Assembly: GCF_000756655.1 (NCBI RefSeq)
Contig: NZ_ARXU01000003.1
Span: 186,001 to 250,000, forward strand
DNA length: 64,000 nucleotides
DNA from: Alcanivorax jadensis T9
GTDB taxonomy: Bacteria > Pseudomonadota > Gammaproteobacteria > Pseudomonadales > Alcanivoracaceae
Direction of reading: 5' to 3'
Positions 1 through 64,000 of the stretch are shown here, in pieces. The notes under the pieces were generated by a model that worked only from the letters and a program-made list of their open reading frames with translations, had not been told where the DNA came from and ran no database searches. How positions within the stretch are numbered: the first letter of the stretch is position 1; the number at the start of each line of letters is the position of its first letter. The translations under genes and the position numbers were made by a program.

Positions 1-1
1 T

Positions 2-928
2 TCCGAGAGCCAGTTCCGCAACTGGGTGACTGCTGACGGCAGCGCCGGACCCAGTGGCGACAGTGGCTTTCAGGCAGAAAGCGGTCGTTACCACCTGTAT
101 GTGTCCTACGCCTGTCCCTGGGCCCACCGCACCTTGATCGTGCGGGCATTGAAAGGTCTCCAGGAGCACATTGGCGTGTCTGTGGTGCATCCGCACATGC
201 TGGAAAACGGCTGGGAACTGCGCGATGACTTTGACGGCGCCAGCGGCGATGCGCTCTATGGTTTCAGCAAGCTCTATGAGTTGTACCTGAAAGCGGATGA
301 CAACTACACCGGCCGCGTCACCGTGCCAGTGTTGTGGGACACGCAGCGCGAGACCATTGTCAGTAACGAGTCCGCAGAAATTATCCGCATGCTCAATACC
401 AGCTTTGACGATCTGGGGGCGGCGCCGGGCAATTTTTATCCGCAGGCGTTGCAGGCGGAGATTGATGCCATCAACGAGCGTGTCTACAACGACGTAAACA
501 ATGGCGTCTACAAGGCCGGTTTTGCCACCAGTCAGGACGCCTACGATGAAGCGGTGGTGACCTTGTTCGAGCAGCTGGATGCCCTCGAGCAACGGCTTGG
601 CGAGCAGCGCTATCTGGTCGGTAACACGCTCACCGAAGCGGATCTGCGGCTGTGGACCACCCTGGTACGCTTTGATCCGGTGTACGTCACCCACTTCAAG
701 TGTGACCGCAAGCGGATCGCGGACTACCCGAACCTGAACGGGTTTCTGAAAGAGATTTACCAGCTGCCCGGTGTGGCGGAGACAGTGAATATGGCGCATA
801 TCCGCCACCACTATTTCCGCAGCCACCCGACGGTGAATCCCCACGGGATTATTTCCATCGGGCCAGAGCTGGATTGGGATTCACCCCACGGTCGAGAACG
901 GTTGGGGGAAAGAGAGATCAGCGGCTAG
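2..928 (+). CDS. yqjG: Glutathionyl-hydroquinone reductase (YqjG-type glutathione S-transferase), 5' truncated by the window
   Basis: The open frame runs in from the window edge, so the N-terminus is missing; the first visible residues (SESQFRNWVTADG) match the start region of glutathionyl-hydroquinone reductases. The family reductively removes glutathione from glutathionyl-quinones in the cytoplasm, using a cysteine in a CPWA motif, visible here as YACPWAHR. An all-helical GST C-terminal half follows, with the usual YLVGNTLTEADLRLW segment. The stop codon TAG lies inside the left arm of a heptad-repeat hairpin element. Family assignment is firm; the exact substrate is inferred. Confidence 0.85.
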   Translation, partial: SESQFRNWVTADGSAGPSGDSGFQAESGRYHLYVSYACPWAHRTLIVRALKGLQEHIGVSVVHPHMLENGWELRDDFDGASGDALYGFSKLYELYLKADDNYTGRVTVPVLWDTQRETIVSNESAEIIRMLNTSFDDLGAAPGNFYPQALQAEIDAINERVYNDVNNGVYKAGFATSQDAYDEAVVTLFEQLDALEQRLGEQRYLVGNTLTEADLRLWTTLVRFDPVYVTHFKCDRKRIADYPNLNGFLKEIYQLPGVAETVNMAHIRHHYFRSHPTVNPHGIISIGPELDWDSPHGRERLGEREISG

Positions 929-1004
929 CTACGAGTTACTAGCTGCGAGAAAAGCCAAACCGGTTTTTTTTAACTGGCAGCTAGTAGCTAGAAGCTCGTA
1001 GCTG
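925..1004. repeat. Heptad-armed hairpin element (short version)
   Basis: The left arm (925-949) reads as 7-bp units GCTACGA-GTTACTA-GCTGCGA. The right arm (976-1004) is its reverse complement plus one extra 7-bp unit. Between them lies an AAAACC..GGTTTTTTT stem that looks like an intrinsic terminator. The left arm supplies the stop codon of the upstream gene. It belongs to the same class as the elements at 18961-19440, 22186-22350, 26583-26748 and 32613-32746. Confidence 0.7.
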
Positions 1005-1022
1005 CTTTCACAGGAGGTTCCC

Positions 1023-1883
1023 ATGGAACGCACTATTCTCAACACCATTCGCGCACTGGATACATCTGATGGTGCCGGCGTTCGCCTGAAGCGGGCACTG
1101 GGCTACAACCCCATGGTGCGCCTGGACCCTTTCCTGATGCTGGATGCGTTCTCTTCGGATAACCCGGATGACTACATTGCCGGCTTCCCGCCGCACCCAC
1201 ACCGGGGCTTTGAAACGGTGACCTACCTGATGGAAGGCCACATGAAGCATCGCGATCATCTGGGTAACGAAGGGGACCTGCAGCAAGGCGGTGTGCAGTG
1301 GATGACAGCCGGTCGCGGCATCATTCATGAGGAAATGCCGCAGCAACAGGATGGCTTGCTGCGCGGTTTCCAGCTGTGGATCAACCTGCCGGCGGCGGAA
1401 AAAATGAAAGCCGCTGGATACCGGGACATTACCGATACCGAGATTCCGCGCCTGGATTTGCCCACGGGAGGTCAGATCAAGGCGATTGCCGGGGAAGTCA
1501 CCATCGGCAATCAGGTGATCAAGGCACCGGTAAACGGCGGCAGTACCGATCCGCTTTACCTGGACGTGAAATTGCGCGCTGGCGAAACAGTGACAGTGCC
1601 ACTGACACAGGGCTATAACGCCTTCCTGTACCTGTTCGAAGGCCAGGTCAGCGTGGCCGGCGAGGGGGTAAAGAGCGACCACCTGGCCACCTTCACTGAC
1701 GGTGACAAGGTCTCTCTGGTGGCCGGTGATCACGGTGCCAGGCTGTTGCTGCTGGCAGGCAAGCCCATTGGCGAGCCCATTGCCCAGTACGGCCCGTTCG
1801 TTATGAACACCCAGGACGAGATCAATCAGGCCCTGAGTGACTATCGCGATGGCACCCTGACCGCCGAGCCGTCATCCCTGTGA
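1023..1883 (+). CDS. Pirin family protein
   Basis: 286-residue bicupin of the pirin family. The N-terminal cupin shows HPHRGFETVTY (H58, H60) and a later GIIHEE (H102, E104), which are the expected metal ligands. Some bacterial pirins have quercetin dioxygenase activity and others act as regulators; nothing here decides between them. An AGGAGG ribosome site lies 5 bases before the ATG. An intrinsic terminator follows directly, so the gene is probably expressed alone. Confidence 0.88.
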   Translation: MERTILNTIRALDTSDGAGVRLKRALGYNPMVRLDPFLMLDAFSSDNPDDYIAGFPPHPHRGFETVTYLMEGHMKHRDHLGNEGDLQQGGVQWMTAGRGIIHEEMPQQQDGLLRGFQLWINLPAAEKMKAAGYRDITDTEIPRLDLPTGGQIKAIAGEVTIGNQVIKAPVNGGSTDPLYLDVKLRAGETVTVPLTQGYNAFLYLFEGQVSVAGEGVKSDHLATFTDGDKVSLVAGDHGARLLLLAGKPIGEPIAQYGPFVMNTQDEINQALSDYRDGTLTAEPSSL

Positions 1884-1897
1884 CGGTTAACCACACC

Positions 1898-1926
1898 CTG
1901 CCCCGCACTTGCCGGGGCTTTTTTTG
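1898..1926 (+). terminator. Rho-independent terminator after the pirin gene
   Basis: GCCCCG stem with a 7-base loop and CGGGGC, followed by seven T. It starts 16 bases after the pirin stop codon. Confidence 0.85.
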
Positions 1927-1942
1927 CCGATGATGTTGGCCG

Positions 1943-2101
1943 CTAGCGTGACGCGATCACCCAGACCGCATGCACGATACCGGGAATGTAACCGAGAATG
2001 GTCAGCACGATATTGATCCAGAAATGCTTGCCAATCCCTTCCTGGAGAAACACCCCCAGTGGTGGAAGCAGGATGGCGATGAGAATACGCAACAGATCCA
2101 T
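1943..2101 (-). CDS. YqaE/Pmp3 family small membrane protein
   Basis: A 52-residue protein beginning MDLLRILIAILLPPLGVFLQ. It has two hydrophobic segments separated by a short polar turn (EGIGKHFWIN), and the second segment carries the family pattern LTILGYIPGIVHAVWV. This is the UPF0057/Pmp3 proteolipid family, whose members sit in the plasma membrane and are often stress-induced; the molecular role is unknown. An AGGAGAA ribosome site precedes the ATG. It lies convergent to the pirin gene. Confidence 0.85.
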   Translation of the reverse strand: MDLLRILIAILLPPLGVFLQEGIGKHFWINIVLTILGYIPGIVHAVWVIASR

Positions 2102-2253
2102 GCGGTTCTCCTTGAGTCCGAAAATCTCACTGTAATTTTTTTATGCCATAGCGTCTGTTAAAAAAACACAAATTGCGGCACAGATTGCATTGCTGACACC
2201 GTGATTTTCCGGGAAGCTGGGCGTTGCGAGATATCTGGGAAAGGAGAGACAGC

Positions 2254-2796
2254 ATGAAGGTTTTGGCTATAGCAGGCAGTTTGCGAGAGAAATCCTACAA
2301 CCGCGGCCTGGTTCGCGCCGCCCGGGCGTTGGCGCCGTCGGGAATGGAAATCATTGAAGCGGACATCAGTGATATCCCGCTCTATAACGGTGATGACGAT
2401 GGCGACGACCGCCCTGCTCCGGTGACTGCCCTGGCAGAACAGGTAAAAGCGGCGGATGCCTTCTTGTTTGCCACCCCGGAATACAACTATTCCATCCCCG
2501 GTGTACTGAAAAATGCCATCGACTGGTTATCCCGGGTCCCGGGTGGCATCTTCGCCGGCAAGGCCGCCGCCATCATGGGCGCCTCCATGGGCGGCATGGG
2601 CTCCAGCCGCAGCCAGTATCACCTGCGTCAGGTCTTGGTATTTCTTGATGTGCACCCGCTCAACAAACCGGAAGTGTTCGTCTCCGCCGCCCATGAGAAG
2701 TGCGATGACAATGGTGACCTTCAGGACGAAGCAACGAAGGAAATGATCGGCAAACAACTGGCTGCCTTGCAGGCCTGGGCCGACACCCTGCAGTAA
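2254..2796 (+). CDS. NADPH-dependent FMN reductase
   Basis: 180-residue flavodoxin-fold protein. The phosphate-binding loop GSLREKSYN is near residue 8, and the flavin-contact motif PEYNYSIPGVLKNAIDW lies in the middle. Members of the family (ChrR/YieF/ArsH-like) reduce FMN, quinones or other electrophiles with NAD(P)H in the cytoplasm. The ATG at 2254 is chosen because AAGGAGAG lies just upstream. A RAYT-type palindrome begins 3 bases after the stop. Confidence 0.85.
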   Translation: MKVLAIAGSLREKSYNRGLVRAARALAPSGMEIIEADISDIPLYNGDDDGDDRPAPVTALAEQVKAADAFLFATPEYNYSIPGVLKNAIDWLSRVPGGIFAGKAAAIMGASMGGMGSSRSQYHLRQVLVFLDVHPLNKPEVFVSAAHEKCDDNGDLQDEATKEMIGKQLAALQAWADTLQ

Positions 2797-2798
2797 AC

Positions 2799-2851
2799 GG
2801 TGCAGTTCGCCATAGGCGTAGGGTGCCATTGAGCCTAAGGCGAACTGCACC
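2799..2851. repeat. RAYT-associated REP palindrome, left copy
   Basis: GGTGCAGTTCGCC at the left end is repeated as GGCGAACTGCACC at the right end of a 53-bp hairpin, with GTAGGGTGCC in the middle. The same sequence recurs as a longer palindrome on the other side of the transposase at 3441-3520. Confidence 0.85.
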
Positions 2852-2894
2852 ATAACCCCATACCCACAATGTCTTGTCACAAGGATGTGAAAAG

Positions 2895-3428
2895 ATGCCA
2901 ATGTACCGCCGTGTCTGGCAGCCTGGGGGCTGCTATTTCTTTACCGTCAATCTGCAGCAGCGAGGCGACAACGATCTGCTCGTCCGTCATGTGGATATAC
3001 TGCGAGAGTCCGTTCGCAAAGTGAGAAGCGCTCACCCTTTCCGTATTCATGGCTGGGTTGTACTACCGGGTCATCTTCACTGCGTCTTGCAGTTGCCGGA
3101 TGCAGACGATGATTTCATTCGTCGCTGGCGACTCATCAAGTCCACTTTCTCTCGAAAAATACCTCATCTGGAGCATCGTAATCCATCGCGCATAAAGCGT
3201 GAGGAAAGAGCTATCTGGCAGCGCCGTTTTTGGGAGCACTGCATTCGCGATGAACAGGATTATCGGGCGCATATGGATTATGTGCATATCAATCCGGTAA
3301 AGCATGGCCTGGTTTCACGGGTGCAGGATTGGCCCTATTCCACCTCCCATCATTGGGTTCGGCGTGGTGTCTATGCGGTGGATTGGGCTGGCGGATCGGA
3401 AGGGAAGGTCGATAAGGTGCCTGATTGA
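2895..3428 (+). CDS. REP-associated tyrosine transposase (RAYT, Y1/HUH family)
   Basis: 177-residue Y1 transposase related to IS200/IS605 TnpA. The HUH metal motif is HLH in LPGHLHCVLQLP. The catalytic tyrosine lies in the RAYT signature DYVHINPVKHGLV. N-terminal YRRVWQPGGCYFFTVNLQQR is also typical. RAYTs are single-copy enzymes that nick and mobilise REP palindromes rather than themselves. Both sides of this gene carry matching GGTGCAGTTCGCC palindromes, so the locus looks complete. The ATG at 2895 has AAGGA 10 bases upstream and is preferred to an upstream TTG. Confidence 0.9.
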   Translation: MPMYRRVWQPGGCYFFTVNLQQRGDNDLLVRHVDILRESVRKVRSAHPFRIHGWVVLPGHLHCVLQLPDADDDFIRRWRLIKSTFSRKIPHLEHRNPSRIKREERAIWQRRFWEHCIRDEQDYRAHMDYVHINPVKHGLVSRVQDWPYSTSHHWVRRGVYAVDWAGGSEGKVDKVPD

Positions 3429-3440
3429 TGGGGTGTTGAT

Positions 3441-3520
3441 GGTGCAGTTCGCCTTAGGCTCAGTGCACCCTACACAAGATTCGGACGTAGGGTGCCATTG
3501 AGCCTAAGGCGAACTGCACC
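3441..3520. repeat. RAYT-associated REP palindrome pair (BIME-like), right copy
   Basis: An almost perfect inverted repeat of about 34 bp per arm, starting GGTGCAGTTCGCCTTAGGCT, around a 13-base loop. The inner arm contains the GTAGGGTGCC segment also seen in the left copy. It lies 12 bp after the transposase stop codon. Confidence 0.88.
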
Positions 3521-3542
3521 ATATAGGCCTTGCAGAGAAAAA

Positions 3543-4133
3543 TCAGAGCTGCTCTTCGCGGCGAATCCACTTGGTCACTTCCGGCGCCTGATAATCTGCG
3601 AAGCTGTCCAGAAGGCTTGCCGGTGTGTCGTGAACCTGCAGCAGGTCTCTGTGCTCCTGGCGCAGAAAACCCTGGTTTACCGCGTGGTCGAGAAAGGTGA
3701 TCAGGTGGTTGTAATAGCCGTTCACGTTTAACAGGGCGCAGGGTTTGTGGTGAAAGCCCAGTTGCGCCCAGGTAAGAATTTCAAAAATTTCCTCCAGCGT
3801 ACCCATGCCGCCGGGCAAGGCGATAAAGCCGTCAGAACAATCAGCCATGGCAGCCTTGCGCTCGTGCATGGAACCCACCACACGCAATTCGGTGAGGTGA
3901 TCGTTGCCGATCTCCTTGCGCATTAATGCATCAGGAATAATGCCGATCACTTCACCGCCCTGCTGCATGACCGCATTGGCGATGGCTCCCATGACGCCCA
4001 CGCTGGCCCCGCCATAGACAAGGCCAAGGTTGCGGGCAACCAATTCTTTGGCGAGACCCTCAGCGGCTTGAATATAGTCGTTTCCCTCACCGGGGCTGGA
4101 GCCGCAATAGACGCAGATTTTTTTCATGGGCAT
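3543..4133 (-). CDS. LOG family protein (TIGR00730 Rossmann fold, putative cytokinin riboside 5'-monophosphate phosphoribohydrolase)
   Basis: 196-residue Rossmann-fold protein with the family signature PGGMGTLEEIFE and the N-terminal CVYCGSSPG. LOG enzymes hydrolyse nucleotide N-glycosidic bonds (AMP or cytokinin nucleotides); in most bacteria the physiological role is unsettled. Two in-frame ATGs (4133 and 4127) are possible starts. The gene is followed by RAYT palindromes and preceded by a GTAGGAGC inverted repeat, so it is probably monocistronic. Confidence 0.85.
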   Translation of the reverse strand: MPMKKICVYCGSSPGEGNDYIQAAEGLAKELVARNLGLVYGGASVGVMGAIANAVMQQGGEVIGIIPDALMRKEIGNDHLTELRVVGSMHERKAAMADCSDGFIALPGGMGTLEEIFEILTWAQLGFHHKPCALLNVNGYYNHLITFLDHAVNQGFLRQEHRDLLQVHDTPASLLDSFADYQAPEVTKWIRREEQL

Positions 4134-4163
4134 CGCCGTTTGTTCGTTGTGGCTAGAGGCAAC

Positions 4164-4266
4164 TGTAGGAGCGCCGCTTGAGGCGCGAACCGAGCCTCGG
4201 CGAGGACATCGCCTTTGGGTTGCTGCCTCGCTCGCTCGGTTCGCGCCTCAAGCGGCGCTCCTACGC
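4164..4266. repeat. GTAGGAGC-type inverted repeat
   Basis: Left arm TGTAGGAGCGCCGCTTGAGG.. (4164-4195) and its nearly exact reverse complement (4235-4266), separated by about 39 bp. It sits between the LOG gene start and the 3' end of phoR. It is one of about a dozen such repeats in the window. Confidence 0.8.
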
Positions 4267-4273
4267 TGGCTTT

Positions 4274-5584
4274 TTACCCCGCCACCGCCGTGGGTTTACT
4301 CACCAACCGATCCGCCGGGAAATGACAGGTAAAGACGCTGCCCTTGCCCAGTTCGCTCTTGATTTCCAGTTTGCCGTTGTGGCGGATCATCACGTGCTTG
4401 ACGATGGCCAGGCCCAGACCGGTGCCGCCGGTCTCGGTGACGCGGCTGTTATCCGGGCGATAGAAGCGTTCGGTGAGGCGCGGAATGTGGGCCGGATCAA
4501 TGCCGACGCCGTTGTCGCTCACTGCCAGATGCGCGCCGCGTTCATCCTGCCACCAGCGAATCTGGATCTGGCCACCGGCGGGAGTGTATTTCACCGCATT
4601 GGTGATCAGGTTGCCGAACGCGCTTTCCAGCTCTGCCGGGTTGGCGATCAGGCGGGCCTCTTCGGTCACGTCCAGCTCGATGCTGTGGGCCTTGTCGGCG
4701 CTGAGTGCGAGGGCATTTTCGCGCATGCGTTTGAGCATGCCGTGGACCGGTACCGCCTGGCTCAGGTTGTCCGCGTCGGTGCCTTCCAGTCGGGCCAACA
4801 ACAGCAGATCCGAGACCAGAGCTTCCATGCGGTTGGACTGGTTGTCCATCTGGGTGAGCGCCCGGCGCAGGCGCGACTGTTCTTCCGGTACGGTATCAAG
4901 CAGGGTTTCAAGGTAACCCTTGAGCACGGTCAGCGGGGTTTTCAGTTCGTGGCTCACGTTGGCCACGAAATCCTTGCGCATCTGTTCCAGGTGATGGAGC
5001 CGGGTCACGTCCCGGGCCATCATCAACTGTTCGCCCACACCAAACTCGGTGACGCGAAATTGCAGGATGCGGTTGTCGTCTACCGGCGAGGGAATTTCCA
5101 GGGCGTCACGAAAATCTCCCTGGCTAAGGTATTCGGTAAATTTCGGATGGCGGATCAGGTTGGTGAGCGGTTGGCCCAGGTCCTGGCGGGCATTGAAACC
5201 CATATAGTGTTCTGCGGCCTGGTTCCAGTACTCCAGGTAGCCGTGTTGATCGATGAGGATGACCACATCTTCCAGGGCATTCACCGATTGTTGGGCGCGG
5301 TGAATGATGCCTTGCAGGTTTTCCTGGGCGCGGCGTTCTTTCTGGAAAAGGTGTTCAAGGCGAGTGTAGAACTCGCCCCACAGGCCGGTGCTGTCCGGTG
5401 GCTCGGTATGGTCATCGCGCACCAGCCAGCTGTACAGGCCAAACAACTGCCGGGTGCTCCAGATGATATAGCCCAGCATGCCTGCCAGCAGTGGCCAGAT
5501 GTTGCCCACCGCTAACGCCGCCAGAGCGGCCAGCAGTAACAGGCCGACAATGCGATTTACTTCCTTGGCCAGACTGGCTTTCAT
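4274..5584 (-). CDS. phoR: Phosphate regulon sensor histidine kinase PhoR
   Basis: 436-residue membrane kinase. Two hydrophobic segments fall at about residues 12-42, then a PAS-like region (about 95-190), a HisKA domain with the phospho-accepting histidine in VSHELKTPL (H212), and an HATPase domain with N, G1 (DNGVGI) and G2 (GGTGLGLAIVKH) boxes. PhoR phosphorylates PhoB when periplasmic phosphate is low. It lies downstream of phoB on the same strand, separated by about 110 bp. Domain order and length are standard. Confidence 0.93.
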   Translation of the reverse strand: MKASLAKEVNRIVGLLLLAALAALAVGNIWPLLAGMLGYIIWSTRQLFGLYSWLVRDDHTEPPDSTGLWGEFYTRLEHLFQKERRAQENLQGIIHRAQQSVNALEDVVILIDQHGYLEYWNQAAEHYMGFNARQDLGQPLTNLIRHPKFTEYLSQGDFRDALEIPSPVDDNRILQFRVTEFGVGEQLMMARDVTRLHHLEQMRKDFVANVSHELKTPLTVLKGYLETLLDTVPEEQSRLRRALTQMDNQSNRMEALVSDLLLLARLEGTDADNLSQAVPVHGMLKRMRENALALSADKAHSIELDVTEEARLIANPAELESAFGNLITNAVKYTPAGGQIQIRWWQDERGAHLAVSDNGVGIDPAHIPRLTERFYRPDNSRVTETGGTGLGLAIVKHVMIRHNGKLEIKSELGKGSVFTCHFPADRLVSKPTAVAG

Positions 5585-5695
5585 GATCTCGCTTCCACCG
5601 CCCCGTTGCGGCTACGTGGGTGCATTAATCGTAACCGACTCGCATTGCACCACCTCTTCTGATTGCGCGCAATGCGCAGCGCAGACCGGATCGGT

Positions 5696-6400
5696 TCAGC
5701 CTGCCTTGGCGGATTTTACTGAAAAACGGTAGCCGGTGCCGCGTACCGTCTGGATAAAACGGTCGTAGCCGAAGGGAGCCAGGGCTTTGCGCAGGCGGCG
5801 GATATGCACATCGATGGTGCGGTCTTCCACATACACGTTGGCGCCCCACACCTGATCCAGTAACTGGGTGCGCGAGTAGGCCCGTTCCTGGTGGCTCATG
5901 AAGAATTCCAGCAGCCGGTATTCCGTCGGGCCCATGTCCACGGGTTCGTCGTCTGCGCTGATGCGATGGCTGACCGGATCCAGGCAGAGACCTTCCACTT
6001 CAATGGCCTTGTCCGCCGCCGTACTGGAAGCCCGGCGCAGTACCGCCTTGATGCGGGAAATCAGCTCGCGGGTGGAAAACGGCTTGGTGATGTAGTCATC
6101 GGCGCCCACGTCCAGGCCCTGGATCTTGTTGTCCTCTTCGCTCTTGGCGGTGAGCATGATGATGGGAATCTCGTTGGTGGTCTCATCACGCTTGAGGCGG
6201 CGGGCCAGCTCAATGCCGGTGATCGACGGCAGCATCCAGTCCAGCAGCACCAGATCCGGGCGTTCATCGACAATAATTTCGTGGCCGCGTTGGGCATTTT
6301 CTGCCTCCAGCACATCAAAATCAGCCAGCTCCAAGGCAACGGCCACCATTTCCCGAATAGCGGGCTCGTCGTCAACAATCAAAATACGGTTACGGGACAT
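5696..6400 (-). CDS. phoB: Phosphate regulon response regulator PhoB
   Basis: 234-residue OmpR/PhoB-type regulator. The receiver domain has acidic residues D10/D11, the phospho-accepting D54 in LLDWMLP, T85 and K106 in ITKPF. The C-terminal winged helix carries EDRTIDVHIRRLRKAL and TVRGTGYRF. PhoB binds Pho boxes to activate phosphate-scavenging genes. A Pho box about 50 bp upstream suggests autoregulation. phoR follows in the same direction. Confidence 0.95.
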   Translation of the reverse strand: MSRNRILIVDDEPAIREMVAVALELADFDVLEAENAQRGHEIIVDERPDLVLLDWMLPSITGIELARRLKRDETTNEIPIIMLTAKSEEDNKIQGLDVGADDYITKPFSTRELISRIKAVLRRASSTAADKAIEVEGLCLDPVSHRISADDEPVDMGPTEYRLLEFFMSHQERAYSRTQLLDQVWGANVYVEDRTIDVHIRRLRKALAPFGYDRFIQTVRGTGYRFSVKSAKAG

Positions 6401-6451
6401 GGCTTTCCTTCCTTGCCTGTCTATCTATGTTGCCCTATTAGATTGCTTTTT

Positions 6452-6470
6452 TGTGACATTCGTATGACAA
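6452..6470 (-). promoter_or_regulatory. Putative Pho box upstream of phoB
   Basis: Read on the minus strand, TTGTCATACGAATGTCACA contains two 7-bp direct repeats (TTGTCAT and ATGTCAC) spaced 4 bp apart, so the period is 11 bp as in known Pho boxes (CTGTCAT-N4-CTGTCAT). It ends about 52 bp before the phoB ATG. Confidence 0.7.
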
Positions 6471-6629
6471 GTTGGGCGGATTTTTGGGGGAAAAGCAAGA
6501 GGCGAGCTATAACACCAATTCAGGGCATGTGCCGATGGATGGATACGGCACTTCGCGCTGCTGAGGAAAAACAGAAAAAATCTCAGCGCGGGTCATCACG
6601 GCTAACGAGTGGCATTACCCTATGTCGCG

Positions 6630-6656
6630 TTGCAACTCGAAGCTTGTAGCTTGCCA
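6630..6656. repeat. Single heptad-repeat arm (half element)
   Basis: TGCAACTCGAAGCTTGTAGC followed by TTGCCAC is the right arm of a heptad-armed element. The preceding TCGCGTTGCA is similar to the base of the right arm at 22311-22325. No clear left arm was found in 6480-6600; that stretch holds no gene, so this may be a decayed copy. It lies directly after the ubiA stop codon. Confidence 0.5.
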
Positions 6657-6657
6657 C

Positions 6658-7530
6658 TCAAAGATACTGGAAATATAACCCGACAAACACGCACGCTCCG
6701 GCCCAGTGGTTATTGAGAAAAGCGTGGAAGCTGGGCCAGCGTTCCCGGTAGCGGATCAGACTGTGCTGGAACAGGAAGCTCAGGGTCATGCCGCCCAGGC
6801 CCACGTACCAGGGCCAAGAGAAGTCCAGCCGTTGTCCCACCATGATCAGCGCCAGCAGAGTCAGACCCTGGAGGATGGCGATCATCAGCCGGTCCGCATC
6901 GCCGAACAGGATGGCGGTGCTCTTGATGCCCAGTTTCAGGTCGTCTTCCCGGTCGCACATGGCGTATTCGGTGTCGTAGGCCACAGTCCACACCAGGTTG
7001 GCCACATACAATAGCCAGGCGATTTCCGGCACTGCCCCGGTTTCGGCGGCAAATGCCATGGGGATGGCCCAGCTGAAGGCGGCGCCCAGAAACAGTTGCG
7101 GCATGAAGGTGAAGCGTTTGGTGAAGGGGTAAAGAACAGCAAGCCCGAGGCCACCGAAGGACAACCAGAAGGTCAGCTCGTTGAGGAACAGCACCAGCAC
7201 AAAGGCCAGCAGCCCCAGTCCACAGAACAGGGCCAGGGCTTTCTTGGCGCTGATGGCACCGGTGGCCAGTGGACGACCTTTGGTGCGTTCCACGTCACCA
7301 TCGAAATCCCGGTCGGCAAAGTCGTTAATCACGCAGCCGGCGGCACGCATGATGATCACCCCGAGAATGAAGATCAGCACGGTTTTCAGGCTCGGCGTGC
7401 CATTACCGGCAATCCACACCGCCCACAGGGTGGGCCACAGCAGCAGCAGCGTACCGATGGGGCGATCCAGGCGCATCAGCTGTATATAGGGCCAGGCTTG
7501 GGGGTAGCGCTGTTCAACGAAGGCAAACAT
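6658..7530 (-). CDS. ubiA: 4-hydroxybenzoate octaprenyltransferase UbiA
   Basis: 290-residue polytopic membrane prenyltransferase of ubiquinone synthesis. It transfers the polyprenyl chain to 4-hydroxybenzoate. Both aspartate-rich motifs are present: [15 protein letters not shown] near residue 70 and [12 protein letters not shown] near residue 185. Length and hydrophobic profile match UbiA. It lies downstream of ubiC, which makes its substrate; a GTAGGAGC inverted repeat occupies the 200-bp gap between them. Confidence 0.94.
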
Positions 7531-7594
7531 GGGACATCCGGTTGTCAGGGGCGGGGTTAAGTTTCAAGTTGAAAGTGGAAAGTTTCAAGGCGCC

Positions 7595-7740
7595 TTGTAG
7601 GAGCACCTCTTGAGGTGCGAAGCCTCGAATGGTCGCGATAACTCTCAGATTTGAACCGTCTCTCCCTCCAGGCAGGGTGACTGCGGTGAAAACCATTTCC
7701 TCGCTACGCTCGGTTCGCACCTCAAGAGGTGCTCCTACAG
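7595..7740. repeat. GTAGGAGC-type inverted repeat between ubiC and ubiA
   Basis: Left arm TTGTAGGAGCACCTCTTGAG.. and right arm ..CTCAAGAGGTGCTCCTACAG enclose about 85 bp. The right end supplies the TAG stop codon of ubiC (CTG TAG in CTGTAGGAGC on the minus strand). Confidence 0.78.
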
Positions 7741-8274
7741 CAGTGAAGAAACGCTAGTAGCGCCCACCTTCTCCCACAGTGCCGGCAGAAAGTATTCTGC
7801 TACCAGCAACGGCTCACCGCGTTTGATGAAACGGGACTGGCGCCCCCAGCACACTGGCATGGCTTCTGCAGGGCTTCCAAGGCGGGCCCAGACCTGGTCG
7901 CGCAGGCAGGTGGGGCGTTTGTAGAGTTCCAGGCCCAGGGAGCGGCTACCCATATGGCCCAGGGAGCGATTGGCGCCGGTGAGGCTGGTCAGGGGCAGAA
8001 CGCTGCGGGCGGCCACCACCGGGGTGTCGTCCAGCAGCAGAGTGACCTCGCGGATCAGTGCCGCCCGCCGGGGAGCCAGGTCCAGCAGTTGCCGTTCGTC
8101 GGCTCGGGGAAAGCTGATGGCGTGGTAGCCAGGCTCCACCCGGAACTGGCCGTGGCGCTTCAGACGCAGGGTCAGGGACGCCGGATCCGCCATCCACTCA
8201 CGGATACGGGGCGGCAGCACCAGCTGTTCCAGCGGGCGCCAAAGGCTGTCAGGATGCAGGGCGGCAGGCAGCAT
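7735..8274 (-). CDS. ubiC: Chorismate pyruvate-lyase UbiC
   Basis: About 179 residues. Converts chorismate to 4-hydroxybenzoate and pyruvate, the first step of ubiquinone synthesis. The family pattern is seen in LREVTLLL-like IREVTLLLDDTPVVAARSVLP, GSRSLGLELY and the C-terminal GEPLLVAEYFLPALW, which carries the catalytic glutamate. The ATG at 8274 has GAGAG upstream; a longer start at 8313 is possible. ubiA follows on the same strand. The last codon and stop fall in a repeat arm. Confidence 0.88.
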   Translation of the reverse strand: MLPAALHPDSLWRPLEQLVLPPRIREWMADPASLTLRLKRHGQFRVEPGYHAISFPRADERQLLDLAPRRAALIREVTLLLDDTPVVAARSVLPLTSLTGANRSLGHMGSRSLGLELYKRPTCLRDQVWARLGSPAEAMPVCWGRQSRFIKRGEPLLVAEYFLPALWEKVGATSVSSLL

Positions 8275-8531
8275 GGGTCTCTCAACATCGCAGGCCGCAG
8301 GACTATGGCGCAAGCAGTGACTCAGGGCAAGTCAGCAGCGCGCCGGTCTGCGAGCGCTTGCCGGCAAGCGATAATGGCCTTGGGCCAGGCAAATGGACCC
8401 CGGCGCCAATGCGTGCCAGTGCCCAATGTCATTGATTTTTCGGGCGTGCGCCGATAGGTTATCGCCCCCCGAGATACACCCTGTATGTAGCAGAGTAAGC
8501 GAGTACTTACTCCAATTCGACGAGGTTCACG

Positions 8532-8696
8532 ATGAAGAAGTGGGAATGCGTAGTGTGCGGTTTCATCTATGACGAAGCCGAAGGTCTGCCCGATGAGGGT
8601 ATTGCCCCCGGTACGGCCTGGGATGATGTGCCGGAAGACTGGGTCTGCCCGGATTGTGGCGTGGGCAAGGACGACTTCGAAATGGTGGAAATCTGA
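8532..8696 (+). CDS. rubA: Rubredoxin (AlkG-type, single domain)
   Basis: 54-residue rubredoxin [18 protein letters not shown]... with the two iron-binding CxxC knuckles CVVCG (C6, C9) and CPDCG (C39, C42). It passes electrons from rubredoxin reductase to membrane alkane hydroxylases. rubB follows 61 bp downstream and should be cotranscribed. It is divergent from ubiC, a layout also known in Pseudomonas. Two alkane-hydroxylase-type enzymes at 35-42 kb are plausible partners. Confidence 0.95.
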
Positions 8697-8757
8697 GCCG
8701 TTAAGCTCTGACCCACACAGTCATTCCGCCCGTTCACTGATTAATTAAGGACTGTTC

Positions 8758-9906
8758 ATGCAACCTATCGTCATCATCGGTTCCGGCCTTGCCGGCTTTA
8801 ATACCGTCAAGGAATTCCGCAAGCTGGACAAGGAAACGCCCATCGTTGTGATCACCAGCGACGACGGCCGTAACTATTCCAAGCCCATGCTGTCCGCCGG
8901 TTTTACCAAGGAAAAAACCGCTGATGACCTGTGCATGGCCACGCCGGAAAAGGTTGCCGAGCAGTTCAATGTGGAAGTGCGCACCGACGTGCATGTGGCG
9001 GAAATCGACCCCTCCGGCAAGCGTGTACTGCTGCCGGACGACCACCTGGACTACAGCAAGCTGGTGCTGGCGTTGGGGGCTGATACCTGGACCCCGCCGC
9101 TGGAAGGCGATGCTGTGGGCGATGTGTTCTCCGTCAACGATCTGATGGACTACGGCAAATTCCGCACCGCCCTGAAGGGGGCAAAGAAAGTCACCATTCT
9201 GGGTGGTGGCCTGATCGGCTGTGAATTTGCCAACGATCTGTCCAACGGTGGTTATGAGGTGACTCTGGTGGAGCCCCAGGGGCGCTGCCTGCCGCTGCTA
9301 CTGCCCGAGCCGGCATCTGCGGCAGTCGGCCGGGGTCTGGCGGATCTGGGCGTGACCTTCCAGTTCGGTCCTCTGGCCCAGGCGGTGAACCACGGTGATA
9401 ACAATCAGCTGGTCACCGAGCTGTCCGACGGCACCCGTATCGAGTCCGACGTGGTGCTGTCCGCAATCGGCCTGCGTCCGCGTATTGCCCTGGCCAAGGA
9501 AGCCGGCCTGGCCATCAACCGTGGCATCATCACCGACAAGACTCTGCAGACCAGCGCTGAGGATATCTACGCCCTGGGCGACTGCGCTGAAGTGCAGGGT
9601 CACGTGCTGCCCTACGTGCTGCCGCTGATGGCCTCCGCCCGTGCCCTGGCCAAGACCCTGGCCGGTGAAACCACTGCAGTGAGCTACGGTGTCATGCCGG
9701 TCACCATCAAGACCCCGGCCTGCCCGGTGGTGGTGTGCCCGCCGGCAGATGCCGACAACGGCGAATGGGAAATCCAGGAAGACGGCAACAACGTTCAGGC
9801 CCTGTTCCGTGGCAAGGATGGCAGCCTGCAGGGCTACGCGCTCACCGGTGATGCGGTGAAAGAGAAAATGAAGCTCAACAAGGAACTGCCGCCGTTGATG
9901 CCCTAA
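8758..9906 (+). CDS. rubB: Rubredoxin-NAD(+) reductase
   Basis: 382-residue FAD/NAD(P)-dependent oxidoreductase. The first dinucleotide fold GSGLAGFN starts at residue 8, the NADH-binding fold is GGGLIGCEFAN near residue 149, and the FAD ribityl motif YALGDCAE lies near residue 275. It reduces rubredoxin with NADH. It sits directly behind rubA, which fixes the role. Length matches AlkT-like short reductases such as RubB of Pseudomonas and Alcanivorax. Confidence 0.94.
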   Translation: MQPIVIIGSGLAGFNTVKEFRKLDKETPIVVITSDDGRNYSKPMLSAGFTKEKTADDLCMATPEKVAEQFNVEVRTDVHVAEIDPSGKRVLLPDDHLDYSKLVLALGADTWTPPLEGDAVGDVFSVNDLMDYGKFRTALKGAKKVTILGGGLIGCEFANDLSNGGYEVTLVEPQGRCLPLLLPEPASAAVGRGLADLGVTFQFGPLAQAVNHGDNNQLVTELSDGTRIESDVVLSAIGLRPRIALAKEAGLAINRGIITDKTLQTSAEDIYALGDCAEVQGHVLPYVLPLMASARALAKTLAGETTAVSYGVMPVTIKTPACPVVVCPPADADNGEWEIQEDGNNVQALFRGKDGSLQGYALTGDAVKEKMKLNKELPPLMP

Positions 9907-9918
9907 CGGCGGCCCGCC

Positions 9919-9962
9919 GTAGGAGCTATGCTCGCATGGCGAACCGCCAGGCAGGCTCCTGC
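9919..9962. repeat. GTAGGAGC-type repeat (short)
   Basis: GTAGGAGCTATGCTCGCATG..GCGAACC followed after 9 bp by GCAGGCTCCTGC, a degenerate right end. Located between rubB and the next gene. Confidence 0.6.
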
Positions 9963-9989
9963 AATCGGCAACCCAACAAAGGAACGCCC

Positions 9990-10370
9990 ATGAAATTTGC
10001 ACTGGTTTTGCTGATCCTCGGCTGGCGTCTGCGCTGGCTGGCCTGGCGTGATGCGGGCTTTCGCAAGCAGTTGGAAAACCGCGACGTGGTGATGCAGTGG
10101 CGTACCTTTAACGGCAAGCCGGCGCGCAGCTTTCATTTCACGCCGGGCAAGGTGGTGTCGAAAGGTGGCCTGCATGGTCAGCCTACCGTCACCCTGAATT
10201 TCAAGGACGCCAACTACGCTTTCCGCACCCTGCAGGTGGCCGGCAAAAACCAGATGGCTTTCATGGAAGGGATGCAGGCCGGCGATATCAAGATCGAAGG
10301 CGACCCGGGCCAGCTGATGTGGTTCATGACCTTGATGAAGTTCATCATGCCTGGCGGCAAGAAAAAATAA
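9990..10370 (+). CDS. Small SCP2-like protein with N-terminal membrane segment
   Basis: 126 residues. After a hydrophobic start (MKFALVLLILGWRLRWLAW) the C-terminal part, AFMEGMQAGDIKIEGDPGQL, resembles the closing strand-helix of SCP-2 sterol/lipid-transfer domains. The resemblance is by eye and moderate. A role in handling hydrophobic acyl compounds is only a guess. AAAGGA lies ahead of the ATG. It follows rubB by about 80 bp on the same strand but is separated by a repeat. Confidence 0.55.
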   Translation: MKFALVLLILGWRLRWLAWRDAGFRKQLENRDVVMQWRTFNGKPARSFHFTPGKVVSKGGLHGQPTVTLNFKDANYAFRTLQVAGKNQMAFMEGMQAGDIKIEGDPGQLMWFMTLMKFIMPGGKKK

Positions 10371-10397
10371 CCCTCAGCTTTTCATGACAAGGATGTG

Positions 10398-10916
10398 ATG
10401 AAAAAGATTAGTACGGTAGCAGTGCTGGTTACGTTATTTCCCTTGCTTGGTCAGGCGTCGGAGAAGCAGCGAGTTGCTGAAGCTGATACTGCCCTCAGGG
10501 AAATTGTGCCGATGATGGGGCAGCTCTATCGGTGTCATGCCAATACCATTCTCGAACAAGGCTGTGCTAAATACCATCTTGTATTCAATGCAGAAGGAAA
10601 GTTAGAGCGCGTTTCTATCACTGAAAGCGACTTCTCGAATGAAGCGTTTTTCTCTGCTGTTGCCGATTTGTTTCGAGCCCATGTCTCGGTGTCTCCCACC
10701 AAGGAAGAAGCAAAAACTCTGGATGTGCATGCGCCTATCTGCTTTGAAGATCAATCCCCTGTGCATGAAGATTTTCAGCCTTATCTTGATAAAAAGCGCA
10801 ATGGAGTCACGAATAGAGATTGGCTGGCAAGCCTGATAAATAAGGAAGCGGAACTCCGTAACTGTGTAGTCAAGGATAAAGCGGTACTGCCAAGAGCAGA
10901 AACCATGAAACCTTAG
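10398..10916 (+). CDS. Secreted hypothetical protein
   Basis: 172 residues with a clear signal peptide (MKKISTVAVLVTLFPLLGQA, cut after QA). The mature part has a cysteine pair (YRCHANTILEQGC) followed by KYHLVFNAEGKLERVSI. That stretch weakly recalls the beta-hairpin of TonB C-terminal/AgmX-like domains, in which C...G.V.V.F.I...G.V..V is conserved. No firm family. The ATG at 10398 has AAGGA upstream; an overlapping GTG is 3 bases earlier. Confidence 0.6.
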   Translation: MKKISTVAVLVTLFPLLGQASEKQRVAEADTALREIVPMMGQLYRCHANTILEQGCAKYHLVFNAEGKLERVSITESDFSNEAFFSAVADLFRAHVSVSPTKEEAKTLDVHAPICFEDQSPVHEDFQPYLDKKRNGVTNRDWLASLINKEAELRNCVVKDKAVLPRAETMKP

Positions 10917-11220
10917 TGGTTGGATTACGATGAGGTGTGGCTGTTTTGTCTATCTCAGTTGATGGCAGCGGCGCTGTGAGAGCGCTGGGTATTCAGGCCT
11001 CTAATCCTGAGCTGTAGGCCTTTGGCGAAACTCTATTGCCGGTTTTTGAGCAGCTTCAGTTTCCTGAAACGGGTAAGGCTGATGGGTTCTTGTAGGAGCT
11101 GAAATCTTTTCTTCAATAGCTGGGCTATAAAATAGGCGGGTGCCCAATAGCTCTCGCTTTTCCCTTTGGTAAAGCCAAATCATCCAGTACGCTGGGGATG
11201 AACCGATACAGGGAATGGTG
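10917..11220. other. Gene-free stretch of about 300 bp
   Basis: No convincing coding frame. A lone TTGTAGGAGCTGAAA near 11091 may be a remnant of the GTAGGAGC repeat class. Nothing else recognised. Confidence 0.4.
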
Positions 11221-11457
11221 ATGAAAAAACTCAAAAACGAAAAAGAACTGGTAAAGAAAGCCATTACGCTGGGGGTGGATTATGCCGAAAAGCGGGGTGT
11301 GGTGGAGTTCGAGGCCACCGACTCTGCGTCGGAAAAGCTCGAGTACATCTATCGCCTGCTGGTGCATGACAAGGTGATTCAGCCGTTGCCGGAAGATCAA
11401 GTGTCCCAGCCGTCAATTCAGCACAAACTGGCCATCTGGGCGTCAAAACAAAAATAG
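11221..11457 (+). CDS. Small hypothetical protein
   Basis: 78 residues, mostly helical and charged (MKKLKNEKELVKKAITLGVD...). It ends SIQHKLAIWASKQK. No signal peptide or known motif. The ATG at 11221 is 7-8 bases after AGGGA; an ATG two codons earlier lacks spacing for that site. Codon use looks like the neighbours. Function unknown. Confidence 0.55.
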   Translation: MKKLKNEKELVKKAITLGVDYAEKRGVVEFEATDSASEKLEYIYRLLVHDKVIQPLPEDQVSQPSIQHKLAIWASKQK

Positions 11458-11566
11458 CCGGGTATCGCTTGTTCGTTTTGGGTCTGTTATAAAAATCCTT
11501 GAACTTGATCCTGTGGGCGTTGACTCATGCGCCCGATGCCAATGCCTCTCTTCAAAAGGACCTGAC

Positions 11567-12208
11567 ATGCGACGCAATCCCCTGTTGGTTATCGCCAGTA
11601 TGCTCCTGCTACTGACCGCCTGTGCCACCACCACCGAAACCCATTCCACCTGGCAGACCAAAACCGGTGAATCTCATCCTACCTTCCGGCACCTGTATGT
11701 GCTGGTGCTGGCAGATGACCCTGCGGTGGCCGCCACGGCTGAAAATCAGGTGCGCAAAAGCCTGAATCATCGGGCTGTTGAAGCCTCGCTGGCCAATGAG
11801 ACCCTGGGTGAGCGAGAGGTAGAACGGGATGCCTACCGTGCCCAGGTCGAGGCTGCGGTCAAGGCCAGCGGCGCCGACGGCGTTATGGTGGTGTCGTTGC
11901 TGAAGGTCGAAGAACGCTCCGAGTATGTGCCGCCTCAGGTCGACTATGTGCCGATGCCCTCGGCGCCAGCTTACCTGGGCTACGGCCCCTATGTGGGCCA
12001 CAGCTACGGCGCGATCTATCAGCCCGGTTACTATCACAACGCCAAGGACTATTACCTGCAGACCCAGGTCTACAGCGTGGAACGCAAGCGCCCGGTGTGG
12101 CAGGCCCAGTCGCGTAGCATGAACCCGGATAGCCTGAAGAATGGCGCCAAGGGCTACGCCAAGAGCATCGTCTCGCAGCTGGACAAGGATGGGGCGCTGA
12201 AGCGTTAG
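11567..12208 (+). CDS. Putative lipoprotein of unknown function
   Basis: 213 residues with a type II signal peptide: hydrophobic IASMLLLLTACAT with the lipobox cysteine at residue 18. The mature part holds an alpha/beta region (about 40-110) with LYVLVLADDPAVAATAE and ASGADGVMVVSLLKV. Then comes a Tyr/Pro/Gly-rich stretch (PAYLGYGPYVGHSYGAIYQPGYY), and finally QTQVYSVERKRPVWQAQSRS. The architecture resembles envelope lipoproteins that report on other lipoproteins, but no specific family is claimed. A terminator follows. Confidence 0.7.
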   Translation: MRRNPLLVIASMLLLLTACATTTETHSTWQTKTGESHPTFRHLYVLVLADDPAVAATAENQVRKSLNHRAVEASLANETLGEREVERDAYRAQVEAAVKASGADGVMVVSLLKVEERSEYVPPQVDYVPMPSAPAYLGYGPYVGHSYGAIYQPGYYHNAKDYYLQTQVYSVERKRPVWQAQSRSMNPDSLKNGAKGYAKSIVSQLDKDGALKR

Positions 12209-12272
12209 TCAAACGCAGCTGAAGTCCTGCAATTCATCTCTGTCGATGGCAGGACCCGGCACTCCACGCTCG

Positions 12273-12303
12273 TAAAACCGCTCCGCTAGTCGGGGCGGTT
12301 TTG
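12273..12303 (+). terminator. Rho-independent terminator
   Basis: AAAACCGC and GCGGTTTT stem with further pairing inside, about 65 bp after the lipoprotein stop codon. Confidence 0.7.
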
Positions 12304-12380
12304 CGTTTATCGATGCCGCTGGCAGCCCTTGGCTGAGTTCGCTAAGGTTTGTGCCTTCAATAAAAATAGATGGAATATTG

Positions 12381-12866
12381 ATGAAAAAAGGAATTTCGGG
12401 GGCGCTGGCTGCAGTAATAGTGACGGGATTGGCGGCGTTTTTTCAGCCTGTACTGGCGGAGGAGGATGAGAAAGTATACCTGGTAGCACGGTTCGATCTG
12501 GATGGTACTACCTACAATCAGGTCGTGTTCTTTCAGGATGACGTCATCACTGATCTGAAAAGCTGCAAGCGGGAAATGATGTACGGCCGCAATGGCAAGT
12601 GGCAGGTCTATTCCCACATCACCAATGCGGTGCGCGGCTTTACCTACAGCCTCAGTTATACCTGTGCTCTGGGTCGTCAGGACTTCAGCGGCTGGGATAA
12701 GAGTGGTCAGATTAACCCCACACACACCTATGAAGTGGTGGTTCGGGATCAGTCTTTGCAGGTCATTCCACGCAATAGCTACAGCGCTTGTTTGAAAAAG
12801 GTTCGTAGTGCCGGAGGCGAAACGGCTAAACGCTACTGTGCACGGTCTACCCAGACTATCCAGTAG
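12381..12866 (+). CDS. Secreted hypothetical protein
   Basis: 161 residues. Signal peptide MKKGISGALAAVIVTGLAAF...VLA, cut before EEDEK. The mature domain has four cysteines (SCKREMM, YTCALG, SACLKK, RYCARS) that could form two disulfides in the periplasm. No known family. An ATG at 12381 starting MKKG is preferred to an upstream GTG because the latter would bury the signal peptide. Confidence 0.6.
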   Translation: MKKGISGALAAVIVTGLAAFFQPVLAEEDEKVYLVARFDLDGTTYNQVVFFQDDVITDLKSCKREMMYGRNGKWQVYSHITNAVRGFTYSLSYTCALGRQDFSGWDKSGQINPTHTYEVVVRDQSLQVIPRNSYSACLKKVRSAGGETAKRYCARSTQTIQ

Positions 12867-12884
12867 TGAGTTTTCAAGTGCCTG

Positions 12885-14189
12885 TCACGATTGCCGCTGA
12901 TAGCCGGGTGTTGCAAGTCGTTTTTTCAGCACCCAACCCATCAATATTCCCCGCCCGGCCATAAAGCCGTTCATGGCCAGCCATAGGCCGTGGTTGTCCC
13001 AGCCCCGGTTCAGTGCCCAGAGCACAAAGAAGATCCCCACTGCCACCAGCATGGTGTTACGCATGGCGGCGCCCCAGGTGGCGCCCACGAAAATGCCGTC
13101 CAGCCAGAAGCCGGCACTGGCGGTGAGTGGTAACAGCAGCATCCACGGCAGATAGGTGATGGCAGTGTCGCGGATATCAGGCAGGTCGGTGAGCAGATGA
13201 ATCAGCGGCACACCGCCGAGACTGAATGCCAGTAGACCAAGTGCCGCACAGGCCACAGTCCAGCGTCCGGTGGCGCCAATGGCCTGGCCCAGGGCCTGGT
13301 GATCGTTCTTGCCGTGGGCCTCGCCCACCAGGGCTTCTGCTGCGTTGGCAAAGCCGTCGAGCAGGTTACTGAGCAGCAGCAGGAAAGTGATCAGCACCGC
13401 ATTGGCGGCCAGTACCGCGTCACCCAGCCGCGCGCCCTGGGCGGCGAAGAAAAAGAAGCAGCTGAGCAGAGCAAGGCTGCGCAGAAAGATATCCCGGTTC
13501 ACCGCCATCAATGCCAGGATGGCGTGTGGCTGCCACAGTCGTTCCTGCCGTGCCGGTGGACGCAGGGCGCCGCGTAGCCAGAACAGGCCGCCGGCCAGTC
13601 CCACGTATTCCGCGGTGGCACTGGCAATGGCTACCCCGCGCACATCCAGATGCCAGACCTGCACCAGCAGAATGTCCAGCAGGGCATTGGTGCTGTGCAT
13701 CAGCACCGTCATCTTCAGTGGCACCCGGGTGTTATGGGTGCCGATGGCGAAGCCGATCAGGGCGAAATTGGCCAGCGCGGCCGGGGCGCCAAGAATGCGA
13801 ATGTTGATGTAGTCGCCGGCCAGACCCTGAACATCATCACTGCCGCCCAGCAGCCACAGGCCGGTTTCCCGCAGCAGTGGTGACAGGGCAATCAGCGCCA
13901 GCCCCAGCCCGGTGGATAACAACAGGCCGCGCAGTAACACCACCCGGGTGTCCTTCTCGCCGCCCCGCGCCTGGGAGGCAAAGCCGGTGGTGCCCATGCG
14001 CAGGAAGTTGAACGAGAAATACAGGAACATGAAGAAGTTGCCACCCAGCGCCACCGCCGCCAGATAACGCGGATGATCCAGGTGCCCCACCACGGCGGTG
14101 TCCACCAGACCCAGCAACGGTGCGGTCAGGTTGGACAGCAACAGCGGCCATGCCAGCATCCAGATGCGGCGGTTAAGGGACAAACTCAT
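12885..14189 (-). CDS. MATE family efflux transporter (DinF-like)
   Basis: 434-residue integral membrane protein with about 12 hydrophobic segments. The start RIWMLAWPLLLSNLTAPLLG and LVDTAVVGHLDHPRYLAAVALGG are typical of the DinF branch of MATE exporters, which use Na+ or H+ gradients to expel drugs or oxidised compounds. The length is right. Transcribed alone; a GTAGGAGC-type element separates it from znuB upstream. Confidence 0.88.
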   Translation of the reverse strand: MSLSLNRRIWMLAWPLLLSNLTAPLLGLVDTAVVGHLDHPRYLAAVALGGNFFMFLYFSFNFLRMGTTGFASQARGGEKDTRVVLLRGLLLSTGLGLALIALSPLLRETGLWLLGGSDDVQGLAGDYINIRILGAPAALANFALIGFAIGTHNTRVPLKMTVLMHSTNALLDILLVQVWHLDVRGVAIASATAEYVGLAGGLFWLRGALRPPARQERLWQPHAILALMAVNRDIFLRSLALLSCFFFFAAQGARLGDAVLAANAVLITFLLLLSNLLDGFANAAEALVGEAHGKNDHQALGQAIGATGRWTVACAALGLLAFSLGGVPLIHLLTDLPDIRDTAITYLPWMLLLPLTASAGFWLDGIFVGATWGAAMRNTMLVAVGIFFVLWALNRGWDNHGLWLAMNGFMAGRGILMGWVLKKRLATPGYQRQS

Positions 14190-14220
14190 TCACACTCCAC
14201 AAACCGTTCTACCAGATCGC

Positions 14221-14369
14221 TGTAGGAGTTCCCTTCCAGGAGGCGAACCGCGTGCAAACGCGGAAATTGCCCGCAGGGCAATCAGGAATTTCAGGGCTCG
14301 ACAGGTTTAGATAGAAACCCGACCCCCTCGCTATGGCTCCGGTTCGCACCTCAAGAGGTGCTCCTACAG
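14221..14369. repeat. GTAGGAGC-ended intergenic element of about 150 bp
   Basis: Ends TGTAGGAG...GCGAACC and GGTTCGCACCTCAAGAGGTG..CTCCTACAG. The interior (GGAAATTGCCCGCAGGGCAA..TCGACAGGTTT) is closely matched by the interior of the element at 17134-17293, so these are two copies of one longer element rather than independent short palindromes. Confidence 0.75.
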
Positions 14370-14379
14370 AGAGAAACCG

Positions 14380-15162
14380 TCAGGCCGGTTTCCGCAACAA
14401 CGTCAGCACAAACACACTACTGGCGGCGACCACAATGGAGGGTCCCACCGGGGTGTTGGCAAACCAGCTCACCGCCAGCCCGGCCAGCACTGACAGGGTG
14501 CCCAGCACACTGGCCACCGCGGCCATCTGCGCCGGGGTATGGGTCAGCCGGCGGGCACTGGCGGCGGGGATTACCAGCAGGGAGGTGATCAGCAGTACCC
14601 CCACGGTGCGGATGGCCCCGGCGATCAGCAGGGCCAGCAACAGCATCAGCAGCAGCCGGGTGCGCTGCACTGCCACCCCTTCCACCTGGGCCAGCTCCTC
14701 GCTGACGGTGATGCTCAGCAGCGACCGCCATTGCCACAGCATCAGCAGCAGAATCAGGATGGCGCCAGCCCACAGGGCCAGCGCATCCTGCCAGCCCACC
14801 GCCAGCAGGTCACCGAACAGGTAGGCAAACAGGTCCACCTGGATGCCCTCTTGCAAGCTGATGGCAATCACCCCCAGAGCCAGGGTGGTATGGGCGACGA
14901 TGCCGAGTAGTGTATCGCTGGCCAGTTGTTGCTGGTGCTGCAGCGCAGTGAGGGCGCCTGCCAGGCCCAGGCACACGGCCACCACCGCCAGGTACAGGCT
15001 GATATCCAGTGCCAGGCCAAGAGCCGCGCCAAGCAGGGCGCCGTGGGCCAGGGTGTCACCGAAAAAGGCCATCCGCCGCCAGACCACGAAGGCGCCCATG
15101 GGGCCGGACACCAGGGCCACGGCCAGGCCGGCGAACAGCGGCGGCAACAACAGCTCAATCAT
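14380..15162 (-). CDS. znuB: Zinc ABC transporter permease ZnuB
   Basis: 260-residue ABC-3 family permease with about 8 membrane segments. FGDTLAHGALLGAALG near residue 34 and the late TVGVLLITSLLVIPAASARRL are hallmarks of ZnuB/MntB permeases. It forms the channel for periplasmic Zn2+ delivered by ZnuA and is powered by ZnuC. The ATG overlaps the 3' end of znuC by 8 bp, indicating translational coupling. Confidence 0.92.
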   Translation of the reverse strand: MIELLLPPLFAGLAVALVSGPMGAFVVWRRMAFFGDTLAHGALLGAALGLALDISLYLAVVAVCLGLAGALTALQHQQQLASDTLLGIVAHTTLALGVIAISLQEGIQVDLFAYLFGDLLAVGWQDALALWAGAILILLLMLWQWRSLLSITVSEELAQVEGVAVQRTRLLLMLLLALLIAGAIRTVGVLLITSLLVIPAASARRLTHTPAQMAAVASVLGTLSVLAGLAVSWFANTPVGPSIVVAASSVFVLTLLRKPA

Positions 15163-15928
15163 GGTGGCAATTCCCGTCGTGTTGATGGCCCGGCTGGGCG
15201 TCGCCGTGCAGATCATGGTCGTGATCATGATCGTGGGTGTAGAGCGCCAGGTTGGGGGTGCCGCCACCGGGGCCGAACAGTTCGTGGTAGGCCGGGTCCC
15301 GGCTCACCGATTCCGGGCTGCCGGAACAGCACACATGGCGCTGCAGGCAGATCACCTCGTCGGTGGCCGCCATCACCAGATGTAAGTCGTGGGAAATCAG
15401 CAGGATGGCGCAGCCCAGGTCATCGCGGACCGACTTGAGCAGCCCGTAGAGGGCATTCTGGCCGGCCACATCCACCCCCTGGGCCGGCTCGTCCAGCACC
15501 AGCAGGTCGGGCTTGCGCAGCAGCGCTCGGGCGAGCAGCACTCGTTGCATCTCACCGCCGGACAGCTGCTGCACCGCGCGGCGACGCAGATGGGCTACGC
15601 CGGCCTGCTCCAGCGCCGCCCGCCGGGCGGACGTGGGGCCGGGAGCGGCCAGCCACAGGAACCGGTCCACGGTGAGCGGCAGGCTGTCGTCGATCTTGAT
15701 GTGCTGGGGCATATAGCCCACCCGCAGCCCCTTGCGACGGTTCACCGAGCCGCTGGACGGCGTGACCAGGCCCAGCACTACCCGCGCCAGAGTGCTTTTG
15801 CCAGCGCCATTGGGGCCGATCAGGGTGGTGATGCGCCCGGGGGCCAGGGTCAGGCTGACCTCGGACAGCACGCTGTTGCCACCTAGGGTGACTGACACCG
15901 CCTGTACATTGACCAGAGGTTCCGACAT
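15155..15928 (-). CDS. znuC: Zinc ABC transporter ATPase ZnuC with a histidine-rich C-terminus
   Basis: 257 residues. Walker A GPNGAGKST at 38-46, signature LSGGEMQR from 122, Walker B LLVLDEP at 142-148, and the H-loop in LISHDLHLV. The last 25 residues are rich in His and Asp (HDHDHDHDLHGDAQPGH), as in many metal-transport ATPases, and could buffer zinc on the cytoplasmic side. znuB overlaps the end. The start at MSEPLVNV is chosen by homology. Confidence 0.93.
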   Translation of the reverse strand: MSEPLVNVQAVSVTLGGNSVLSEVSLTLAPGRITTLIGPNGAGKSTLARVVLGLVTPSSGSVNRRKGLRVGYMPQHIKIDDSLPLTVDRFLWLAAPGPTSARRAALEQAGVAHLRRRAVQQLSGGEMQRVLLARALLRKPDLLVLDEPAQGVDVAGQNALYGLLKSVRDDLGCAILLISHDLHLVMAATDEVICLQRHVCCSGSPESVSRDPAYHELFGPGGGTPNLALYTHDHDHDHDLHGDAQPGHQHDGNCHHD

Positions 15929-15952
15929 AGCAAAAGTGCCCGAAGAACAAAG

Positions 15953-15971
15953 GCGCAATGATATACTGCCG
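15953..15971. promoter_or_regulatory. Possible Zur operator half-site between znuC and znuA
   Basis: GCGCAATGATATACTGCCGGC contains AATGATATA, which matches one half of the gammaproteobacterial Zur palindrome (AATGTTATA-TATAACATT). The other half is poor. Position just upstream of znuC supports it, but the match is weak. Confidence 0.25.
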
Positions 15972-15998
15972 GCCTTTCGCCTGCACGAAGCAGGCTTT

Positions 15999-16177
15999 CT
16001 GTAGGAACGCAGCTGGCGGCGCGATCAGAAACCAGGATCAAAAGCCATTTCACCATAGAGGGCACAGAGCACACAGAGAGAACCCCTTTTGTTTTTCCTT
16101 AGTGATCTCGGTGCCCTCTGTGGTAAATACCGCTTTTCAGGTTTTGGGTTGTCGCGCCGCCAGCGACGCTCCTACAG
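15999..16177. repeat. Nested repeat: GTAGGAGC-type arms enclosing a CACAGAGGGCAC inverted repeat
   Basis: Outer arms at 15999-16025 and 16150-16177 (CTGTAGGAACGCAGCTGGCG / CGCCAGCGACGCTCCTACAG) enclose an inner inverted repeat at 16047-16127 (CCATAGAGGGCAC ... GTGCCCTCTGTGG). Two different repeat classes are thus stacked in the divergent znuC/znuA promoter region. Confidence 0.75.
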
Positions 16178-16196
16178 GGTGCTATACGAGGAAGTG

Positions 16197-17060
16197 ATGC
16201 GCAGTTTGTGGTTGGTAATGTTGATGATGCTCAGTGCCCAGGCAATGAGCCAGACTCTGGTCGCCAGTGTGGAGCCGTTGGCCAAGGTGCTGCGCGGGCT
16301 TTATGGCGACCAGGTGCAGGTGGTGACCCTGTTGCAGGCCAACCAGAACCCCCATCAGCTGGCCCTGTCTCCGCGGCAGGCCATGCTGGTGCAGCAGGCG
16401 GATCTGCTGGTGTGGCTGGGCGAGACGGTGGAGGCGCCGCTGGCACCCCTGGTAGCGCGTCGGCAGGGCCCTACCCTGGCCCTGCTGGAGCTGGAAGGCG
16501 TCCATCGCCGGGAAGGGGATCATGACCATGACCACGAGCACCATGATTCGGACCACGGCGACGCCACCCTGGACCCGCACCTGTGGCTGTCCCTGGACAA
16601 CATGATGTTGCTGGCCGGGGCGCTGGCACAGCGTTACCCGCAGGGGCTGAATCAGGGCGAGCCGGACCGCTGGCAGCAGGCCGCCACCACCCGTCAGGGT
16701 CATCATCACCAGGCACTGGCCGGGTTGAGCGACATTCCCTGGCTCAGCTACCACCACCCCTGGGGCTATCTCACCGAGACACTGGGGCTGGCGGAGCCGC
16801 TGGTGGTGTCCCGGCAACTGGATGCGGGGCCGGGCAGCCGTCGTTTTGTCGAGCTGGCCAGCCAGATCCGCGACCAGCAGGTGCGTTGCGCCATCCGCGA
16901 ACCGGAAGCCCGCGCCGCCCTGATCACCCGCCTGTGTCCGGATTGCCAGATACACCCCCTGGACCCGCTGGGCCGGGACTATCCGGAGCTGGATTATCTG
17001 ACCTGGCGAGACCGGTTGGTGGAAGGGTTTAAAGCGTGCCTGCAGGCGGGGGCGGGCTGA
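16197..17060 (+). CDS. znuA: Zinc ABC transporter substrate-binding protein ZnuA
   Basis: 287 residues. Signal peptide MRSLWLVMLMMLSAQAMS. It has metal-ligand regions NPHQLALSP (H about 55), an acidic/His-rich loop GDHDHDHEHHDSDHGD near residues 107-122, DPHLWLS, and YHHPWGY. The cluster A-I fold and the His-rich loop are specific to zinc-binding ZnuA. It captures Zn2+ in the periplasm for ZnuBC, encoded divergently. GAGGA precedes the ATG. Confidence 0.92.
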   Translation: MRSLWLVMLMMLSAQAMSQTLVASVEPLAKVLRGLYGDQVQVVTLLQANQNPHQLALSPRQAMLVQQADLLVWLGETVEAPLAPLVARRQGPTLALLELEGVHRREGDHDHDHEHHDSDHGDATLDPHLWLSLDNMMLLAGALAQRYPQGLNQGEPDRWQQAATTRQGHHHQALAGLSDIPWLSYHHPWGYLTETLGLAEPLVVSRQLDAGPGSRRFVELASQIRDQQVRCAIREPEARAALITRLCPDCQIHPLDPLGRDYPELDYLTWRDRLVEGFKACLQAGAG

Positions 17061-17348
17061 AGCTACGAGCTACGCTCGTAGGGTAGGGAAAGGTCCGCAA
17101 GTTCCTCAAGCTCCGAGCCTTCTTCGAAGTCGCTGTAGGAGCACCGCTTGAGGTGCGAACCGCGCTTGCGCGGAAATCGCCCGTAGGGCGATCAGGAATA
17201 TCAGCGCTCGACAGGTTTCAGAAAGTAATGGCGGGTAGTTCCTGAGCTTGTCGCCTCGCCAAGCTCGGTTCGCGGCTCAAGCGCCGCTCCTACATTACTC
17301 CCTCAATCCTCGCCAAGCTCGGTTCGCGCCGCTCGCCACTCGCAGCTG
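17061..17348. repeat. Repeat-filled intergenic region (GTAGGAGC element 17134-17293 plus heptad fragments)
   Basis: Directly after the znuA stop codon comes AGCTACGAGCTACGCTCGTA, a short inverted heptad-type sequence. Then a GTAGGAGC-ended element (17134-17293) shares its interior (GGAAATCGCCCGTAGGGCGA, TCGACAGGTTTC) with the one at 14221-14369. A further partial copy, GCCAAGCTCGGTTCGCGCCG, follows. No gene. Confidence 0.7.
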
Positions 17349-17699
17349 CTAAAGCTCCCGAATCGGAATCAACGTGGGTGGCGGTGGGGGTGGAGCATTG
17401 TCGCGTAGCTCCGGAGGGCGCACGTTTTCTGCCTGCCGTTGGCGAAACTCCTGCTGTTCGTCTTCCAGGTAACGACCCTCCGGGCTGACCGCATTCATGC
17501 CCCGGCTTTCATCACTGGTATCCAGTTCCCGTGGTGATTCCAGATACATGGCCTCCAACTCTTTGCCGTCCAGCGGCTGAGCGGGAACCTGCTCCCGGGT
17601 TTTTGGAGCATCGTTGTCCGGTGGCGCGGAGTCAGGCAATTGTTCCGCGGCCACGACCAGGCCCGGGGCCATTAACAGGGCAATCAGTATTTTTTTCAT
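17349..17699 (-). CDS. Secreted proline-rich hypothetical protein
   Basis: 116 residues. Signal peptide MKKILIALLMAPGLVVAA. The mature part is charged and low in structure, with LDTSDESRG, YLEDEQQEFRQRQAEN and a run of prolines before the C-terminal TLIPIREL. Probably periplasmic and disordered. No known family. The ATG at 17699 is used because an upstream in-frame start would precede a non-signal sequence. Confidence 0.55.
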   Translation of the reverse strand: MKKILIALLMAPGLVVAAEQLPDSAPPDNDAPKTREQVPAQPLDGKELEAMYLESPRELDTSDESRGMNAVSPEGRYLEDEQQEFRQRQAENVRPPELRDNAPPPPPPTLIPIREL

Positions 17700-17859
17700 A
17701 ACCCGATCATAGCGCTCCCTCACCCGGGGGGAAACCGGCTTGTGAGCGCCATCAAGTGTCAAGGCGGGTCAAAAATTACCCGGCGGACTCAGGGCCATTG
17801 AGGCCGTCCCGGAAACCGGTATGCTGGAGCGCTTAATCTGAAACGGGTGCAGGGCCTGA

Positions 17860-18960
17860 ATGGCACAGCAAAGTAAACCTATCGCAATGGCCTGCTGGGA
17901 CCTCTCCTGGCTGCTGGACCGTGATTCTCGTCACGGCGCCTTTGCGTCGCTGGAAAAAGTGCTCGATGAAACCCAGCAACGCGGTTTCAATGCCCTGCGC
18001 CTGGACCCCTGCCCGCACCTGATTGCCTGCCCGGAAAACGGCGTCCACCTGGATCGTTGCGAACTGCAGGCACCGGGTCACGACCCTGTGGAAGTGAAGA
18101 TTCGCCACAGCCTGCAGCAACTGCTGCAATCCGCCCACGAGCGTGGCCTGAAGGTGTGGTTCAGCAGCCGTTTTGTGGACGACAGCCGCGCCCGCCGTTC
18201 CTTCGTGCGACGCCCCGAAGACTTCGTCACTGTGTGGAGCGATACCCTGGCCCTGGTGCAGGAATGGGGTTATCTGGATGACGTGGCAGGGGTGGATTTC
18301 TGTCATCATTTTCCCGCGCAGCCCTATGCTCACGGTGTTACCCGCCGGGTGTTCAACCGATCCCCGGATCGGCCTTTGCCGCCGCGCTGGTCCGCCAGCG
18401 CCGCCGAGCGCATCGAAGCGTATCTGCTGGATATTCCCCGCGCCCTGCATGCCCTGTTTCCCGGCGTGCCCATCGGGCTGAGCACCACCACCCAGATCAG
18501 CGAGCAATTGCGGCAACTGGATACCAGTGAGCTGGATTTTCTCGATTTCAGCCTGTGGCTGGATGATGATCCGCGCTATCGACTGGCCAGCGGCGAGGCC
18601 GTACCCATGACCGGCCTGGCCCGGCGCCTGGCCAGCCCGGTGAAGCAGTTATTGCTGGATGCCGGCGGTATGCACTGGCAGCGGCGCATGGAAGACCAGT
18701 TGCAGCGGCGCATGGCCTTTACCCGCCTGCGGCGCCTGCAGCCGGTGATCGGTGAAGGCTTCGTTCGCCAACCACGCCATCTGCGTCGCCTGCCCACCGG
18801 CTGGGCCGATCTGCACGAGATGATGGTAGTCAGCGCCCTCACCCAGGGCGTGGAATCCATGACCCCCACCTCGCTGGCCTGCCCGGCCTATGACTGGCTG
18901 TGGCGGGAAGAAGAGTACTTGGCGCACCTGAATCATCTGATCCTGTCCGGGTCGGAATAA
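17860..18960 (+). CDS. Cellulase-like (TIM-barrel glycoside-hydrolase-like) protein
   Basis: 366 residues, cytoplasmic by lack of signal peptide. The start IAMACWDLSWLLDRD, then QRGFNALRLDPCPHLIACPENG and the later LKVWFSSRF match the sugar-binding cellulase-like family, a TIM-barrel group related to glycoside hydrolases. Catalytic acids cannot be assigned with confidence. The substrate is unknown. The stop codon abuts the 350-bp heptamer array. Confidence 0.6.
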   Translation: MAQQSKPIAMACWDLSWLLDRDSRHGAFASLEKVLDETQQRGFNALRLDPCPHLIACPENGVHLDRCELQAPGHDPVEVKIRHSLQQLLQSAHERGLKVWFSSRFVDDSRARRSFVRRPEDFVTVWSDTLALVQEWGYLDDVAGVDFCHHFPAQPYAHGVTRRVFNRSPDRPLPPRWSASAAERIEAYLLDIPRALHALFPGVPIGLSTTTQISEQLRQLDTSELDFLDFSLWLDDDPRYRLASGEAVPMTGLARRLASPVKQLLLDAGGMHWQRRMEDQLQRRMAFTRLRRLQPVIGEGFVRQPRHLRRLPTGWADLHEMMVVSALTQGVESMTPTSLACPAYDWLWREEEYLAHLNHLILSGSE

Positions 18961-19310
18961 GCTACGAGCTACGAGCTACGAGCTACGAGCTACGAGCTAC
19001 GAGCTACGAGCTACGAGCTACGAGCTACGAGCTACGAGCTACGAGCTACGAGCTACGAGCTACGAGCTACGAGCTACGAGCTACGAGCTACGAGCTACGA
19101 GCTACGAGCTACGAGCTACGAGCTACGAGCTACGAGCTACGAGCTACGAGCTACGAGCTACGAGCTACGAGCTACGAGCTACGAGCTACGAGCTACGAGC
19201 TACGAGCTACGAGCTACGAGCTACGAGCTACGAGCTACGAGCTACGAGCTACGAGCTACGAGCTACGAGCTACGAGCTACGAGCTACGTGCTACGAGCTA
19301 CGAGCTACGA
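18961..19310. repeat. Perfect 7-bp tandem array, 50 units of GCTACGA
   Basis: Exactly 350 bp made of 50 head-to-tail copies of GCTACGA; the only deviation is unit 47 (GCTACGT, 19283-19289). The array starts at the first base after the upstream stop codon and ends at a terminator hairpin. Forward frames are open through the array only because the unit and its permutations lack stops. It is the hugely expanded left arm of a heptad-armed element whose right arm is at 19407-19440. Confidence 0.97.
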
Positions 19311-19340
19311 AAAAACCGCACCCTCCGGGCGCGGTTTTTT
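19310..19340. terminator. Strong bidirectional terminator at the centre of the heptad element
   Basis: AAAAAACCGC and GCGGTTTTTT form a 10-bp stem flanked by A and T runs, so it can work in both directions. The flanking genes converge on it. Confidence 0.85.
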
Positions 19341-19406
19341 CGTGTTTTATAGAGAACATCAGCGCGGAGTGAACAAGCAAATCGTTACCAAGACGCTTTC
19401 TTCGCG

Positions 19407-19440
19407 TCGCAGCTAGAAGCTAGAGGCTCGTAGCTTACGG
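19407..19440. repeat. Right arm of the heptad element (unexpanded)
   Basis: Read on the minus strand it is GCTACGA-GCCTCTA-GCTTCTA-GCTGCGA: four degenerate 7-bp units, the outermost identical to the unit of the 50-copy array. It ends just before the thrB stop codon. Confidence 0.75.
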
Positions 19441-19447
19441 CTTCCCC

Positions 19448-20365
19448 CTACCCCGCCAACGCCCCAATCCGCCACTGAAAAATCCGCGCAAACTCTTCCG
19501 GGTCCTTGCTGCCTTGCCCCTCGCTATACTCGGACACCGGCCCTGCCAGCCGCGACAGCCAGAAGCGCAGTGCAGCCACCGCCAGCGCCTCCAGTAACAG
19601 GCTGTCGTCCAGCTGACCGCCGTGTTCGCGATAGCCTTCCAGCAACGCCTGTTCCCGTGCCGCCACCGGTTTACCGTTGCTGTCCACGCACCAGTCGTTA
19701 AGGGTCACCGCCAGATCGTATTCCGGGTAATCCAGGCAGGCGTTGTAGAAATCCAGCAGGGCGCTGATGCGGCCCTGTTGCCACAGCAGATTGTCGCGGA
19801 ACAGGTCGCCGTGGATCAGGGTGGTGCCGGCGGGTCGTGCCTGCCAGTCGCTCAATAGCGCCCTGGCCCCCTCGCGGTGATCGTCCGGCAGCTGGTTCAG
19901 CTGGGTGGCCAGCGTCTCCAGCCGCCGACGTTCATCGGGCAGCGCCAGCAGAGCGCCGGTATCACAGCGGTGCAGTCGGGCCAGCAGCGCGCCCACCTGC
20001 CGGCAGCGGTCCAGATCCACGGCGAAATCGTGCTCGCCGGGCAGGCGCGGCATCAGCACCGCCGGCTTGCCGGCGACAGTGATCTGGTCCTGGCCGTGAT
20101 GATCCGTCAGTGGTGCGGGCACCGGCAGACCCTGTTCCGCCAGGTGGCCCAGCAACACCAGATAGGGGGCGAGTGCATCGTGGTCCAGGGTTTCGAAGAT
20201 CGTCAGCACCAGTGGCGCAGGCTGCTGGTGGCGATCTTGGGCCTCAATTAGAAAGGTGCTGTTTTCGATGCCGTGGCTGGCCGCCCGGAAATCCAGCAGC
20301 CGATAGCCGTAACTATCCAGAACCAGGGCAAGCTGACTGTGACTGAGCGGCGTATAAACGGACAT
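19448..20365 (-). CDS. thrB: Homoserine kinase (ThrB, Pseudomonas-type, aminoglycoside-phosphotransferase fold)
   Basis: 305 residues starting MSVYTPLSHSQLALVLDSYG. It phosphorylates homoserine in threonine synthesis. The APH-fold catalytic loop is HGDLFRDN (185-192) and the metal-binding segment is LLDFYNAC (from 203). DLAVTLNDWCVDSNG is a specific signature of the Pseudomonas-type enzyme, distinct from GHMP-type ThrB. Monocistronic, convergent with the cellulase-like gene. Confidence 0.88.
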   Translation of the reverse strand: MSVYTPLSHSQLALVLDSYGYRLLDFRAASHGIENSTFLIEAQDRHQQPAPLVLTIFETLDHDALAPYLVLLGHLAEQGLPVPAPLTDHHGQDQITVAGKPAVLMPRLPGEHDFAVDLDRCRQVGALLARLHRCDTGALLALPDERRRLETLATQLNQLPDDHREGARALLSDWQARPAGTTLIHGDLFRDNLLWQQGRISALLDFYNACLDYPEYDLAVTLNDWCVDSNGKPVAAREQALLEGYREHGGQLDDSLLLEALAVAALRFWLSRLAGPVSEYSEGQGSKDPEEFARIFQWRIGALAG

Positions 20366-20482
20366 GGGTTTCCTTCTCTGCAAAAAGGCCGCAGATGACC
20401 GGACTCTGCGGGCGAGCAATGGTATAACACGCCATGAAATAATGACGACGCATCTCCAACAATAACAAAAGGAAGACTTGTC

Positions 20483-21091
20483 ATGCGTTACGGGATTCTG
20501 TTTCTCGGCCTACTGTTTTCTGCTGCCAGCCAGGCGGAGGGGGTGGCGCACTATCAGGACCAGCGATTCGGCTATGTGGCCGGCAACCTGATGAACATCA
20601 CCCTGGATTACGACAGCCGCGAGCTGACCCCCACCGGGGTGGGTGTGCGTCTGGGCGGCATGATCGACCCGCACTGGGGAGTGGAATTGCGCGCCGCGGT
20701 GGCGCCGTCCGGTGATACCTGGCGGGCAGAGAACAGCCGCAACAAGGTGGATTACACCGTAGATCACATCGGCGCTTTGCTGGCCACTGGCCGGCTGCCC
20801 TTCCAGTCACCGGTTACCCTGCCCGTGGTGGATGCCTATGTGGACGAGTTTTTCGTGCAGGGCTTTGCCGGCATTGCCGATGTGAAGGTGAAAACCAGTC
20901 GGCGCCGTTGCAACGCGATACGCTGCTGGAATGATGTCACGCGCAATGATGACACCAGCCTGGCCTTTGGTGCCGGTGTCGGTGTGCGCACCAGCTTCAA
21001 TCTGGGGCTGACGCTCCAGTACATGCAGTATGTGGACAAGGAATACATCACCGTGACCGGCATCGAAGGCGGTCTGGAGTGGTATTTTTAG
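20483..21091 (+). CDS. Outer-membrane beta-barrel protein
   Basis: 202 residues. Signal peptide MRYGILFLGLLFSAASQA. Alternating beta-strand pattern with glycines (GVGVRLGGMI, LAFGAGVGVRTSF) and a C-terminal aromatic strand GGLEWYF ending in Phe, as needed for Bam recognition. One cysteine pair (RRRCNAIRCW) in a putative loop. It looks like a small OmpA/OmpX-type 8-strand barrel. Function unknown. AAAGGAAG precedes the ATG. Confidence 0.75.
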   Translation: MRYGILFLGLLFSAASQAEGVAHYQDQRFGYVAGNLMNITLDYDSRELTPTGVGVRLGGMIDPHWGVELRAAVAPSGDTWRAENSRNKVDYTVDHIGALLATGRLPFQSPVTLPVVDAYVDEFFVQGFAGIADVKVKTSRRRCNAIRCWNDVTRNDDTSLAFGAGVGVRTSFNLGLTLQYMQYVDKEYITVTGIEGGLEWYF

Positions 21092-21154
21092 TAACGCTTC
21101 ATGCCGCACGCTACATGCAACACGGGCAGGCGGCAGGTACAGAGAGGAAAACCA

Positions 21155-22183
21155 ATGAATCCTGCAGTATTCGAGCGTGGCGCGGTGCGCGCCCTGATGA
21201 GCCTGCCCGGTGCGGTGCTGGACAAGTTGTCCGCCGGCCTGGAAACCCACAGTCGCTCCCATCTGGATTCCCGCCTGCGCTTCCTGCTGGCGCTCAGCGG
21301 CGCCAAACCGACGCTGGACAGCGGCACCGTAGAGCAGGCCCGCCGCCTGTACCGTGATGTCATCAACCTGCTGGATGTGGCGCCAGTGCCCCTGCCGGTG
21401 GTGGTGGATCATCAGGTGCCGCTGGATGATGGCAGCCAGATGCGGGTGCGCCGTTATCGCCCGGCCCTGGCGCCGCGGGTGGCCCCGGCAATCCTGTTTT
21501 TCCATGGCGGTGGTTTCACCGTGGGGGGGGTGGATGAGTACGATCGCCTGTGCCGCTACATTGCCGACCGTACCAATGCCGTGGTGTTGAGTGTGGATTA
21601 CAGGTTGTCCCCGGAGCATCCGTCTCCGGCGGCGGCGGATGACAGTCTGGCTGCCTGGCGCTGGCTGCTCGATAATACCGCTGCCATGGGGCTGGACCCG
21701 CAGCGGCTGGCGGTGATGGGCGATAGTGCGGGCGGCAATCTCAGTACAGTGGTCTGCCAGCAGGCGAAACAGGCCGGCCTGGCGTTGCCTGCCCTGCAAG
21801 TGCTGATCTACCCGACCACCGACGGCGCCCTCAAGCATCCGTCGGTGCAGACCCTGGGCCAGGGCTTCGGGCTGGATCTGGCGTTGCTGACCTGGTTCCG
21901 CAGCCAGTTCATTCAGGATCAGGCACTGATCGAAGACTACCGCGTTTCGCCCCTGCGCAACCCGGACCTGGCCGGCCTGCCGTCGACTATCCTGATCACT
22001 GCCACCGACCCGCTGCGCGACGAAGGGCTGGAATACGGCGAAAAACTGCGGGCGTCTGGGGTGGATGTCACCTCACTGGATTACCCGCAACTGGTGCACG
22101 GTTTTCTTACCATGGGCGGCGTCATCCCGGCGGCCCGCAAGGCGGTTAATGCCATCTGCGACGCCACCGCCCAGCGGTTGTGA
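21155..22183 (+). CDS. Alpha/beta hydrolase, hormone-sensitive-lipase family esterase
   Basis: 342 residues. Oxyanion-hole motif HGGG at 117-120, nucleophile S191 in GDSAGG (189-194), an aspartate in TATDPLRDEG, and histidine in LVHGF near the C-terminus. Member of the HSL (bacterial family IV) carboxylesterases, which act on short to medium acyl esters. No signal peptide. The segment VDYRLSPEHPSPAAADD is the conserved stretch between HGGG and the nucleophile. Convergent with the DUF815 gene. Confidence 0.9.
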   Translation: MNPAVFERGAVRALMSLPGAVLDKLSAGLETHSRSHLDSRLRFLLALSGAKPTLDSGTVEQARRLYRDVINLLDVAPVPLPVVVDHQVPLDDGSQMRVRRYRPALAPRVAPAILFFHGGGFTVGGVDEYDRLCRYIADRTNAVVLSVDYRLSPEHPSPAAADDSLAAWRWLLDNTAAMGLDPQRLAVMGDSAGGNLSTVVCQQAKQAGLALPALQVLIYPTTDGALKHPSVQTLGQGFGLDLALLTWFRSQFIQDQALIEDYRVSPLRNPDLAGLPSTILITATDPLRDEGLEYGEKLRASGVDVTSLDYPQLVHGFLTMGGVIPAARKAVNAICDATAQRL

Positions 22184-22185
22184 AG

Positions 22186-22350
22186 CAGTAGCAAGCCACA
22201 AGCTTCAAGCCACAAGCTAAAACGCGATAAAGAACAGTGCATTCACGAACCATAGAGGCCGCGAACACACATTGAGCGCGGCCTCTATCCTTGAAGATAC
22301 AGAAAGAGGTGATCCGCGTTGCAGCTTGAAGCTTGTAGCTTGCGGCTCGC
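22186..22350. repeat. Heptad-armed hairpin element (AAGCTNC-type units)
   Basis: Left arm (22186-22220) contains AGCCACA-AGCTTCA-AGCCACA-AGCTAAA. Right arm (22319-22350) is, on the minus strand, AGCCGCA-AGCTACA-AGCTTCA-AGCTGCA. In the centre is a perfect stem AGAGGCCGCG ... CGCGGCCTCT (22254-22286). It fills the whole gap between two convergent genes. Confidence 0.8.
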
Positions 22351-22352
22351 TC

Positions 22353-23120
22353 TCAAAACTCCCCCACAAACTGATTATAAAACTGCCGCGCCGTGCGCCC
22401 GGAGCGCACGCCTTTCTCTATGGAAAAACGCCGGGCGCGCACGTGTAACTGATCCCGGTCTTTTACCTCGCCAAACAGATGATCGACGATCTCGAAATAC
22501 TGCGGTTCGCTGATCGGGTAGAAGCTCAGCGCCAGCCCGAAGCGATCGGACAGGGAAATCTTTTCCTCCACCACATCACCGTGATGAATCTCCCGGCCCA
22601 CCACCTGGCTCTGCTCATTGTCCTTCATGTATTCCGGCACCAGATGACGGCGGTTGCTGGTGGCGTAGAGGCGCACATTTTCCGGCGGCAATTCCAGGGA
22701 GCCCTCCAGTACGCTTTTCAGATGCTTGTACTGGTTTTCACCGTCTTCAAACGAAAGATCATCGCAGTAAACGATAAAGCGCTGACTGCGTTCACGAATA
22801 TCGTCGACGATGTCCGGCAGATCCTGCAGGTCATCCTTGTCCATCTCGATCACCCGCAGCCCGCGCGGTGCGTACTCGTTCAGTAACGCCTTGACGATGG
22901 ATGACTTGCCGGTGCCCCGGCTGCCCCACAGCAGCACATGGTTACAGGGTTCGCCGCGCAGAAACCGCTCCGTGTTCTGCAGAATTTTCGCTTTCTGGGT
23001 ATCGATGCCGAGCAGATCCGCCAGCCGCACCGGATCCGGCCGGCTCACTGGCCGCAGGGTGCCGGAACGGCCCCGCCAGATAGCGGCGGGAATATTTCGC
23101 CAGTCGATGTTGGACGCCAT
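22353..23120 (-). CDS. DUF815 family AAA-type ATPase
   Basis: 255 residues. Walker A GSRGTGKSS at 66-74 and Walker B-like RFIVYCDDLSFEDG, with ATSNRRHLVPEYM following as sensor region. This is the DUF815/COG2607 family, a stand-alone P-loop ATPase found widely in proteobacteria with no assigned role. It starts MASNIDWRNIPAAIWR, a conserved N-terminus. Preceded by a CACAGAGGGCAC element. Confidence 0.85.
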   Translation of the reverse strand: MASNIDWRNIPAAIWRGRSGTLRPVSRPDPVRLADLLGIDTQKAKILQNTERFLRGEPCNHVLLWGSRGTGKSSIVKALLNEYAPRGLRVIEMDKDDLQDLPDIVDDIRERSQRFIVYCDDLSFEDGENQYKHLKSVLEGSLELPPENVRLYATSNRRHLVPEYMKDNEQSQVVGREIHHGDVVEEKISLSDRFGLALSFYPISEPQYFEIVDHLFGEVKDRDQLHVRARRFSIEKGVRSGRTARQFYNQFVGEF

Positions 23121-23225
23121 GAAAACCTCGTGACAAAGCAGAGAAAACGGCAAAGCAGTTTACGGTCTGGCGGGTGCGCTTGCGAGAGGCGCCATTACTG
23201 GGTGAAGCCTGGGTAGAAAACCCAT

Positions 23226-23378
23226 TTTTACCACAGAGGGCACAGAGTCACAGAGGGGTTCAGGTTTTTGCTTTCTTTAGCCGCAGCAGAAAACGAGAAA
23301 GGTTGACGTTTTCTGCATGCCATAAAAAAGCATGAAATGGTTTTTCTCAGTGCCTCTGTGCCCTCTGTGGTAAAAAGG
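23226..23378. repeat. CCACAGAGGGCAC-ended element of about 150 bp
   Basis: Ends TTTTTACCACAGAGGGCACA and TGTGCCCTCTGTGGTAAAAA form an inverted repeat. Inside is a perfect 10-bp stem GCAGAAAACG/CGTTTTCTGC and the tail AAAGCATGAAATGGTTTTTC. It is alignable along its length with 30239-30392. No coding capacity; MITE-like. Confidence 0.82.
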
Positions 23379-23502
23379 TTTTTTGCAGATGCTGTAGCCT
23401 CAATGGATACGAAGCATGCGCCGGACGCGAACTTTATCTATCCTTGGGGTTCACAAGGTGTGCCGTCGCCTGCCGGTGACGGAAAATTTCAGGAGATCGT
23501 CA

Positions 23503-23790
23503 ATGAAAGCTGTTGCCCTGGTTGTGCCCGCTTTTGCCTTGCTGGTTACCGCCTGCGCCACCCAGTACGACACCGATTACCCCGCCGGGCTGCCGGAAGG
23601 CACCACCACTTGCCCGGATGATCCGCCCGACATGTGCACCATGGATTACCGCCCTGCCTTTGGCTATGACGAGCAAGGTGGCATTCTCGGCGAATACGGT
23701 AACGCCTGCGGTGCCTGCGCCACCAACGGGGTGAAATACACCTCGCCCAAACAGCTTCCGCAACCGGCCGCAGCCCCGGACGACAAATAA
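23503..23790 (+). CDS. Small cysteine-rich lipoprotein, Kazal-like pattern
   Basis: 95 residues. Lipobox LLVTAC (C18) after MKAVALVVPAFA. The mature part has TTCPDDPPDMCTMDYRPAFG and EYGNACGACATNGVKY. The C-x-M-x-Y-x-P...YGNAC-xx-C order recalls Kazal-type protease inhibitor domains, but the canonical VCG cysteine is replaced (AFG). Kazal identity is a hypothesis from pattern only. AGGAG lies ahead of the ATG. The gene upstream gap (23121-23502) holds a repeat element. Confidence 0.65.
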   Translation: MKAVALVVPAFALLVTACATQYDTDYPAGLPEGTTTCPDDPPDMCTMDYRPAFGYDEQGGILGEYGNACGACATNGVKYTSPKQLPQPAAAPDDK

Positions 23791-23805
23791 CCTCGAGGTC
23801 GCCCC

Positions 23806-25164
23806 TTGCCCAAGGCCCTGACCCTGCTGCTGGATTTTGACGACCAGTACCGTCGCGATGTGCAACAGAGCCACGCCTTTCTGCACCGCCGCGACCGTCG
23901 CTTTGCCCAGCAGCAGGAAGAACACAAACAGCCGATCACCGTACCCGCCTGGCTGGCGGTGCTGCATGCCCTTAACGGCCAGCGCCGGGAATCCGGTGCC
24001 GACCCGCGCCTGCGTCACTGGCGCCAGGCCCGCTGGGTGTTTGCCGGCCTGGGTACGCTGCTGGGGGTGGGCTTCATGCTGGGGCTGTTGTGGTATGACG
24101 GCAGCCGGCAGATCAACCTGACCCTGCTGATCGGGCTGGTGGCCCTGCAACTGTTGCTGGCCCTGTTCACCAGCCTGCAGGCCTGGCTGGGTTGGCAGCC
24201 CTGGGGCAGCCTGCTGGGGCCGCGCCAGGGCGACGACCCGCTGGCGGCCCTGCGCCCGGCGCTCTGTGCCCGTATCGCCCACACCGGTGGCCTGCTGTTT
24301 GCCGTCAGCGGTCTGCTTACCCTGCTGGTCCTGGTGGTGGTGCAGGATCTGGCCTTCGGCTGGAGCACCACCCTGCAGACCTCCGCCGACGGCTATCACC
24401 AGATGGTGGCGGCCCTGGCCCAGCCCTGGCAGAGCCTGTGGCCGGCAGCGGTACCCTCGGCGGAGCTGGTGAGCGCTTCCCAGTTCTACCGGCTTGCGGA
24501 CACCCCGGCGGACAATCCGGCCTTGCTCGGCACCTGGTGGCCCTTTGTGCTGATGCTGTGGCTGGTTTATGTGCTGCTGCCCCGGCTGCTCCTGCTGATG
24601 CTGGCGGCCCTGCAACTGCGCTGGCAGGCGGGCCAGGCCCTGCGCGCCCACCCGGGCTGGCAGGGGCTGTTCTATCGCTTCGAGACCCCCTGGGTGGAAA
24701 CCCGTGGCCAGGAAGACAGCCAGCCCGCCCCGGCGGCGGCGCAAACCGTGCTGTCGCCCTTGCCGGACAGCGCTACCCTGATCCACTGGGCCGGTGCTGC
24801 CATGGAGGCCCCCGCGCTGTTGCCTCGACTCAGCCGCGACCCGGCGCCGCTACAGCGCCGTGCCGGGGGCAACAATTCCCTGGATGAGGATGCCCAGGTG
24901 CTGGAACAGACCGGCGCCCGCAATCAACCGGTGATATTGATCACCCGGGGCTGGGAGCCGCCCACCGGTGAACTCAGCGATTTCATTGTCGATGCCCGCG
25001 ATCACTGGCCCGCCGCCACCCTGCTGGCGCTGGTGCCACTGGCGGACGAACAGGGCGCTGCACTCACCGATGCCGGCCTGCTGGCCCAGTGGCAGCGCTT
25101 TGTGGACCGTCAGGGTGACAGCCAGCTGCTGCTGTGCGCCCCCCGGGAACAGGAACCGTCATGA
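23806..25164 (+). CDS. DUF2868 family membrane protein
   Basis: About 452 residues from a TTG start with GAGG upstream. An N-terminal soluble helical part contains FLHRRDRRFA. Four or so membrane segments follow (about 75-95, 105-125, 165-190, 245-275), then a cytoplasmic C-terminal domain. This is the DUF2868 family, nearly always encoded directly before a DUF3482 GTPase, as here; the two reading frames overlap by ATGA. The pair probably forms a membrane-linked GTPase complex of unknown function. Confidence 0.82.
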   Translation: MPKALTLLLDFDDQYRRDVQQSHAFLHRRDRRFAQQQEEHKQPITVPAWLAVLHALNGQRRESGADPRLRHWRQARWVFAGLGTLLGVGFMLGLLWYDGSRQINLTLLIGLVALQLLLALFTSLQAWLGWQPWGSLLGPRQGDDPLAALRPALCARIAHTGGLLFAVSGLLTLLVLVVVQDLAFGWSTTLQTSADGYHQMVAALAQPWQSLWPAAVPSAELVSASQFYRLADTPADNPALLGTWWPFVLMLWLVYVLLPRLLLLMLAALQLRWQAGQALRAHPGWQGLFYRFETPWVETRGQEDSQPAPAAAQTVLSPLPDSATLIHWAGAAMEAPALLPRLSRDPAPLQRRAGGNNSLDEDAQVLEQTGARNQPVILITRGWEPPTGELSDFIVDARDHWPAATLLALVPLADEQGAALTDAGLLAQWQRFVDRQGDSQLLLCAPREQEPS

Positions 25165-26597
25165 ACGAAACGGCCCAACAACAGCCCCGCTTTGCCGTGG
25201 TCGGCCACCCCAACAAGGGCAAATCCAGCGTGGTGGCCACCCTGGCCCAGAACGACTCCATTGCCATCGCCATGGAGCCGGGCACCACCCGTGACAGCCA
25301 CCGCTACCCCATGAAAGTGGACGACGTCACCCTCTACGAGCTGATCGACACCCCCGGCTTCCAGCGCCCGCGCAAGGTGCTGGCCTGGTTGCAGGGCCAC
25401 AGCCTGTCCGCCTCCGACCGCCCGGACACCGTGGCGGCCTTCGTCACCCAGCATGCGGATGATCCGCGCTATCACGACGAATGCGAGCTGCTGCGTCCTA
25501 TCGTGGAAGGCGCCGGCATCATTTACGTGGTCGATGGCTCAGTGCCCTATAACCGCGAACACGAAGCGGAAATGAATATCCTGCGCTGGACCGGCCGGCC
25601 CAGCCTTGCGCTGATCAACCAGATCGGCAGCGACGACCACAGTGCCGACTGGGAGGCAGCCCTGGGCCAGTACTTCCAGATCGTGCGCCGCTTCGATGCG
25701 GTCCACGCCCCCTTTGAAAAGCACCTGGATCTGCTGCGCAGCTTCGGGCAACTGGCCCCGGACTGGCGCGAACCGCTGGATGCGGCCCTGGAATACCTTC
25801 AGGCCCTCAAATTCGGCCGCGACAGCCAGGCCCTGGAACACATCGCCGATGCCCTGATCGACATGCTCGGCCATCAGGAAAGCGCCCGTCTGGGCGAGCA
25901 CGAAGCCGCCAAGCCATTGTTGCCCAAGCTGCGCCAACGCTGGCAGAACTGGCAGCGCGAGCGGGAGCAACGCCTGCGCCGGGGGGTGGAAGATCTCTAC
26001 CAGCATCGTCGCCTGCAACGACAGGAAAGCGACCTGCTGACCCCGGACGATGGCGACCTGTTCAGCGAACGCACCCGCCAGCTCTGGGGAATCAGCAAGA
26101 CCCAGCTGGCCGCCGCCGGTTTCGGCGCCGGTGCGGTGGGTGGTGCCGGGCTGGATGCGGTGGTTCTGGGGGCTTCCCTGGGCACCGGCGCGCTGGTCGG
26201 CGGCCTGCTCGGCGCTGCCGGCAGCTACTACTACGGCGACAAACTCACCCGCCTGAAACTGGGGCCGCTCAGCGGCGGCTTCCGCGAAGCGGTCTACGGC
26301 CCCCTGAAAGACCCCCAGTTCGCCTACGTGGTACTGGGTCGTGCCCTGGTGCACAGCTACGAAGTGAGCCAGCGCAACCACGCCGGCCGCGACGTGCTGG
26401 CAGTCAACGACGCCGGCGAACACTGGCTGGAGCACATGGACCGCAAGGACCGCCAACGCCTGCACAAGACCCTGCAATCCCTGGCCAACCGCAAATTCGA
26501 ACCCGGCAAACGCCAACGCCTGATCGAACAACTGGAACAGGCGCAACAGGCGTTTGGGCGGTGGCAGATGGAGCAGTTTGAGGCAATTGATAATTGA
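25161..26597 (+). CDS. GTPase with DUF3482 domain
   Basis: 478 residues. G1 motif GHPNKGKSS at 15-23, switch region GTTRDS, G3 DTPG at 63-66, and NQIG in place of the usual NKxD G4 motif. The long C-terminal DUF3482 part has a glycine/alanine-rich hydrophobic hairpin (GFGAGAVGGAGLDAVVLGAS...) that may enter the membrane. Translationally coupled to the DUF2868 gene. The last few residues and the stop codon are encoded by the arm of a heptad element. Confidence 0.87.
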   Translation: MNETAQQQPRFAVVGHPNKGKSSVVATLAQNDSIAIAMEPGTTRDSHRYPMKVDDVTLYELIDTPGFQRPRKVLAWLQGHSLSASDRPDTVAAFVTQHADDPRYHDECELLRPIVEGAGIIYVVDGSVPYNREHEAEMNILRWTGRPSLALINQIGSDDHSADWEAALGQYFQIVRRFDAVHAPFEKHLDLLRSFGQLAPDWREPLDAALEYLQALKFGRDSQALEHIADALIDMLGHQESARLGEHEAAKPLLPKLRQRWQNWQREREQRLRRGVEDLYQHRRLQRQESDLLTPDDGDLFSERTRQLWGISKTQLAAAGFGAGAVGGAGLDAVVLGASLGTGALVGGLLGAAGSYYYGDKLTRLKLGPLSGGFREAVYGPLKDPQFAYVVLGRALVHSYEVSQRNHAGRDVLAVNDAGEHWLEHMDRKDRQRLHKTLQSLANRKFEPGKRQRLIEQLEQAQQAFGRWQMEQFEAIDN

Positions 26598-26748
26598 GAA
26601 TGGATAATTGATAGTTCGCGATTGAACAGCAGGAATGTTCTTCAAAGCACAGAGGCCGCGCCCATACTGGGATCGCGGCCTCATAGCTTTGGAGAACAGA
26701 TAACGTATCTCGCGCGTTATCAATTATCCATTCTCAATTATCAACTGC
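26583..26748. repeat. Heptad-armed hairpin element (ATTGATA-type units)
   Basis: Left arm: ATTGATA-ATTGAGA-ATGGATA-ATTGATA. Right arm, on the minus strand: GTTGATA-ATTGAGA-ATGGATA-ATTGATA. The arms are almost identical inverted copies. Central stem GAGGCCGCG...CGCGGCCTC at 26651-26681. Internal TTCGCGATTGAACAG matches CGCGATAAAGAACAG in the element at 22186. Confidence 0.85.
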
Positions 26749-26864
26749 CTCTATTTGCATTCCGCTCAGTCAGCAAAATGGCCCTGGTGGCAGATTTGTG
26801 AAGGGTGTTAATTGCCCTGACACGAGAGTCTGGGCAAGCTGAAACGACCGAACGAGGACGTTTC

Positions 26865-27590
26865 ATGTTGCCCGAAGAAATCAAACTCAAGCTTGCTCCC
26901 CTGTCCCGGTCCGCCTGGCGGCCCCGGGTGGGGCCTGCTGTGCCAGGAGCGCGCTCCAAGTTTGGTGGTCTGCCTCTGCTCAGGCCGGATGAATCCTGGC
27001 CCTGTTGCGGGCATTGTCATCAGCCCATGCAGTTGTTCGTGCAACTGGATTCCGGTGATCTGCCGGCGGACGCCGGGCAGCCTTTCGGGGATGGTGTGCT
27101 GCAGGTGTTTTACTGCACCAACATGGAAGAGGAATGCGAGGTACTCGGCCAGGCCCATTTGCCTTTCTCCGAGGCTTCAATGACACGGGTGATTCCCCGC
27201 GACCAGACCCACGGTTTCGATGCCCTGCCGGTGACCATTCCCGATGCCTTTCCCGAGCAGTCCCTGACCGGCTGGAGTCGCCACAACGATTTCCCCGATC
27301 AGCAGGAAACCGTGGCCATCAACGATGATCTTCCCGATGGCACCCTCGCCCTGCTCCATGCCCACCGCCCTGCCCCGCGGGCTGGCGACAAACTGCTGGG
27401 CTGGCCGCACTGGGTGCAACATGTGGACTACCCGGCCTGTCCGTGTTGCCAGAAAAAAATGAATTTTGTCATGCAGCTGGACTCCACTGACACCCTGCCC
27501 TTCTGGTTCGGTGATTACGGTTGCGCCTATGTTTTCCAGTGTGAAAACCATGCCGATATCATGACGATGACCTGGTCAAGCCGCGCCTAA
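26865..27590 (+). CDS. DUF1963 family protein
   Basis: 241 residues, no signal peptide. Pattern SKFGGLPLLRPDESWPCCGHC near residue 27, and two CxxC knuckles (CCGHC, CPCCQKK) that could bind a metal. The C-terminal GDYGCAYVFQCENH is conserved in DUF1963 (YwqG-like) proteins. No known biochemical role. GAGGA is in front of the ATG at 26865. A GTAGGAGC-class palindrome lies after the gene. Confidence 0.78.
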   Translation: MLPEEIKLKLAPLSRSAWRPRVGPAVPGARSKFGGLPLLRPDESWPCCGHCHQPMQLFVQLDSGDLPADAGQPFGDGVLQVFYCTNMEEECEVLGQAHLPFSEASMTRVIPRDQTHGFDALPVTIPDAFPEQSLTGWSRHNDFPDQQETVAINDDLPDGTLALLHAHRPAPRAGDKLLGWPHWVQHVDYPACPCCQKKMNFVMQLDSTDTLPFWFGDYGCAYVFQCENHADIMTMTWSSRA

Positions 27591-27637
27591 TTTAAAAAAT
27601 AAATTAAAAATAAAATCTCTACCCTTTTCCATCTATT

Positions 27638-27703
27638 GTTGGAGCCTTGCTTGCAAGGCGAATGCCCTGCTGGCCTGATTCGCCTTGCAAGCAAGGCTCC
27701 AAC
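27638..27703. repeat. GGAGCCTTGCTTGCAAGGCGAA inverted repeat
   Basis: Perfect arms TTGGAGCCTTGCTTGCAAGG.. and ..CCTTGCAAGCAAGGCTCCAA around a 20-bp loop. A variant of the GTAGGAGC class, between two converging genes, so it may also terminate transcription. Confidence 0.8.
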
Positions 27704-27722
27704 GGACAGACTGAGGAGGTGG

Positions 27723-28634
27723 TCAATGCCCACGCTCACGGCGATATCTCTGCGGCGAAACCCCCATCACTTTTTTAAATAATCTTGAAAAATAATAGGG
27801 GTCGTCATAGCCAAGCCAGGCGGCAATCTGTGCCACGGTGTCGTCACTGATATCCAGCAGATAGCAGGCATGGCTGACCTTGATACGTTGGAACGCCTGC
27901 ATCGGTGTTTGCCCGGTCTGGCGTTTGTATTCGCGAATAAAGTGGTAGCGCGACAGCGCACTGGTGGCGGCCACCAGTTCGTCCAGATTGAGCCGGCGGG
28001 TGAGGGCGGTTTGCAGGTAGCTGTTGACCCGGTTGATATCCAGAGACGCGTGGCGGGTGGTGTGCTGACGGCGCATCAGCGCTGCGAAGGCCAGCAGGCT
28101 GCGCAACAGGTTGGCGGCGTAGACCAGGTGCTCCGGCTGCACCCGGGTGGCGGCAGCCAGTAGGGCCTGAAATTCCTCCGCCAACCGCGAATGCACCCCC
28201 ACCGTCACCCGGTAACGCTCGGGACTGTCTCCGGCAATTTCGTCAAAATAACGCGGCGCCTCATCGCCACCCAGGTGCACCCAATAAATACTCCAGGGGT
28301 CGCTGTCATCGGCCTGGTAGTGATGCGCAAGGCCAGCTGGCAGCAGCAACAGATCGCCGGCGGTGACCGGTAATGTCTGGCCATTAACTTGCAATTGGCC
28401 TTGGCCAGCAACGCAGTAAATCAACAGATCATCTGCCGGCTTTGCCCGCAGCATGCGGTGTCCGCCGGCATGGGGGTAGTAGCCGACGCCATGGGGCAGG
28501 CAGCCGCGACAGAGGGGATGTGCGGTCATGGTGGCCAGCACCGCCGGCGGAATCACGGTGCGCTGGCCGGTGTCGGGCAGGGGCCAACGGGAGGTTTCCG
28601 CCGGGTGCTGACCGGTTGTCGTCGAAAGGCTCAT
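27723..28634 (-). CDS. mmsR: AraC-family transcriptional regulator, MmsR-like
   Basis: 303 residues. N-terminal cupin-like sensing domain (GQGQLQVNGQTLPVTAGDLLLLPAG near 75-100) and C-terminal double helix-turn-helix (LDELVAATSALSRYHFIREY and ISDDTVAQIAAWLGYDDPYY). It is divergent from mmsA, 104 bp apart, exactly as mmsR-mmsA in Pseudomonas aeruginosa, where MmsR activates valine catabolism. The name rests on context plus the AraC domain type. Confidence 0.8.
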   Translation of the reverse strand: MSLSTTTGQHPAETSRWPLPDTGQRTVIPPAVLATMTAHPLCRGCLPHGVGYYPHAGGHRMLRAKPADDLLIYCVAGQGQLQVNGQTLPVTAGDLLLLPAGLAHHYQADDSDPWSIYWVHLGGDEAPRYFDEIAGDSPERYRVTVGVHSRLAEEFQALLAAATRVQPEHLVYAANLLRSLLAFAALMRRQHTTRHASLDINRVNSYLQTALTRRLNLDELVAATSALSRYHFIREYKRQTGQTPMQAFQRIKVSHACYLLDISDDTVAQIAAWLGYDDPYYFSRLFKKVMGVSPQRYRRERGH

Positions 28635-28738
28635 AAACCGCAATATAATCCATCTTGGCTCAAAAGTGGCTATCTCTATCGCTCAATCCCTGTGCTACAA
28701 AGGGACCCATACCGACAATACTTGCGTGGAGAGCTGTC

Positions 28739-30238
28739 ATGACCCGTCGTCTGCCCCTGCTGATCAATGGCGAATTCGTCGCCAGCCAGACCGACCAATG
28801 GATTCCTGTGACCAACCCGGCCACCCAGGAAATCCTGTGTGAAGCCCCGGCGGCCACCGACGACGAAATGGAGCAGGCCATTGCGGCGGGTAAGGCGGCG
28901 TTCCAGACCTGGAAGGAAGTGCCGGTCTCCGAGCGTGCCCGGTTGATGCTGCGCTATCAGGCGCTGTTGAAAGAGCATCACGACGAGATTGCTGAAATTC
29001 TTAGCCAGGAAACCGGCAAAACCTTCGAGGATGCCAAAGGGGACGTGTGGCGCGGTATCGAAGTGGCCGAGCAGGCCGCCAACATCGCCTCGCTGATGAT
29101 GGGCGAAACTGTGGAGAACGTAGCGCGCAGTATCGACACCCATTCCTGGACCCAACCGCTGGGCGTGTGCGCCGGCATTACCCCGTTCAACTTCCCGGCC
29201 ATGATTCCCCTGTGGATGTTCCCGCTGGCCATCGCCGCCGGAAACACCTTTGTGCTCAAGCCTTCCGAGCAAGACCCGATGACCCCTAACCGTCTGGCGG
29301 AACTGTTCCAGGAAGCCGGTGCGGCGCCGGGCCTGTTGCAGGTGGTGCATGGCGGCAAGGAACAGGTAGATACCCTGCTCACGCATCCGGACATCAAGGC
29401 CGTCTCGTTTGTGGGCTCGGTGCCGGTGGGTCAGCACGTGTACCGCACGGCCACCGACAACATGAAGCGCGCGCAGTGTTTTGCCGGTGCCAAGAACCAC
29501 ATGGTGATCATGCCTGATGCCAACAAGGATCAGGTGGTCAGCAGCCTGGTGGGTTCCTCCTGCGGGGCGGCGGGGCAGCGTTGCATGGCCATCAGCGTCG
29601 CAGTGTTCGTGGGCGATTCCAAAGCCTGGATCGATGAGCTGGCCAGCCAGTTTGCACAGATTCGCCCCGGTGCCTGGAACGACCCGGAGGCGGCCTATGG
29701 CCCACAGATCAGCCCGGCGGCAAAACAGCGGGTGCTGAAAATGATCGAGCAGGGCAAGCAGGAAGGCGCCACCTGTCTGCTGGATGGCTCCGATTGCACC
29801 GTGGAAGGCCTGCCGGACGGCAACTGGGTCGGGCCGACCCTGTTTACCGATGTGACCGCCAACATGGCGATTTATCAGGAAGAAATTTTCGGTCCGGTAT
29901 TGTGCTGCGTGTGCGTGGATTCGCTGGAAGAAGCGCTGGCATTGGTCAACAACAGCCCCTATGGCAACGGCACCTCCATCTTTACCGCCAGCGGTGCCGC
30001 CGCGCGGAAATATCAGCACGAAGTGGAAGTGGGGCAGGTGGGTATCAATGTGCCGATTCCGGTGCCGCTGCCGTTCTTCAGTTTCACCGGCTGGAAAGGT
30101 TCGTTCTACGGTGACCAGCACGCGTACGGCAAACAGGGCGTGCGTTTCTATACGGAAACCAAAACCGTCACCAGCCGTTGGTTCGATTCGGATATCCCGG
30201 TTGCCGCTGGGCCGAACATGAGCATTAATTTGAAATAA
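28739..30238 (+). CDS. mmsA: CoA-acylating methylmalonate-semialdehyde dehydrogenase
   Basis: 499 residues of the aldehyde dehydrogenase fold. Catalytic cysteine C282 in [11 protein letters not shown] and the substrate segment [15 protein letters not shown] (148-162) identify the methylmalonate-semialdehyde subclass. It converts methylmalonate semialdehyde plus CoA and NAD+ to propionyl-CoA, the last step of valine degradation. First gene of the mmsA-acyl-CoA dehydrogenase-mmsB block. Confidence 0.95.
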
Positions 30239-30423
30239 ATTTTCACCACAGAGGGCACTGAGGTACAGAGGGTTTTTGGATTCATGTTTCTTCAGGCGTA
30301 GAAGATAACGGTAAACATTTCCGATTTTCTGAAAGCTATAAAGAAAACATGAAATTATTTTTCTCGGTGAACTCTGTGCCCTCTGTGGAAAAAATACTGT
30401 AGGAGCCATGCTCGCATGGCGAA
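30239..30423. repeat. CCACAGAGGGCAC-ended element followed by a GTAGGAGC half-palindrome
   Basis: 30239-30392: ends TTTTCACCACAGAGGGCACT and GTGCCCTCTGTGGAAAAA. The interior (GATTTTCTGAAAGCTATAAA, AAACATGAAATTATTTTTCT) aligns with 23226-23378. Immediately after, TGTAGGAGCCATGCTCGCAT..GGCGAAG (30399-30423) is a single GTAGGAGC-type hairpin. Both lie inside the mms operon. Confidence 0.8.
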
Positions 30424-30451
30424 GAAATCACGATAAAGGTGACAAAGCGTC

Positions 30452-31603
30452 GTGGACTTTTCTTTCACAGAAGAACAAATCGCTTTCCGCGAAACGGCTA
30501 GACAGTTTTCTGAAAAAGCACTGGCGCCGTTTGCCGCAGAATGGGATGCCAAAAGCCTCTTCCCCAAAGACGCCATTCGTGAAGCCGGCGCGTTGGGGTT
30601 CTGTTCCCTGTACTGCGATGAAGAGCACGGGGGCATGGGATTGAGCCGGCTGGATGCGGCGTTGATCTTTGAACAACTCTCCCAGGGTTGCACCTCTACC
30701 ACCGCCTTCATCACCATCCACAATATGGCCACCTGGATGCTCACCCGTTTCGGCAACGATGCGATACGGGCACGCTGGGCCGCCGACCTGATGAGTGGGG
30801 AAAAACTGGCGTCCTACTGCCTCACCGAACCGGGCACCGGTTCCGATGCGGCTTCGTTAAGCACCACCGCGAAAAAAGACGGTGATGACTATGTGCTGAA
30901 CGGCGCCAAGGCGTTTATCTCCGGGGCTGGTGATACTGACGTGCTGGTCTTGATGGCGCGCACCGGTGGGCCCGGCGCCGGCGGCATTTCCTGCTTTGCG
31001 GTGCCGGCGGATGCTCCCGGCGTCAGCTATGGTCGCAACGAAGCCAAGATGGGCTGGAAGAGCCAGCCCACCCGGGCGGTGATTCTGGAAGACGCACGCA
31101 TTCCGGGCGACTGCCTGATCGGTGAAGAAGGGCAGGGCTTTCGTATCGCCATGGCCGGTCTGGATGGCGGGCGTATCAATATCGCCAGCTGCTCTCTGGG
31201 CGCCGCCCAGGCGGCCCTGCGCCAGGCCCAGCAATACGTGCAGGAACGCAAACAATTCGGCCAGGCCATTGGTGATTTCCAGACCGTACAATTCACCCTG
31301 GCGGACATGGCCACAGAACTGGTGGCAGCCCAACAGATGGTGCGCCTGGCGGCCTGGAAACTGGATCAGAATCACAGCGACAAAAGCATGCTGTGTGCCA
31401 TGGCAAAACGACTGGCAACGGATCTGTGTTTCAACGTCTGCAACCAGGCACTGCAACTGCATGGCGGCTATGGCTATATCAGTGAGTACCCGCTGGAGCG
31501 TTACGTGCGTGATGCGCGGGTCCACCAGATTCTGGAAGGGACCAACGAAATCATGCGCGTGATTATCGCGCGCAATGTGCTGAAAGATTTATCGTTTTTA
31601 TAA
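30452..31603 (+). CDS. Acyl-CoA dehydrogenase, probably isobutyryl-CoA dehydrogenase
   Basis: 383 residues, normal length. FAD/substrate signature YCLTEPGTGSDAASL near residue 112 and the C-terminal QALQLHGGYGYISEYPLERYVRDAR with catalytic glutamate in QILEGTNEIMR. Position between mmsA and mmsB makes isobutyryl-CoA, the valine intermediate, the likely substrate; the sequence alone shows only a short/branched-chain type. GTG start with AAAGGTGA upstream. Confidence 0.88.
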   Translation: MDFSFTEEQIAFRETARQFSEKALAPFAAEWDAKSLFPKDAIREAGALGFCSLYCDEEHGGMGLSRLDAALIFEQLSQGCTSTTAFITIHNMATWMLTRFGNDAIRARWAADLMSGEKLASYCLTEPGTGSDAASLSTTAKKDGDDYVLNGAKAFISGAGDTDVLVLMARTGGPGAGGISCFAVPADAPGVSYGRNEAKMGWKSQPTRAVILEDARIPGDCLIGEEGQGFRIAMAGLDGGRINIASCSLGAAQAALRQAQQYVQERKQFGQAIGDFQTVQFTLADMATELVAAQQMVRLAAWKLDQNHSDKSMLCAMAKRLATDLCFNVCNQALQLHGGYGYISEYPLERYVRDARVHQILEGTNEIMRVIIARNVLKDLSFL

Positions 31604-31615
31604 GAAATGAAACAC

Positions 31616-31694
31616 CGTAGGAGCGGCGCTTGAGCCGCGAACATACTTGCGAAAGCCGTGCCAGTTGCATTCGCGGCTCGAGCGCCGCTCCTAC
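31616..31694. repeat. GTAGGAGC-type inverted repeat inside the mms block
   Basis: CGTAGGAGCGGCGCTTGAGC..CGCGAA and TTCGCGGCTCGAGCGCCGCT..CCTAC, about 25 bp arms. It ends 29 bp before the mmsB start. Confidence 0.8.
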
Positions 31695-31723
31695 ATCTCC
31701 AACAAAACGAGGGAGAGATAACA

Positions 31724-32611
31724 ATGAAAATCGGATTCTTCGGTGTCGGTCATATGGGTGGGCCCATGGCGGCCAATCTGGTCAAGGCCGGTCATGAGGT
31801 GGTGGCGTTTGACCTGATGCCCGCCTTGCTGGAAACCGTCGTTCAGGAAGGTGCCAAGGCGGCGAGTAGTGCGGTTGACGCTGTCGCTGGAGTCGACGTG
31901 GTTGTCAGCATGCTGCCCTCCGCTGGAGCAGTGCGCGGTCTCTATCTCGGCGACAACGGCGTCTTGCAACACATTGATAAAAGCGCCTTGATCATCGACT
32001 GCTCCACCATCGATGCAGACACCGCCCGTGACGTAGCCGCCATCGCCAGAGAGCAGGGCAGGGTAATGATCGATGCGCCGGTCTCCGGTGGCGTCGGTGG
32101 TGCCAAGGCCGGCACGCTCACCTTTATCTGTGGCGGCCAGGAAGAGGCCATTGACCGGGCCCGTCCGGTACTGGAATGCATGGGCGCCCAGGTGTTCCGT
32201 GCCGGAGACAACGGCGCTGGCCAACTGGCAAAAATCTGCAACAACATGCTGCTGGCCATCCACATGATCGGCACCGCCGAAGCCCTGCAGATGGGCGCCG
32301 ACCACGGTCTGGATCCGGCGGTACTTTCCGAGATCATGAAAGCCAGCTCCGGCGACAACTGGTCCCTGGACAAGTACAACCCCTGGCCCGGCGTCATGGA
32401 AAACGTACCGTCATCCAAAGACTACGAAGGCGGCTTCGCCGTGAAATTGATGAACAAGGACCTGGGTCTGGCATTGCAAGCGGGACTGAGCACGCAATCC
32501 GCCACGCCTATGGGTAACCTGGCGAAAAGCCTCTACGCGGCCCATGGAAACCATGGCTACTCCGAAAAAGATTTTTCCAGTATCCAGCGGTTTTTTCGGC
32601 ACAAGGAGTAG
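31724..32611 (+). CDS. mmsB: 3-hydroxyisobutyrate dehydrogenase
   Basis: 295 residues. NAD-binding GFFGVGHMGGPMAANLVKAG at the N-terminus, the family signature DAPVSGGVGGAKAGTL near 122, and catalytic lysine in AKICNNM (K about 171). It oxidises 3-hydroxyisobutyrate to methylmalonate semialdehyde, the substrate of MmsA. GGGAGAG precedes the ATG. The heptad element begins right after the stop. Confidence 0.94.
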   Translation: MKIGFFGVGHMGGPMAANLVKAGHEVVAFDLMPALLETVVQEGAKAASSAVDAVAGVDVVVSMLPSAGAVRGLYLGDNGVLQHIDKSALIIDCSTIDADTARDVAAIAREQGRVMIDAPVSGGVGGAKAGTLTFICGGQEEAIDRARPVLECMGAQVFRAGDNGAGQLAKICNNMLLAIHMIGTAEALQMGADHGLDPAVLSEIMKASSGDNWSLDKYNPWPGVMENVPSSKDYEGGFAVKLMNKDLGLALQAGLSTQSATPMGNLAKSLYAAHGNHGYSEKDFSSIQRFFRHKE

Positions 32612-32612
32612 G

Positions 32613-32746
32613 GCAGTTAATAGTTAACAGTTAATAGTGCGCGCTAGAGCGCCACTGTGGCTGGAATGATAAAGGCCGCGCCCAAAGCTGGGTGTGGCCT
32701 TTTTTGTGTTCGCTGTTAACTGTTCACTATTCACTGTTAACTATCG
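32613..32746. repeat. Heptad-armed hairpin element (GTTAACA-type units)
   Basis: Left arm GTTAATA-GTTAACA-GTTAATA-GTGCGCG. Right arm, on the minus strand, GTTAACA-GTGAATA-GTGAACA-GTTAACA-GCGAAC. Central stem AAAGGCCGCGCCC...GGGTGTGGCCTTTTTT (32670-32706), a good terminator. It fills the gap between convergent mmsB and ectD and contributes the ectD stop codon. Confidence 0.85.
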
Positions 32747-33669
32747 TCCGCTTGCCAAAGCCGATCCGGTTCGTGCCCCAGAAACCGGGGGCGGCGTTGC
32801 CTGGCCGCATAGGGTTGTACGCAGGCGTTGTCACGCCGGTTGAACACGAAGAACACATTGCTGCGCGGGTCTGGTGACATGTTGGCGTTGGAGCCGTGCA
32901 GGGTGTTGCAGTCGAACAGCAGCAGGCTGCCAGCCGGGCCGGTGGGGGCGTCGATACCATGGCGGTTGATCATGGCTGCCAGCGCCTGCTCCGAGGGGAC
33001 GCCGATCTGCTGGGTTTTCAGTGATTGCTTGTGATGTTCATCCGGTGTGGGGCCCACACAGGGAATAAAGTGCTTGTGAGAGCCGGGGATCAGCATCAGC
33101 GGCCCGTTGAAGGAGTGATTATCCGTCAGGATGATGGAGGCGCTTACCGCATGCATGGCCGGCATGCCGTCTTCCGCATGCCAGGTTTCAAAATCCGAAT
33201 GCCAGTTGAACCCCTTGCCCTTGAAGCCGGGTTTGTAGTTGATCCGGGACTGGTGCACATAGTGGCCGCCACCGAGAATCTGCTCCACCCGTTGGGTCAG
33301 TCGCGGATCGCGGGCCAGATGTTGAAAGGCCCGGTGCAGGAAATGCACGGCAAACACGGACCGGATCTCATGGCTATCCGGCTCGGTGATAGTGAACGGC
33401 TTGCCCCGGTAGTCCTCACGATTGAGCAGCTCACTCATGGCCTCGGTCAGAGAGGCCACCTCCTCAGGCGGTAGAAAACCGGGCTCGAAAAGAAAGCCGT
33501 TTTCCTCGAAAAGATTCAGCTGTTGTTCGGTCAGTGGGCCGGGCAAGTGGCGGCCTTTGACCGTATTCTCCCGGCGCGCGTGCCAGGGGTGTTCCGGTTG
33601 CTGGTGCAGCCGGGTGGGGTAGGGGTCGGCCTGTATCGGGGCCGGGCAAGTCAGGTTCTGCGCTGACAT
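32737..33669 (-). CDS. ectD: Ectoine hydroxylase (EctD), 2-oxoglutarate/Fe(II) dioxygenase
   Basis: 310 residues. The EctD signature FNWHSDFETWHAEDGMP at 154-170 holds iron ligands H157 and D159; the third is H258 in DCNTLHGSN. It hydroxylates ectoine to 5-hydroxyectoine, a compatible solute for salt and heat stress. No ectABC genes are in the window, so the ectoine supply must come from elsewhere or from uptake. The ATG at 33669 has GGAGGTGA ahead of it. The stop codon is within a repeat arm. Confidence 0.9.
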   Translation of the reverse strand: MSAQNLTCPAPIQADPYPTRLHQQPEHPWHARRENTVKGRHLPGPLTEQQLNLFEENGFLFEPGFLPPEEVASLTEAMSELLNREDYRGKPFTITEPDSHEIRSVFAVHFLHRAFQHLARDPRLTQRVEQILGGGHYVHQSRINYKPGFKGKGFNWHSDFETWHAEDGMPAMHAVSASIILTDNHSFNGPLMLIPGSHKHFIPCVGPTPDEHHKQSLKTQQIGVPSEQALAAMINRHGIDAPTGPAGSLLLFDCNTLHGSNANMSPDPRSNVFFVFNRRDNACVQPYAARQRRPRFLGHEPDRLWQADDS

Positions 33670-34043
33670 CAAATCACCTCCGCGATCTAATCCACCGTTC
33701 AGAAACCGCCTTGCTAAAAGGCGTTCAGTGTCATCATCTCCTGTTGGCGACCTGGGCACTCGAACAGCCGCCATCGGGCCAGACGGCAAAAAAAATGACG
33801 CAGTGCATCAAGTCGAGTCTGTTGCTCAAATAATCCGGCAAGCAGAAAGGCCGGGGTGCGTGAAGATAAGGGTTATAACGGGAGTTTCAACCCTTGTGTG
33901 GGAAGTTGTCGGGCAATAGCGTTGTCCGTATTGCACATGGTTAACTCACCCTGCCTGGCCCGGGCGATGCGTTTCGTCTCAACGTGGAGATAGCAGTTGG
34001 CGAACGCCATGTCTAAGTCCATATCCGCCAGCATGCTTATCAA
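33670..34043. other. Gene-free stretch of about 370 bp
   Basis: Upstream of ectD and downstream of the DUF899 gene. A 63-codon forward frame (33728-33919) lacks a ribosome site and a recognisable product. Apart from the expected ectD promoter region nothing is seen. Confidence 0.4.
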
Positions 34044-34712
34044 CTAGTAGTCATCGTGCATACGCCACCATTGGTAGGGCTCGCTTTGTGGCCAGCCACC
34101 GGGCGAATCTTCCCACTGTTCCTGGCGGCCGTACGGGGTGATATCCAGCAGCCGGAAATGGGTATCGAACAGTTCTCCGCCACGGTCGGTACTGAAGTAG
34201 GTGCGGTAGACCAGGTTGTCGTCGTCGCGAATAAACACGTTGATGGCAAACCCCTTGCCGGCGCCGAACGCATCCGCGAAACGACGCTGATGGTCGGTAT
34301 ACCAGGGCGCCTGCCAGTGCATACGCTTTTGCAGTGCCAGGATCTCGTGTTGCGGTGCCGGGGAGGTGAACACGAACGTCGTATCCCTGGCGTTGACGTG
34401 GGCAAGATTGTGGCCAATGTTGTCCATCACCATTGAGCAACCCTCAAAGGGGGTGGCGCCGGGCTTGAGCATTGCGCAATAGACAATCAGTTGCCGGCGT
34501 CCCTCAAACAGATCCACCAGACCCACCTCACCATGCGGCCCGGTGAAGGTGTAGTTTTCTTCCACGGGCACCATCGGTAACCGACGGCGTTCGGCAGCCA
34601 GCTCGTCCTGCATTCGGGTCAATGCCTTCTCCCTGTCAAGCAGGGCCTGTAGAGACGCTTCCCACTCATTGTGGGAGGTGGTTTTTGGTAGTGCCGTTTT
34701 TTTCGAGGTCAT
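34044..34712 (-). CDS. DUF899 family thioredoxin-like protein
   Basis: 222 residues. The stretch EENYTFTGPHGEVGLVDLFEGRRQLIVYCAM, then GCSMVMDNIGHNLAHVNARDTTFVFTSPAP, is typical of DUF899, a thioredoxin-fold family lacking the CxxC pair. The function is unknown. GAGG precedes the ATG. It stands alone between ectD and alkB, same strand as both. Confidence 0.82.
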   Translation of the reverse strand: MTSKKTALPKTTSHNEWEASLQALLDREKALTRMQDELAAERRRLPMVPVEENYTFTGPHGEVGLVDLFEGRRQLIVYCAMLKPGATPFEGCSMVMDNIGHNLAHVNARDTTFVFTSPAPQHEILALQKRMHWQAPWYTDHQRRFADAFGAGKGFAINVFIRDDDNLVYRTYFSTDRGGELFDTHFRLLDITPYGRQEQWEDSPGGWPQSEPYQWWRMHDDY

Positions 34713-34920
34713 GAGTGCGACTCCTTTTGTTCCGGGTGGTCTACTTCATGATCGAATGTGCCGCGTCGATTTCGACAAGATCCTGACTCTGGCAGTGTAG
34801 GCATTTGGCGTGGCCGGTCAAAGGGCGCTACCGTGTTGAAAAAAGGCGTTAATGCTTTTCGAAGGGAGGGGAAAGCGGTGGCAATGTGTCGGTAAAAAAC
34901 CGGACTGTGATGCAGTGCGA

Positions 34921-34957
34921 AAACACCGGTGAGCGGCGCAAGGCCACTCACCGGTAC
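34921..34957 (-). terminator. Rho-independent terminator after alkB
   Basis: On the minus strand, ACCGGTGAGTGGC pairs with GCCGCTCACCGGT, followed by GTTTTCG. The hairpin begins about 6 bp after the alkB stop codon. Confidence 0.75.
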
Positions 34958-34962
34958 CGAAA

Positions 34963-36111
34963 TCAGGCAATATTGTTGATGCGCGGGCCTTCGCGGAACA
35001 GCTGATCCAGCTCGCCTTGGTAGTAGGCTTCCACCCGCGGGTTCATCACGGCTTTCCACAATGGCGGCACCATGGCCAGCAACATCATGGCGGAATAACC
35101 AGCTGGCAGTTGCGGGCTCTCGTCATAGTGGCGCAGCACCTGGTAACGACGCTTGGCATAGGCGTGGTGGTCGCTGTGGCGTTGTAGTTGGAACAGCACC
35201 AAATTGGTCACAAGGAAATTCGAGTTCCAGCTGTGTGCCGGGGTGACCCGTTCATAGCGACCGGTCTGCAGTTGGCGACGATGCAGGCCGTAGTGTTCGA
35301 TGTAGTTGACGATCTCCAGCGCCAGAGCCGCAAAGAAACTCTGGCCGACAAAAAACAGCACTCCTTGCCAACCCCACAGGACACCGAAGGCTACCGCAAA
35401 CAGGAAGGAGATGCCGTACCACCAAATCAGCTCGTTATGAATGCTGATGTTGTTCTTGCCCTTGCGTTCCAGGTACTGCTTTTCCAGTTTCCACGCATTC
35501 TTGAAATTGCGCACAAACGCCTTGGGCAGAAAATCATACAGAGACTGGTTATAGCGGCTGGAAGACGCATCATCCGGGGTGGACACATGCACATGGTGAC
35601 CACGCACATGCTCCACCTTGAAGCCGCCGTAGGTCACCGACGACAACAACAGGCCGCCCATCCAGTTTTCCACCTTGGGGTCCTTGTGAATCAGCTCGTG
35701 ACCCAGGTTGATAGCGATCATGCCGCCAAGCAGGCCGATGGACATGATCCAGCCGAGCATGCCGGCCGAGGAATAGTCATTGCTGACGAACACATGGCCG
35801 GCATAGAACAACAGGCCCAGCCAGGCCACGGCCAGCAGCAGGGGCAGGGAGCGGTAGCTCTTGTCCTGGGACAGTTCGGGGACCTGTTTTTCTTCATCCG
35901 GGTTCACCGGGTCCTTGCCGACCAGGTAATCCACCACCGGCACCAGAATGAAGAACACCGCCAGAATCATCCAGGCCCAGAGATTCTGGGTACCCTGCTC
36001 ACGACCCACCAGCGCGGAAAACGGCACCATGGGAAGAAAGAGCATCCAGCAGGCCAGGTAGCCCCATTTTTTCAAACGCAACAAGGTATCAGGATTGATT
36101 TTTTCCAACAT
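34963..36111 (-). CDS. alkB: Alkane 1-monooxygenase (AlkB-type membrane di-iron hydroxylase)
   Basis: 382 residues with about six membrane segments. Histidine boxes: HELIH 138-142, EHVRGHH 167-173, LQRHSDHHA 309-317, plus the alkane-hydroxylase motif NYIEHYG 269-275. It oxidises the terminal carbon of n-alkanes using O2 and electrons from rubredoxin; rubA/rubB lie at 8.5 kb. Box 1 is HELIH rather than the usual HELGH, and box 2 EHVRGHH rather than EHNRGHH, so this is not a canonical GPo1-type AlkB and chain-length range is open. 71 bp downstream of the solute-binding gene. Confidence 0.9.
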   Translation of the reverse strand: MLEKINPDTLLRLKKWGYLACWMLFLPMVPFSALVGREQGTQNLWAWMILAVFFILVPVVDYLVGKDPVNPDEEKQVPELSQDKSYRSLPLLLAVAWLGLLFYAGHVFVSNDYSSAGMLGWIMSIGLLGGMIAINLGHELIHKDPKVENWMGGLLLSSVTYGGFKVEHVRGHHVHVSTPDDASSSRYNQSLYDFLPKAFVRNFKNAWKLEKQYLERKGKNNISIHNELIWWYGISFLFAVAFGVLWGWQGVLFFVGQSFFAALALEIVNYIEHYGLHRRQLQTGRYERVTPAHSWNSNFLVTNLVLFQLQRHSDHHAYAKRRYQVLRHYDESPQLPAGYSAMMLLAMVPPLWKAVMNPRVEAYYQGELDQLFREGPRINNIA

Positions 36112-36182
36112 GATAATGCCTCGCATAATGCTGTGCAGATCACTGCAAGATGACGTTGAAAGAAAAGAAATAATCGATCAGA

Positions 36183-37202
36183 TCATTCGACGGGATTGAC
36201 GCATTCCGCTCGGGACGGATTGCCCTTGCAGCGCACCTTGCGCAGCAGGCTCATCATGTCCTTGTTGTAAACGCCCTGGTTGGCCAGATCGATACGGGCC
36301 TGGCGAAACATTTCGTCGTAACGAGTAGTTTCTTCATCAGAAATATTGATCCACCACTTTTCATTCACTTCGCCGTCGGCGTTGTTGATGATGCGCATGG
36401 CACGATCAAACTGGCCGGCCAGATACTTGCGGGATTGATCGGCAAAATCTGCGGGGAAAAGATCCTTGCGAAGAATCAGCTGTGCACTCAATTGGCCGAG
36501 CACCAGATCAATGATGCCGCCGTCCGGCTGCATGCCCTTGTACAGTTCCAGGGCGGAATAACCGAAGATGGGAGCGAAGCAGGTATCCACGGAACCGTTG
36601 TTGAAACGGGTGGAGAAGTTGGTGATATCCGACATCACCGGTGACATGCCCACACGCTTGGCCATGTTCGCCTCGGCCACATCGTATTCCAGCACCGCAA
36701 TGGATTTTCCCGCCAGTTCTTCCACCGTATCGATGCTGTTGTCCTTCACGAACAGATAGGCTGCGCCCATGGGTACCAGGCCGCCAAACTCATAGGGGCC
36801 GGACACCAGATGTGGGTTTACCTTGGGGTTACCGCTGGCCAGGATCGTCACCACCATGCGCATAGCATCGTAGTCGGGGATGGCGCCGATGGAATCCATG
36901 CTGCCGGTATAGCTGATGAACTGACGGCCACGGATGCCGGTAAGCAGGGCGCCATCGCATTGCTTCGCCTTCAAATCTTCGGCGGCAATTTTCTCGTCGG
37001 TATAGGGCTTCAATTCAATGTCCACGCCCCAGCCGAGCGCGGCGGTCTTGAAATCCTTCATGATGCCGTAGAAATCACCGTTGGCACCGACCAGATCGAA
37101 AACGCAGAGTGTGCGTTTGTTGCCAATGCTGGCGTGAGTGCTGTTGGCGAAAAGGACCGTGGAAACCACGAGAAAAATAATAAATTGTTTTGCATATCGC
37201 AT
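36183..37202 (-). CDS. Putative periplasmic solute-binding protein (DUF6091-like)
   Basis: 339 residues. Signal peptide cut near STHA. The fold resembles TRAP/phosphonate-type binding proteins: an N-terminal KRTLCVFDLVGANGDFYGIM strand, GIRGRQFISYTGSMDSIGA, and the later VEELAGKSIAVLEYDVAE hinge. The C-terminal CKGNPSRAEC could form a disulfide. It precedes alkB on the same strand and likely shares its transcript, so a role in sensing or delivering hydrocarbons is plausible but unproven. GGGAGAA is ahead of the ATG. Confidence 0.7.
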   Translation of the reverse strand: MRYAKQFIIFLVVSTVLFANSTHASIGNKRTLCVFDLVGANGDFYGIMKDFKTAALGWGVDIELKPYTDEKIAAEDLKAKQCDGALLTGIRGRQFISYTGSMDSIGAIPDYDAMRMVVTILASGNPKVNPHLVSGPYEFGGLVPMGAAYLFVKDNSIDTVEELAGKSIAVLEYDVAEANMAKRVGMSPVMSDITNFSTRFNNGSVDTCFAPIFGYSALELYKGMQPDGGIIDLVLGQLSAQLILRKDLFPADFADQSRKYLAGQFDRAMRIINNADGEVNEKWWINISDEETTRYDEMFRQARIDLANQGVYNKDMMSLLRKVRCKGNPSRAECVNPVE

Positions 37203-37335
37203 GATGTTCTCCCTGATGAAAGGCAGCCAATACGTAAGGTTTTATTGTGCTTTGTTACCTTCCTGTACCGTTGTCGTGCTCGGGGTTTGAGCAGTGGAGA
37301 TCGATGCTAGATATGCGACCGGTGCTGGGGTAGGT

Positions 37336-37347
37336 TGTCTGTAGACA
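37336..37347. promoter_or_regulatory. Small palindrome in the alkB-regulator divergent promoter region
   Basis: TGTCTGTAGACA is an interrupted palindrome about 134 bp upstream of the solute-binding/alkB ATG and 48 bp before the AraC gene. It could be an operator; no independent support. Confidence 0.25.
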
Positions 37348-37394
37348 GATGGGGGTCATTTTTTGACAATGCGAATTTTCGGATCTTGCCAGCC

Positions 37395-38411
37395 ATGAAC
37401 CAGCCGATGGAATGGGCACTGTCCATCAACTATCTCCGCCAGGTGGCAGACCAGCTCACGGAGATGGGGATCGACGTTGCTCCCTGGTTGGCTTCCCATG
37501 AGCTGTCGCTGGCCGATCTTGAACAGGCCGATACCAGCGTTCCCTGGGAGGTGGTCCGAGCCCTGTTTCTGGAAGCGGAAGCGATCACCGGAGAATCCGC
37601 CCTGGGTCTGATGGTGGGCGAGCGGCTGCGCATCAATAATCATGGCATGGTCGGCTATGCAGCCATGAACAGTGGTTCTGTCCGCCAGGTGGTGGAATTA
37701 CTGGAGCGGTTTATTCCCCTGCGTATCAACCTGGTCATGGTCAGCCATCAGGTGGAGGGCAACTACCTGAATCTGCAGATACGGGAATTGCTGCCGCTGG
37801 GTGAGCTGGGGCCCTTCCTGCTCGGGGCCGTGGTGGTGGCGGTAAAGAACGTGCTCGACTTCATTACCCTGGGCAACTGTCAGGTAGCTGAGGCCAGCTT
37901 TACCTTTGACGAAGCCTTCGACCGGGAACTGGTCCGCTCCCTGTTCCGCTGCCCGGTACGCTACAACCAGAACTGGACCGGCCTGTCCCTGCCGCTGGAA
38001 GTGGTGGACCAGCCCCTGAGAACCGCCGACCCTGCCGCCTTCGAACATGCGGAAAAACTCTGCGAACGGGAATTGCAGAACCTGGTATCGGATGCGTCCG
38101 TATCAGCACGGGTGCGCCGACTGATGCTGGCCAAACAGGTGAACTTTCCCTCACTCACCGTCACCGCCCGCATCCTGCACATGACCCCGCGAACCCTGCA
38201 CCGCCGGTTGCTGGATGAAGGCACCTCGTTCCAGGAAATCCTCGACGAAGTCCGCCACTCCCTGGCCATGGAATACCTGAAAAGCCAGCACATGACCATT
38301 CAGGAACTGGCCTACACCCTGGGCTACGGCGACACCGCCAACTTCCGCCGGGCGTTCAAGCGCTGGACCGGCGTGGCGCCATCGTTTTTTCGGGAGGGGA
38401 ATGAAATCTGA
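37395..38411 (+). CDS. AraC-family regulator adjacent to alkB
   Basis: 338 residues. N-terminal arabinose-binding-like sensing domain (about 20-200, with TGESALGLMVGERL and HGMVGYAAMNSG) and C-terminal AraC helix-turn-helix (FPSLTVTARILHMTPRTLHR, TIQELAYTLGYGDTANFRRAFKRWTG). This OruR/ArgR-like layout with an Arabinose_bd domain is common among regulators of fatty acid and alkane genes. Divergent from the solute-binding/alkB unit, so it probably controls it. The ATG at 37395 is chosen since upstream codons do not resemble the family. Confidence 0.87.
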   Translation: MNQPMEWALSINYLRQVADQLTEMGIDVAPWLASHELSLADLEQADTSVPWEVVRALFLEAEAITGESALGLMVGERLRINNHGMVGYAAMNSGSVRQVVELLERFIPLRINLVMVSHQVEGNYLNLQIRELLPLGELGPFLLGAVVVAVKNVLDFITLGNCQVAEASFTFDEAFDRELVRSLFRCPVRYNQNWTGLSLPLEVVDQPLRTADPAAFEHAEKLCERELQNLVSDASVSARVRRLMLAKQVNFPSLTVTARILHMTPRTLHRRLLDEGTSFQEILDEVRHSLAMEYLKSQHMTIQELAYTLGYGDTANFRRAFKRWTGVAPSFFREGNEI

Positions 38412-38419
38412 TGAAACAG

Positions 38420-39040
38420 TCAGGCGCGTTTTCTGGCCACAATAAAGGCAGACAGGCTGTCCGGCTGCCATTCATAGTTGATATCAAAACCAGCCCGAGC
38501 CAGCATGGCGAACAACTCGTCCCTGCCGAAGCGACTGACATGGGGCGCAAAACCAAGCGCCTGCATTAACGGGATAAGCAGTCGCCAGTGCAGCTTCATA
38601 TCGGCGGCAAGTACCGTGTTGGCAACGAAAATACCGCCGGGTTTCAGCAGGCTGCTGACTCGGCCGATGGCGGCGTCGGGGTCTTTCAGCAGATGCAAGA
38701 TATTCAATCCCAGCACGGAATCAAAACTCCCGGGGGCCAGCGGTAGGCTGTCCAGCGTGCCCTGCTGGAAGCGGATATTGCCAATGCCGGCATCAGCAGC
38801 TTTGGCTTGCGCGATCTCCAGCATATTTTTGGAAATATCCGTGGCAAGAATGTCCCGCACATAAGGCGCATGGAGGATGGCTGTGCCGCCAGTACCACAA
38901 CCGAATTCCAATACAGACCAATCCGGTTGGAAGTAATCCCGGGTGATGGCCAGTTTTTTCTGGTAGCTGGCTTCGTCCCGAATCGGGCTTTTGGCATAGC
39001 GGGCGGCGGCCTTGTCCCAGAAGGTTTCCGCGCTTTTCAT
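38420..39040 (-). CDS. Class I SAM-dependent methyltransferase
   Basis: 206 residues. Motif I VLEFGCGTGGTA near residue 43, then ILATDISKNMLEIAQ and LPLAPGSFDSVLGLNILHLL, all standard for Methyltransf_11. Substrate unknown. Separated by 12 bp from the acyltransferase start-proximal gene upstream on the same strand, so the two may form an operon. It is convergent with the AraC gene. Confidence 0.85.
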   Translation of the reverse strand: MKSAETFWDKAAARYAKSPIRDEASYQKKLAITRDYFQPDWSVLEFGCGTGGTAILHAPYVRDILATDISKNMLEIAQAKAADAGIGNIRFQQGTLDSLPLAPGSFDSVLGLNILHLLKDPDAAIGRVSSLLKPGGIFVANTVLAADMKLHWRLLIPLMQALGFAPHVSRFGRDELFAMLARAGFDINYEWQPDSLSAFIVARKRA

Positions 39041-39052
39041 TGGTTGTGTCCT

Positions 39053-39754
39053 TCAGGTGCGGGCATGGTCCGACAGCATTTCCTGCAAACGGCGCTCCAG
39101 CGCGGCATGAAAGGCATCAACGGCATTTGGGTCATCGTCGCTACAATCGCCGGGCGGTGACATTGGTGCATTCAGGTAATGAACCAGTTTGGCGGGCCTG
39201 GGAATGGGGGTGCCGTATTTGCCAAGGATAAGCGGGGCGGCCAGTCTGTAGCGGTTGTACACCCAGTCGGTCACCGGGTTCGCAACCACATGATAAATGT
39301 CGTCCGCCGCCGGGCAGGCGGAAAGCACCACCGGCGCGCCGGTACGCATGGCCAGGCGTGCAAACCCTTTTCGGTCACGGATATTCAGCTGGTACTTCTG
39401 GCTACTGGGCCGCAGCGCTTCACGCATGCCCCCCGGCGCCACCAACACCAGCTCGCCATCGCGCAACAGACTTTCCGCGTTGTGCTGTGAACCCTCAACG
39501 AAACCGTAGGCGGATGCCAGATCGCGGACCACCGGAATCTTGAAGATATAGCGATCACCCAGCAGCCACACATCACGACCCAGGCGTTCCCTGACGGCGG
39601 TAGCCAGCAGGCCGCTGTCATAGGTGGCCAGGGAATGGTTTACCACAATCAGTGCAGGGCCACTGGCCGGGATGTGCTCCAGGCCTTCGACGCGGTGCTC
39701 GTGATAGCGGGCGGCGCGGTTCATGACGGTGTCTGCGATATTGATGATGTTCAT
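39053..39754 (-). CDS. Phospholipid/glycerol acyltransferase-like protein
   Basis: 233 residues. The motif I equivalent is VVNHSLATYDSGLLATAV (NHx5D in place of the usual NHx4D/HPHG), and motif III is LVAPGGMREALR, the PGG.RE form seen in diacylglycerol-acyltransferase-like and lysophospholipid acyltransferase proteins. It may acylate a lipid intermediate. The methyltransferase gene follows 12 bp downstream. Spacing of the catalytic motif is slightly unusual, which lowers certainty of activity. Confidence 0.72.
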   Translation of the reverse strand: MNIINIADTVMNRAARYHEHRVEGLEHIPASGPALIVVNHSLATYDSGLLATAVRERLGRDVWLLGDRYIFKIPVVRDLASAYGFVEGSQHNAESLLRDGELVLVAPGGMREALRPSSQKYQLNIRDRKGFARLAMRTGAPVVLSACPAADDIYHVVANPVTDWVYNRYRLAAPLILGKYGTPIPRPAKLVHYLNAPMSPPGDCSDDDPNAVDAFHAALERRLQEMLSDHART

Positions 39755-39817
39755 GGTGTTGGGCCGTTTCGAGTCTGTGTTCTCAAAGGGTGCCTACTTT
39801 TCTCGAGTAACTCGGGA

Positions 39818-39935
39818 AATTAACGCCGCGCTCAGCCGCGGAAAATTTGGGGCGATTTATGCGCAATAATGGGCGCGCAGCGACCGCGCATAAAATGCAC
39901 AAAGTTGGCCGTAGGCCTGCAGCGCTTTGTTAGCT
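39818..39935 (-). other. attC recombination site of an integron-type gene cassette
   Basis: On the minus strand: R'' AGCTAAC, then GCGCTGCAG; about 90 bp later CTGAGCGC and R' GTTAATT. The L'' and L' arms pair (GCGCTGCAG with CTGAGCGC) with one unpaired G, the extrahelical base typical of attC. An inner perfect stem TTTATGCGC/GCGCATAAA (39857-39893) completes a folded attC. R'' overlaps the stop codon of the cassette gene. No integrase gene is in the window. Confidence 0.78.
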
Positions 39936-40510
39936 ATTCGTTCTCGGAGCCCTTTACAAGCCTCACGTACTGAGGGCCATCATTTAAGGTGTAACACCCC
40001 GACCAACCATCAGTAAAATTAGTTGCGAGGGAAAAACCACCACAGATTGTACTTGACCAGAATGCAGCATCGGTAGGCGTATCAGGGAAAAGAGCTGTAT
40101 TAGTAGTTGGAGCCATAAATTCACCTAAGCATTGACCTCCTTCACCATAGCTCAATGTAGATTTCTCTCCAGAAGTACACTCAACCAGTGAAGCCAGTTC
40201 AGTTGCCGTTGGCAGCCTCCACTCATCCACTTTATATCCGTATCTCTTAAATAAAGATCCGGTCTCCATTGCCATGTCTATTTTCTTGGCGCTTCCTACA
40301 CATTTTGAATTTTTGTATTGCTGACCCAGTGCGCACCTTTTCCAAACGACATTGAATTTTTTATCGAGCACCGTTCCATTTTCTCCAACTATGAAGCGGT
40401 AACCTTCCGCAGACTGGGAATTACTACCAAAAAACGCAGTCAAGAATATTGTAAATACAACTTTTTCGAAGAATGATTTCATAATTTCTATGGGTAGCAC
40501 TTATAGCTAA
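39824..40510 (-). mobile_element. Isolated integron gene cassette (about 690 bp)
   Basis: The cassette starts at GTTAGCT (minus strand, 40511-40505) and ends at G^TTAATT of attC. Its first bases TTAGCT are the exact complement of R'' (AGCTAAC), as required for a cassette that circularised with its own attC. It carries one gene with lower G+C than its surroundings. Confidence 0.7.
39934..40482 (-). CDS. Secreted DUF1566 (Lcl C-terminal)-type protein, integron cassette gene
   Basis: 182 residues. Signal peptide MKSFFEKVVFTIFLTAFFGSNSQSA. The mature part has VLDKKFNVVWKRCALGQ and the DUF1566 signature DEWRLPTATELASLVE, AAFWSST, and the closing PQYVRLVKG, with several cysteines. DUF1566 domains are found on secreted and surface proteins; the role is unknown. 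Base composition is visibly more A+T-rich than neighbours. The stop TAG overlaps the attC core, a compactness typical of cassettes. Confidence 0.78.
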   Translation of the reverse strand: MKSFFEKVVFTIFLTAFFGSNSQSAEGYRFIVGENGTVLDKKFNVVWKRCALGQQYKNSKCVGSAKKIDMAMETGSLFKRYGYKVDEWRLPTATELASLVECTSGEKSTLSYGEGGQCLGEFMAPTTNTALFPDTPTDAAFWSSTICGGFSLATNFTDGWSGCYTLNDGPQYVRLVKGSENE

Positions 40511-40660
40511 CAGCGTATTAATTAGAACGTTCCGCATAACTCGGTTCCTTATAATTCTGGAACCTTGCTCCGCTAAACAGAAATAAAATCCTGCCATAAC
40601 AATGGGTTGAGATGCTATGGCCAATCTCTTACACGGAGTTATAAGGAGCGTTCTATATAA
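40505..40660 (-). other. Further attC-like inverted repeats upstream of the cassette
   Basis: On the minus strand GTTATAT (40659-40653), TTATAACTC (from 40644), and CCGAGTTATGC (40534-40540) form a 110-bp unit with paired ends GAACGCTCCTTATAACTC / GAGTTATGCGGAACGTTC. It fits a cassette that carries an attC but no gene, or a decayed attC. Inner hairpins GGTTCC..GGAACC and CCATA..TATGG are present. No open frame in this 325-bp gap. Confidence 0.5.
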
Positions 40661-40757
40661 CTCCTGAATGGCATTCTCATAGCTGATGACAGCAAGGTGT
40701 TTGATTATAAAGAAGATTCTAAAGGTCGAAGTGAGTAGGCGAGGCCTTTCCGCTGAA

Positions 40758-40790
40758 AACAAAAAAGCCCGCACTAGGCGGGCTTTTTTG
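40758..40790. terminator. Bidirectional rho-independent terminator
   Basis: ACAAAAAAGCCCGC and GCGGGCTTTTTTG with a short loop. It lies 18 bp after the stop codon of the desaturase-like gene (minus strand) and insulates it from the cassette. Confidence 0.88.
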
Positions 40791-40807
40791 TGGGCAAGTC
40801 GTCACCA

Positions 40808-41878
40808 TCAGGCCGCTTGCGGCTTTTCGTGCATCCGGTTGGCCCGGCGGAACGTGCCCAGATCATTGAACCGCACGCCATTCTCCCTGAGCACTTCATG
40901 GGCCCGCTTGGCGGTCATCTGCCGTACGTAGAAGGGGTCGCGGACCACGAAGTGGTGGATGGCGTGGGTGCTGCCGAAGTTGAAGCAGAAGGCCTGCAGG
41001 GGCCACAGCCACCAGACGTTGAGCACCTGGCATTGTTCGGTGATCTTGCCCGGTTCGTTGTCGCCGTAGTAATGCATGTTGGACGAGATGAAGTGCAGGC
41101 AGAAGGTGCGCAGCATGTTGGGTGCGATCAGTACCACCACCAGCGGGGTGATCCAGCTGAGCTGGGCGCTAACCACTTCCGGCCACGGGATGCTGCTGCC
41201 GGCCAGCCAGGCGGCGCCGTTGAGCAGGTGGTAGACCACGAAGAAGTGCCAGATGGCGTGGACGATCACGCCCAGCGGGTTGTAGCTGACCAGGCCGATC
41301 AGGCGGAAGTTCTTCAGGTCTTTGCGGTCGATCACGCCACGACGGTACAGCCTTACCGGTTCGGTCAGGTATTTCACCGCCCGCAGGTACACGGCCAGCA
41401 TGTTGTCGCCCACCATGATCAGGCGCTTGAGGCCCCACTTTTCGCCGTTAGTGATGCCTCGCTCTTCCAGGTCGGTTTCGCTGCCGGAGTGCTTGTGGTG
41501 ATGGAAATGCAGGTGGCGGCGTACCCAGGGGTTGATGGTGGTGGGGCGCCACAGGTAAACGCCGAGCATCATCAGGTGATGTACCACCTTGTTGTTCTTG
41601 AAGTACATCCAGTGGATCAGGTCGTGTTCCAGTTCGTGGAGCAGGGACGTCCAGAAGGCGGTGAGCAGGATCACTGCCCAGCCGGGCATCAGGCCTTGCA
41701 GGTAAAGCACGGCGTTGAGGGTGCAACCGGCAATGGCTATGGCAAAGATGCCGAAGCCGATGGCGTTCTGGTGCTTGAGCCAGCCGTGCCGTTGCCGTAT
41801 ATCATCACTGATAGCGATGATATCGCGTTGAACTGTCTTGTCTGTTGCGGACTTGCCGCGGGCAGGTGCAGTTGCCAT
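40808..41878 (-). CDS. Fatty acid desaturase / membrane hydroxylase family protein
   Basis: 356 residues, with membrane segments near 40-60, 66-80, 195-222 and 240-258. Histidine boxes: HELEHDLIH 81-89, HLHFHHHKH 122-130 and HAIHH 305-309, giving the eight-histidine di-iron site of the FA_desaturase superfamily. HFISSNMHYYGD (262-273) is also conserved. Substrate (acyl chain, alkane or other lipid) cannot be told from sequence. The ATG at 41878 follows GGAGGTTTC; a longer frame lacks this. Divergent from an AraC gene 92 bp away. Confidence 0.85.
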   Translation of the reverse strand: MATAPARGKSATDKTVQRDIIAISDDIRQRHGWLKHQNAIGFGIFAIAIAGCTLNAVLYLQGLMPGWAVILLTAFWTSLLHELEHDLIHWMYFKNNKVVHHLMMLGVYLWRPTTINPWVRRHLHFHHHKHSGSETDLEERGITNGEKWGLKRLIMVGDNMLAVYLRAVKYLTEPVRLYRRGVIDRKDLKNFRLIGLVSYNPLGVIVHAIWHFFVVYHLLNGAAWLAGSSIPWPEVVSAQLSWITPLVVVLIAPNMLRTFCLHFISSNMHYYGDNEPGKITEQCQVLNVWWLWPLQAFCFNFGSTHAIHHFVVRDPFYVRQMTAKRAHEVLRENGVRFNDLGTFRRANRMHEKPQAA

Positions 41879-41970
41879 GGGAAACCTCCATTTCTCGATG
41901 GCGACTACTTTAGGCAAGGCCGGGAAGGAAAACTCGGCTTTGCCCGCCAACCGTTTGACCGGGGACGCCA

Positions 41971-42963
41971 ATGTCAGAAAAAAAACAGGCGGCAGCGCTG
42001 CTAATGGGGCCGCTAGTGCATTTGTTGCATGAGCGGGGGCTGGACAGTGATGCCATTCTGCGCCGCCACGGGCTGGAACCGCAGATGGTGCAGGACCCGG
42101 AGGCCCGGCTGGATGCGGCGGTGTCCACGGCCTTGCTGGATGATTGTGTGCGCGAGCTGAACGACCCGGCCATGGCCATCGAGGTTGCCCGCCATGCCCA
42201 GTACAACACCTTCGGCGCGCTGGGCCTGGCGGTGGCGGCGGGGGGCGATCTGTACAGTGTGCTCAACCGCATTACCCGCTTTCATCGTCTGATCAGCGAC
42301 CTGGTGGCCACCGAGCTGATTGCCGATGACGACAGTGTGGCATTGCGCTTCACCTCTAACACCGATCACCAGCCCCATCCCCAGGCCATCGTGTTTGTGA
42401 TGGCCACCATTGTGCGCCTGCTGCGTATTCGCATTCATCGGGACCATAATTCGGTGGCGGTGTGCGCCCCCGAGTGGCTGGAGCCGGCTTTGCGTCAGGC
42501 CATGGCCCGGTATTTCCGTTGTGAGGTGTCGGTGGCAGATCACTACAGCCTGGCTTTCGACAAGAGCAACGCCCAGCACATGTTGGCGGCCAGCGACGTG
42601 CAACTGGCGGCCATGCTGGATGCCACCCTGGCGCAACGCCTGGCGGCCAGTGAGCAAGGGGCGCTGGCTAGCCGGTTGGCGCTGTGGATCGAGCAGCGCC
42701 TGCCGGATGGCGAGCCTGCCCAGGCCGACGCGGCGCAGGAATGCTGCATGAGCACCCGTAGCCTGCAGCGGCGATTAAGTGATGAGGGCCTGACTTGGAA
42801 ACAACTGCTGGAAGACACCCGCAAGACGCTGGTGGAGCGGCACCTGCGCACCCCGGGCATGACGGTGACGCAGATGGCGTTTCTGTTGGGGTTTTCTGAG
42901 GTGAGCGCATTTTCCCGGGCGTTCAAGAAATGGTTCGGGGTGTCGCCCAGTCAGTTTCGGTGA
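41971..42963 (+). CDS. AraC-family regulator adjacent to the desaturase-like gene
   Basis: 330 residues. Arabinose-binding-like N-terminal domain (DSDAILRRHGLEPQMVQDPE, then NTFGALGLAVAAGGDLYSVL) and a C-terminal helix-turn-helix (SLQRRLSDEGLTWKQLLED, TVTQMAFLLGFSEVSAFSRAF). Same class as the regulator at 37395. Divergent orientation suggests it controls the desaturase-like enzyme, probably in response to a lipid-like effector. Confidence 0.87.
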   Translation: MSEKKQAAALLMGPLVHLLHERGLDSDAILRRHGLEPQMVQDPEARLDAAVSTALLDDCVRELNDPAMAIEVARHAQYNTFGALGLAVAAGGDLYSVLNRITRFHRLISDLVATELIADDDSVALRFTSNTDHQPHPQAIVFVMATIVRLLRIRIHRDHNSVAVCAPEWLEPALRQAMARYFRCEVSVADHYSLAFDKSNAQHMLAASDVQLAAMLDATLAQRLAASEQGALASRLALWIEQRLPDGEPAQADAAQECCMSTRSLQRRLSDEGLTWKQLLEDTRKTLVERHLRTPGMTVTQMAFLLGFSEVSAFSRAFKKWFGVSPSQFR

Positions 42964-42999
42964 TGCAACGGATGTACGGCGCTTGCCAACAAGCAACAA

Positions 43000-43032
43000 G
43001 CGCCGGATTCGCCATGCAAGCATGGCTCCAAC
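43000..43032. repeat. Single GTAGGAGC-class half-palindrome
   Basis: ATTCGCCATGCAAGCATGGC followed by TCCAACAG, a hairpin like those at 27638 and 50175 but without a partner arm. Between convergent genes. Confidence 0.55.
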
Positions 43033-43038
43033 AGAACG

Positions 43039-43968
43039 TCAGATCTTGGCAGTGTTCTGCAAGTAGTCCTCTGAAAAATCCCACAGTTTTTTTGCCACGG
43101 CGGCATTGCCTGCTTCTGCTGACGGCTTTGCGGCGCGGCAATGGGAAAAATAGCCACCAGCGATGTCATCAGCATTGTCATTGGTGGCACACAGGACGCT
43201 GGTGGCGGCGCCTTGATGCGGTGTTTTGGTAAGGGGGCTGGCCAGTGTGAAGAGCACCTGGGTCAGCCAGGATTCACGACCGAATCCGGTGGTGACCAGC
43301 GCGCCCGGGTGTACGGCGCAGGCGGTGAGGCCCTGGCTGCCATAGCGCTGCTGGAGTTCCAGTGCCATCAGGGCATTGCACAGCTTGGCCTGGCCATAGG
43401 CATTAAAGCCGTTTATGCGGTTTTGTTTTTTGGCCACAAGCAGGTTGTCGAAATTCAGCCGCAATGGATACCGGTGTGATTCGCTGGAGACCATGACGAT
43501 ACGAGGGGCTGGCGCTTTGAGGATGGTGTCGAGCAACCCTTTGGTCAGCATGAAATGACCCAGGTGGCACACGGCCACGGTTCGCTCGATTCCCTGATCG
43601 GTGAGCAGGTATTTGGTCGACATGGACCCGGCGTTGCAGATGAGTATGTCCAGCTGGGAGATGTCGTTACGCGTTGACAGGCTTTCCACGCAGGCTGCAA
43701 TGCTGGCTGGATCCGCAAGGTCCAGAGAGACCAGTTCAACCTGGGCGTTGGGGTGGGCAAGGCGAATCTTCGCCAAGGCCTCCTCGCCCAGCCTGGGATT
43801 TCGGCAGCCAAGAATGACATGGGCGCCAGCAGCGGCGAGAGATCTGGCGGTTTCATAGCCAATGCCGCCATTGGCGCCGGTCACCATGGCGATTTTCCCT
43901 GAAAGGTTCTTTCCTTCCAGCACTTGGTCGGCAGTGCTGTTGCGATTGAATGTGGACGGCAGCGTCAT
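43039..43968 (-). CDS. Short-chain dehydrogenase/reductase (retinol-dehydrogenase-like)
   Basis: 309 residues. NAD(P) motif TGANGGIG at 30-37, structural CNAG in ILICNAGSM, and the catalytic Tyr-x3-Lys in NAYGQAK, with VSSESHRY upstream supplying the serine. The size and sequence resemble WW-oxidoreductase/retinol dehydrogenase-type SDRs that act on hydrophobic alcohols. AAAGGATC precedes the ATG at 43968; a longer frame to 44235 overlaps the amidase gene and is rejected. Confidence 0.85.
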   Translation of the reverse strand: MTLPSTFNRNSTADQVLEGKNLSGKIAMVTGANGGIGYETARSLAAAGAHVILGCRNPRLGEEALAKIRLAHPNAQVELVSLDLADPASIAACVESLSTRNDISQLDILICNAGSMSTKYLLTDQGIERTVAVCHLGHFMLTKGLLDTILKAPAPRIVMVSSESHRYPLRLNFDNLLVAKKQNRINGFNAYGQAKLCNALMALELQQRYGSQGLTACAVHPGALVTTGFGRESWLTQVLFTLASPLTKTPHQGAATSVLCATNDNADDIAGGYFSHCRAAKPSAEAGNAAVAKKLWDFSEDYLQNTAKI

Positions 43969-44002
43969 GATGATCCTTTTGTGTATTGGGTTGGCTTGTG
44001 TA

Positions 44003-45418
44003 TCAGCGTTGGTCGAGTCGGATGAAGGGCTGCGCGTCTTCCAGTTCGAAGGCCAGGCCCAGCAATAAGGCCTCTTCGCCGTTGGCGGCGGAGAGCTGGA
44101 CGCCGATGGGCAGGCCCTGGTCGGTCTGACCCAGGGGCAGGGAGATGCCGGGGCCGCCGGAGGCGTTGTTGGCGGGGGTGAAGGTGGTGTAGCGCAGCAG
44201 CCGTTCCAGTTGCGTGTCGAAGGGCAAATCCGCACCCAGATAGCCGATTTCCGGGGTGGTGTGGGCCAGTACCGGGCTGAGGATCACATCGTATTGGGCA
44301 AAGGCCTCGGCGTAGCGTTGTCGCGCCAGGCGCAGCTGGCGAAGCATGGCCGGGGTTTTCAGAAAACGTTGTTTGTAATAGTCGGCCAGGCCACGGGTGA
44401 GCGGGTCCAGTTGGCCGGCATCGAAGCCTTGCGGGAACAGGGCCTTGCCGCCCTTGCTGACCAGGAAGCCGAGCATGGCCCAGTAGAGCAGGAAGTCTTC
44501 CACGAAGCGGGCCGGCAGGTCGATGCGGGCCTCTTCCACGGTGTGGCCCAGGCTTTCCAGCAGCTGGGCGGTGTCCTGCACGGCGCGGCGGGTCTGCGGG
44601 CAGGTGGCGTCGCCGGTGACAGAGTCGATCATCATGCCCACGCGCAGCCGCCGCTTGGCCGGGCCGGTGACCTGGCCGATGGGTTTGAGCTTGCGATTGC
44701 GGTAGTAGCGCTCCGCTTCCATGAAGAAGTGGGCGGTATCGCGGACGCTGCGGGTGAGTACGCCATCGCTGACGATATTCACCGGCAGTACCTTGGCGGC
44801 CTCCTGGTCGATGAATCGCCCGCGGGTGCTCTTCAGGCCCACCAGGCCGCAGCAGGCGGCGGGGATGCGGATGGAACCGCCGCCGTCGTTGCCATGGGCG
44901 ATGGGCACGGCTCCGGCGGCCACCAGGGCGGCGCTGCCCCCGGAGGAGCCGCCGGCGGAATAATCGGTGTGCCAGGGGTTGCGGGTGGCGGGCACGCCTG
45001 CCTGTTCAGTGCTGGCGGTGAAGCCAAAGGCGGGCAGGGTGCTCTTGCCCAGCAGGTTGAAGCCCTGGGCCAGGTACTGTTTGGCGATGCCGCTGGTTTT
45101 CTTCAGGGGGGCATGGCCCAGGGCGCGGCTGCCGTGACCGGTGGGCAGGCCACGCAGATCCAGGTTGTCCTTGATCAGGCTGGGCACGCCGGCGAAGAAG
45201 CCGTTGAAGCGTTTGCTTTCCGCCCGTTGCCGGGCGGCGTCAAAGGTGTCCAGGGTGAGCCCGTGCAGGGAGGGTTCCACCCGCTGTAGCCGGGCGATGG
45301 CCGCTTCCGTCACTTCACGGGTGCTGACGTGGCCCCCGCGCAGCCGCTCGGCCAGGGCGGTGGCGTCGTCGTTTCCGAGGGCGTCGTCGCTGAAAGCGTG
45401 CAGGTGTTTGCTGGCCAT
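44003..45418 (-). CDS. Amidase (amidase signature family)
   Basis: 471 residues. The Ser-cisSer-Lys triad is visible as lysine in GVPSLIKDNLD (K about 84) and serines in YSAGGSSGGSAALVAAGAVP (about 155-175). GNDGGGSIRIPAACCGLVGLKST is the conserved continuation. The family hydrolyses aryl or fatty acid amides; the specific substrate is unknown. The start at MASKHLHAFSDD is supported by GGAGAG upstream. 34 bp before the SDR gene on the same strand. Confidence 0.9.
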   Translation of the reverse strand: MASKHLHAFSDDALGNDDATALAERLRGGHVSTREVTEAAIARLQRVEPSLHGLTLDTFDAARQRAESKRFNGFFAGVPSLIKDNLDLRGLPTGHGSRALGHAPLKKTSGIAKQYLAQGFNLLGKSTLPAFGFTASTEQAGVPATRNPWHTDYSAGGSSGGSAALVAAGAVPIAHGNDGGGSIRIPAACCGLVGLKSTRGRFIDQEAAKVLPVNIVSDGVLTRSVRDTAHFFMEAERYYRNRKLKPIGQVTGPAKRRLRVGMMIDSVTGDATCPQTRRAVQDTAQLLESLGHTVEEARIDLPARFVEDFLLYWAMLGFLVSKGGKALFPQGFDAGQLDPLTRGLADYYKQRFLKTPAMLRQLRLARQRYAEAFAQYDVILSPVLAHTTPEIGYLGADLPFDTQLERLLRYTTFTPANNASGGPGISLPLGQTDQGLPIGVQLSAANGEEALLLGLAFELEDAQPFIRLDQR

Positions 45419-45548
45419 GGGGCTCTCCCGATTAAATGATGCACGATCGTACCATTTATGATCTGTGCGAAGGGGCCAATTGTTGTTTTGCGGCGTTGCG
45501 CAGAGTCCGTGTTGTACCACGGTGGGCAGGGTGGGCGGAACGGTTCGT

Positions 45549-45762
45549 GTTGGAGCCTTGCTCGCAAGGCGAAGGGGGTTGAAGGGGCCGAGCGATCCGC
45601 CTTGCGAGCAAGGCTCCAACGGGGACAGAAACGGGACGTTTTTCCCTTGGTGTGGAATCGCGCCGCGAGCGACGTTATTCGCTGCGCTCCTACGGGAGGG
45701 GAGTGTCTCGGGTGAAGATTCTGGTCTTATCCTCAGTGGACTCTGTGCCCTCTGTGGTAAAG
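45549..45762. repeat. Cluster of three repeat types upstream of the amidase gene
   Basis: 45549-45622: perfect palindrome TTGGAGCCTTGCTCGCAAGG..GGCTCCAA. 45656-45694: CGCCGCGAGCGACG...CGCTCCTACGGG, a GTAGGAGC half. 45733-45762: GACTCTGTGCCCTCTGTGGT, one end of a CCACAGAGGGCAC element lacking its partner. The 360-bp gap 45419-45779 holds no gene. Confidence 0.7.
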
Positions 45763-45779
45763 CCGCCTTTGAATCGAGG

Positions 45780-46607
45780 TTACCGTGCGCGTTCGACACG
45801 CTTGTGCTGGGCCAGCAGGTGGCGGGCCAGGTCGGCGAGTTCGGCGATGCTGCCGACGACTGAGTCCGGGCGGTGGGGGTGTTTGACGGTATTGGGGAAG
45901 ATCTTGTCCAGCCAGGCCTGATCCCAGCCAGCCCCGTTGTAGAAGATGGAGGTAATGCCTGCTTCCTTGGCGGCGATCACGTCGGTGGTGCTGTCGCCCA
46001 CGTACCAGCAACTTTCCGATGGTGAGATGCCCAGTTTTTCCATGGCCAGCAGAAGCATTTCCGGGGACGGCTTGCGTTTGCTTACATCGCTGCCGCACAC
46101 CACCACGTCGAACAAATCTTCCCAGCCGGTGCCGTCCACCAGTGCCAGTTCATGTTCGAGAAAGTCCCGTTTGCGATTGGAGATCAGACCGACCTTTACG
46201 CCAATGGCGCGGATGCGCTCCAGTTGTTCGCGGATGTCTACTTCCATCGGGAACACTTCGGCTACGTATTTTTTATAGGCCTCGTCAAATGCCTGGTGGG
46301 CGCGGCCTTTGGCGTCCTGGTCGCTGCCGAACAGCACTTCGAAGATATCGGTGCGGGAAATCTTGCGTTGCGCAACGATCTTGGGGTGCAGGCGCTTGTT
46401 GTCTTTCACATAAATGAGCAGTTTGGCATCTTCGATGGTTTTGGAATCATCCGGGTCCAGCAGGCGGTCCCACAGATCCAGTTCGCGCAAATGCGGAAGT
46501 ACATCGTCCACGGCGTGGTACATGGCATCATGGGTATCCACCAGGGTGGCATGCCAGTCGATGAGGATGGCCTCGGGTTTTGCATGGGGCAGTTGCAGGA
46601 TACTCAT
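45780..46607 (-). CDS. HAD-superfamily hydrolase with an atypical motif I
   Basis: 275 residues. Motif I reads LIDWHATLVD: the nucleophile D17 is present, but the usual second aspartate of DxDGT is replaced by H19. Motif II LISNR, motif III lysine in SKRKPSPEM, and motif IV GDSTTDVIAAKEAG are intact. Related to phosphoglycolate phosphatases. The Asp-to-His change removes the standard acid/base, so the reaction may differ. Downstream of the peroxiredoxin gene, same strand. Confidence 0.82.
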   Translation of the reverse strand: MSILQLPHAKPEAILIDWHATLVDTHDAMYHAVDDVLPHLRELDLWDRLLDPDDSKTIEDAKLLIYVKDNKRLHPKIVAQRKISRTDIFEVLFGSDQDAKGRAHQAFDEAYKKYVAEVFPMEVDIREQLERIRAIGVKVGLISNRKRDFLEHELALVDGTGWEDLFDVVVCGSDVSKRKPSPEMLLLAMEKLGISPSESCWYVGDSTTDVIAAKEAGITSIFYNGAGWDQAWLDKIFPNTVKHPHRPDSVVGSIAELADLARHLLAQHKRVERAR

Positions 46608-46748
46608 TGTGCTTTGTCCTTGCCGTAGACGCTTCCATTGTTAGCACAAAACCTGTGGCGCCGTTGTGAATTCACCGGCAATAAGCGCTGGTCAGATTGC
46701 TGGCCGCGCCCAACCTCTGGACGCGGTATTTGTATTTTGAGGTTCGAC

Positions 46749-47222
46749 TCAGAGTTGGCCGAGCACGGTTTCAGCGCTGCTCTTGTCCACGCCTTTTTCA
46801 TCCACGCCGATGTACTCCACTACGCCATCGTTGGCGATCAGGGCGAAGCGTTTGCTGCGGATACCCATGCCGCCGCCGGTGGCATCCAGTTCCAGGCCCA
46901 GGGCTTTGGCGAATTCCGCGTTGCCGTCGGCCAGCATGGTGATGTGCTCGGCGTTCTGGTCTTTCTGCCAGGCATCCATGACGAAGGCGTCGTTGGTCGC
47001 CATGCAGGCGATGGCGTCAGCCTTTTCCAGAATGGCATCGGCGTTGATCACGAAGCCGGGCATGTGGGTGTTGGAACAGCCCGGGGTAAAGGCGCCGGGT
47101 ACCGCGAACAGAACCACTTTGCGGCCCTTGAAAAAATCACTGGTGTTCAGGTCTTCGGGGCCTTTGGCACCGTTTGTCTTGATAGTGAGGGCAGGAAGAG
47201 TATCGCCGACTGCAATGGTCAT
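46749..47222 (-). CDS. Peroxiredoxin, Prx5 subfamily
   Basis: 157 residues. Peroxidatic cysteine C49 in PGAFTPGCSNTH, the defining motif of atypical Prx5/PrxII proteins; a second cysteine is C73. It reduces H2O2 and organic hydroperoxides, using glutaredoxin or thioredoxin. FALIANDGVVEYIGVDEKG near the C-terminus is conserved. The gap to the HAD gene downstream (46608-46748) contains GCTGGCCGCGCCCAACCTCT..GGACGCGG, a stem like those at the centre of the heptad elements. Confidence 0.9.
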   Translation of the reverse strand: MTIAVGDTLPALTIKTNGAKGPEDLNTSDFFKGRKVVLFAVPGAFTPGCSNTHMPGFVINADAILEKADAIACMATNDAFVMDAWQKDQNAEHITMLADGNAEFAKALGLELDATGGGMGIRSKRFALIANDGVVEYIGVDEKGVDKSSAETVLGQL

Positions 47223-47300
47223 GATTCGCATCCTTCTGTAAGTGGATGTCCACTGTAACAAAGACGCGGTGACAGGAAAGGGGGGGAGGCGGGGCAGAAA

Positions 47301-47331
47301 CAGAAAACGCCCCATTAAAGGGACGTTTTCT
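47301..47331. terminator. Terminator between the repetitive lipoprotein and peroxiredoxin genes
   Basis: AGAAAACGCCCC and GGGACGTTTTCT pair around ATTAAA, with A/T flanks on both sides. It follows the stop codon of the lipoprotein gene on the minus strand by about 18 bp. Confidence 0.8.
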
Positions 47332-47349
47332 GTGGTGCTTGATAACGTA

Positions 47350-49224
47350 TTAGCCGAGCAGACCCAGCAGGCCGCCCAGTACCGGACCCAGTACCGGGAT
47401 GGTGGTCAGGGCATCGTTGAGCGGAGCCAGCAGGCTGCTGGCTTCGGCTTCACCCAGCAGGGACACCAGCAGGTTGCCGACCAGGTCGCCGACCAGCGGC
47501 AGTTCTTCCACCAGGGCGGATACGCTGTCCAGCAGGTTGCCGTCCTGGTCCATGATGCTGTCCAGCAGGCCGCTGGGGTCACCGCTAAGCAGCCCGCCCA
47601 GCAGTCCGTTCAGTAGTTCACCCAATACCGGAATCTGTTCCAGCATGGCCAGGTCCGGGGTGAGCATGTCGCCACCAGCGCCACCTTGCAGGGTGGTGAG
47701 GATCTGATTGAGCAGATCACCCAGTACCGGGATCTCGTTGAGCATCTCGGTGCCGGGCAGCAGCTCGCCGCCGTTGCCGGCGCCGGTAAGGGCTTCCAGC
47801 AGGCCGTTCAGGACATCACCCAGCAGCGGGATCTGTTCCAGCAGGCCGGTGAACTGTTCCAGTTGGCCGGCGGAGTCGGTCAGGCAGTTCAGCGGGTTGG
47901 CGGCGTCGCAAGACACGGCGCCCAGCAGTTGATTGACCACGTCACCCAGTACCGGCACGTCGGCCAGCAGGTCGGTCACCATGCTCAGCTGATCGCCTTC
48001 CAGGGCACCCATCAGGGTTTCCAGGCTCAGGGCATCGGTGGGCAGGCCACCGCTGTCGCCACCGGCAGCACCGTTGAGGATGTCGCCCAGCACCGGAATT
48101 TGTGTCAGCAGGTCAGGCAGGGATTGCAGGTCGCTGAGGGTGCCGAACAGGTCGCCACCATTACCCAGCAGGCCGGCCAGCAGATCGCCCAGTACCGGAA
48201 TCTGTTCCAGCATGGCAGGCAGCTCGCTCAGCAGTTCCATGTTGCCGGGCTCGGCAAGACCGGCCAGCAGGTCTTCCAGAATGGCCGGGTCCAGTGGGCT
48301 CTCACCCATCAGTTCGCCGATGGGGCCCAGGTTCTCGCCGGCAGCCAGCAGGCAAGTGAACGGGTCAGCGCCTTCCGGGCACAGCTCGCCGAGGCCGCCG
48401 GTCAGGTTGAGGATGGAGCCCACTCCGCCCAGCACTTCGGTAATACATTCTTGCGGGGCGAATTCATTTGCACCGGTGGCAATCGGGCACAGGGCCAGAG
48501 ACAGACTGTTCACAGTGCCGATCAGGGGCTCGCCCATGGCCAGGTTGTCAGCGACCTGAGTCAGGCAGAGCTGCGGGTTGAGCGCGTTGTCGCAACCCAG
48601 GTAACCCAGCACGCCGGCCAGGGTGCTGTCTGGAACGCTGCTGAGGGTTTGTACCACGCACTCCAGCGGGTTTTCCGCGCTGGGGCACAGCTGCTGGCCG
48701 ATGGCCCCGCTGTTATCCAGAATGCCGCCCAGGGTGCCCACCAGGTAGGGAACGCTTTCTTCCAGACAGGTCGGCAGGAAAGTGGGTTCGGTGACACTGC
48801 CGAGCAGGTCGGTGTCGGTAGCGGCAACGGTATCGGCGCACAGCAGGCCGAGGACGTTGTCGTTACCCAGAGAGATGTTGGTCAGCGCTTCGTTCTCGCA
48901 GGCCAGGACATCAATCACGCCGCCCAGCTGGGTGCCCAGCAGCGCCTGCGGGCAGACAGAGGCGGTGAAGTGGTTGTTGGTGTCGATCAGAGTCAGCAGC
49001 TGCTGTTTCTCTTCTTCGGTGAGCGGCGGGGTTTCATTGTCGCCACCGTCTTCACCGCCGGTTTCTTCGCCGTCAGTATCGCCACCGTCTTCATTCCCGG
49101 TATTGCCGGTTTCTTCACTGGTGTTGCCCGTAGTGGTGGCCGGGCTACTGCCGCCGCCGCCACCGCAGGCGGCCAGGGTGATGAGCAGAGAGCTCATCAG
49201 CAGGATTTTCAAAAGATGTAGCAT
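47350..49224 (-). CDS. Large repetitive hydrophobic lipoprotein
   Basis: 624 residues. Lipobox ITLAAC (C20) then a GGGGGSS and acidic Gly/Glu/Asp linker to residue 68, which would hold the protein off the outer membrane. Residues 70-300 hold about 18 cysteines in spaced pairs (CPQALLG, CENEAL, CPSAENPLEC). Residues 300-624 contain eight or nine copies of an IPVLGDLLNGLLG-type segment every 30-60 residues, predicted as amphipathic helices. There is no family I recognise. GGGGGAAG precedes the ATG. Could be a surface or lipid-contacting protein. Confidence 0.8.
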   Translation of the reverse strand: MLHLLKILLMSSLLITLAACGGGGGSSPATTTGNTSEETGNTGNEDGGDTDGEETGGEDGGDNETPPLTEEEKQQLLTLIDTNNHFTASVCPQALLGTQLGGVIDVLACENEALTNISLGNDNVLGLLCADTVAATDTDLLGSVTEPTFLPTCLEESVPYLVGTLGGILDNSGAIGQQLCPSAENPLECVVQTLSSVPDSTLAGVLGYLGCDNALNPQLCLTQVADNLAMGEPLIGTVNSLSLALCPIATGANEFAPQECITEVLGGVGSILNLTGGLGELCPEGADPFTCLLAAGENLGPIGELMGESPLDPAILEDLLAGLAEPGNMELLSELPAMLEQIPVLGDLLAGLLGNGGDLFGTLSDLQSLPDLLTQIPVLGDILNGAAGGDSGGLPTDALSLETLMGALEGDQLSMVTDLLADVPVLGDVVNQLLGAVSCDAANPLNCLTDSAGQLEQFTGLLEQIPLLGDVLNGLLEALTGAGNGGELLPGTEMLNEIPVLGDLLNQILTTLQGGAGGDMLTPDLAMLEQIPVLGELLNGLLGGLLSGDPSGLLDSIMDQDGNLLDSVSALVEELPLVGDLVGNLLVSLLGEAEASSLLAPLNDALTTIPVLGPVLGGLLGLLG

Positions 49225-49442
49225 GGGTACTTCCCCCTTTCTTCCATGAACACAAAAGCGTGTATGACAGGCGTATCAGCGCAATCCACCTGTGCGCGCA
49301 CTATATAAAATTCATTGCGCTGCCAATGTTGGCTAAAAATGTTGTTTTGTATCTAATGTTGCAGTGTTTTGTAATGCACAAAGAAGGTGCTTGAATGGGA
49401 GCGCAGCTAAGTCACTGGGAAACCAATAGAAAGGAGGCAGAA

Positions 49443-50108
49443 ATGGCGCAGAATATTGTAATCACTGGTGCAAACCGGGGCATCGGCCTTGCACTGGCAA
49501 AACACTGGAAAGCCCGTGGCGAGCGGGTTTTGGCGGTGTGTCGTCAGGCGTCGACCGCGTTGCTAGACAGTGGCGTGGAGATTATTGATGGCGTGGACGT
49601 GAGCACCGCTGACGGGGTCAGTAACCTGATCAGCGCGCTGGGTAATACGTCGGTGGATATTCTCTACAACAATGCCGGGATCATGCTCAGCGAGACCGTG
49701 GACGAGATGGATTTCGAGCAGATCCTGCAACAGTTCGAGGTTAATACCCTGGGTCCGCTGCGGGTCACCATGGCGCTGCTGAACAACCTGCATCAAGGCA
49801 GCAAGGTGGGCCTGATGACTTCGCGGATGGGCTCTATTGCCGATAACAGCTCTGGGAAGAAGTACGGTTATCGCATCAGCAAAGCCGGCTTGAACGCAGC
49901 GGGTAAATCCCTGGCGCTGGACCTGCACGAACGCGGCATCGCCGTGGCTATTCTGCACCCGGGTTGGGTGCAGACCGACATGACCGGCAACAGCGGTAAC
50001 CTGACAGTGGACGAAGCGGCGTCAAATCTGATTACGCGGATGGATGAGCTGAGTCTGGAAAACAGCGGTACCTTTTGGCATTCCGATGGCAGTGTGTTGC
50101 CCTGGTAA
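49443..50108 (+). CDS. Short-chain dehydrogenase/reductase (carbonyl-reductase-like)
   Basis: 221 residues. Cofactor motif ITGANRGIG at 7-15, NNAG in ILYNNAGIM, a serine in LMTSRMGS and the active-site YGYRISKAGLN. The short size and the ILHPGWVQTDMTG end resemble the CsgA/YbbO-like group of NAD(P)H carbonyl reductases. AAAGGAGG sits 7 bases ahead of the ATG. Substrate not known. Confidence 0.85.
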   Translation: MAQNIVITGANRGIGLALAKHWKARGERVLAVCRQASTALLDSGVEIIDGVDVSTADGVSNLISALGNTSVDILYNNAGIMLSETVDEMDFEQILQQFEVNTLGPLRVTMALLNNLHQGSKVGLMTSRMGSIADNSSGKKYGYRISKAGLNAAGKSLALDLHERGIAVAILHPGWVQTDMTGNSGNLTVDEAASNLITRMDELSLENSGTFWHSDGSVLPW

Positions 50109-50174
50109 TTCGCTGTTGGCGTTCTGATTTGGGAAAACGTTTCAGCAAAGAGAGCGCAGCGTTTCCGGCTTTCG

Positions 50175-50240
50175 TTGGAGCTGTGCTTGCATGGCGAAGG
50201 GTTGGAGGGATGGTTCGCCATGCGAGCATAGCTCCTACAG
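50175..50240. repeat. GGAGCTGTGCTTGCATGGCGAA inverted repeat
   Basis: Arms TTGGAGCTGTGCTTGCATGG..CGAA and TTCGCCATGCGAGCATAGCT..CCTACA around a 15-bp loop, between two convergent genes. Confidence 0.78.
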
Positions 50241-50287
50241 GGGCGGCGAATAAGGCGTACGGGTTTTCTCTGTTCCTCTATGAAAAA

Positions 50288-50935
50288 TCACCCAAGAAGA
50301 AACGCATTTTCATAAAGCGCCGTCAGCCCCCGCTCCCGGAAAACCGGTTCGTGGTCGAGAATCATTTTTCTGGAAAGCGAGGCGACTGAGTAGTCGGCAC
50401 CATAAAGTGCTTTTATTTGCGGTTCGCCAACAGAAAACGGCGGACCATCCATTTCCTGTTGATCATATTCCAGTGTAATAAGTAGCTGCGGTGACTTGTC
50501 GGTGATTGTCAGTAGATGGCGAGCATAACGTGCGCGCATGGCCTCGGGCAGGGCGATCAGGGCAGCCCGGTCATAGATGGCATCCGGTGCCGCTATATCA
50601 CCGGACTGTAGCAGGAAGATGTCACCCTGAAAGACGCAGAGGTCGCCATGCTGGTAACGCTTGCCACCTTGCCAGTCGGTCATCACCGGCTGGCGATTCA
50701 ATGAGGCGAACAGGTCGGTGACGGCTTTATCAGACAGTTCGGCACCGATCACCCGGTAGCCTTTTTCCAGCAGATAGCCGATATCCAGGGTCTTGCCGCA
50801 CAGGGGAAGGAAGACGGTCTGACCGGCTTTCAACGCCAGTTCGTCGAGGTAACGCTGCAGTAATGGATGGACCTGCAGAAGATGAAATCCCAGTTCCGAG
50901 TTGTGCCATTTCTGATGCCAGAATTCCGGGTTCAT
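50288..50935 (-). CDS. tpm: Thiopurine S-methyltransferase
   Basis: 215 residues. N-terminal MNPEFWHQKWHNSELGFH, SAM-binding FLPLCGKTLDIGYLLEKGYRVIGAELS, and the later YDRAALIALPEAMRARYARHL and LLITLEYDQQEMDGPPFSV are diagnostic for bacterial TPMT. It S-methylates thiopurines and, in bacteria, methylates selenium or tellurium oxyanions for detoxification. The start at MNPEF is favoured over a longer frame by conservation. Confidence 0.93.
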   Translation of the reverse strand: MNPEFWHQKWHNSELGFHLLQVHPLLQRYLDELALKAGQTVFLPLCGKTLDIGYLLEKGYRVIGAELSDKAVTDLFASLNRQPVMTDWQGGKRYQHGDLCVFQGDIFLLQSGDIAAPDAIYDRAALIALPEAMRARYARHLLTITDKSPQLLITLEYDQQEMDGPPFSVGEPQIKALYGADYSVASLSRKMILDHEPVFRERGLTALYENAFLLG

Positions 50936-51035
50936 AGGGCCGCCTGTTGGTGAGCGTTCGCCTTCCATGCCAGGAAGGCTTGTGATCGTTTCTTGCGCTG
51001 GTAGGGTAGCTTTTTTTGCTCAGGGAAGGCAGGCC

Positions 51036-51632
51036 ATGACTCATGCAGCGCGTTTTCAGCACCGCCGTTATACCATTCGCCGAAAATTCTTCCGGCTTTT
51101 CGGTGATGCCTTTCATCTTTATACGGACACCGGAGAGCTGGCGCTATATTCCAACATGAAGCGCTTCCGCATCCGCGAGGACATTCGCCTGTATGCGGAT
51201 GAAAGCCAGGAGCAGGAACTGCTGCGTATCTCCACCCGCAGCATTTTCGATTTTGCCGGCGCCTATGACGTGCATGATTCACAGAACAATGAGCATGTGG
51301 GCACCTTACGGCGGGCGGGTTTCAAGTCGTCCTTTCTGCGCGACCACTGGACTTTCCTCGATAGCGAAGGCCAGGAAATCGGCACCCTGGAAGAAGACTC
51401 CATGCTCAAGGCACTGGTGCGTCGCTATATCGAAGTGTTGGCGTTCTTCTTTCCGCAGCACTACCACGCCAGTGTGGGCGACAAGCCTGTGGCGGAGTAC
51501 CGGCAACGGTTCAATCCCTTCATTCTGAAACTGGATGTGGATTTCAGTGCGGATCATGACGGGCGGCTGGATAAACGCCTGGGGATTGCCGCCGGAGTGC
51601 TGTTGTCCGCCATCGAAGGTCGACAGGAGTAA
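51036..51632 (+). CDS. LURP-one-related / scramblase-like protein
   Basis: 198 residues with the tubby-like beta-barrel pattern: YTIRRKFFRLFGDAFHLYT, LYSNMKRFRIREDIRLYADE, ISTRSIFDFAGAYDVHDSQ and VGTLRRAGFKSSFLRDHWTF. This is the LOR/YxjI-like family. Its proteins may bind lipids or nucleic acid; function is not established. No signal peptide. About 200 bp without features separates it from the next cluster. Confidence 0.75.
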   Translation: MTHAARFQHRRYTIRRKFFRLFGDAFHLYTDTGELALYSNMKRFRIREDIRLYADESQEQELLRISTRSIFDFAGAYDVHDSQNNEHVGTLRRAGFKSSFLRDHWTFLDSEGQEIGTLEEDSMLKALVRRYIEVLAFFFPQHYHASVGDKPVAEYRQRFNPFILKLDVDFSADHDGRLDKRLGIAAGVLLSAIEGRQE

Positions 51633-51831
51633 ACCATCCCGGACAAATATTGCTCGGTGACAGGGCAGTACTGGCCATGGGCTTTGATGGTCAAAAACGC
51701 AGGATGGCGACGCTTGACTGAGCAGGTCATGCCCATTGTGTTATCCATCGTTGCAGGGAATACGAGCTTGCCTGAAAAGCCGGAACCGGCCACTCTGTGG
51801 CCGCATCAGGAGGCGATGATCGGGGGCGGGG

Positions 51832-53004
51832 ATGGCGACAATTCTGTTTTGTTGGGAAATGGGTGAGGGCATGGGGCATCTGATGCCCGTGCGTAAAGTG
51901 CTCAAGGCTCTGGTAGAGCAAGGGCATGATCTGGTGGTTGCTGCGGTGGAGGTGCACACGGCCCGTCGGGTATTGGGTTCTTTTAGCAAGTCCATTGTCC
52001 AGGCTCCCTCCCAGGTTGATAAGCGCTACCCCTTGGGGCGCCCAGCGGAAGGTGTTGCTGACTTGCTTTCGCTCAATGGTTTCGCCGATAACGCGAGTCT
52101 CAAGGGTCGGCATCATGCCTGGTGCCAGCTGGCGACATTGTTCAAACCTGACCTGGTGATAACAGAGCACAGCCCCGGGGCCTTGCTGATGGCAAGAGCC
52201 TTGCGTATCCCGGTTGTCCATGTGGGAACCGGTTTTACCCTGCCCCCTGAGCAGTTCCCAATGTGTTTCCCCGGTTTTGCTGTTGGCGACAATGGCAAGC
52301 GTGAACAGCGCCACCTGGATGTGTTCAACAAACTGATTGGCAGCTCGGGTGGGCAGCCCTTGAACCACCTTCACGAGCTCTTTAACAGTGTTGCGGGTCG
52401 ATACCTGCTGAGTTTTGCGGAGTTGGATCACCTTGGTCCTCGGGATGGCGTTCCTTATATGGGAGTGGAAGTGCCCGAAGATGGTGAGCGTCCCGTCTGG
52501 CCAGATGCCGGCCAGCATCAGGTGTTCGCGTATCTGAAGCCGTTTGCAGCACTGGAGGGATTCCTGACGGCAGTAAATGCTTTGAAACTGTCTCTTTTGC
52601 TGGTTCCGGACCGCATTGACCCTGCTATTTTGCGTCGGCATAAAAGTTCCAATATCCGGGTTGTGGAGGGGCGGCAAAGTATGAAGTCGGTAACTCGTGA
52701 CGCGGACCTGATCGTTTGCAACGGCAATCATGGTACGGCCGCTGCGGCAATGCTTGGCGGAGTTCCCTCACTGTCTTTCCCTCTGCACCAGGAGCAGGAG
52801 GCCTGCGCCCGCAGGGTGGCCAGCTCCAGCCTGGGTGCCATGCTCCCGGTTAAAGACGGCAAGGCCATTCCCCCTCTCCTGGAAACAATGTTGCGTAGCC
52901 GCGCCATGCAGGAATCCTGCGGCAAAGCCGCCTCCCGGTATCAGGGTTTTGATTATCAAGACAGTGTTAACCGCATGGTCCGGGAAATCGGAGCGTTGCT
53001 GTGA
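51832..53004 (+). CDS. UGT/MGT-like glycosyltransferase (GT1 fold), first copy
   Basis: 390 residues. N-terminal CWEMGEGMGHLMPVRKVLKAL is the acceptor-side Rossmann start of GT1 enzymes (GHxxP). The C-terminal donor-side segment NGNHGTAAAAMLGGVPSLSF then PLHQEQ corresponds to the UGT motif, with a terminal EQ for the sugar. No signal peptide, so cytoplasmic. It probably transfers a sugar to a small or lipid acceptor. It is a paralogue of the gene at 58347, at the other end of the cluster. The stop overlaps the next ATG by one base. Confidence 0.82.
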   Translation: MATILFCWEMGEGMGHLMPVRKVLKALVEQGHDLVVAAVEVHTARRVLGSFSKSIVQAPSQVDKRYPLGRPAEGVADLLSLNGFADNASLKGRHHAWCQLATLFKPDLVITEHSPGALLMARALRIPVVHVGTGFTLPPEQFPMCFPGFAVGDNGKREQRHLDVFNKLIGSSGGQPLNHLHELFNSVAGRYLLSFAELDHLGPRDGVPYMGVEVPEDGERPVWPDAGQHQVFAYLKPFAALEGFLTAVNALKLSLLLVPDRIDPAILRRHKSSNIRVVEGRQSMKSVTRDADLIVCNGNHGTAAAAMLGGVPSLSFPLHQEQEACARRVASSSLGAMLPVKDGKAIPPLLETMLRSRAMQESCGKAASRYQGFDYQDSVNRMVREIGALL

Positions 53005-54461
53005 TGAAGCGGCGGGAATTCATTCGCGATGTGGCTCTAAGTTTGTCGCTGTCACCGGTGGCATTGCTTTCTGGTTGCCAGAGAAAACTCTCTGCGGAGT
53101 TTGTCATCGTCGGCTCCGGCCCTGCGGGCATAGCCCTGGCTGACAGCCTGGCCCAGGCGGGGCGGCAAGTGTTGGTGCTGGAAGGAGGGGCAGCAGAGCC
53201 TGATCGGGCGTTACAGGACATGCATGCTGTCGAAGCGGGCAAGTGGGGCCTGGCCTATAACTTTGGCTGGGCAACCCAGCGACTACTGGGCGGAACCACC
53301 AACCTCTGGCAGAGCCATTCGCCGCGCCCCCTGGAGCAGGAACTGCACGCTGCCAGCTTGCGTGGGGTGGGGAAGGACTGGCCCTTTTCCATGGACAGCC
53401 TGACGCCCTGGTTGCAGTCGGCCGAGCAATGGCTGCATGTGCGTCCGTCCGAGCCGGCCATGAATCCGGCCTTGCCAGTCAATCCTTTCATTGCCAGCAG
53501 CGAAGGGCTTCGCAAGCTGTTGACCGGAGCGGGGTATCAGCACCTGGAAGCCGGTGCCTACGGCATGGTTCACCATGAAGGGATGGATGCGCTGCGATTA
53601 CTGGAAGACGGAGAAATTGACCGCGTGGCCGGGTTGAACACGGTTGCCCTGAAAGATCGCACTACGGTTCGCCGTATCCGCATGAGCGGCGGGCGGGCCG
53701 TGGCGCTGGAATGTGCCGACCGGGAGGGCAAGCCGCTGGAGGTGGAGGCCGGTACGGTGATTCTCTGTGGTGGTGGCGTGCAGACCCCCAGGCTGCTGTG
53801 GAACAGCGCCAGCAGCAACGGCGGAGCGGCACCGGGCAATCATAGCGATTGGCTGGGTGCAGGCTTTATGGAGCATCCCGGGCAACAGATTTATGGGCGC
53901 CGGGAGAAAGCGTTGTTGCCGCAAGGGGCAACGGAGACTCATTTGCATGTCCGCGACATGCTCCATGACCCGGCCTATGACGGCATCCGGGGAACGCTTT
54001 TCCATGTGGGGCTCAAACCCGGGCCGCAGGGCTCGGAGTTCACCATGGTCGAGGTATTGTTTGAGCAGGAAGCCAGCAGACAAAACCGTATTCTGCCCGG
54101 CCAGAAGACCGATGCCCTGGGTGACCCCCTGCCCAGGGTTGATTATCGCCTCACCGCTGAAGACCGCCGCACCATCAAGGTCGGAAGTGATCTGCAGCGC
54201 CAGCTTGCTGAAGCAGTGGGAAGTGTCGACAAGCAAACCGCACTGAGGCCCGGATCGCATCATCTGATGGGGGCGACACGCCTTTCGCTGGACCCCCGCG
54301 ATGGTGTGGTGGATGCCAACCTGAAAGTCTGGGGTACCGAAAACCTGTATGTGGCTGGCAGCAGTGTCCTCCCCAGCGGGATGACTGTCCCTCCAACCCT
54401 TATTCTGACAGCGTTGAGTCAGCGCCTGGGGGCGCTCCTTTCGAAACAGAAAAAGCAATGA
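53004..54461 (+). CDS. GMC-type FAD oxidoreductase, predicted lipoprotein
   Basis: 485 residues. N-terminus MKRREFIRDVALSLSLSPVALLSGC has a twin arginine and a lipobox, so it may be exported folded and lipid-anchored. FAD motif VIVGSGPAGIALADSLAQAG follows; GGTTNLWQSHSPRP is the second FAD contact. The C-terminal catalytic region is PGSHHLMGATRL and NLYVAGSSVLPSGM. GMC enzymes oxidise alcohols, sugars or sterols. Coupled to the upstream glycosyltransferase. The substrate is unknown. Confidence 0.87.
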   Translation: MKRREFIRDVALSLSLSPVALLSGCQRKLSAEFVIVGSGPAGIALADSLAQAGRQVLVLEGGAAEPDRALQDMHAVEAGKWGLAYNFGWATQRLLGGTTNLWQSHSPRPLEQELHAASLRGVGKDWPFSMDSLTPWLQSAEQWLHVRPSEPAMNPALPVNPFIASSEGLRKLLTGAGYQHLEAGAYGMVHHEGMDALRLLEDGEIDRVAGLNTVALKDRTTVRRIRMSGGRAVALECADREGKPLEVEAGTVILCGGGVQTPRLLWNSASSNGGAAPGNHSDWLGAGFMEHPGQQIYGRREKALLPQGATETHLHVRDMLHDPAYDGIRGTLFHVGLKPGPQGSEFTMVEVLFEQEASRQNRILPGQKTDALGDPLPRVDYRLTAEDRRTIKVGSDLQRQLAEAVGSVDKQTALRPGSHHLMGATRLSLDPRDGVVDANLKVWGTENLYVAGSSVLPSGMTVPPTLILTALSQRLGALLSKQKKQ

Positions 54462-54590
54462 ACTTAATTCATTCCGATGTTTTTATGCGAACCATTTCAC
54501 ATTGTTGGAAAAGTGACCTAATATCGTGACGAAATGTAAAAAAGCGGCCAAGGATTAACGGCCAGACTCTGGGGTTGATGGGGGAAAATC

Positions 54591-55817
54591 ATGTCTTTAT
54601 TTAGTCGACAGCCGCTGGCTGCTGCTATTCGTGCGTCTATGCTTGGTGGTTTCGCCATCATTGCCAGCCCTTCATACGCTGGTTTCACCGAAGTGACCGA
54701 AAACAATCCGTTCGATGCTATTACCTCTGGCACAGTAATGCCGTCCCTGACTTTGCAGGATTTTGATGATGATGGTGATCTCGAGGCCGTTGTCTTCCAT
54801 GCTGCGGACGCTGACAGTTTTCCCTATTACGGCAGTGATATCAGCTTTTATGAAAATACCGGCTCTGCCCAGAGTGCCGAATTCACCCAGGTCGCCGACG
54901 TTCCCATCTCCGGTTACGGTGGTGATACCTTCGAGGTAAACCCGTTTGCGAATTCCTGGACCTATAGCTCCTATGGCCACCCGGTGGCTGCTGGCGATCT
55001 GGATGGCGACGGGGATGCCGACTTTATTGGCGGTTCCAACACCTCTAGCGTGGAAATGTGGTTTGGGGTCACGACTACGGATGCCTATGGCGTAGCCACT
55101 AGCCTGGCCGACGGCTACCACAACGGCACGTATTACTGGTTTGACAGTCCCTATTACGGCCAGGGCCTGGTGCCTTATCTGGACGAATACGGCGGATATG
55201 CCTCAGCGGTACCTTTGGATATTGATGGTGATGACGATATGGACCTTGTCGTCATGGATAACCAGTTTGTTCGTGTCTATCAGAATAACGGCAGTATCGA
55301 TGGCGTGGTTCAGCTGAATGAACTCACCGGCAGCAATAACCCCTTTTATGCGGGTGCTTCCAACAGCGTTTATATGGGTATCCCGGATGATATTCCTGCA
55401 CTGAATCATTCAGAACACTACGGCGCCCCTCTGGCCGCCGGCGATGTGGATAACGACGGCGATACGGATGTCATCGTGGGGGTGCGTAACGGACCCGGGG
55501 ATATGCTCTTGTTCGTGAACACCGGCACTGCTGGCATGGCCGTGTTTGAGCAACAAGCTGACGCCTCCCTGGACGTATCCACCGACATTTATGCCGCCCC
55601 GGTGATGGCCGATATCGATAACGACAATGATGACGATCTGGTCGTTGCTGAACAGCAGGCCAGTGGAGCTTCGTCTTATCGACTGTTCCTGAATGATGGC
55701 GCTGGTGCTACGGCGAACGAAAATAACACAGGAAATAGCAGCAGCTCGTCAGGTGGTGCTGTCGGTGGATTGCTTATCGGGCTGTCTTTGTTGCTGCTGC
55801 GTCGTCGTCGGCGTTAA
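54591..55817 (+). CDS. FG-GAP/VCBS repeat protein with GlyGly-CTERM-like tail, copy 1
   Basis: 408 residues. Signal peptide to about residue 30 (SPSYAG). The mature part contains several Ca-binding loops: FDDDGDLEAVVFH, LDGDGDADFIGG, IDGDDDMDLVVMD, VDNDGDTDVIVGV and IDNDNDDDLVVAE, the pattern of FG-GAP/VCBS beta-propellers. The C-terminus SSSSGGAVGGLLIGLSLLLL ending RRRRR is a Gly-Gly, hydrophobic, basic sorting signal, like GlyGly-CTERM processed by rhombosortase. Paralogue of the next gene. Confidence 0.85.
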   Translation: MSLFSRQPLAAAIRASMLGGFAIIASPSYAGFTEVTENNPFDAITSGTVMPSLTLQDFDDDGDLEAVVFHAADADSFPYYGSDISFYENTGSAQSAEFTQVADVPISGYGGDTFEVNPFANSWTYSSYGHPVAAGDLDGDGDADFIGGSNTSSVEMWFGVTTTDAYGVATSLADGYHNGTYYWFDSPYYGQGLVPYLDEYGGYASAVPLDIDGDDDMDLVVMDNQFVRVYQNNGSIDGVVQLNELTGSNNPFYAGASNSVYMGIPDDIPALNHSEHYGAPLAAGDVDNDGDTDVIVGVRNGPGDMLLFVNTGTAGMAVFEQQADASLDVSTDIYAAPVMADIDNDNDDDLVVAEQQASGASSYRLFLNDGAGATANENNTGNSSSSSGGAVGGLLIGLSLLLLRRRRR

Positions 55818-55823
55818 CGCTAT

Positions 55824-55852
55824 ACAGCCCGGTTTCTGCCGGGTTGTTATTT
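55824..55852 (+). terminator. Short hairpin between the two FG-GAP genes
   Basis: AGCCCGG-TTTCT-GCCGGGTT followed by GTTATTTAT; a weak terminator or attenuator 7 bp after the first stop codon, letting the two paralogues be expressed at different levels. Confidence 0.5.
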
Positions 55853-55877
55853 ATCGGATACATAAAAGGAGATATTC

Positions 55878-57113
55878 ATGAAGAAATTTCAACGTCGCCG
55901 TCTTGCCGTGGCTGTCGCAGCCTCCGTCGGCCTTGTCGGGGTCGCTAACGCCGCTTTCGAGGAAGTGACCGAAGCCAATCCGTTTGACGCTATTACGTCC
56001 ACCGGTGGAAACCCGTCGCTGGTGATGATGGATCTGGATAATGATGGCGATAAAGATGCTGTCCTTTTCCATAATTATCAGAATGACAACTACCCATATA
56101 GCTATGGCGGAACCAGTGTCTGGGAAAATATCGGTAGTGCAACCGCGCCAGAGTTTTCTCATGTCCCTGATGTGAGCTATGCCGGCCCCGGTTATGCGGG
56201 TCAGGACATCGCAGTGAGCCCTTTTGCGGATGATTATGACCGCTATTATGGCCACCCGGTGTCCGCTGCCGACCTGGAAGGTGATGGTGATCTGGATTTC
56301 TTCGGTGGGCAGGACTGCGCCTATAGCAGCGCCCAGCTTTCTTTCGCCGAAGTTGAGAGCGATGAAAGTGGGGTTGTCACCGGTGTGACCCATTATCCGT
56401 TCACGTACAGTGGTGGTGGGTATGGCTCCAGTGCCAATCCGTTTTACGGTAATGTGCTGGCACCGAGCGCCGCCTACGCTGGCTGTGGATCTGTAAGCTT
56501 TGCTGCCGGGGATCTTGATAACGATAGCAAGATCGACATCGTCAGTGTGGATGAAGATACGTTGCGCGTATTCATGAATACGTCTATGACTGTCGAAACC
56601 ACCCCCTATACTTTCATGGATCTTGGTGCCAACAGCCCATTGGTGGAAGCCAGTGCCTTGACGGCGCCCTATTACGGCGCCCCGGCTGTCCTTCACGATG
56701 TGGATGCCGACGGTGATCTGGATCTGGTGATGGGCACTGTTTCCGCTGCACCACTACGCCTTTTCATCAACGAGGGCACGGCCTCCACGGCAGATTTTGT
56801 CGAGGTCGAAGATACGTCCGGCAGCCTGGATGTGACCTCCACCGGTTGGGCTGCGCCCACCTTTGCCGACATGGATGGTGACGGCAAGGATGATCTGATT
56901 GTCGTAGAGTTGAATATGTCTGAGCCAGAACTCCAGCCTAGACAGTCTGAGAGACGGATTTCTTTGGAAGGCTCGCAAAGCATTCGTTATTTCCGCAATA
57001 CTAGCGCGGATGACAGTGTTGCTGCGGAAGAGTCTTCTTCTAACGGCGGTTCCCTGGGTATCGCTGCTGTGTTGATGGGCATGCTGTTTGGGCTGCGTCG
57101 CCGCCGTCGCTAA
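55878..57113 (+). CDS. FG-GAP/VCBS repeat protein with GlyGly-CTERM-like tail, copy 2
   Basis: 411 residues. Signal peptide MKKFQRRRLAVAVAASVGLVGVANA. It shares with copy 1 the first mature segment EEVTEANPFDAITS and YYGHPVSAADLEGDGDLDFFGG. Ca-binding loops include LDNDGDKDAVLFH, LDNDSKIDIVSVD, VDADGDLDLVMG and MDGDGKDDLIVVE. C-terminus SNGGSLGIAAVLMGMLFGLR ending RRRRR. It probably folds as an exported propeller on the outer surface or is released. AAAGGAGA precedes the ATG. A strong terminator follows. Confidence 0.85.
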   Translation: MKKFQRRRLAVAVAASVGLVGVANAAFEEVTEANPFDAITSTGGNPSLVMMDLDNDGDKDAVLFHNYQNDNYPYSYGGTSVWENIGSATAPEFSHVPDVSYAGPGYAGQDIAVSPFADDYDRYYGHPVSAADLEGDGDLDFFGGQDCAYSSAQLSFAEVESDESGVVTGVTHYPFTYSGGGYGSSANPFYGNVLAPSAAYAGCGSVSFAAGDLDNDSKIDIVSVDEDTLRVFMNTSMTVETTPYTFMDLGANSPLVEASALTAPYYGAPAVLHDVDADGDLDLVMGTVSAAPLRLFINEGTASTADFVEVEDTSGSLDVTSTGWAAPTFADMDGDGKDDLIVVELNMSEPELQPRQSERRISLEGSQSIRYFRNTSADDSVAAEESSSNGGSLGIAAVLMGMLFGLRRRRR

Positions 57114-57131
57114 GCCTTGGTCCCTCAAATA

Positions 57132-57165
57132 GAAGCGCCCGGGTTTTGCCCGGGCGCTTTTTTTT
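57132..57165 (+). terminator. Rho-independent terminator after FG-GAP copy 2
   Basis: AGCGCCCGGG-TTTT-GCCCGGGCGCT then eight T. It splits the 51.8-59.5 kb cluster into at least two transcripts. Confidence 0.93.
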
Positions 57166-57209
57166 CGTCTCAGGCATGATGAAGCAAACGCTAATAGGTT
57201 GAGTGATCC

Positions 57210-58340
57210 ATGTCTTTTATTGCTATTTGCGGCACTGGCTTTATCGGAGTCGGCCTGGCTTTGGCCTTGGAACGGCATCCCCGGCTGAAGGTCAGCCAAG
57301 TATATACGCGCCGCCCGGTGCGCGAGGTAGAGCATCCATTCCCGGAGGTTCTTACTAATGACCGTGAAAAGCTTCTTTCAGGCTGCGACTTGCTGGTGGA
57401 ATGCAGTGGCGATGTCTTGCTTGCCAGTGAGATTGTCGCTGCCGCGCATCAACGCGGGATTCCTGTTGTCACCATGAATTCGGAATTTCACGTTACTGTT
57501 GGCAGTGCCTTTGTGGACACGGGCTATCTCACGGAAGCGGAAGGGGACCAGCCGGGCAGTTTGGCAGCACTGAATGAAAAAGTGACGGCCATGGGATTTC
57601 GGCCGGTGGTCTTCGGAAATATCAAAGGGTTCCTCAACACGAAACCATCCCGTGAGGATATGGTTTTCTGGTCAGAAAAGCAGGGGATCAGCCTTCCTCA
57701 GGTCACCGCCTTTACCGATGGCACCAAGATTCAGATTGAACAGGCTCTGGTGGCCAATGGGCTGGGCGCAAATCTGCTACGTTCAGGCATGATGGGGCCG
57801 GATTCCCCCGACCTGGAGGCGGCGGCAAAGCAGCTGGCGGAGATGGCAGAAGAGCACGAAGCCGGGCCAGTGAGTGACTATGTGCTTAATGCCGGTGGTC
57901 CTGCCGGGGTGTTTGTTGTTGCACGCCATGATGCGGAACAACAGCGCTTTCTCAAATATCTCAAGTTGGGTGAGGGGCCTTACTACTTTTTGCTGCAACC
58001 CTTTCACCTTTGTCACCTGGAAATGGTGGGAACGATAGAGGCCGTTCTGAATGGCAGGCAACCCCTGTTGAATAATGGAAGAAAACCCTCTGTCGGAGTG
58101 TGTGCGATCGCAAAGGCCGACATGGAATCTGGAGACATTGTGACGCGAGCCTTGGGGAGTTTTGTGTTCCGGGGCGAGACCCTTCCCTTTGAGCAACATC
58201 GTGATTTTGTGCCGATAGGGTTGCTGCAGGATTGCCAGCTGATCGATACCATTCGCGAAGGCGACAGGGTTCGCTGGGATCATGTAACGGTGCCAGATTC
58301 ACTGGCGCTGCGCCTTTTCAATACCTTGCTGGAAGAGTGA
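57210..58340 (+). CDS. Homoserine-dehydrogenase-like NAD(P)-dependent oxidoreductase with SAF domain
   Basis: 376 residues. NAD(P) fold AICGTGFIGVGLALALE at the N-terminus, then LLVECSGDVLLASEIVAAA, VVTMNSEFHVTVGSAF, and FTDGTKIQIEQALVANGLGA, conserved in COG4091 proteins. The C-terminal 100 residues (about 285-376, GVCAIAKADMESGDIVTRAL) form a SAF-type domain. The group includes enzymes acting on branched sugar acids such as apionate, as well as uncharacterised members. It lies 7 bp before the second glycosyltransferase gene. Confidence 0.82.
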   Translation: MSFIAICGTGFIGVGLALALERHPRLKVSQVYTRRPVREVEHPFPEVLTNDREKLLSGCDLLVECSGDVLLASEIVAAAHQRGIPVVTMNSEFHVTVGSAFVDTGYLTEAEGDQPGSLAALNEKVTAMGFRPVVFGNIKGFLNTKPSREDMVFWSEKQGISLPQVTAFTDGTKIQIEQALVANGLGANLLRSGMMGPDSPDLEAAAKQLAEMAEEHEAGPVSDYVLNAGGPAGVFVVARHDAEQQRFLKYLKLGEGPYYFLLQPFHLCHLEMVGTIEAVLNGRQPLLNNGRKPSVGVCAIAKADMESGDIVTRALGSFVFRGETLPFEQHRDFVPIGLLQDCQLIDTIREGDRVRWDHVTVPDSLALRLFNTLLEE

Positions 58341-58346
58341 TAAAAG

Positions 58347-59534
58347 ATGGCGCATCTGGTCGTTGGCTGGGAGCTGGGGCATGGCATGGGCCACATCATG
58401 CCACTGCGCATGCTTGCTGAAGTTTTACTGGAAAAAGGACATCAACTGACATTCATCGTGCGAGATGTCTCTGCGGCACAGCGCGCGTTGGAAGGTCTGG
58501 ATGTTGTCTGGTTGCAAACTCCTCAAGTGACCTACCGCCCCTGGGAAATGACTCGCACCGATTGCTACTCTCAATTGCTGGGTAATATCGGATTTCGGGA
58601 TCCCGAAAAACTGATGTCTACGGTTACCGGGTGGCGCAGCCTTCTCAGCGCGTTGCAGCCGGATGCCGCACTATTGGAATTCGCGCCATCAGCAATGATT
58701 GCCTGTTATATGGAACGTATTCCGTTTGCCTTGCAGGGCAATGGATTTTTTTGTCCTCCTGCCGAGGAGGAGCCCTTCGGGGTTATCAGCAACAAGTTGT
58801 CTGAAAAACAGCGAAGACATCAGGATGTCATGTTGCTGGACAGCATAAACACCGTTATTGGTGATAGTCGACCTGCGCTTGAGCATGTTTCTGAACTCTA
58901 TCGGCTATCTTGCCTGAACGTACTGACCAGTTTTCGCGAGCTGGATCATTTCTGCCGTGACAATGATGATATTTTCCGTGGCGCCTGGGTACCGTCGATT
59001 CCAATTTCACCGCGCTGGCCAAAAGGGGAGGGGAAGCGGATTTTTGCCTATCTGACTGCCCGCCCCGGGGTCGACAAAGTCCTTGCGATGCTAAGTCGAA
59101 CCGGTTTGCCGACCCTGGTGTATTGCCCTGGTGTTGAGGGTAAATTCCGAGCTCCGTTCGAAAACCAAAAGTGTCGTTTTCTTGATGGGTTGGTAGATAT
59201 CAAGAAGCTGGCTGAGCAGTCCTCTCTGGGTGTGTTTCATGGCAATCATTCCTCCACCGCCATGTTCATGCTTGCAGGTACTCCGACTATGCAGATACCT
59301 CTGTATATGGAGCAGTTGATGTTTGCCCGCCGAATCAAAGCCATGGGAGCCGGGGAGATCGCTACTCTCGACCAGCCTCAACGGATTGCTGCGGGGATCA
59401 ATGCCATCATGTCCAGTCCTGGCTATGGCGAAAGCGCGAGACGTTTTGCGGATCAGTATCGTGATTACGATCAGAATTGCGCCATTCGGCAGGCAGCGGC
59501 GGACCTGGAAGTGGCGCTTGGATTAAGCGCGTAG
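58347..59534 (+). CDS. UGT/MGT-like glycosyltransferase (GT1 fold), second copy
   Basis: 395 residues. N-terminal VVGWELGHGMGHIMPLRMLA parallels CWEMGEGMGHLMPVRKVL of the first copy. The donor-side segment FHGNHSSTAMFMLAGTPTMQ then IPLYMEQ keeps the UGT-type order with a closing EQ. Cytoplasmic. Divergence from the first copy suggests a different acceptor or sugar. Starts 7 bp after the SAF-domain gene, so they are cotranscribed. No terminator seen in the 116-bp gap before the convergent VIT/VWA gene. Confidence 0.82.
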   Translation: MAHLVVGWELGHGMGHIMPLRMLAEVLLEKGHQLTFIVRDVSAAQRALEGLDVVWLQTPQVTYRPWEMTRTDCYSQLLGNIGFRDPEKLMSTVTGWRSLLSALQPDAALLEFAPSAMIACYMERIPFALQGNGFFCPPAEEEPFGVISNKLSEKQRRHQDVMLLDSINTVIGDSRPALEHVSELYRLSCLNVLTSFRELDHFCRDNDDIFRGAWVPSIPISPRWPKGEGKRIFAYLTARPGVDKVLAMLSRTGLPTLVYCPGVEGKFRAPFENQKCRFLDGLVDIKKLAEQSSLGVFHGNHSSTAMFMLAGTPTMQIPLYMEQLMFARRIKAMGAGEIATLDQPQRIAAGINAIMSSPGYGESARRFADQYRDYDQNCAIRQAAADLEVALGLSA

Positions 59535-59650
59535 AAGCGTTTTTCGCCGCCACTATTCTGCGTTGTTGCTCATTGACCGGAAAGATTTCACTGTGCATCC
59601 GGGCAATGAGCCTGACTTTATTCAGCATTATTTTTTCTGATAACTCACCT

Positions 59651-61759
59651 TTATAAAATGTTCTCCGAGTTGTCGGGTTTTCGTCGCAGTCCGCCGCCGA
59701 TAAGCAGGATCAGGAAGGGCAGTAGTGCGCTGATACCGAAGGCGCCGCCACTCCCGGCCCCGCCGCCGCTGTAGGAAGGCTGGTTACTGGTGTACATGGG
59801 CTGTGCCTGGTCCACCCGGTTGCTGGTGGGCGCCTTGGTCTGGCGTTGGGCCTTGGCCAGTTTTTCGATGTCCCGACGTTTGGCATTGCGACGCTCAATA
59901 TCGTATTCCGCGAACACCTCATCGCGCAGCACCACCATGGAGGTGTAGTTAGTGACCAGTCCGTATTCCAGGCCCAGGTCTACGATGCCTTGCTGCAGGT
60001 CCTTTTCTTCGCCGAAATAATTGATCTCCCGCTGCATGCCCTGAATGGTGGCGTAGGCCCACAGGCGATCCAGCTCCGGGTTATCGCCGCCGGTGACGGG
60101 GAAGTCGAAACGGGTTTTGTATTGCTTGTCCTGGCCACCCACGTTGGCACGCAGGGTGACTTTCGCCGGGCCGTCACCCCAGTAGTGGCCGAGCAACACG
60201 ATCTGACGGCCATGGTAGATGCTACCGACACGTTGCGGTTGCAGGTTGGCGGTGCGAACGCCGTCGATATCGATCTCCACGTCGTTCATGGCCTGGTGGG
60301 TGAGCTTGGCGGTGGCGTTGAGAATCTGCCCGGCGATGTCATCGCTGTTGGACACGCTGATAGCAAAGCCGTTGCTGGCATCGGTCATGGCGGTGAGCAT
60401 GGGCCTATTGCTGCTGTTGCCCATGACAAAGGTGAATAACCGAACGTCGTGGCTTTCCAGCAAGTCGATAAAATCTTTCTGCTGGGTCTTGCCCACGTTG
60501 GCTACGCCATCGGTGACCAAAACGATGCCGGTGGGACGATCTGCGTCGAGCGGTTTCAGGGCCAGGCTCAGGCCGCCGAACAGATTGGTACCGCCACGGG
60601 ATTTGAGCTGCATGACTTTGTCCGTGTAGCGACGAATGCTGTCCGGTGTGGCATCTACAAAGCCGTTGGTAAGTTCTTCGGCGCGGTCATCAAACAGCAC
60701 AATGCGAAAGCGGTCTCCGCCGCGCAGTTTGCCCAGGGCCTGGCTGACGCCGTCCGCCAGGGTGGCCAGCTTGGCATTCATGGAACCGGAAATATCCAGT
60801 ACGAACACCCAGTCGCTGCCGGTGCTAATGGCTGGCAGATCATCACCAGGGGTGATGCTGAGCATGAAGGTGCCGCGGTCCTTGCCCGGTGCCTTGTAGG
60901 CTACCAGGTCCACGCTGCCGGGCAGGTCCTGCTGGTGGCGCCAGTAGACGACGATGTCCTGATTCAGGGTGAAGGCATTGGTCGGCTGGCCATTGGCGGG
61001 CGGGGGCGCGAAGTTCGCTCTTTCGCTGTTTTCGTCTTCCTTGCTGGTAACGGTGGCCGCGCGATTATCCAGTTTTACCTGCCATTGTTGTGGGTCCAGT
61101 TGCTGGATCTGCGCCTCGGGATGCTTGGGTAGGCGGAGGGCGTCCACCGGGTAGCCGCTACGCAGGTTCAGGGTAAAGCTGAAGTGTTCTTCCACACTGT
61201 TGTTGGCGGTCCAGAACGCCAGCTTCTTCTCGTCCACGCCGCCTTCTTCCAGCGGGTACACATAGCGGCCGATGCCGGTATCCACAAAAGCGGGCTGCAT
61301 ATAGACCAGCCGTACCCGTGTATCCTGGCCGGCGCGCACTGGTTGTACCCGCACATCAAAGGCCTTGTAGCTGTCCTTTTCGGTGAGGCCTGCCTCGCGA
61401 CCGGCGGCTTTTTCCTGTTCGTAGACCTGGCGGGCCTGCTGTTTTTCCAGCACTTCGCCGATCACCGGCTTGCCGTCGATCCACACGGTGAATTCGGCAA
61501 CGGTGCCGCGCTCGGGGACCGGGAAGCGGTAATAGGCTTCCAGATCCTGATCATTGGGGTTGTGGAAGACCTGCTCCACTTCGGTGATGGCGTAGCCGTC
61601 TTCCACGTCCACTGTGACATGTTGTTCTCGGATCTGCAGTGGTGGCAGGCTGCTGTTGGCTGGCGTCATCAACCCGGCGGCTAGGGCCGGTGTAGTCATG
61701 CTGCCCAACAGCAGGACCAGGCCGGCCAACAAACGGGTAAATCCGTTCCTGAAACCCAT
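59651..61759 (-). CDS. VIT and VWA domain protein (marine proteobacterial sortase-target-like)
   Basis: 702 residues. Signal peptide to about residue 28. VIT domain about 35-160 (AITEVEQVFHNPNDQDLEAYYRFPVPE), VWA domain about 315-490 with MIDAS DISGS at 322-326, then a beta-rich region. The C-terminus has a Gly-rich stretch (SGGGAGSGGAFG), a hydrophobic ISALLPFLILLIGGG and basic LRRKP, so a GlyGly-type anchor and not an LPxTG motif. No sortase is adjacent. AAGGAGAATC precedes the ATG at 61759. It may bind partners through metal-dependent adhesion. Confidence 0.85.
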   Translation of the reverse strand: MGFRNGFTRLLAGLVLLLGSMTTPALAAGLMTPANSSLPPLQIREQHVTVDVEDGYAITEVEQVFHNPNDQDLEAYYRFPVPERGTVAEFTVWIDGKPVIGEVLEKQQARQVYEQEKAAGREAGLTEKDSYKAFDVRVQPVRAGQDTRVRLVYMQPAFVDTGIGRYVYPLEEGGVDEKKLAFWTANNSVEEHFSFTLNLRSGYPVDALRLPKHPEAQIQQLDPQQWQVKLDNRAATVTSKEDENSERANFAPPPANGQPTNAFTLNQDIVVYWRHQQDLPGSVDLVAYKAPGKDRGTFMLSITPGDDLPAISTGSDWVFVLDISGSMNAKLATLADGVSQALGKLRGGDRFRIVLFDDRAEELTNGFVDATPDSIRRYTDKVMQLKSRGGTNLFGGLSLALKPLDADRPTGIVLVTDGVANVGKTQQKDFIDLLESHDVRLFTFVMGNSSNRPMLTAMTDASNGFAISVSNSDDIAGQILNATAKLTHQAMNDVEIDIDGVRTANLQPQRVGSIYHGRQIVLLGHYWGDGPAKVTLRANVGGQDKQYKTRFDFPVTGGDNPELDRLWAYATIQGMQREINYFGEEKDLQQGIVDLGLEYGLVTNYTSMVVLRDEVFAEYDIERRNAKRRDIEKLAKAQRQTKAPTSNRVDQAQPMYTSNQPSYSGGGAGSGGAFGISALLPFLILLIGGGLRRKPDNSENIL

Positions 61760-61936
61760 GATGATTCTCCTTGTTATCAATCACGGGAACAGTTGTAGGG
61801 CATTGGAGAGATTTTGTTAAACGGTGTTCATTAACAATTCATGTCGCGAGGTGTTCAATAGGAAGGCAAGTCTGAATCATCAACTGCTTGTTCGGCCCCA
61901 GGCACGGGTCGCAATGACCCGTGGAGCGATCTTCGA

Positions 61937-62425
61937 TCAGCGTTTCAGTTGCTGCCGGGTCTGCTCAATTAGTGCAGCAAAATCCGGTTTGGTGATGAAG
62001 GCCAATACCAGGCTGTATACGCCATTCAAAATGGCCAGGTGGGCATCTGCCTGCATCAGACAGAAGGCGATAACGATCATGGCAACAAAATCGATCAGGC
62101 CCAACAGAATGAACATGCTGGTCTGCACTTGCATGGCGGCTTTCTCACCGTCGTTGGCTGGGGTGCTGCCTTGCAGGGGGCGCTGGGCAATGGTTGCCGG
62201 AGCCATCAGCAGGTTGCGCAGCGGTCTTGCCACCACCAGCATCAGTGCCATGGCCCCCAGCGCGCCCATGCGCAGGGTGTCCTGGGGTACCAGATCCATG
62301 GGCGCCTGATACTGGCCGAACCAGATCATCAGGGCGATGGCGATACCGATCATCATGGGGGCGGCGAGGACGGTAAACCAGAGCAGGTTGAGGCGTGGCA
62401 CTGCCGGGTGCGAAGAAGCGGACAT
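61937..62425 (-). CDS. Small four-helix membrane protein of unknown function
   Basis: 162 residues. Hydrophobic segments near 15-37, 48-65, 105-123 and 130-150 with short charged links, and a basic C-terminus IEQTRQQLKR. No signal peptide or known motif. AAGGAGAC lies ahead of the ATG. It is on the same strand as the VIT/VWA gene but 177 bp upstream of it, so cotranscription is uncertain. Confidence 0.6.
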   Translation of the reverse strand: MSASSHPAVPRLNLLWFTVLAAPMMIGIAIALMIWFGQYQAPMDLVPQDTLRMGALGAMALMLVVARPLRNLLMAPATIAQRPLQGSTPANDGEKAAMQVQTSMFILLGLIDFVAMIVIAFCLMQADAHLAILNGVYSLVLAFITKPDFAALIEQTRQQLKR

Positions 62426-62482
62426 GAAGTCTCCTTGATTATTGTTATTGGTCCTTGAGCCAGCGAGCCCTCCGCCAGCCTC

Positions 62483-62551
62483 TGTAGGAGCTATGCTTGC
62501 ATGGCGAACTTTCCCAACACCGAATTCTCCATGCAAGCATAGCTCCTACAA
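62483..62551. repeat. GTAGGAGCTATGCTTGCATGGCGAA inverted repeat
   Basis: Arms TGTAGGAGCTATGCTTGCAT.. and ..ATGCAAGCATAGCTCCTACA around about 20 bp. The outer 20 bases are perfectly complementary. Directly after the yajQ stop codon. Confidence 0.82.
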
Positions 62552-62558
62552 TTAGTAC

Positions 62559-63044
62559 CTAGTCTCTGAAATTATTGAACTGCAGCGGTGTTTCAATGCT
62601 TGATTCGCGCAGCAGTGACATCACCGCCTGCAGGTCATCACGCTTCTTGCCATTCACGCGAACCTGGTCGCCTTGAATGGAAGCCTGCACCTTGAGCTTG
62701 CTGTCCTTGATCATCTTTACGATCTGCTTGCCGAGGGGTTGCTCAATGCCCTGACGGAAAGTCAGTGTCAGCGAAAAAGTCTTGCCGCTATGTTCAGGCT
62801 TTTCCGGACGGTCGGCGCCAGCGACGCTGATGCCCTGCTTGACCGCCGCCTTGGCAAACAGCTCTTCCAGTTGCTGCACCTGAAAATCCGACTGGGTCTT
62901 CAGTGTCACATCCAGACCATTCTGCTCAATGCTGGCCTCGACGCCACGAAAGTCGAAACGGTTGGCTAGTTCGCGGTTGGCGTTATCCACCGCGTGGCGC
63001 AGGGCCACTTCATCAATTTCAGAGACGATATCGAAAGAAGGCAT
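62559..63044 (-). CDS. yajQ: YajQ family cyclic-di-GMP-binding protein
   Basis: 161 residues, typical length. N-terminal MPSFDIVSEIDEVALRHAVDNA, then RFDFRG and the C-terminal SSIETPLQFNNFRD, which are diagnostic. YajQ proteins bind c-di-GMP or nucleotides and can act as co-regulators of transcription. Encoded alone, with a palindrome at the 3' end. Confidence 0.93.
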   Translation of the reverse strand: MPSFDIVSEIDEVALRHAVDNANRELANRFDFRGVEASIEQNGLDVTLKTQSDFQVQQLEELFAKAAVKQGISVAGADRPEKPEHSGKTFSLTLTFRQGIEQPLGKQIVKMIKDSKLKVQASIQGDQVRVNGKKRDDLQAVMSLLRESSIETPLQFNNFRD

Positions 63045-63186
63045 GGTAAGTCCGCAAGCATATTCCGTTGTAAGAAGGTTGCGATTATAGTCTTTTTGGT
63101 CTGCGGGTGCCCGTCAGGGTATCGACAGGCTTCATCGTTCAGGAAGAACGGCAAAAAAAACACCATAAAGATCGCGAGGGAACGTA

Positions 63187-63855
63187 ATGAGTCAAGCTAA
63201 TGCAATCGTCGTACTGTGTCCAAAACGCCCGGATTTAGCCGGCCAGCCTCTGCTGGGGCATGTGGGGTGGGGATTTGAACTGCCGGATGGGCAGTGGATG
63301 GTGGGAGCCGTGGAAGGTGACGGCTGGGCCAACGGAAATGGCATGAACGGCTTCTGGTCACGCAGAGTGTCGGGAGAAAGGCAGGCCACCCAAGTGTTTG
63401 CCAACATGGTGCATCATGGGGCGGAGTATAATTATTTCAAATATCTGACCATGACCAGTCAGGTATGGCCCGATCCTGATGCGGCATTGCGTGTTATGGC
63501 CTGGGTCAGCGCCCAGCCGTACCAGTTGTTCGGTCGCAACTGCATGAATTCCACCTACGATATTCTGCGCGCCTTTTCCCGGGGTGGGCATTTCAACGGC
63601 AAGATCCTGCCCAGCCCGGATTTCAACTGGATTCCCAATGGCTGGTTCAATGCCATTCAGGTGCCACAGAGTGATTATCACCATCTCCCTCCCGCTTCGC
63701 AGCCGGTACAGGCGTTTGCGGCAGCTGAGGCCGATCTGCAGGAAACGGCGGAATGCCCCGACTGGCGCAAGCCGGAGTCAGCAGATTATTTGCCGCTGGG
63801 TGGGGTGCCCGAGGAGCCTGTTAAGCCCGTTGAAGTGGTGCCCCCGGCGAATTAA
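63187..63855 (+). CDS. Putative permuted papain-fold (NlpC/P60-like) protein
   Basis: 222 residues. The order of likely active residues is histidine first (LLGHVGWGFELPDG, about 24) and cysteine later (LFGRNCMNSTYDILRAF, about 120), as in circularly permuted NlpC/P60 and LRAT-like enzymes. The C-terminal 40 residues are rich in Pro and Glu. No signal peptide. The assignment rests on pattern only. GAGGGAACGTA is just upstream of the ATG. Confidence 0.5.
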   Translation: MSQANAIVVLCPKRPDLAGQPLLGHVGWGFELPDGQWMVGAVEGDGWANGNGMNGFWSRRVSGERQATQVFANMVHHGAEYNYFKYLTMTSQVWPDPDAALRVMAWVSAQPYQLFGRNCMNSTYDILRAFSRGGHFNGKILPSPDFNWIPNGWFNAIQVPQSDYHHLPPASQPVQAFAAAEADLQETAECPDWRKPESADYLPLGGVPEEPVKPVEVVPPAN

Positions 63856-63971
63856 CCGGGAGTGAGAGGCGAGCAAATTGGCACGCTCGCTTTATATGCA
63901 ACGAATGCCTCACTGGTTAGAGTGTAAGCGCACACCGGAGTGTGCGGACTCAACTCTGCCAGGAGGCAAAC

Positions 63972-64000
63972 ATGTCACTAAAGGAACGGTTGTCTGCGGA
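63972..64000 (+). CDS. Start of a gene cut by the window edge
   Basis: AGGAGG precedes an ATG with the correct spacing; only MSLKERLSA is visible. The first residues recall GatB/YqeY-domain proteins, but too little is present for a call. Confidence 0.45.

Follow-up and report, generated by a model that had tools for sequence, protein, structure and literature searches.

What do six adjacent genes, all on one strand at positions 51832 to 59534 of this DNA, make together? The window, meaning the whole stretch that was analysed, comprises 64,000 nucleotides of Alcanivorax jadensis T9, a marine bacterium that degrades oil. The sequence-only reading had proposed a product that is glycosylated and then displayed or oxidised at the surface, with a glycolipid as one guess. 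The reading preferred here, to which we give about even chances, is that the locus is a self-contained cassette that puts a dTDP-sugar on its own surface proteins. Among the papers listed on Alcanivorax glycosyltransferases with GMC oxidoreductases, on rhombosortase or PEP-CTERM glycosyltransferases and on SAF-domain dTDP-sugar enzymes, none described this gene set in its title or abstract opening.

Gene content and layout

The features of the locus are as follows.

51832..53004, + strand: UGT1, a 390 aa GT-B glycosyltransferase (GT1/UGT-like); PF13528 at 30 bits, PF06722 below cut-off
53004..54461, + strand: GMC oxidoreductase, 485 aa; PF05199 at 70.9 bits (cut-off 24.6), PF00732 at 31.4 bits (cut-off 23); twin-arginine signal and lipobox
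54591..55817, + strand: FG1, an exported beta-propeller (FG-GAP) that has a Ser-rich linker, a TM and an Arg tail; PF13517 in four stretches
55824..55847, + strand: terminator-like hairpin in the FG1/FG2 gap, the weaker of two
55878..57113, + strand: FG2, paralogue of FG1; PF13517 in four stretches
57131..57161, + strand: strong intrinsic terminator-like hairpin 3' of FG2; 14 pairs, 9 of them GC, with a T-run
57210..58340, + strand: DRL, a 376 aa DXR-II-like (DLO-type) NAD(P) oxidoreductase; PF21135 at 127 bits, 3UPY/3UPL at E 5e-33, rml context of relatives
58347..59534, + strand: UGT2, 395 aa, 28% identity with UGT1, by ORF, domain and alignment
51789..59510, + strand: block aligned at 77% identity with the cassette of genome G002, whose copy lies at another site

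All six ORFs expected from the letters were recovered in place and in one direction, with GT-B/UGT-like, GMC_oxred_N and _C, FG-GAP_3, and DRL_cat plus NAD-binding domains. Both proposed couplings were confirmed: the UGT1 stop and the GMC ATG share position 53004, a 1-bp overlap (an alternative GTG start for GMC lies at 53001), and six bases separate the end of DRL from the start of UGT2. The two UGTs and the two FG-GAP proteins are internal duplications, as had been supposed, at 28% and about 38% identity (BLAST). The gene called a SAF-domain dehydrogenase retained its NAD-binding domain and was relabelled DXR-II-like (DRL/DLO). Because of the strong and the weaker hairpin, the layout suggests three transcription units, UGT1-GMC, FG1-FG2 and DRL-UGT2; the hairpin scan gave 17 sites versus 8.6 in shuffles, and single weak sites mean little. 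A defence island was rejected, none of the six proteins matching a PADLOC model at E 1e-5.

Conservation of the cassette

UGT1 was found in six of 46 genomes of the family. The order UGT1-GMC-FG1-FG2-DRL-UGT2 was present in four (G000, G002, G024, G031), and UGT1-GMC-FG-UGT2, lacking an in-cluster DRL, in two more (G021, G027), so that the neighbourhood is conserved in relatives, which the sequence-only reading had set as its check. Since the order is kept in other genera, with the four enzymes at 55-66% identity, the six genes are a conserved unit, far beyond chance. The cassette occupies different sites in two Alcanivorax genomes, and in five cassette-free relatives the site corresponding to that of the window is just 113-222 bp long. 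Each of the six cassettes carries one or two FG proteins, and the conserved part contains no lipid, acyl or transport gene and no scaffold-making gene. In G021 and G027 a single FG protein is accompanied by two UGTs, and DRL is encoded outside the cassette, an arrangement that speaks against the core claim. A radical SAM protein lies 3' of UGT2 in G021, G024, G027 and G031; searches of the window and of four stretches close by in G000 and G002 did not find it, and it was rejected as a required part on that ground.

DRL and the dTDP-sugar link

DRL belongs to the DXR-II/DLO family, which we take to be COG4091-like, and is homologous to DXR-II (PDB 3UPL, 3UPY) over query residues 47-359. Lys191, Lys193 and Thr229 of DXR-II align with Asn137, Lys139 and Ile174 of DRL, so of these only Lys193 is kept. 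The three residues have substrate-site roles in DXR-II, position 229 is hydrophobic (Leu, Ile, Val) in the DLO1 group, which includes the S. griseus and C. burnetii proteins of Table 1 of the same paper, and four tested DLO proteins failed to complement a DXR mutant (PMC3847144). By its Ile174, DRL would be placed with DLO1. That DRL is instead a second isoprenoid enzyme, placed in the cassette by accident, is thus scarcely credible: its homology to Brucella DXR-II is in favour, but the Ile and Asn at Thr229 and Lys191, the failed complementation and the rml context of DRL relatives all stand against it. An MEP-pathway role was rejected on the active-site residues and that context.

The context was scored at 55 loci where DRL lies outside a cluster of this type, counting in all six frames, the ORF picker having dropped DRL in 10 of the 55. 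An rml (dTDP-rhamnose) gene lay within 3.5 kb in 30 of them, each time on the strand of DRL, and none passed the same thresholds farther away (397 kb near and 419 kb far were searched). The other 25 had no nearby rml gene, which tells against the core claim. RmlA, RmlB and RmlC accompanied DRL without RmlD at six of these loci. RmlD was present at 17 DRL loci, mostly fused to DRL, and the three fusions tested exceeded the RmlD cut-off; at loci where DRL is joined to a true RmlD, simple replacement of that enzyme cannot be the full explanation, which also tells against the core claim.

Within the family RmlC exceeded its cut-off in six of 46 genomes, namely five of the six cassette genomes versus one of the 40 others (Fisher p 2.6e-5, uncorrected for kinship). 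Three of these (G015, G021, G027) have RmlD; the other three (G000, G002, G024) carry DRL in the cluster, and RmlD was not found in them at E 1e-30. RmlA, B and C all occur in G000 and G002, and RmlB and C in G024, where rmlC-rmlB lies directly beyond the cassette. The absence of rml genes from G031 says little, that assembly being only 64% complete. The locus resembles the RmlABCD dTDP-L-rhamnose pathway and its streptose-dihydrohydroxystreptose branch (StrM, CBU1838) in that the genome encodes RmlA, B and C and that rml operons elsewhere contain DRL; it differs in that DRL stands in the place of RmlD. The S. griseus DLO1 protein may be StrU.

The glycosyltransferases and their surface-protein context

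GT1/UGT-like GT-B enzymes have a two-lobed fold, with a catalytic His/Asp pair in the N-lobe and a (D/E)Q donor motif in the C-lobe. The UGT1 model (pLDDT 83) has this fold, and H16, D107 and E321 are invariant in an alignment of 19 UGT rows. Foldseek matches included the dTDP-sugar transferases SpnG, CalG1 and OleD; the closest folds are transferases of small molecules, antibiotic glycosyltransferases among them, which weighs against the core claim. No Cys is invariant among the 19 rows, so the four-Cys iron finger of the BAHT enzymes (AAH/TibC) is lacking. Like the AAH/TibC heptosyltransferases of the autotransporters AIDA-I and TibA, the UGTs would be GT-B enzymes dedicated to an exported surface protein, and their relatives adjoin autotransporters at ten loci. 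They differ from AAH/TibC in belonging to the GT1/UGT-like branch, probably with a dTDP-deoxysugar donor, in their sorted beta-propeller targets and in the added DRL and GMC genes.

Loci of UGT relatives outside the family comprised all 14 non-family matches of at least 156 bits in the UGT profile search (matches of 89 bits and weaker were left out) and all 17 matches outside G000 in a further search. The ORF picker, which favours long ORFs, dropped the UGT in L192 and L196. Surface proteins were scored at 29 loci, two further loci being unscored and the family's own loci left out entirely; sorted proteins were called by a home-made hydropathy rule, which failed to pick up some of the cassette's own FG proteins. 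At 16 of the 29, the UGT had within two genes of it an exported surface protein that was either an autotransporter or C-terminally sorted. Autotransporter ORFs numbered 10/107 near the UGT versus 0/227 far from it, and sorted-protein ORFs 9/107 versus 0/227. With the family loci included the sorted ORFs were 17/141 near versus 0/264 far, two of the 17 being false calls on GMC C-termini. In G110 each of two UGT loci adjoins its own autotransporter. By the predictor 13 of the 29 loci had no surface-protein partner, and nine of the ten autotransporter loci came from one family; both counts detract from the core claim.

The exported proteins

The N-terminus of the GMC protein, MKRREFIRDV...LLSGC, was read by eye as a twin-arginine signal with a lipobox. 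Its nearest solved relatives are the bacterial FAD glucose and fructose dehydrogenases, aligned in four stretches that include the C-terminal active-site region; the Asn-His pair of those enzymes aligns with His-His. The cassette protein differs from them in being shorter, in its lipoprotein-type Tat signal and in having no adjacent small-subunit gene. A GMC relative was found at two of the 31 UGT loci outside the family (L182 and L189, from two different families), each time near the UGT and its surface protein: a PEP-CTERM protein in L182, which also has a Gluconate_2-dh3 subunit, and an autotransporter in L189. That none was found at the other 29 is a further point against the core claim.

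FG1 ends in SSSSSGGAVGGLLIGLSLLLLRRRRR, and both FG tails consist of a Ser/Gly-rich linker, a hydrophobic stretch and an Arg tail, as in GlyGly-CTERM/rhombosortase sorting. FG2, whose tail resembles GlyGly-CTERM, scored 14.6 bits with TIGR03501, just under the cut-off of 15.5, and FG1 was not among the matches listed; every GlyGly-CTERM score that was tested fell short of the cut-off. An LPXTG score of FG1 (21.2 versus 15.9 bits) was taken for a coincidental match to its hydrophobic stretch and Arg tail. A rhombosortase is encoded in the same genome (149.2 bits, cut-off 84) on another contig. Of the 46 family genomes, 44 have a rhombosortase above the cut-off, whether or not they carry the cassette, and a sortase-specific partnership of the cassette was rejected for that reason. 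The FG2 model (pLDDT 68) matched CRTAC1 and sugar-binding PVL-type propellers, among others.

Proposed mechanism and alternatives

RmlA, RmlB and RmlC, whose genes lie at other places in the genome, would make dTDP-4-keto-L-rhamnose in the cytoplasm, and DRL, in place of RmlD, would convert it to a dTDP-activated L-deoxysugar. UGT1 and UGT2 would then transfer this sugar to the FG1 and FG2 propellers before export, perhaps with one starting and the other extending the chain. The propellers would leave by Sec, with the C-terminus handled by rhombosortase or a similar enzyme, and GMC, a lipoprotein that Tat would export in the folded state, may then oxidise, outside the cytoplasm, one of the hydroxyls of that sugar. 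We infer this last step with less assurance than the core claim, from the sugar dehydrogenases nearest to GMC and from its position beside a UGT and a surface protein in L182 and L189. The conservation of the unit, the protein families, the rml association of DRL and the surface-protein association of the wider UGT family are observed; the acceptor, the exact sugar, the order in which the UGTs act, the export routes and the GMC substrate are inferred.

A more specific version is that DRL contracts dTDP-4-keto-L-rhamnose to a branched, dihydrostreptose-type furanose, which the UGTs put on the propellers and whose hydroxymethyl branch GMC turns into a reactive surface aldehyde. The contraction would repeat, on a nucleotide sugar, the bond shift and reduction by which DXR converts DXP. 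We regard this version as speculative and rather unlikely.

The sequence-only reading is partly supported: its cytoplasmic transferases, its FAD enzyme outside the cytoplasm and its exported, sorted proteins still hold as predictions, but no support was found for its glycolipid product. Glycosylation of a lipid with a dTDP-sugar, as by RhlB for rhamnolipid, followed by oxidation by GMC, would suit the UGT fold and the dTDP-sugar link, and enzymes resembling RhlB have been put forward as the glucolipid transferases of Alcanivorax borkumensis (PMC10710537). The conserved cassette has no acyl or export gene, however, UGT1 is missing from 40 of 46 family genomes, every cassette includes FG proteins, UGT relatives often adjoin surface proteins and DRL relatives dTDP-rhamnose genes, and a glycolipid or biosurfactant is accordingly judged unlikely. 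Since no protein of this genome other than UGT1 and UGT2 matched the UGT profile, a glucolipid transferase of the RhlB type, if present, is not a close relative.

The sorting-like FG tails and the widespread rhombosortase would fit a scheme in which the UGTs make a glycolipid or linking sugar and a sorting enzyme joins the FG1/FG2 C-terminus to it, as in type IX secretion cargo; sugars that link to a C-terminus, and conjugation of the sortase type, have been described (PMC7468200). This is improbable, rhombosortase being present irrespective of the cassette and ten UGT loci being paired with autotransporters, which need no sortase. We likewise doubt that a glycosylated small molecule is made, oxidised and bound by the FG proteins at the surface: the folds closest to UGT1 and the PVL-type likeness of FG2 favour it, but the cassette lacks a scaffold-making gene and the UGT family pairs with surface proteins.

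Implications

If the cassette glycosylates its own surface proteins, two groups of orphan proteins would together gain a testable role. The DXR-II relatives of DLO type, whose tested members failed as isoprenoid enzymes, would be nucleotide-sugar enzymes able to replace RmlD, and the UGT-like family would serve surface proteins whose anchoring differs (autotransporter, PEP-CTERM, GlyGly-like). If the ring-contraction version were true, the DLO1 family would supply the missing contraction step of streptose-type sugars, and that open step would become assayable. Oxidation of a protein-bound sugar by an exported enzyme would be unusual among surface modifications.

Layout and distribution of the cassette

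All six genes that the sequence-only reading had placed in one cluster were present as placed. UGT1 and UGT2 are GT-B glycosyltransferases, GMC is an oxidoreductase, FG1 and FG2 are FG-GAP propellers, and DRL, read earlier as a SAF dehydrogenase, is a DXR-II-like (DLO-type) oxidoreductase.

51832-59534, + strand, six-gene cassette UGT1-GMC-FG1-FG2-DRL-UGT2
55824-55847, hairpin between FG1 and FG2
57131-57161, strong hairpin between FG2 and DRL
57210-58340, + strand, DRL

The two hairpins suggest UGT1-GMC, FG1-FG2 and DRL-UGT2 as putative transcription units. The GC contents of the genes in turn were 57.0, 61.6, 53.6, 54.7, 54.6 and 53.0%; four of the six are thus clearly under that of the window (58.7%).

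UGT1 was found in 6/46 family genomes, the six spanning three genera, and DRL in 8/57 related genomes searched, one of the eight being a weak match (29%). The six-gene order was identical in G000 (the window's genome), G002 (also Alcanivorax), G024 and G031. Genomes G021 and G027 carried UGT1-GMC-FG-UGT2 with a DRL relative (55-57%) at another genomic place; judged from the sequence start only, that relative (loci L086 and L085, respectively) lies near flavin monooxygenase-like and NAD-epimerase-like genes. Named cluster-type matches were Alcanivorax sp. DP30 (DRL 78%) and two MAG contigs (64% and 99%). The DRL of L010, a 4.7-kb contig under a Cellvibrionales MAG, was 99% identical to the window's; the contig is either from the same species or misplaced. 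A radical SAM gene followed UGT2 in four of the six cassette genomes (L083:12780-13799, L084:5421-6440, L087:5548-6567, L089:18726-19712); the nearest model for the one protein tested, that of L083, was a tungsten-enzyme maturase, with a score well below cut-off.

Conserved flanks are separated by 8048 bp in the window (51634-59681) and, at the corresponding site, by 222 bp in G001 and G005, 221 bp in G010, 119 bp in G006 and 113 bp in G013. The G002 cassette, of which a block is homologous to window 51789-59510 at 77% identity, lies beyond the counterparts of 49395-50108 and 50288-50968, on their other side. We infer relocation of the cassette or more than one acquisition.

DRL and the rml genes

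DRL is a member of PF21135 and matched the Brucella DXR-II structures (E 5e-33). DXR catalyzes a rearrangement with reduction. In the alignment with Brucella DXR-II, Lys193 was kept (Lys139), while Lys191 was replaced by Asn137 and Thr229 by Ile174. According to the consulted sections of PMC3847144, residue 229 is an invariant Thr in DXR-II proteins, DLO1 proteins have a hydrophobic residue at this position, and a DXR mutant was not complemented by four DLO1 and DLO2 proteins; the sections also list DLO1 proteins for S. griseus and C. burnetii. The consulted sections of PMC9095892 leave open the ring-contraction enzyme of streptose-type sugars and suspect an RmlD paralogue.

One genome scan gave 58 DRL-related loci, three of this cluster type and 55 others. 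A gene of the dTDP-L-rhamnose pathway lay within 3.5 kb of DRL, always on the same strand, in 30 of the 55 (RmlC 26, RmlD 17, RmlA 10, RmlB 7); none over the same score thresholds lay farther away, though slightly more DNA was covered there. The rml-linked loci include Campylobacterota, Gammaproteobacteria, Skermanella, Petrocella (Bacillota), Lutibacter (Bacteroidota) and Omnitrophota; the 25 loci without a nearby rml gene include those of Hydrogenophaga and Verrucomicrobia. Six rml operons, from Campylobacterota and one Bacillota (L027, L042, L045, L046, L048, L062), held RmlA, RmlB, RmlC and DRL without RmlD in the fetched DNA. Since DLO1 is listed for S. griseus and C. burnetii and DXR chemistry both rearranges and reduces, DLO1 is a fair alternative candidate for the ring contraction in streptose-type sugars.

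Among the 46 family genomes, RmlC was over cut-off in six (G000, G002, G024, G021, G027, G015), RmlD (E 1e-30) in three (G015, G021, G027) and RmlB in 18, including all six with RmlC. Every RmlC genome thus has RmlD or an in-cluster DRL. RmlC occurred in 5/6 cassette genomes versus 1/40 others (Fisher p 2.6e-5, not corrected for kinship); completeness of the sixth cassette genome is 64%. Most simply, DRL would use the RmlC product, substituting for RmlD. RmlD-DRL fusions, over the RmlD cut-off in 3/3 tested, indicate that the product may be other than plain rhamnose.

In G024, rmlC and rmlB lie directly beyond the cassette. RmlA adjoins RmlB in G000 and G002, where other sugar genes nearby indicate that both may serve further sugars. 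The rmlC gene stands away from rmlAB in G000 (L209:9248-9790; about 19 kb from rmlB) and G002 (L210), flanked by a pgi-like gene on one side and a phosphomannomutase-like gene on the other, both identified by eye. A decayed RmlC-like stretch directly follows RmlB in G014 (C109:433422-433850), with three TGA and one TAA within the match, which suggests pathway loss.

UGTs and exported partner proteins

The UGT1 model (pLDDT 83) had a GT-B fold similar to the dTDP-sugar transferases SpnG and CalG1, among many others of that superfamily. UGT relatives were found in 34/293 genomes of the order (E 1e-3; many weak and partial) and in 17/369 of the class (E 1e-25), G000 being counted in both.

Outside the family 31 UGT loci were fetched and 29 scored, the UGT of the other two not having been picked as an ORF. 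In 16 of the 29, the UGT had an autotransporter, or else an exported protein sorted at its C-terminus, within two genes; the remaining 13 had no such partner by this test, in which sorted proteins were predicted by a hydropathy rule. Autotransporters, detected through similarity to one of their number, made up 10/107 near and 0/227 far ORFs, and sorted proteins 9/107 and 0/227. Pfam backed the autotransporter domain in 6/6 tested, five of taxonomic family f29 (with Big_9) and one of f186. For PEP-CTERM, the partners at L155, L182, L185, L186, L187 and L188 scored above the Pfam cut-off and that at L150 below it; a protein of L149 looked sorted by eye, was missed by the predictor and had no Pfam match. 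Genome G110 held two UGT loci, each with its own divergently oriented autotransporter. Since partners with unrelated anchors recur, the common feature is an exported protein. That the UGTs act on such surface proteins is, taken singly, rather likely; the glycolipid product guessed at in the sequence-only reading is improbable.

AAH and TibC act in the cytoplasm. Their action on AIDA-I and TibA is a precedent for dedicated protein glycosyltransferases in the consulted part of PMC4358343. The present system would work alike, yet the UGTs are not members of that group: they have no invariant cysteine, and so the AAH/TibC iron finger is absent.

FG propellers and GMC oxidoreductase

The FG2 model (pLDDT 68) was a beta-propeller near CRTAC1, integrin-type and PVL-type propellers, and acidic DxDxDG repeats suggest calcium binding. 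FG tails run from a Ser/Gly or Lys-rich part through a hydrophobic stretch to Arg, just below the GlyGly-CTERM cut-off where scored. A rhombosortase gene was present (149 bits), as in 44/46 family genomes. FG1 and FG2 formed distinct lineages in G000, G002 and G024; the two copies of G031 were closest to one another.

Adjoining the cassette is a VIT-VWA protein (59651-61780, - strand) resembling the marine sortase target family, though with a score far under the cut-off (213.6 against 551.65 bits). It is matched in 12 of the 17 genomes of the genus; the G002 match contains a single in-frame TAA. A lipoprotein-like protein of 624 aa (47350-49224, - strand) has many repeats of a IPVLGDLLNGLLG-like motif and no Pfam match over cut-off.

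By eye, the GMC N-terminus carries a twin-arginine motif and a lipobox. GMC was aligned to bacterial glucose and fructose dehydrogenases in four stretches; their Asn-His pair, which we take to be catalytic in agreement with the mutant names of structure entries, is His-His in GMC. GMC relatives occurred close to the UGT at 2/31 loci outside the family, in two different families: L182, with a Gluconate_2-dh3 subunit and a PEP-CTERM gene, and L189:5063-9985, where GMC, autotransporter and UGT adjoin, in another family of the class. The GMC substrate is likely a sugar outside the cytoplasm and may be one that FG1/FG2 would carry; this role is the least sure part of the scheme.

Proposed scheme

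Every enzyme class here is already known; a literature search, judged by titles and abstract openings, found no description of this combination. That DRL makes a dTDP-sugar is, taken singly, the surest part, and quite probable. The UGTs would transfer this sugar to the FG proteins, and for the core scheme as a whole, from DRL-made dTDP-sugar to glycosylated FG proteins, we consider the chances evenly balanced.
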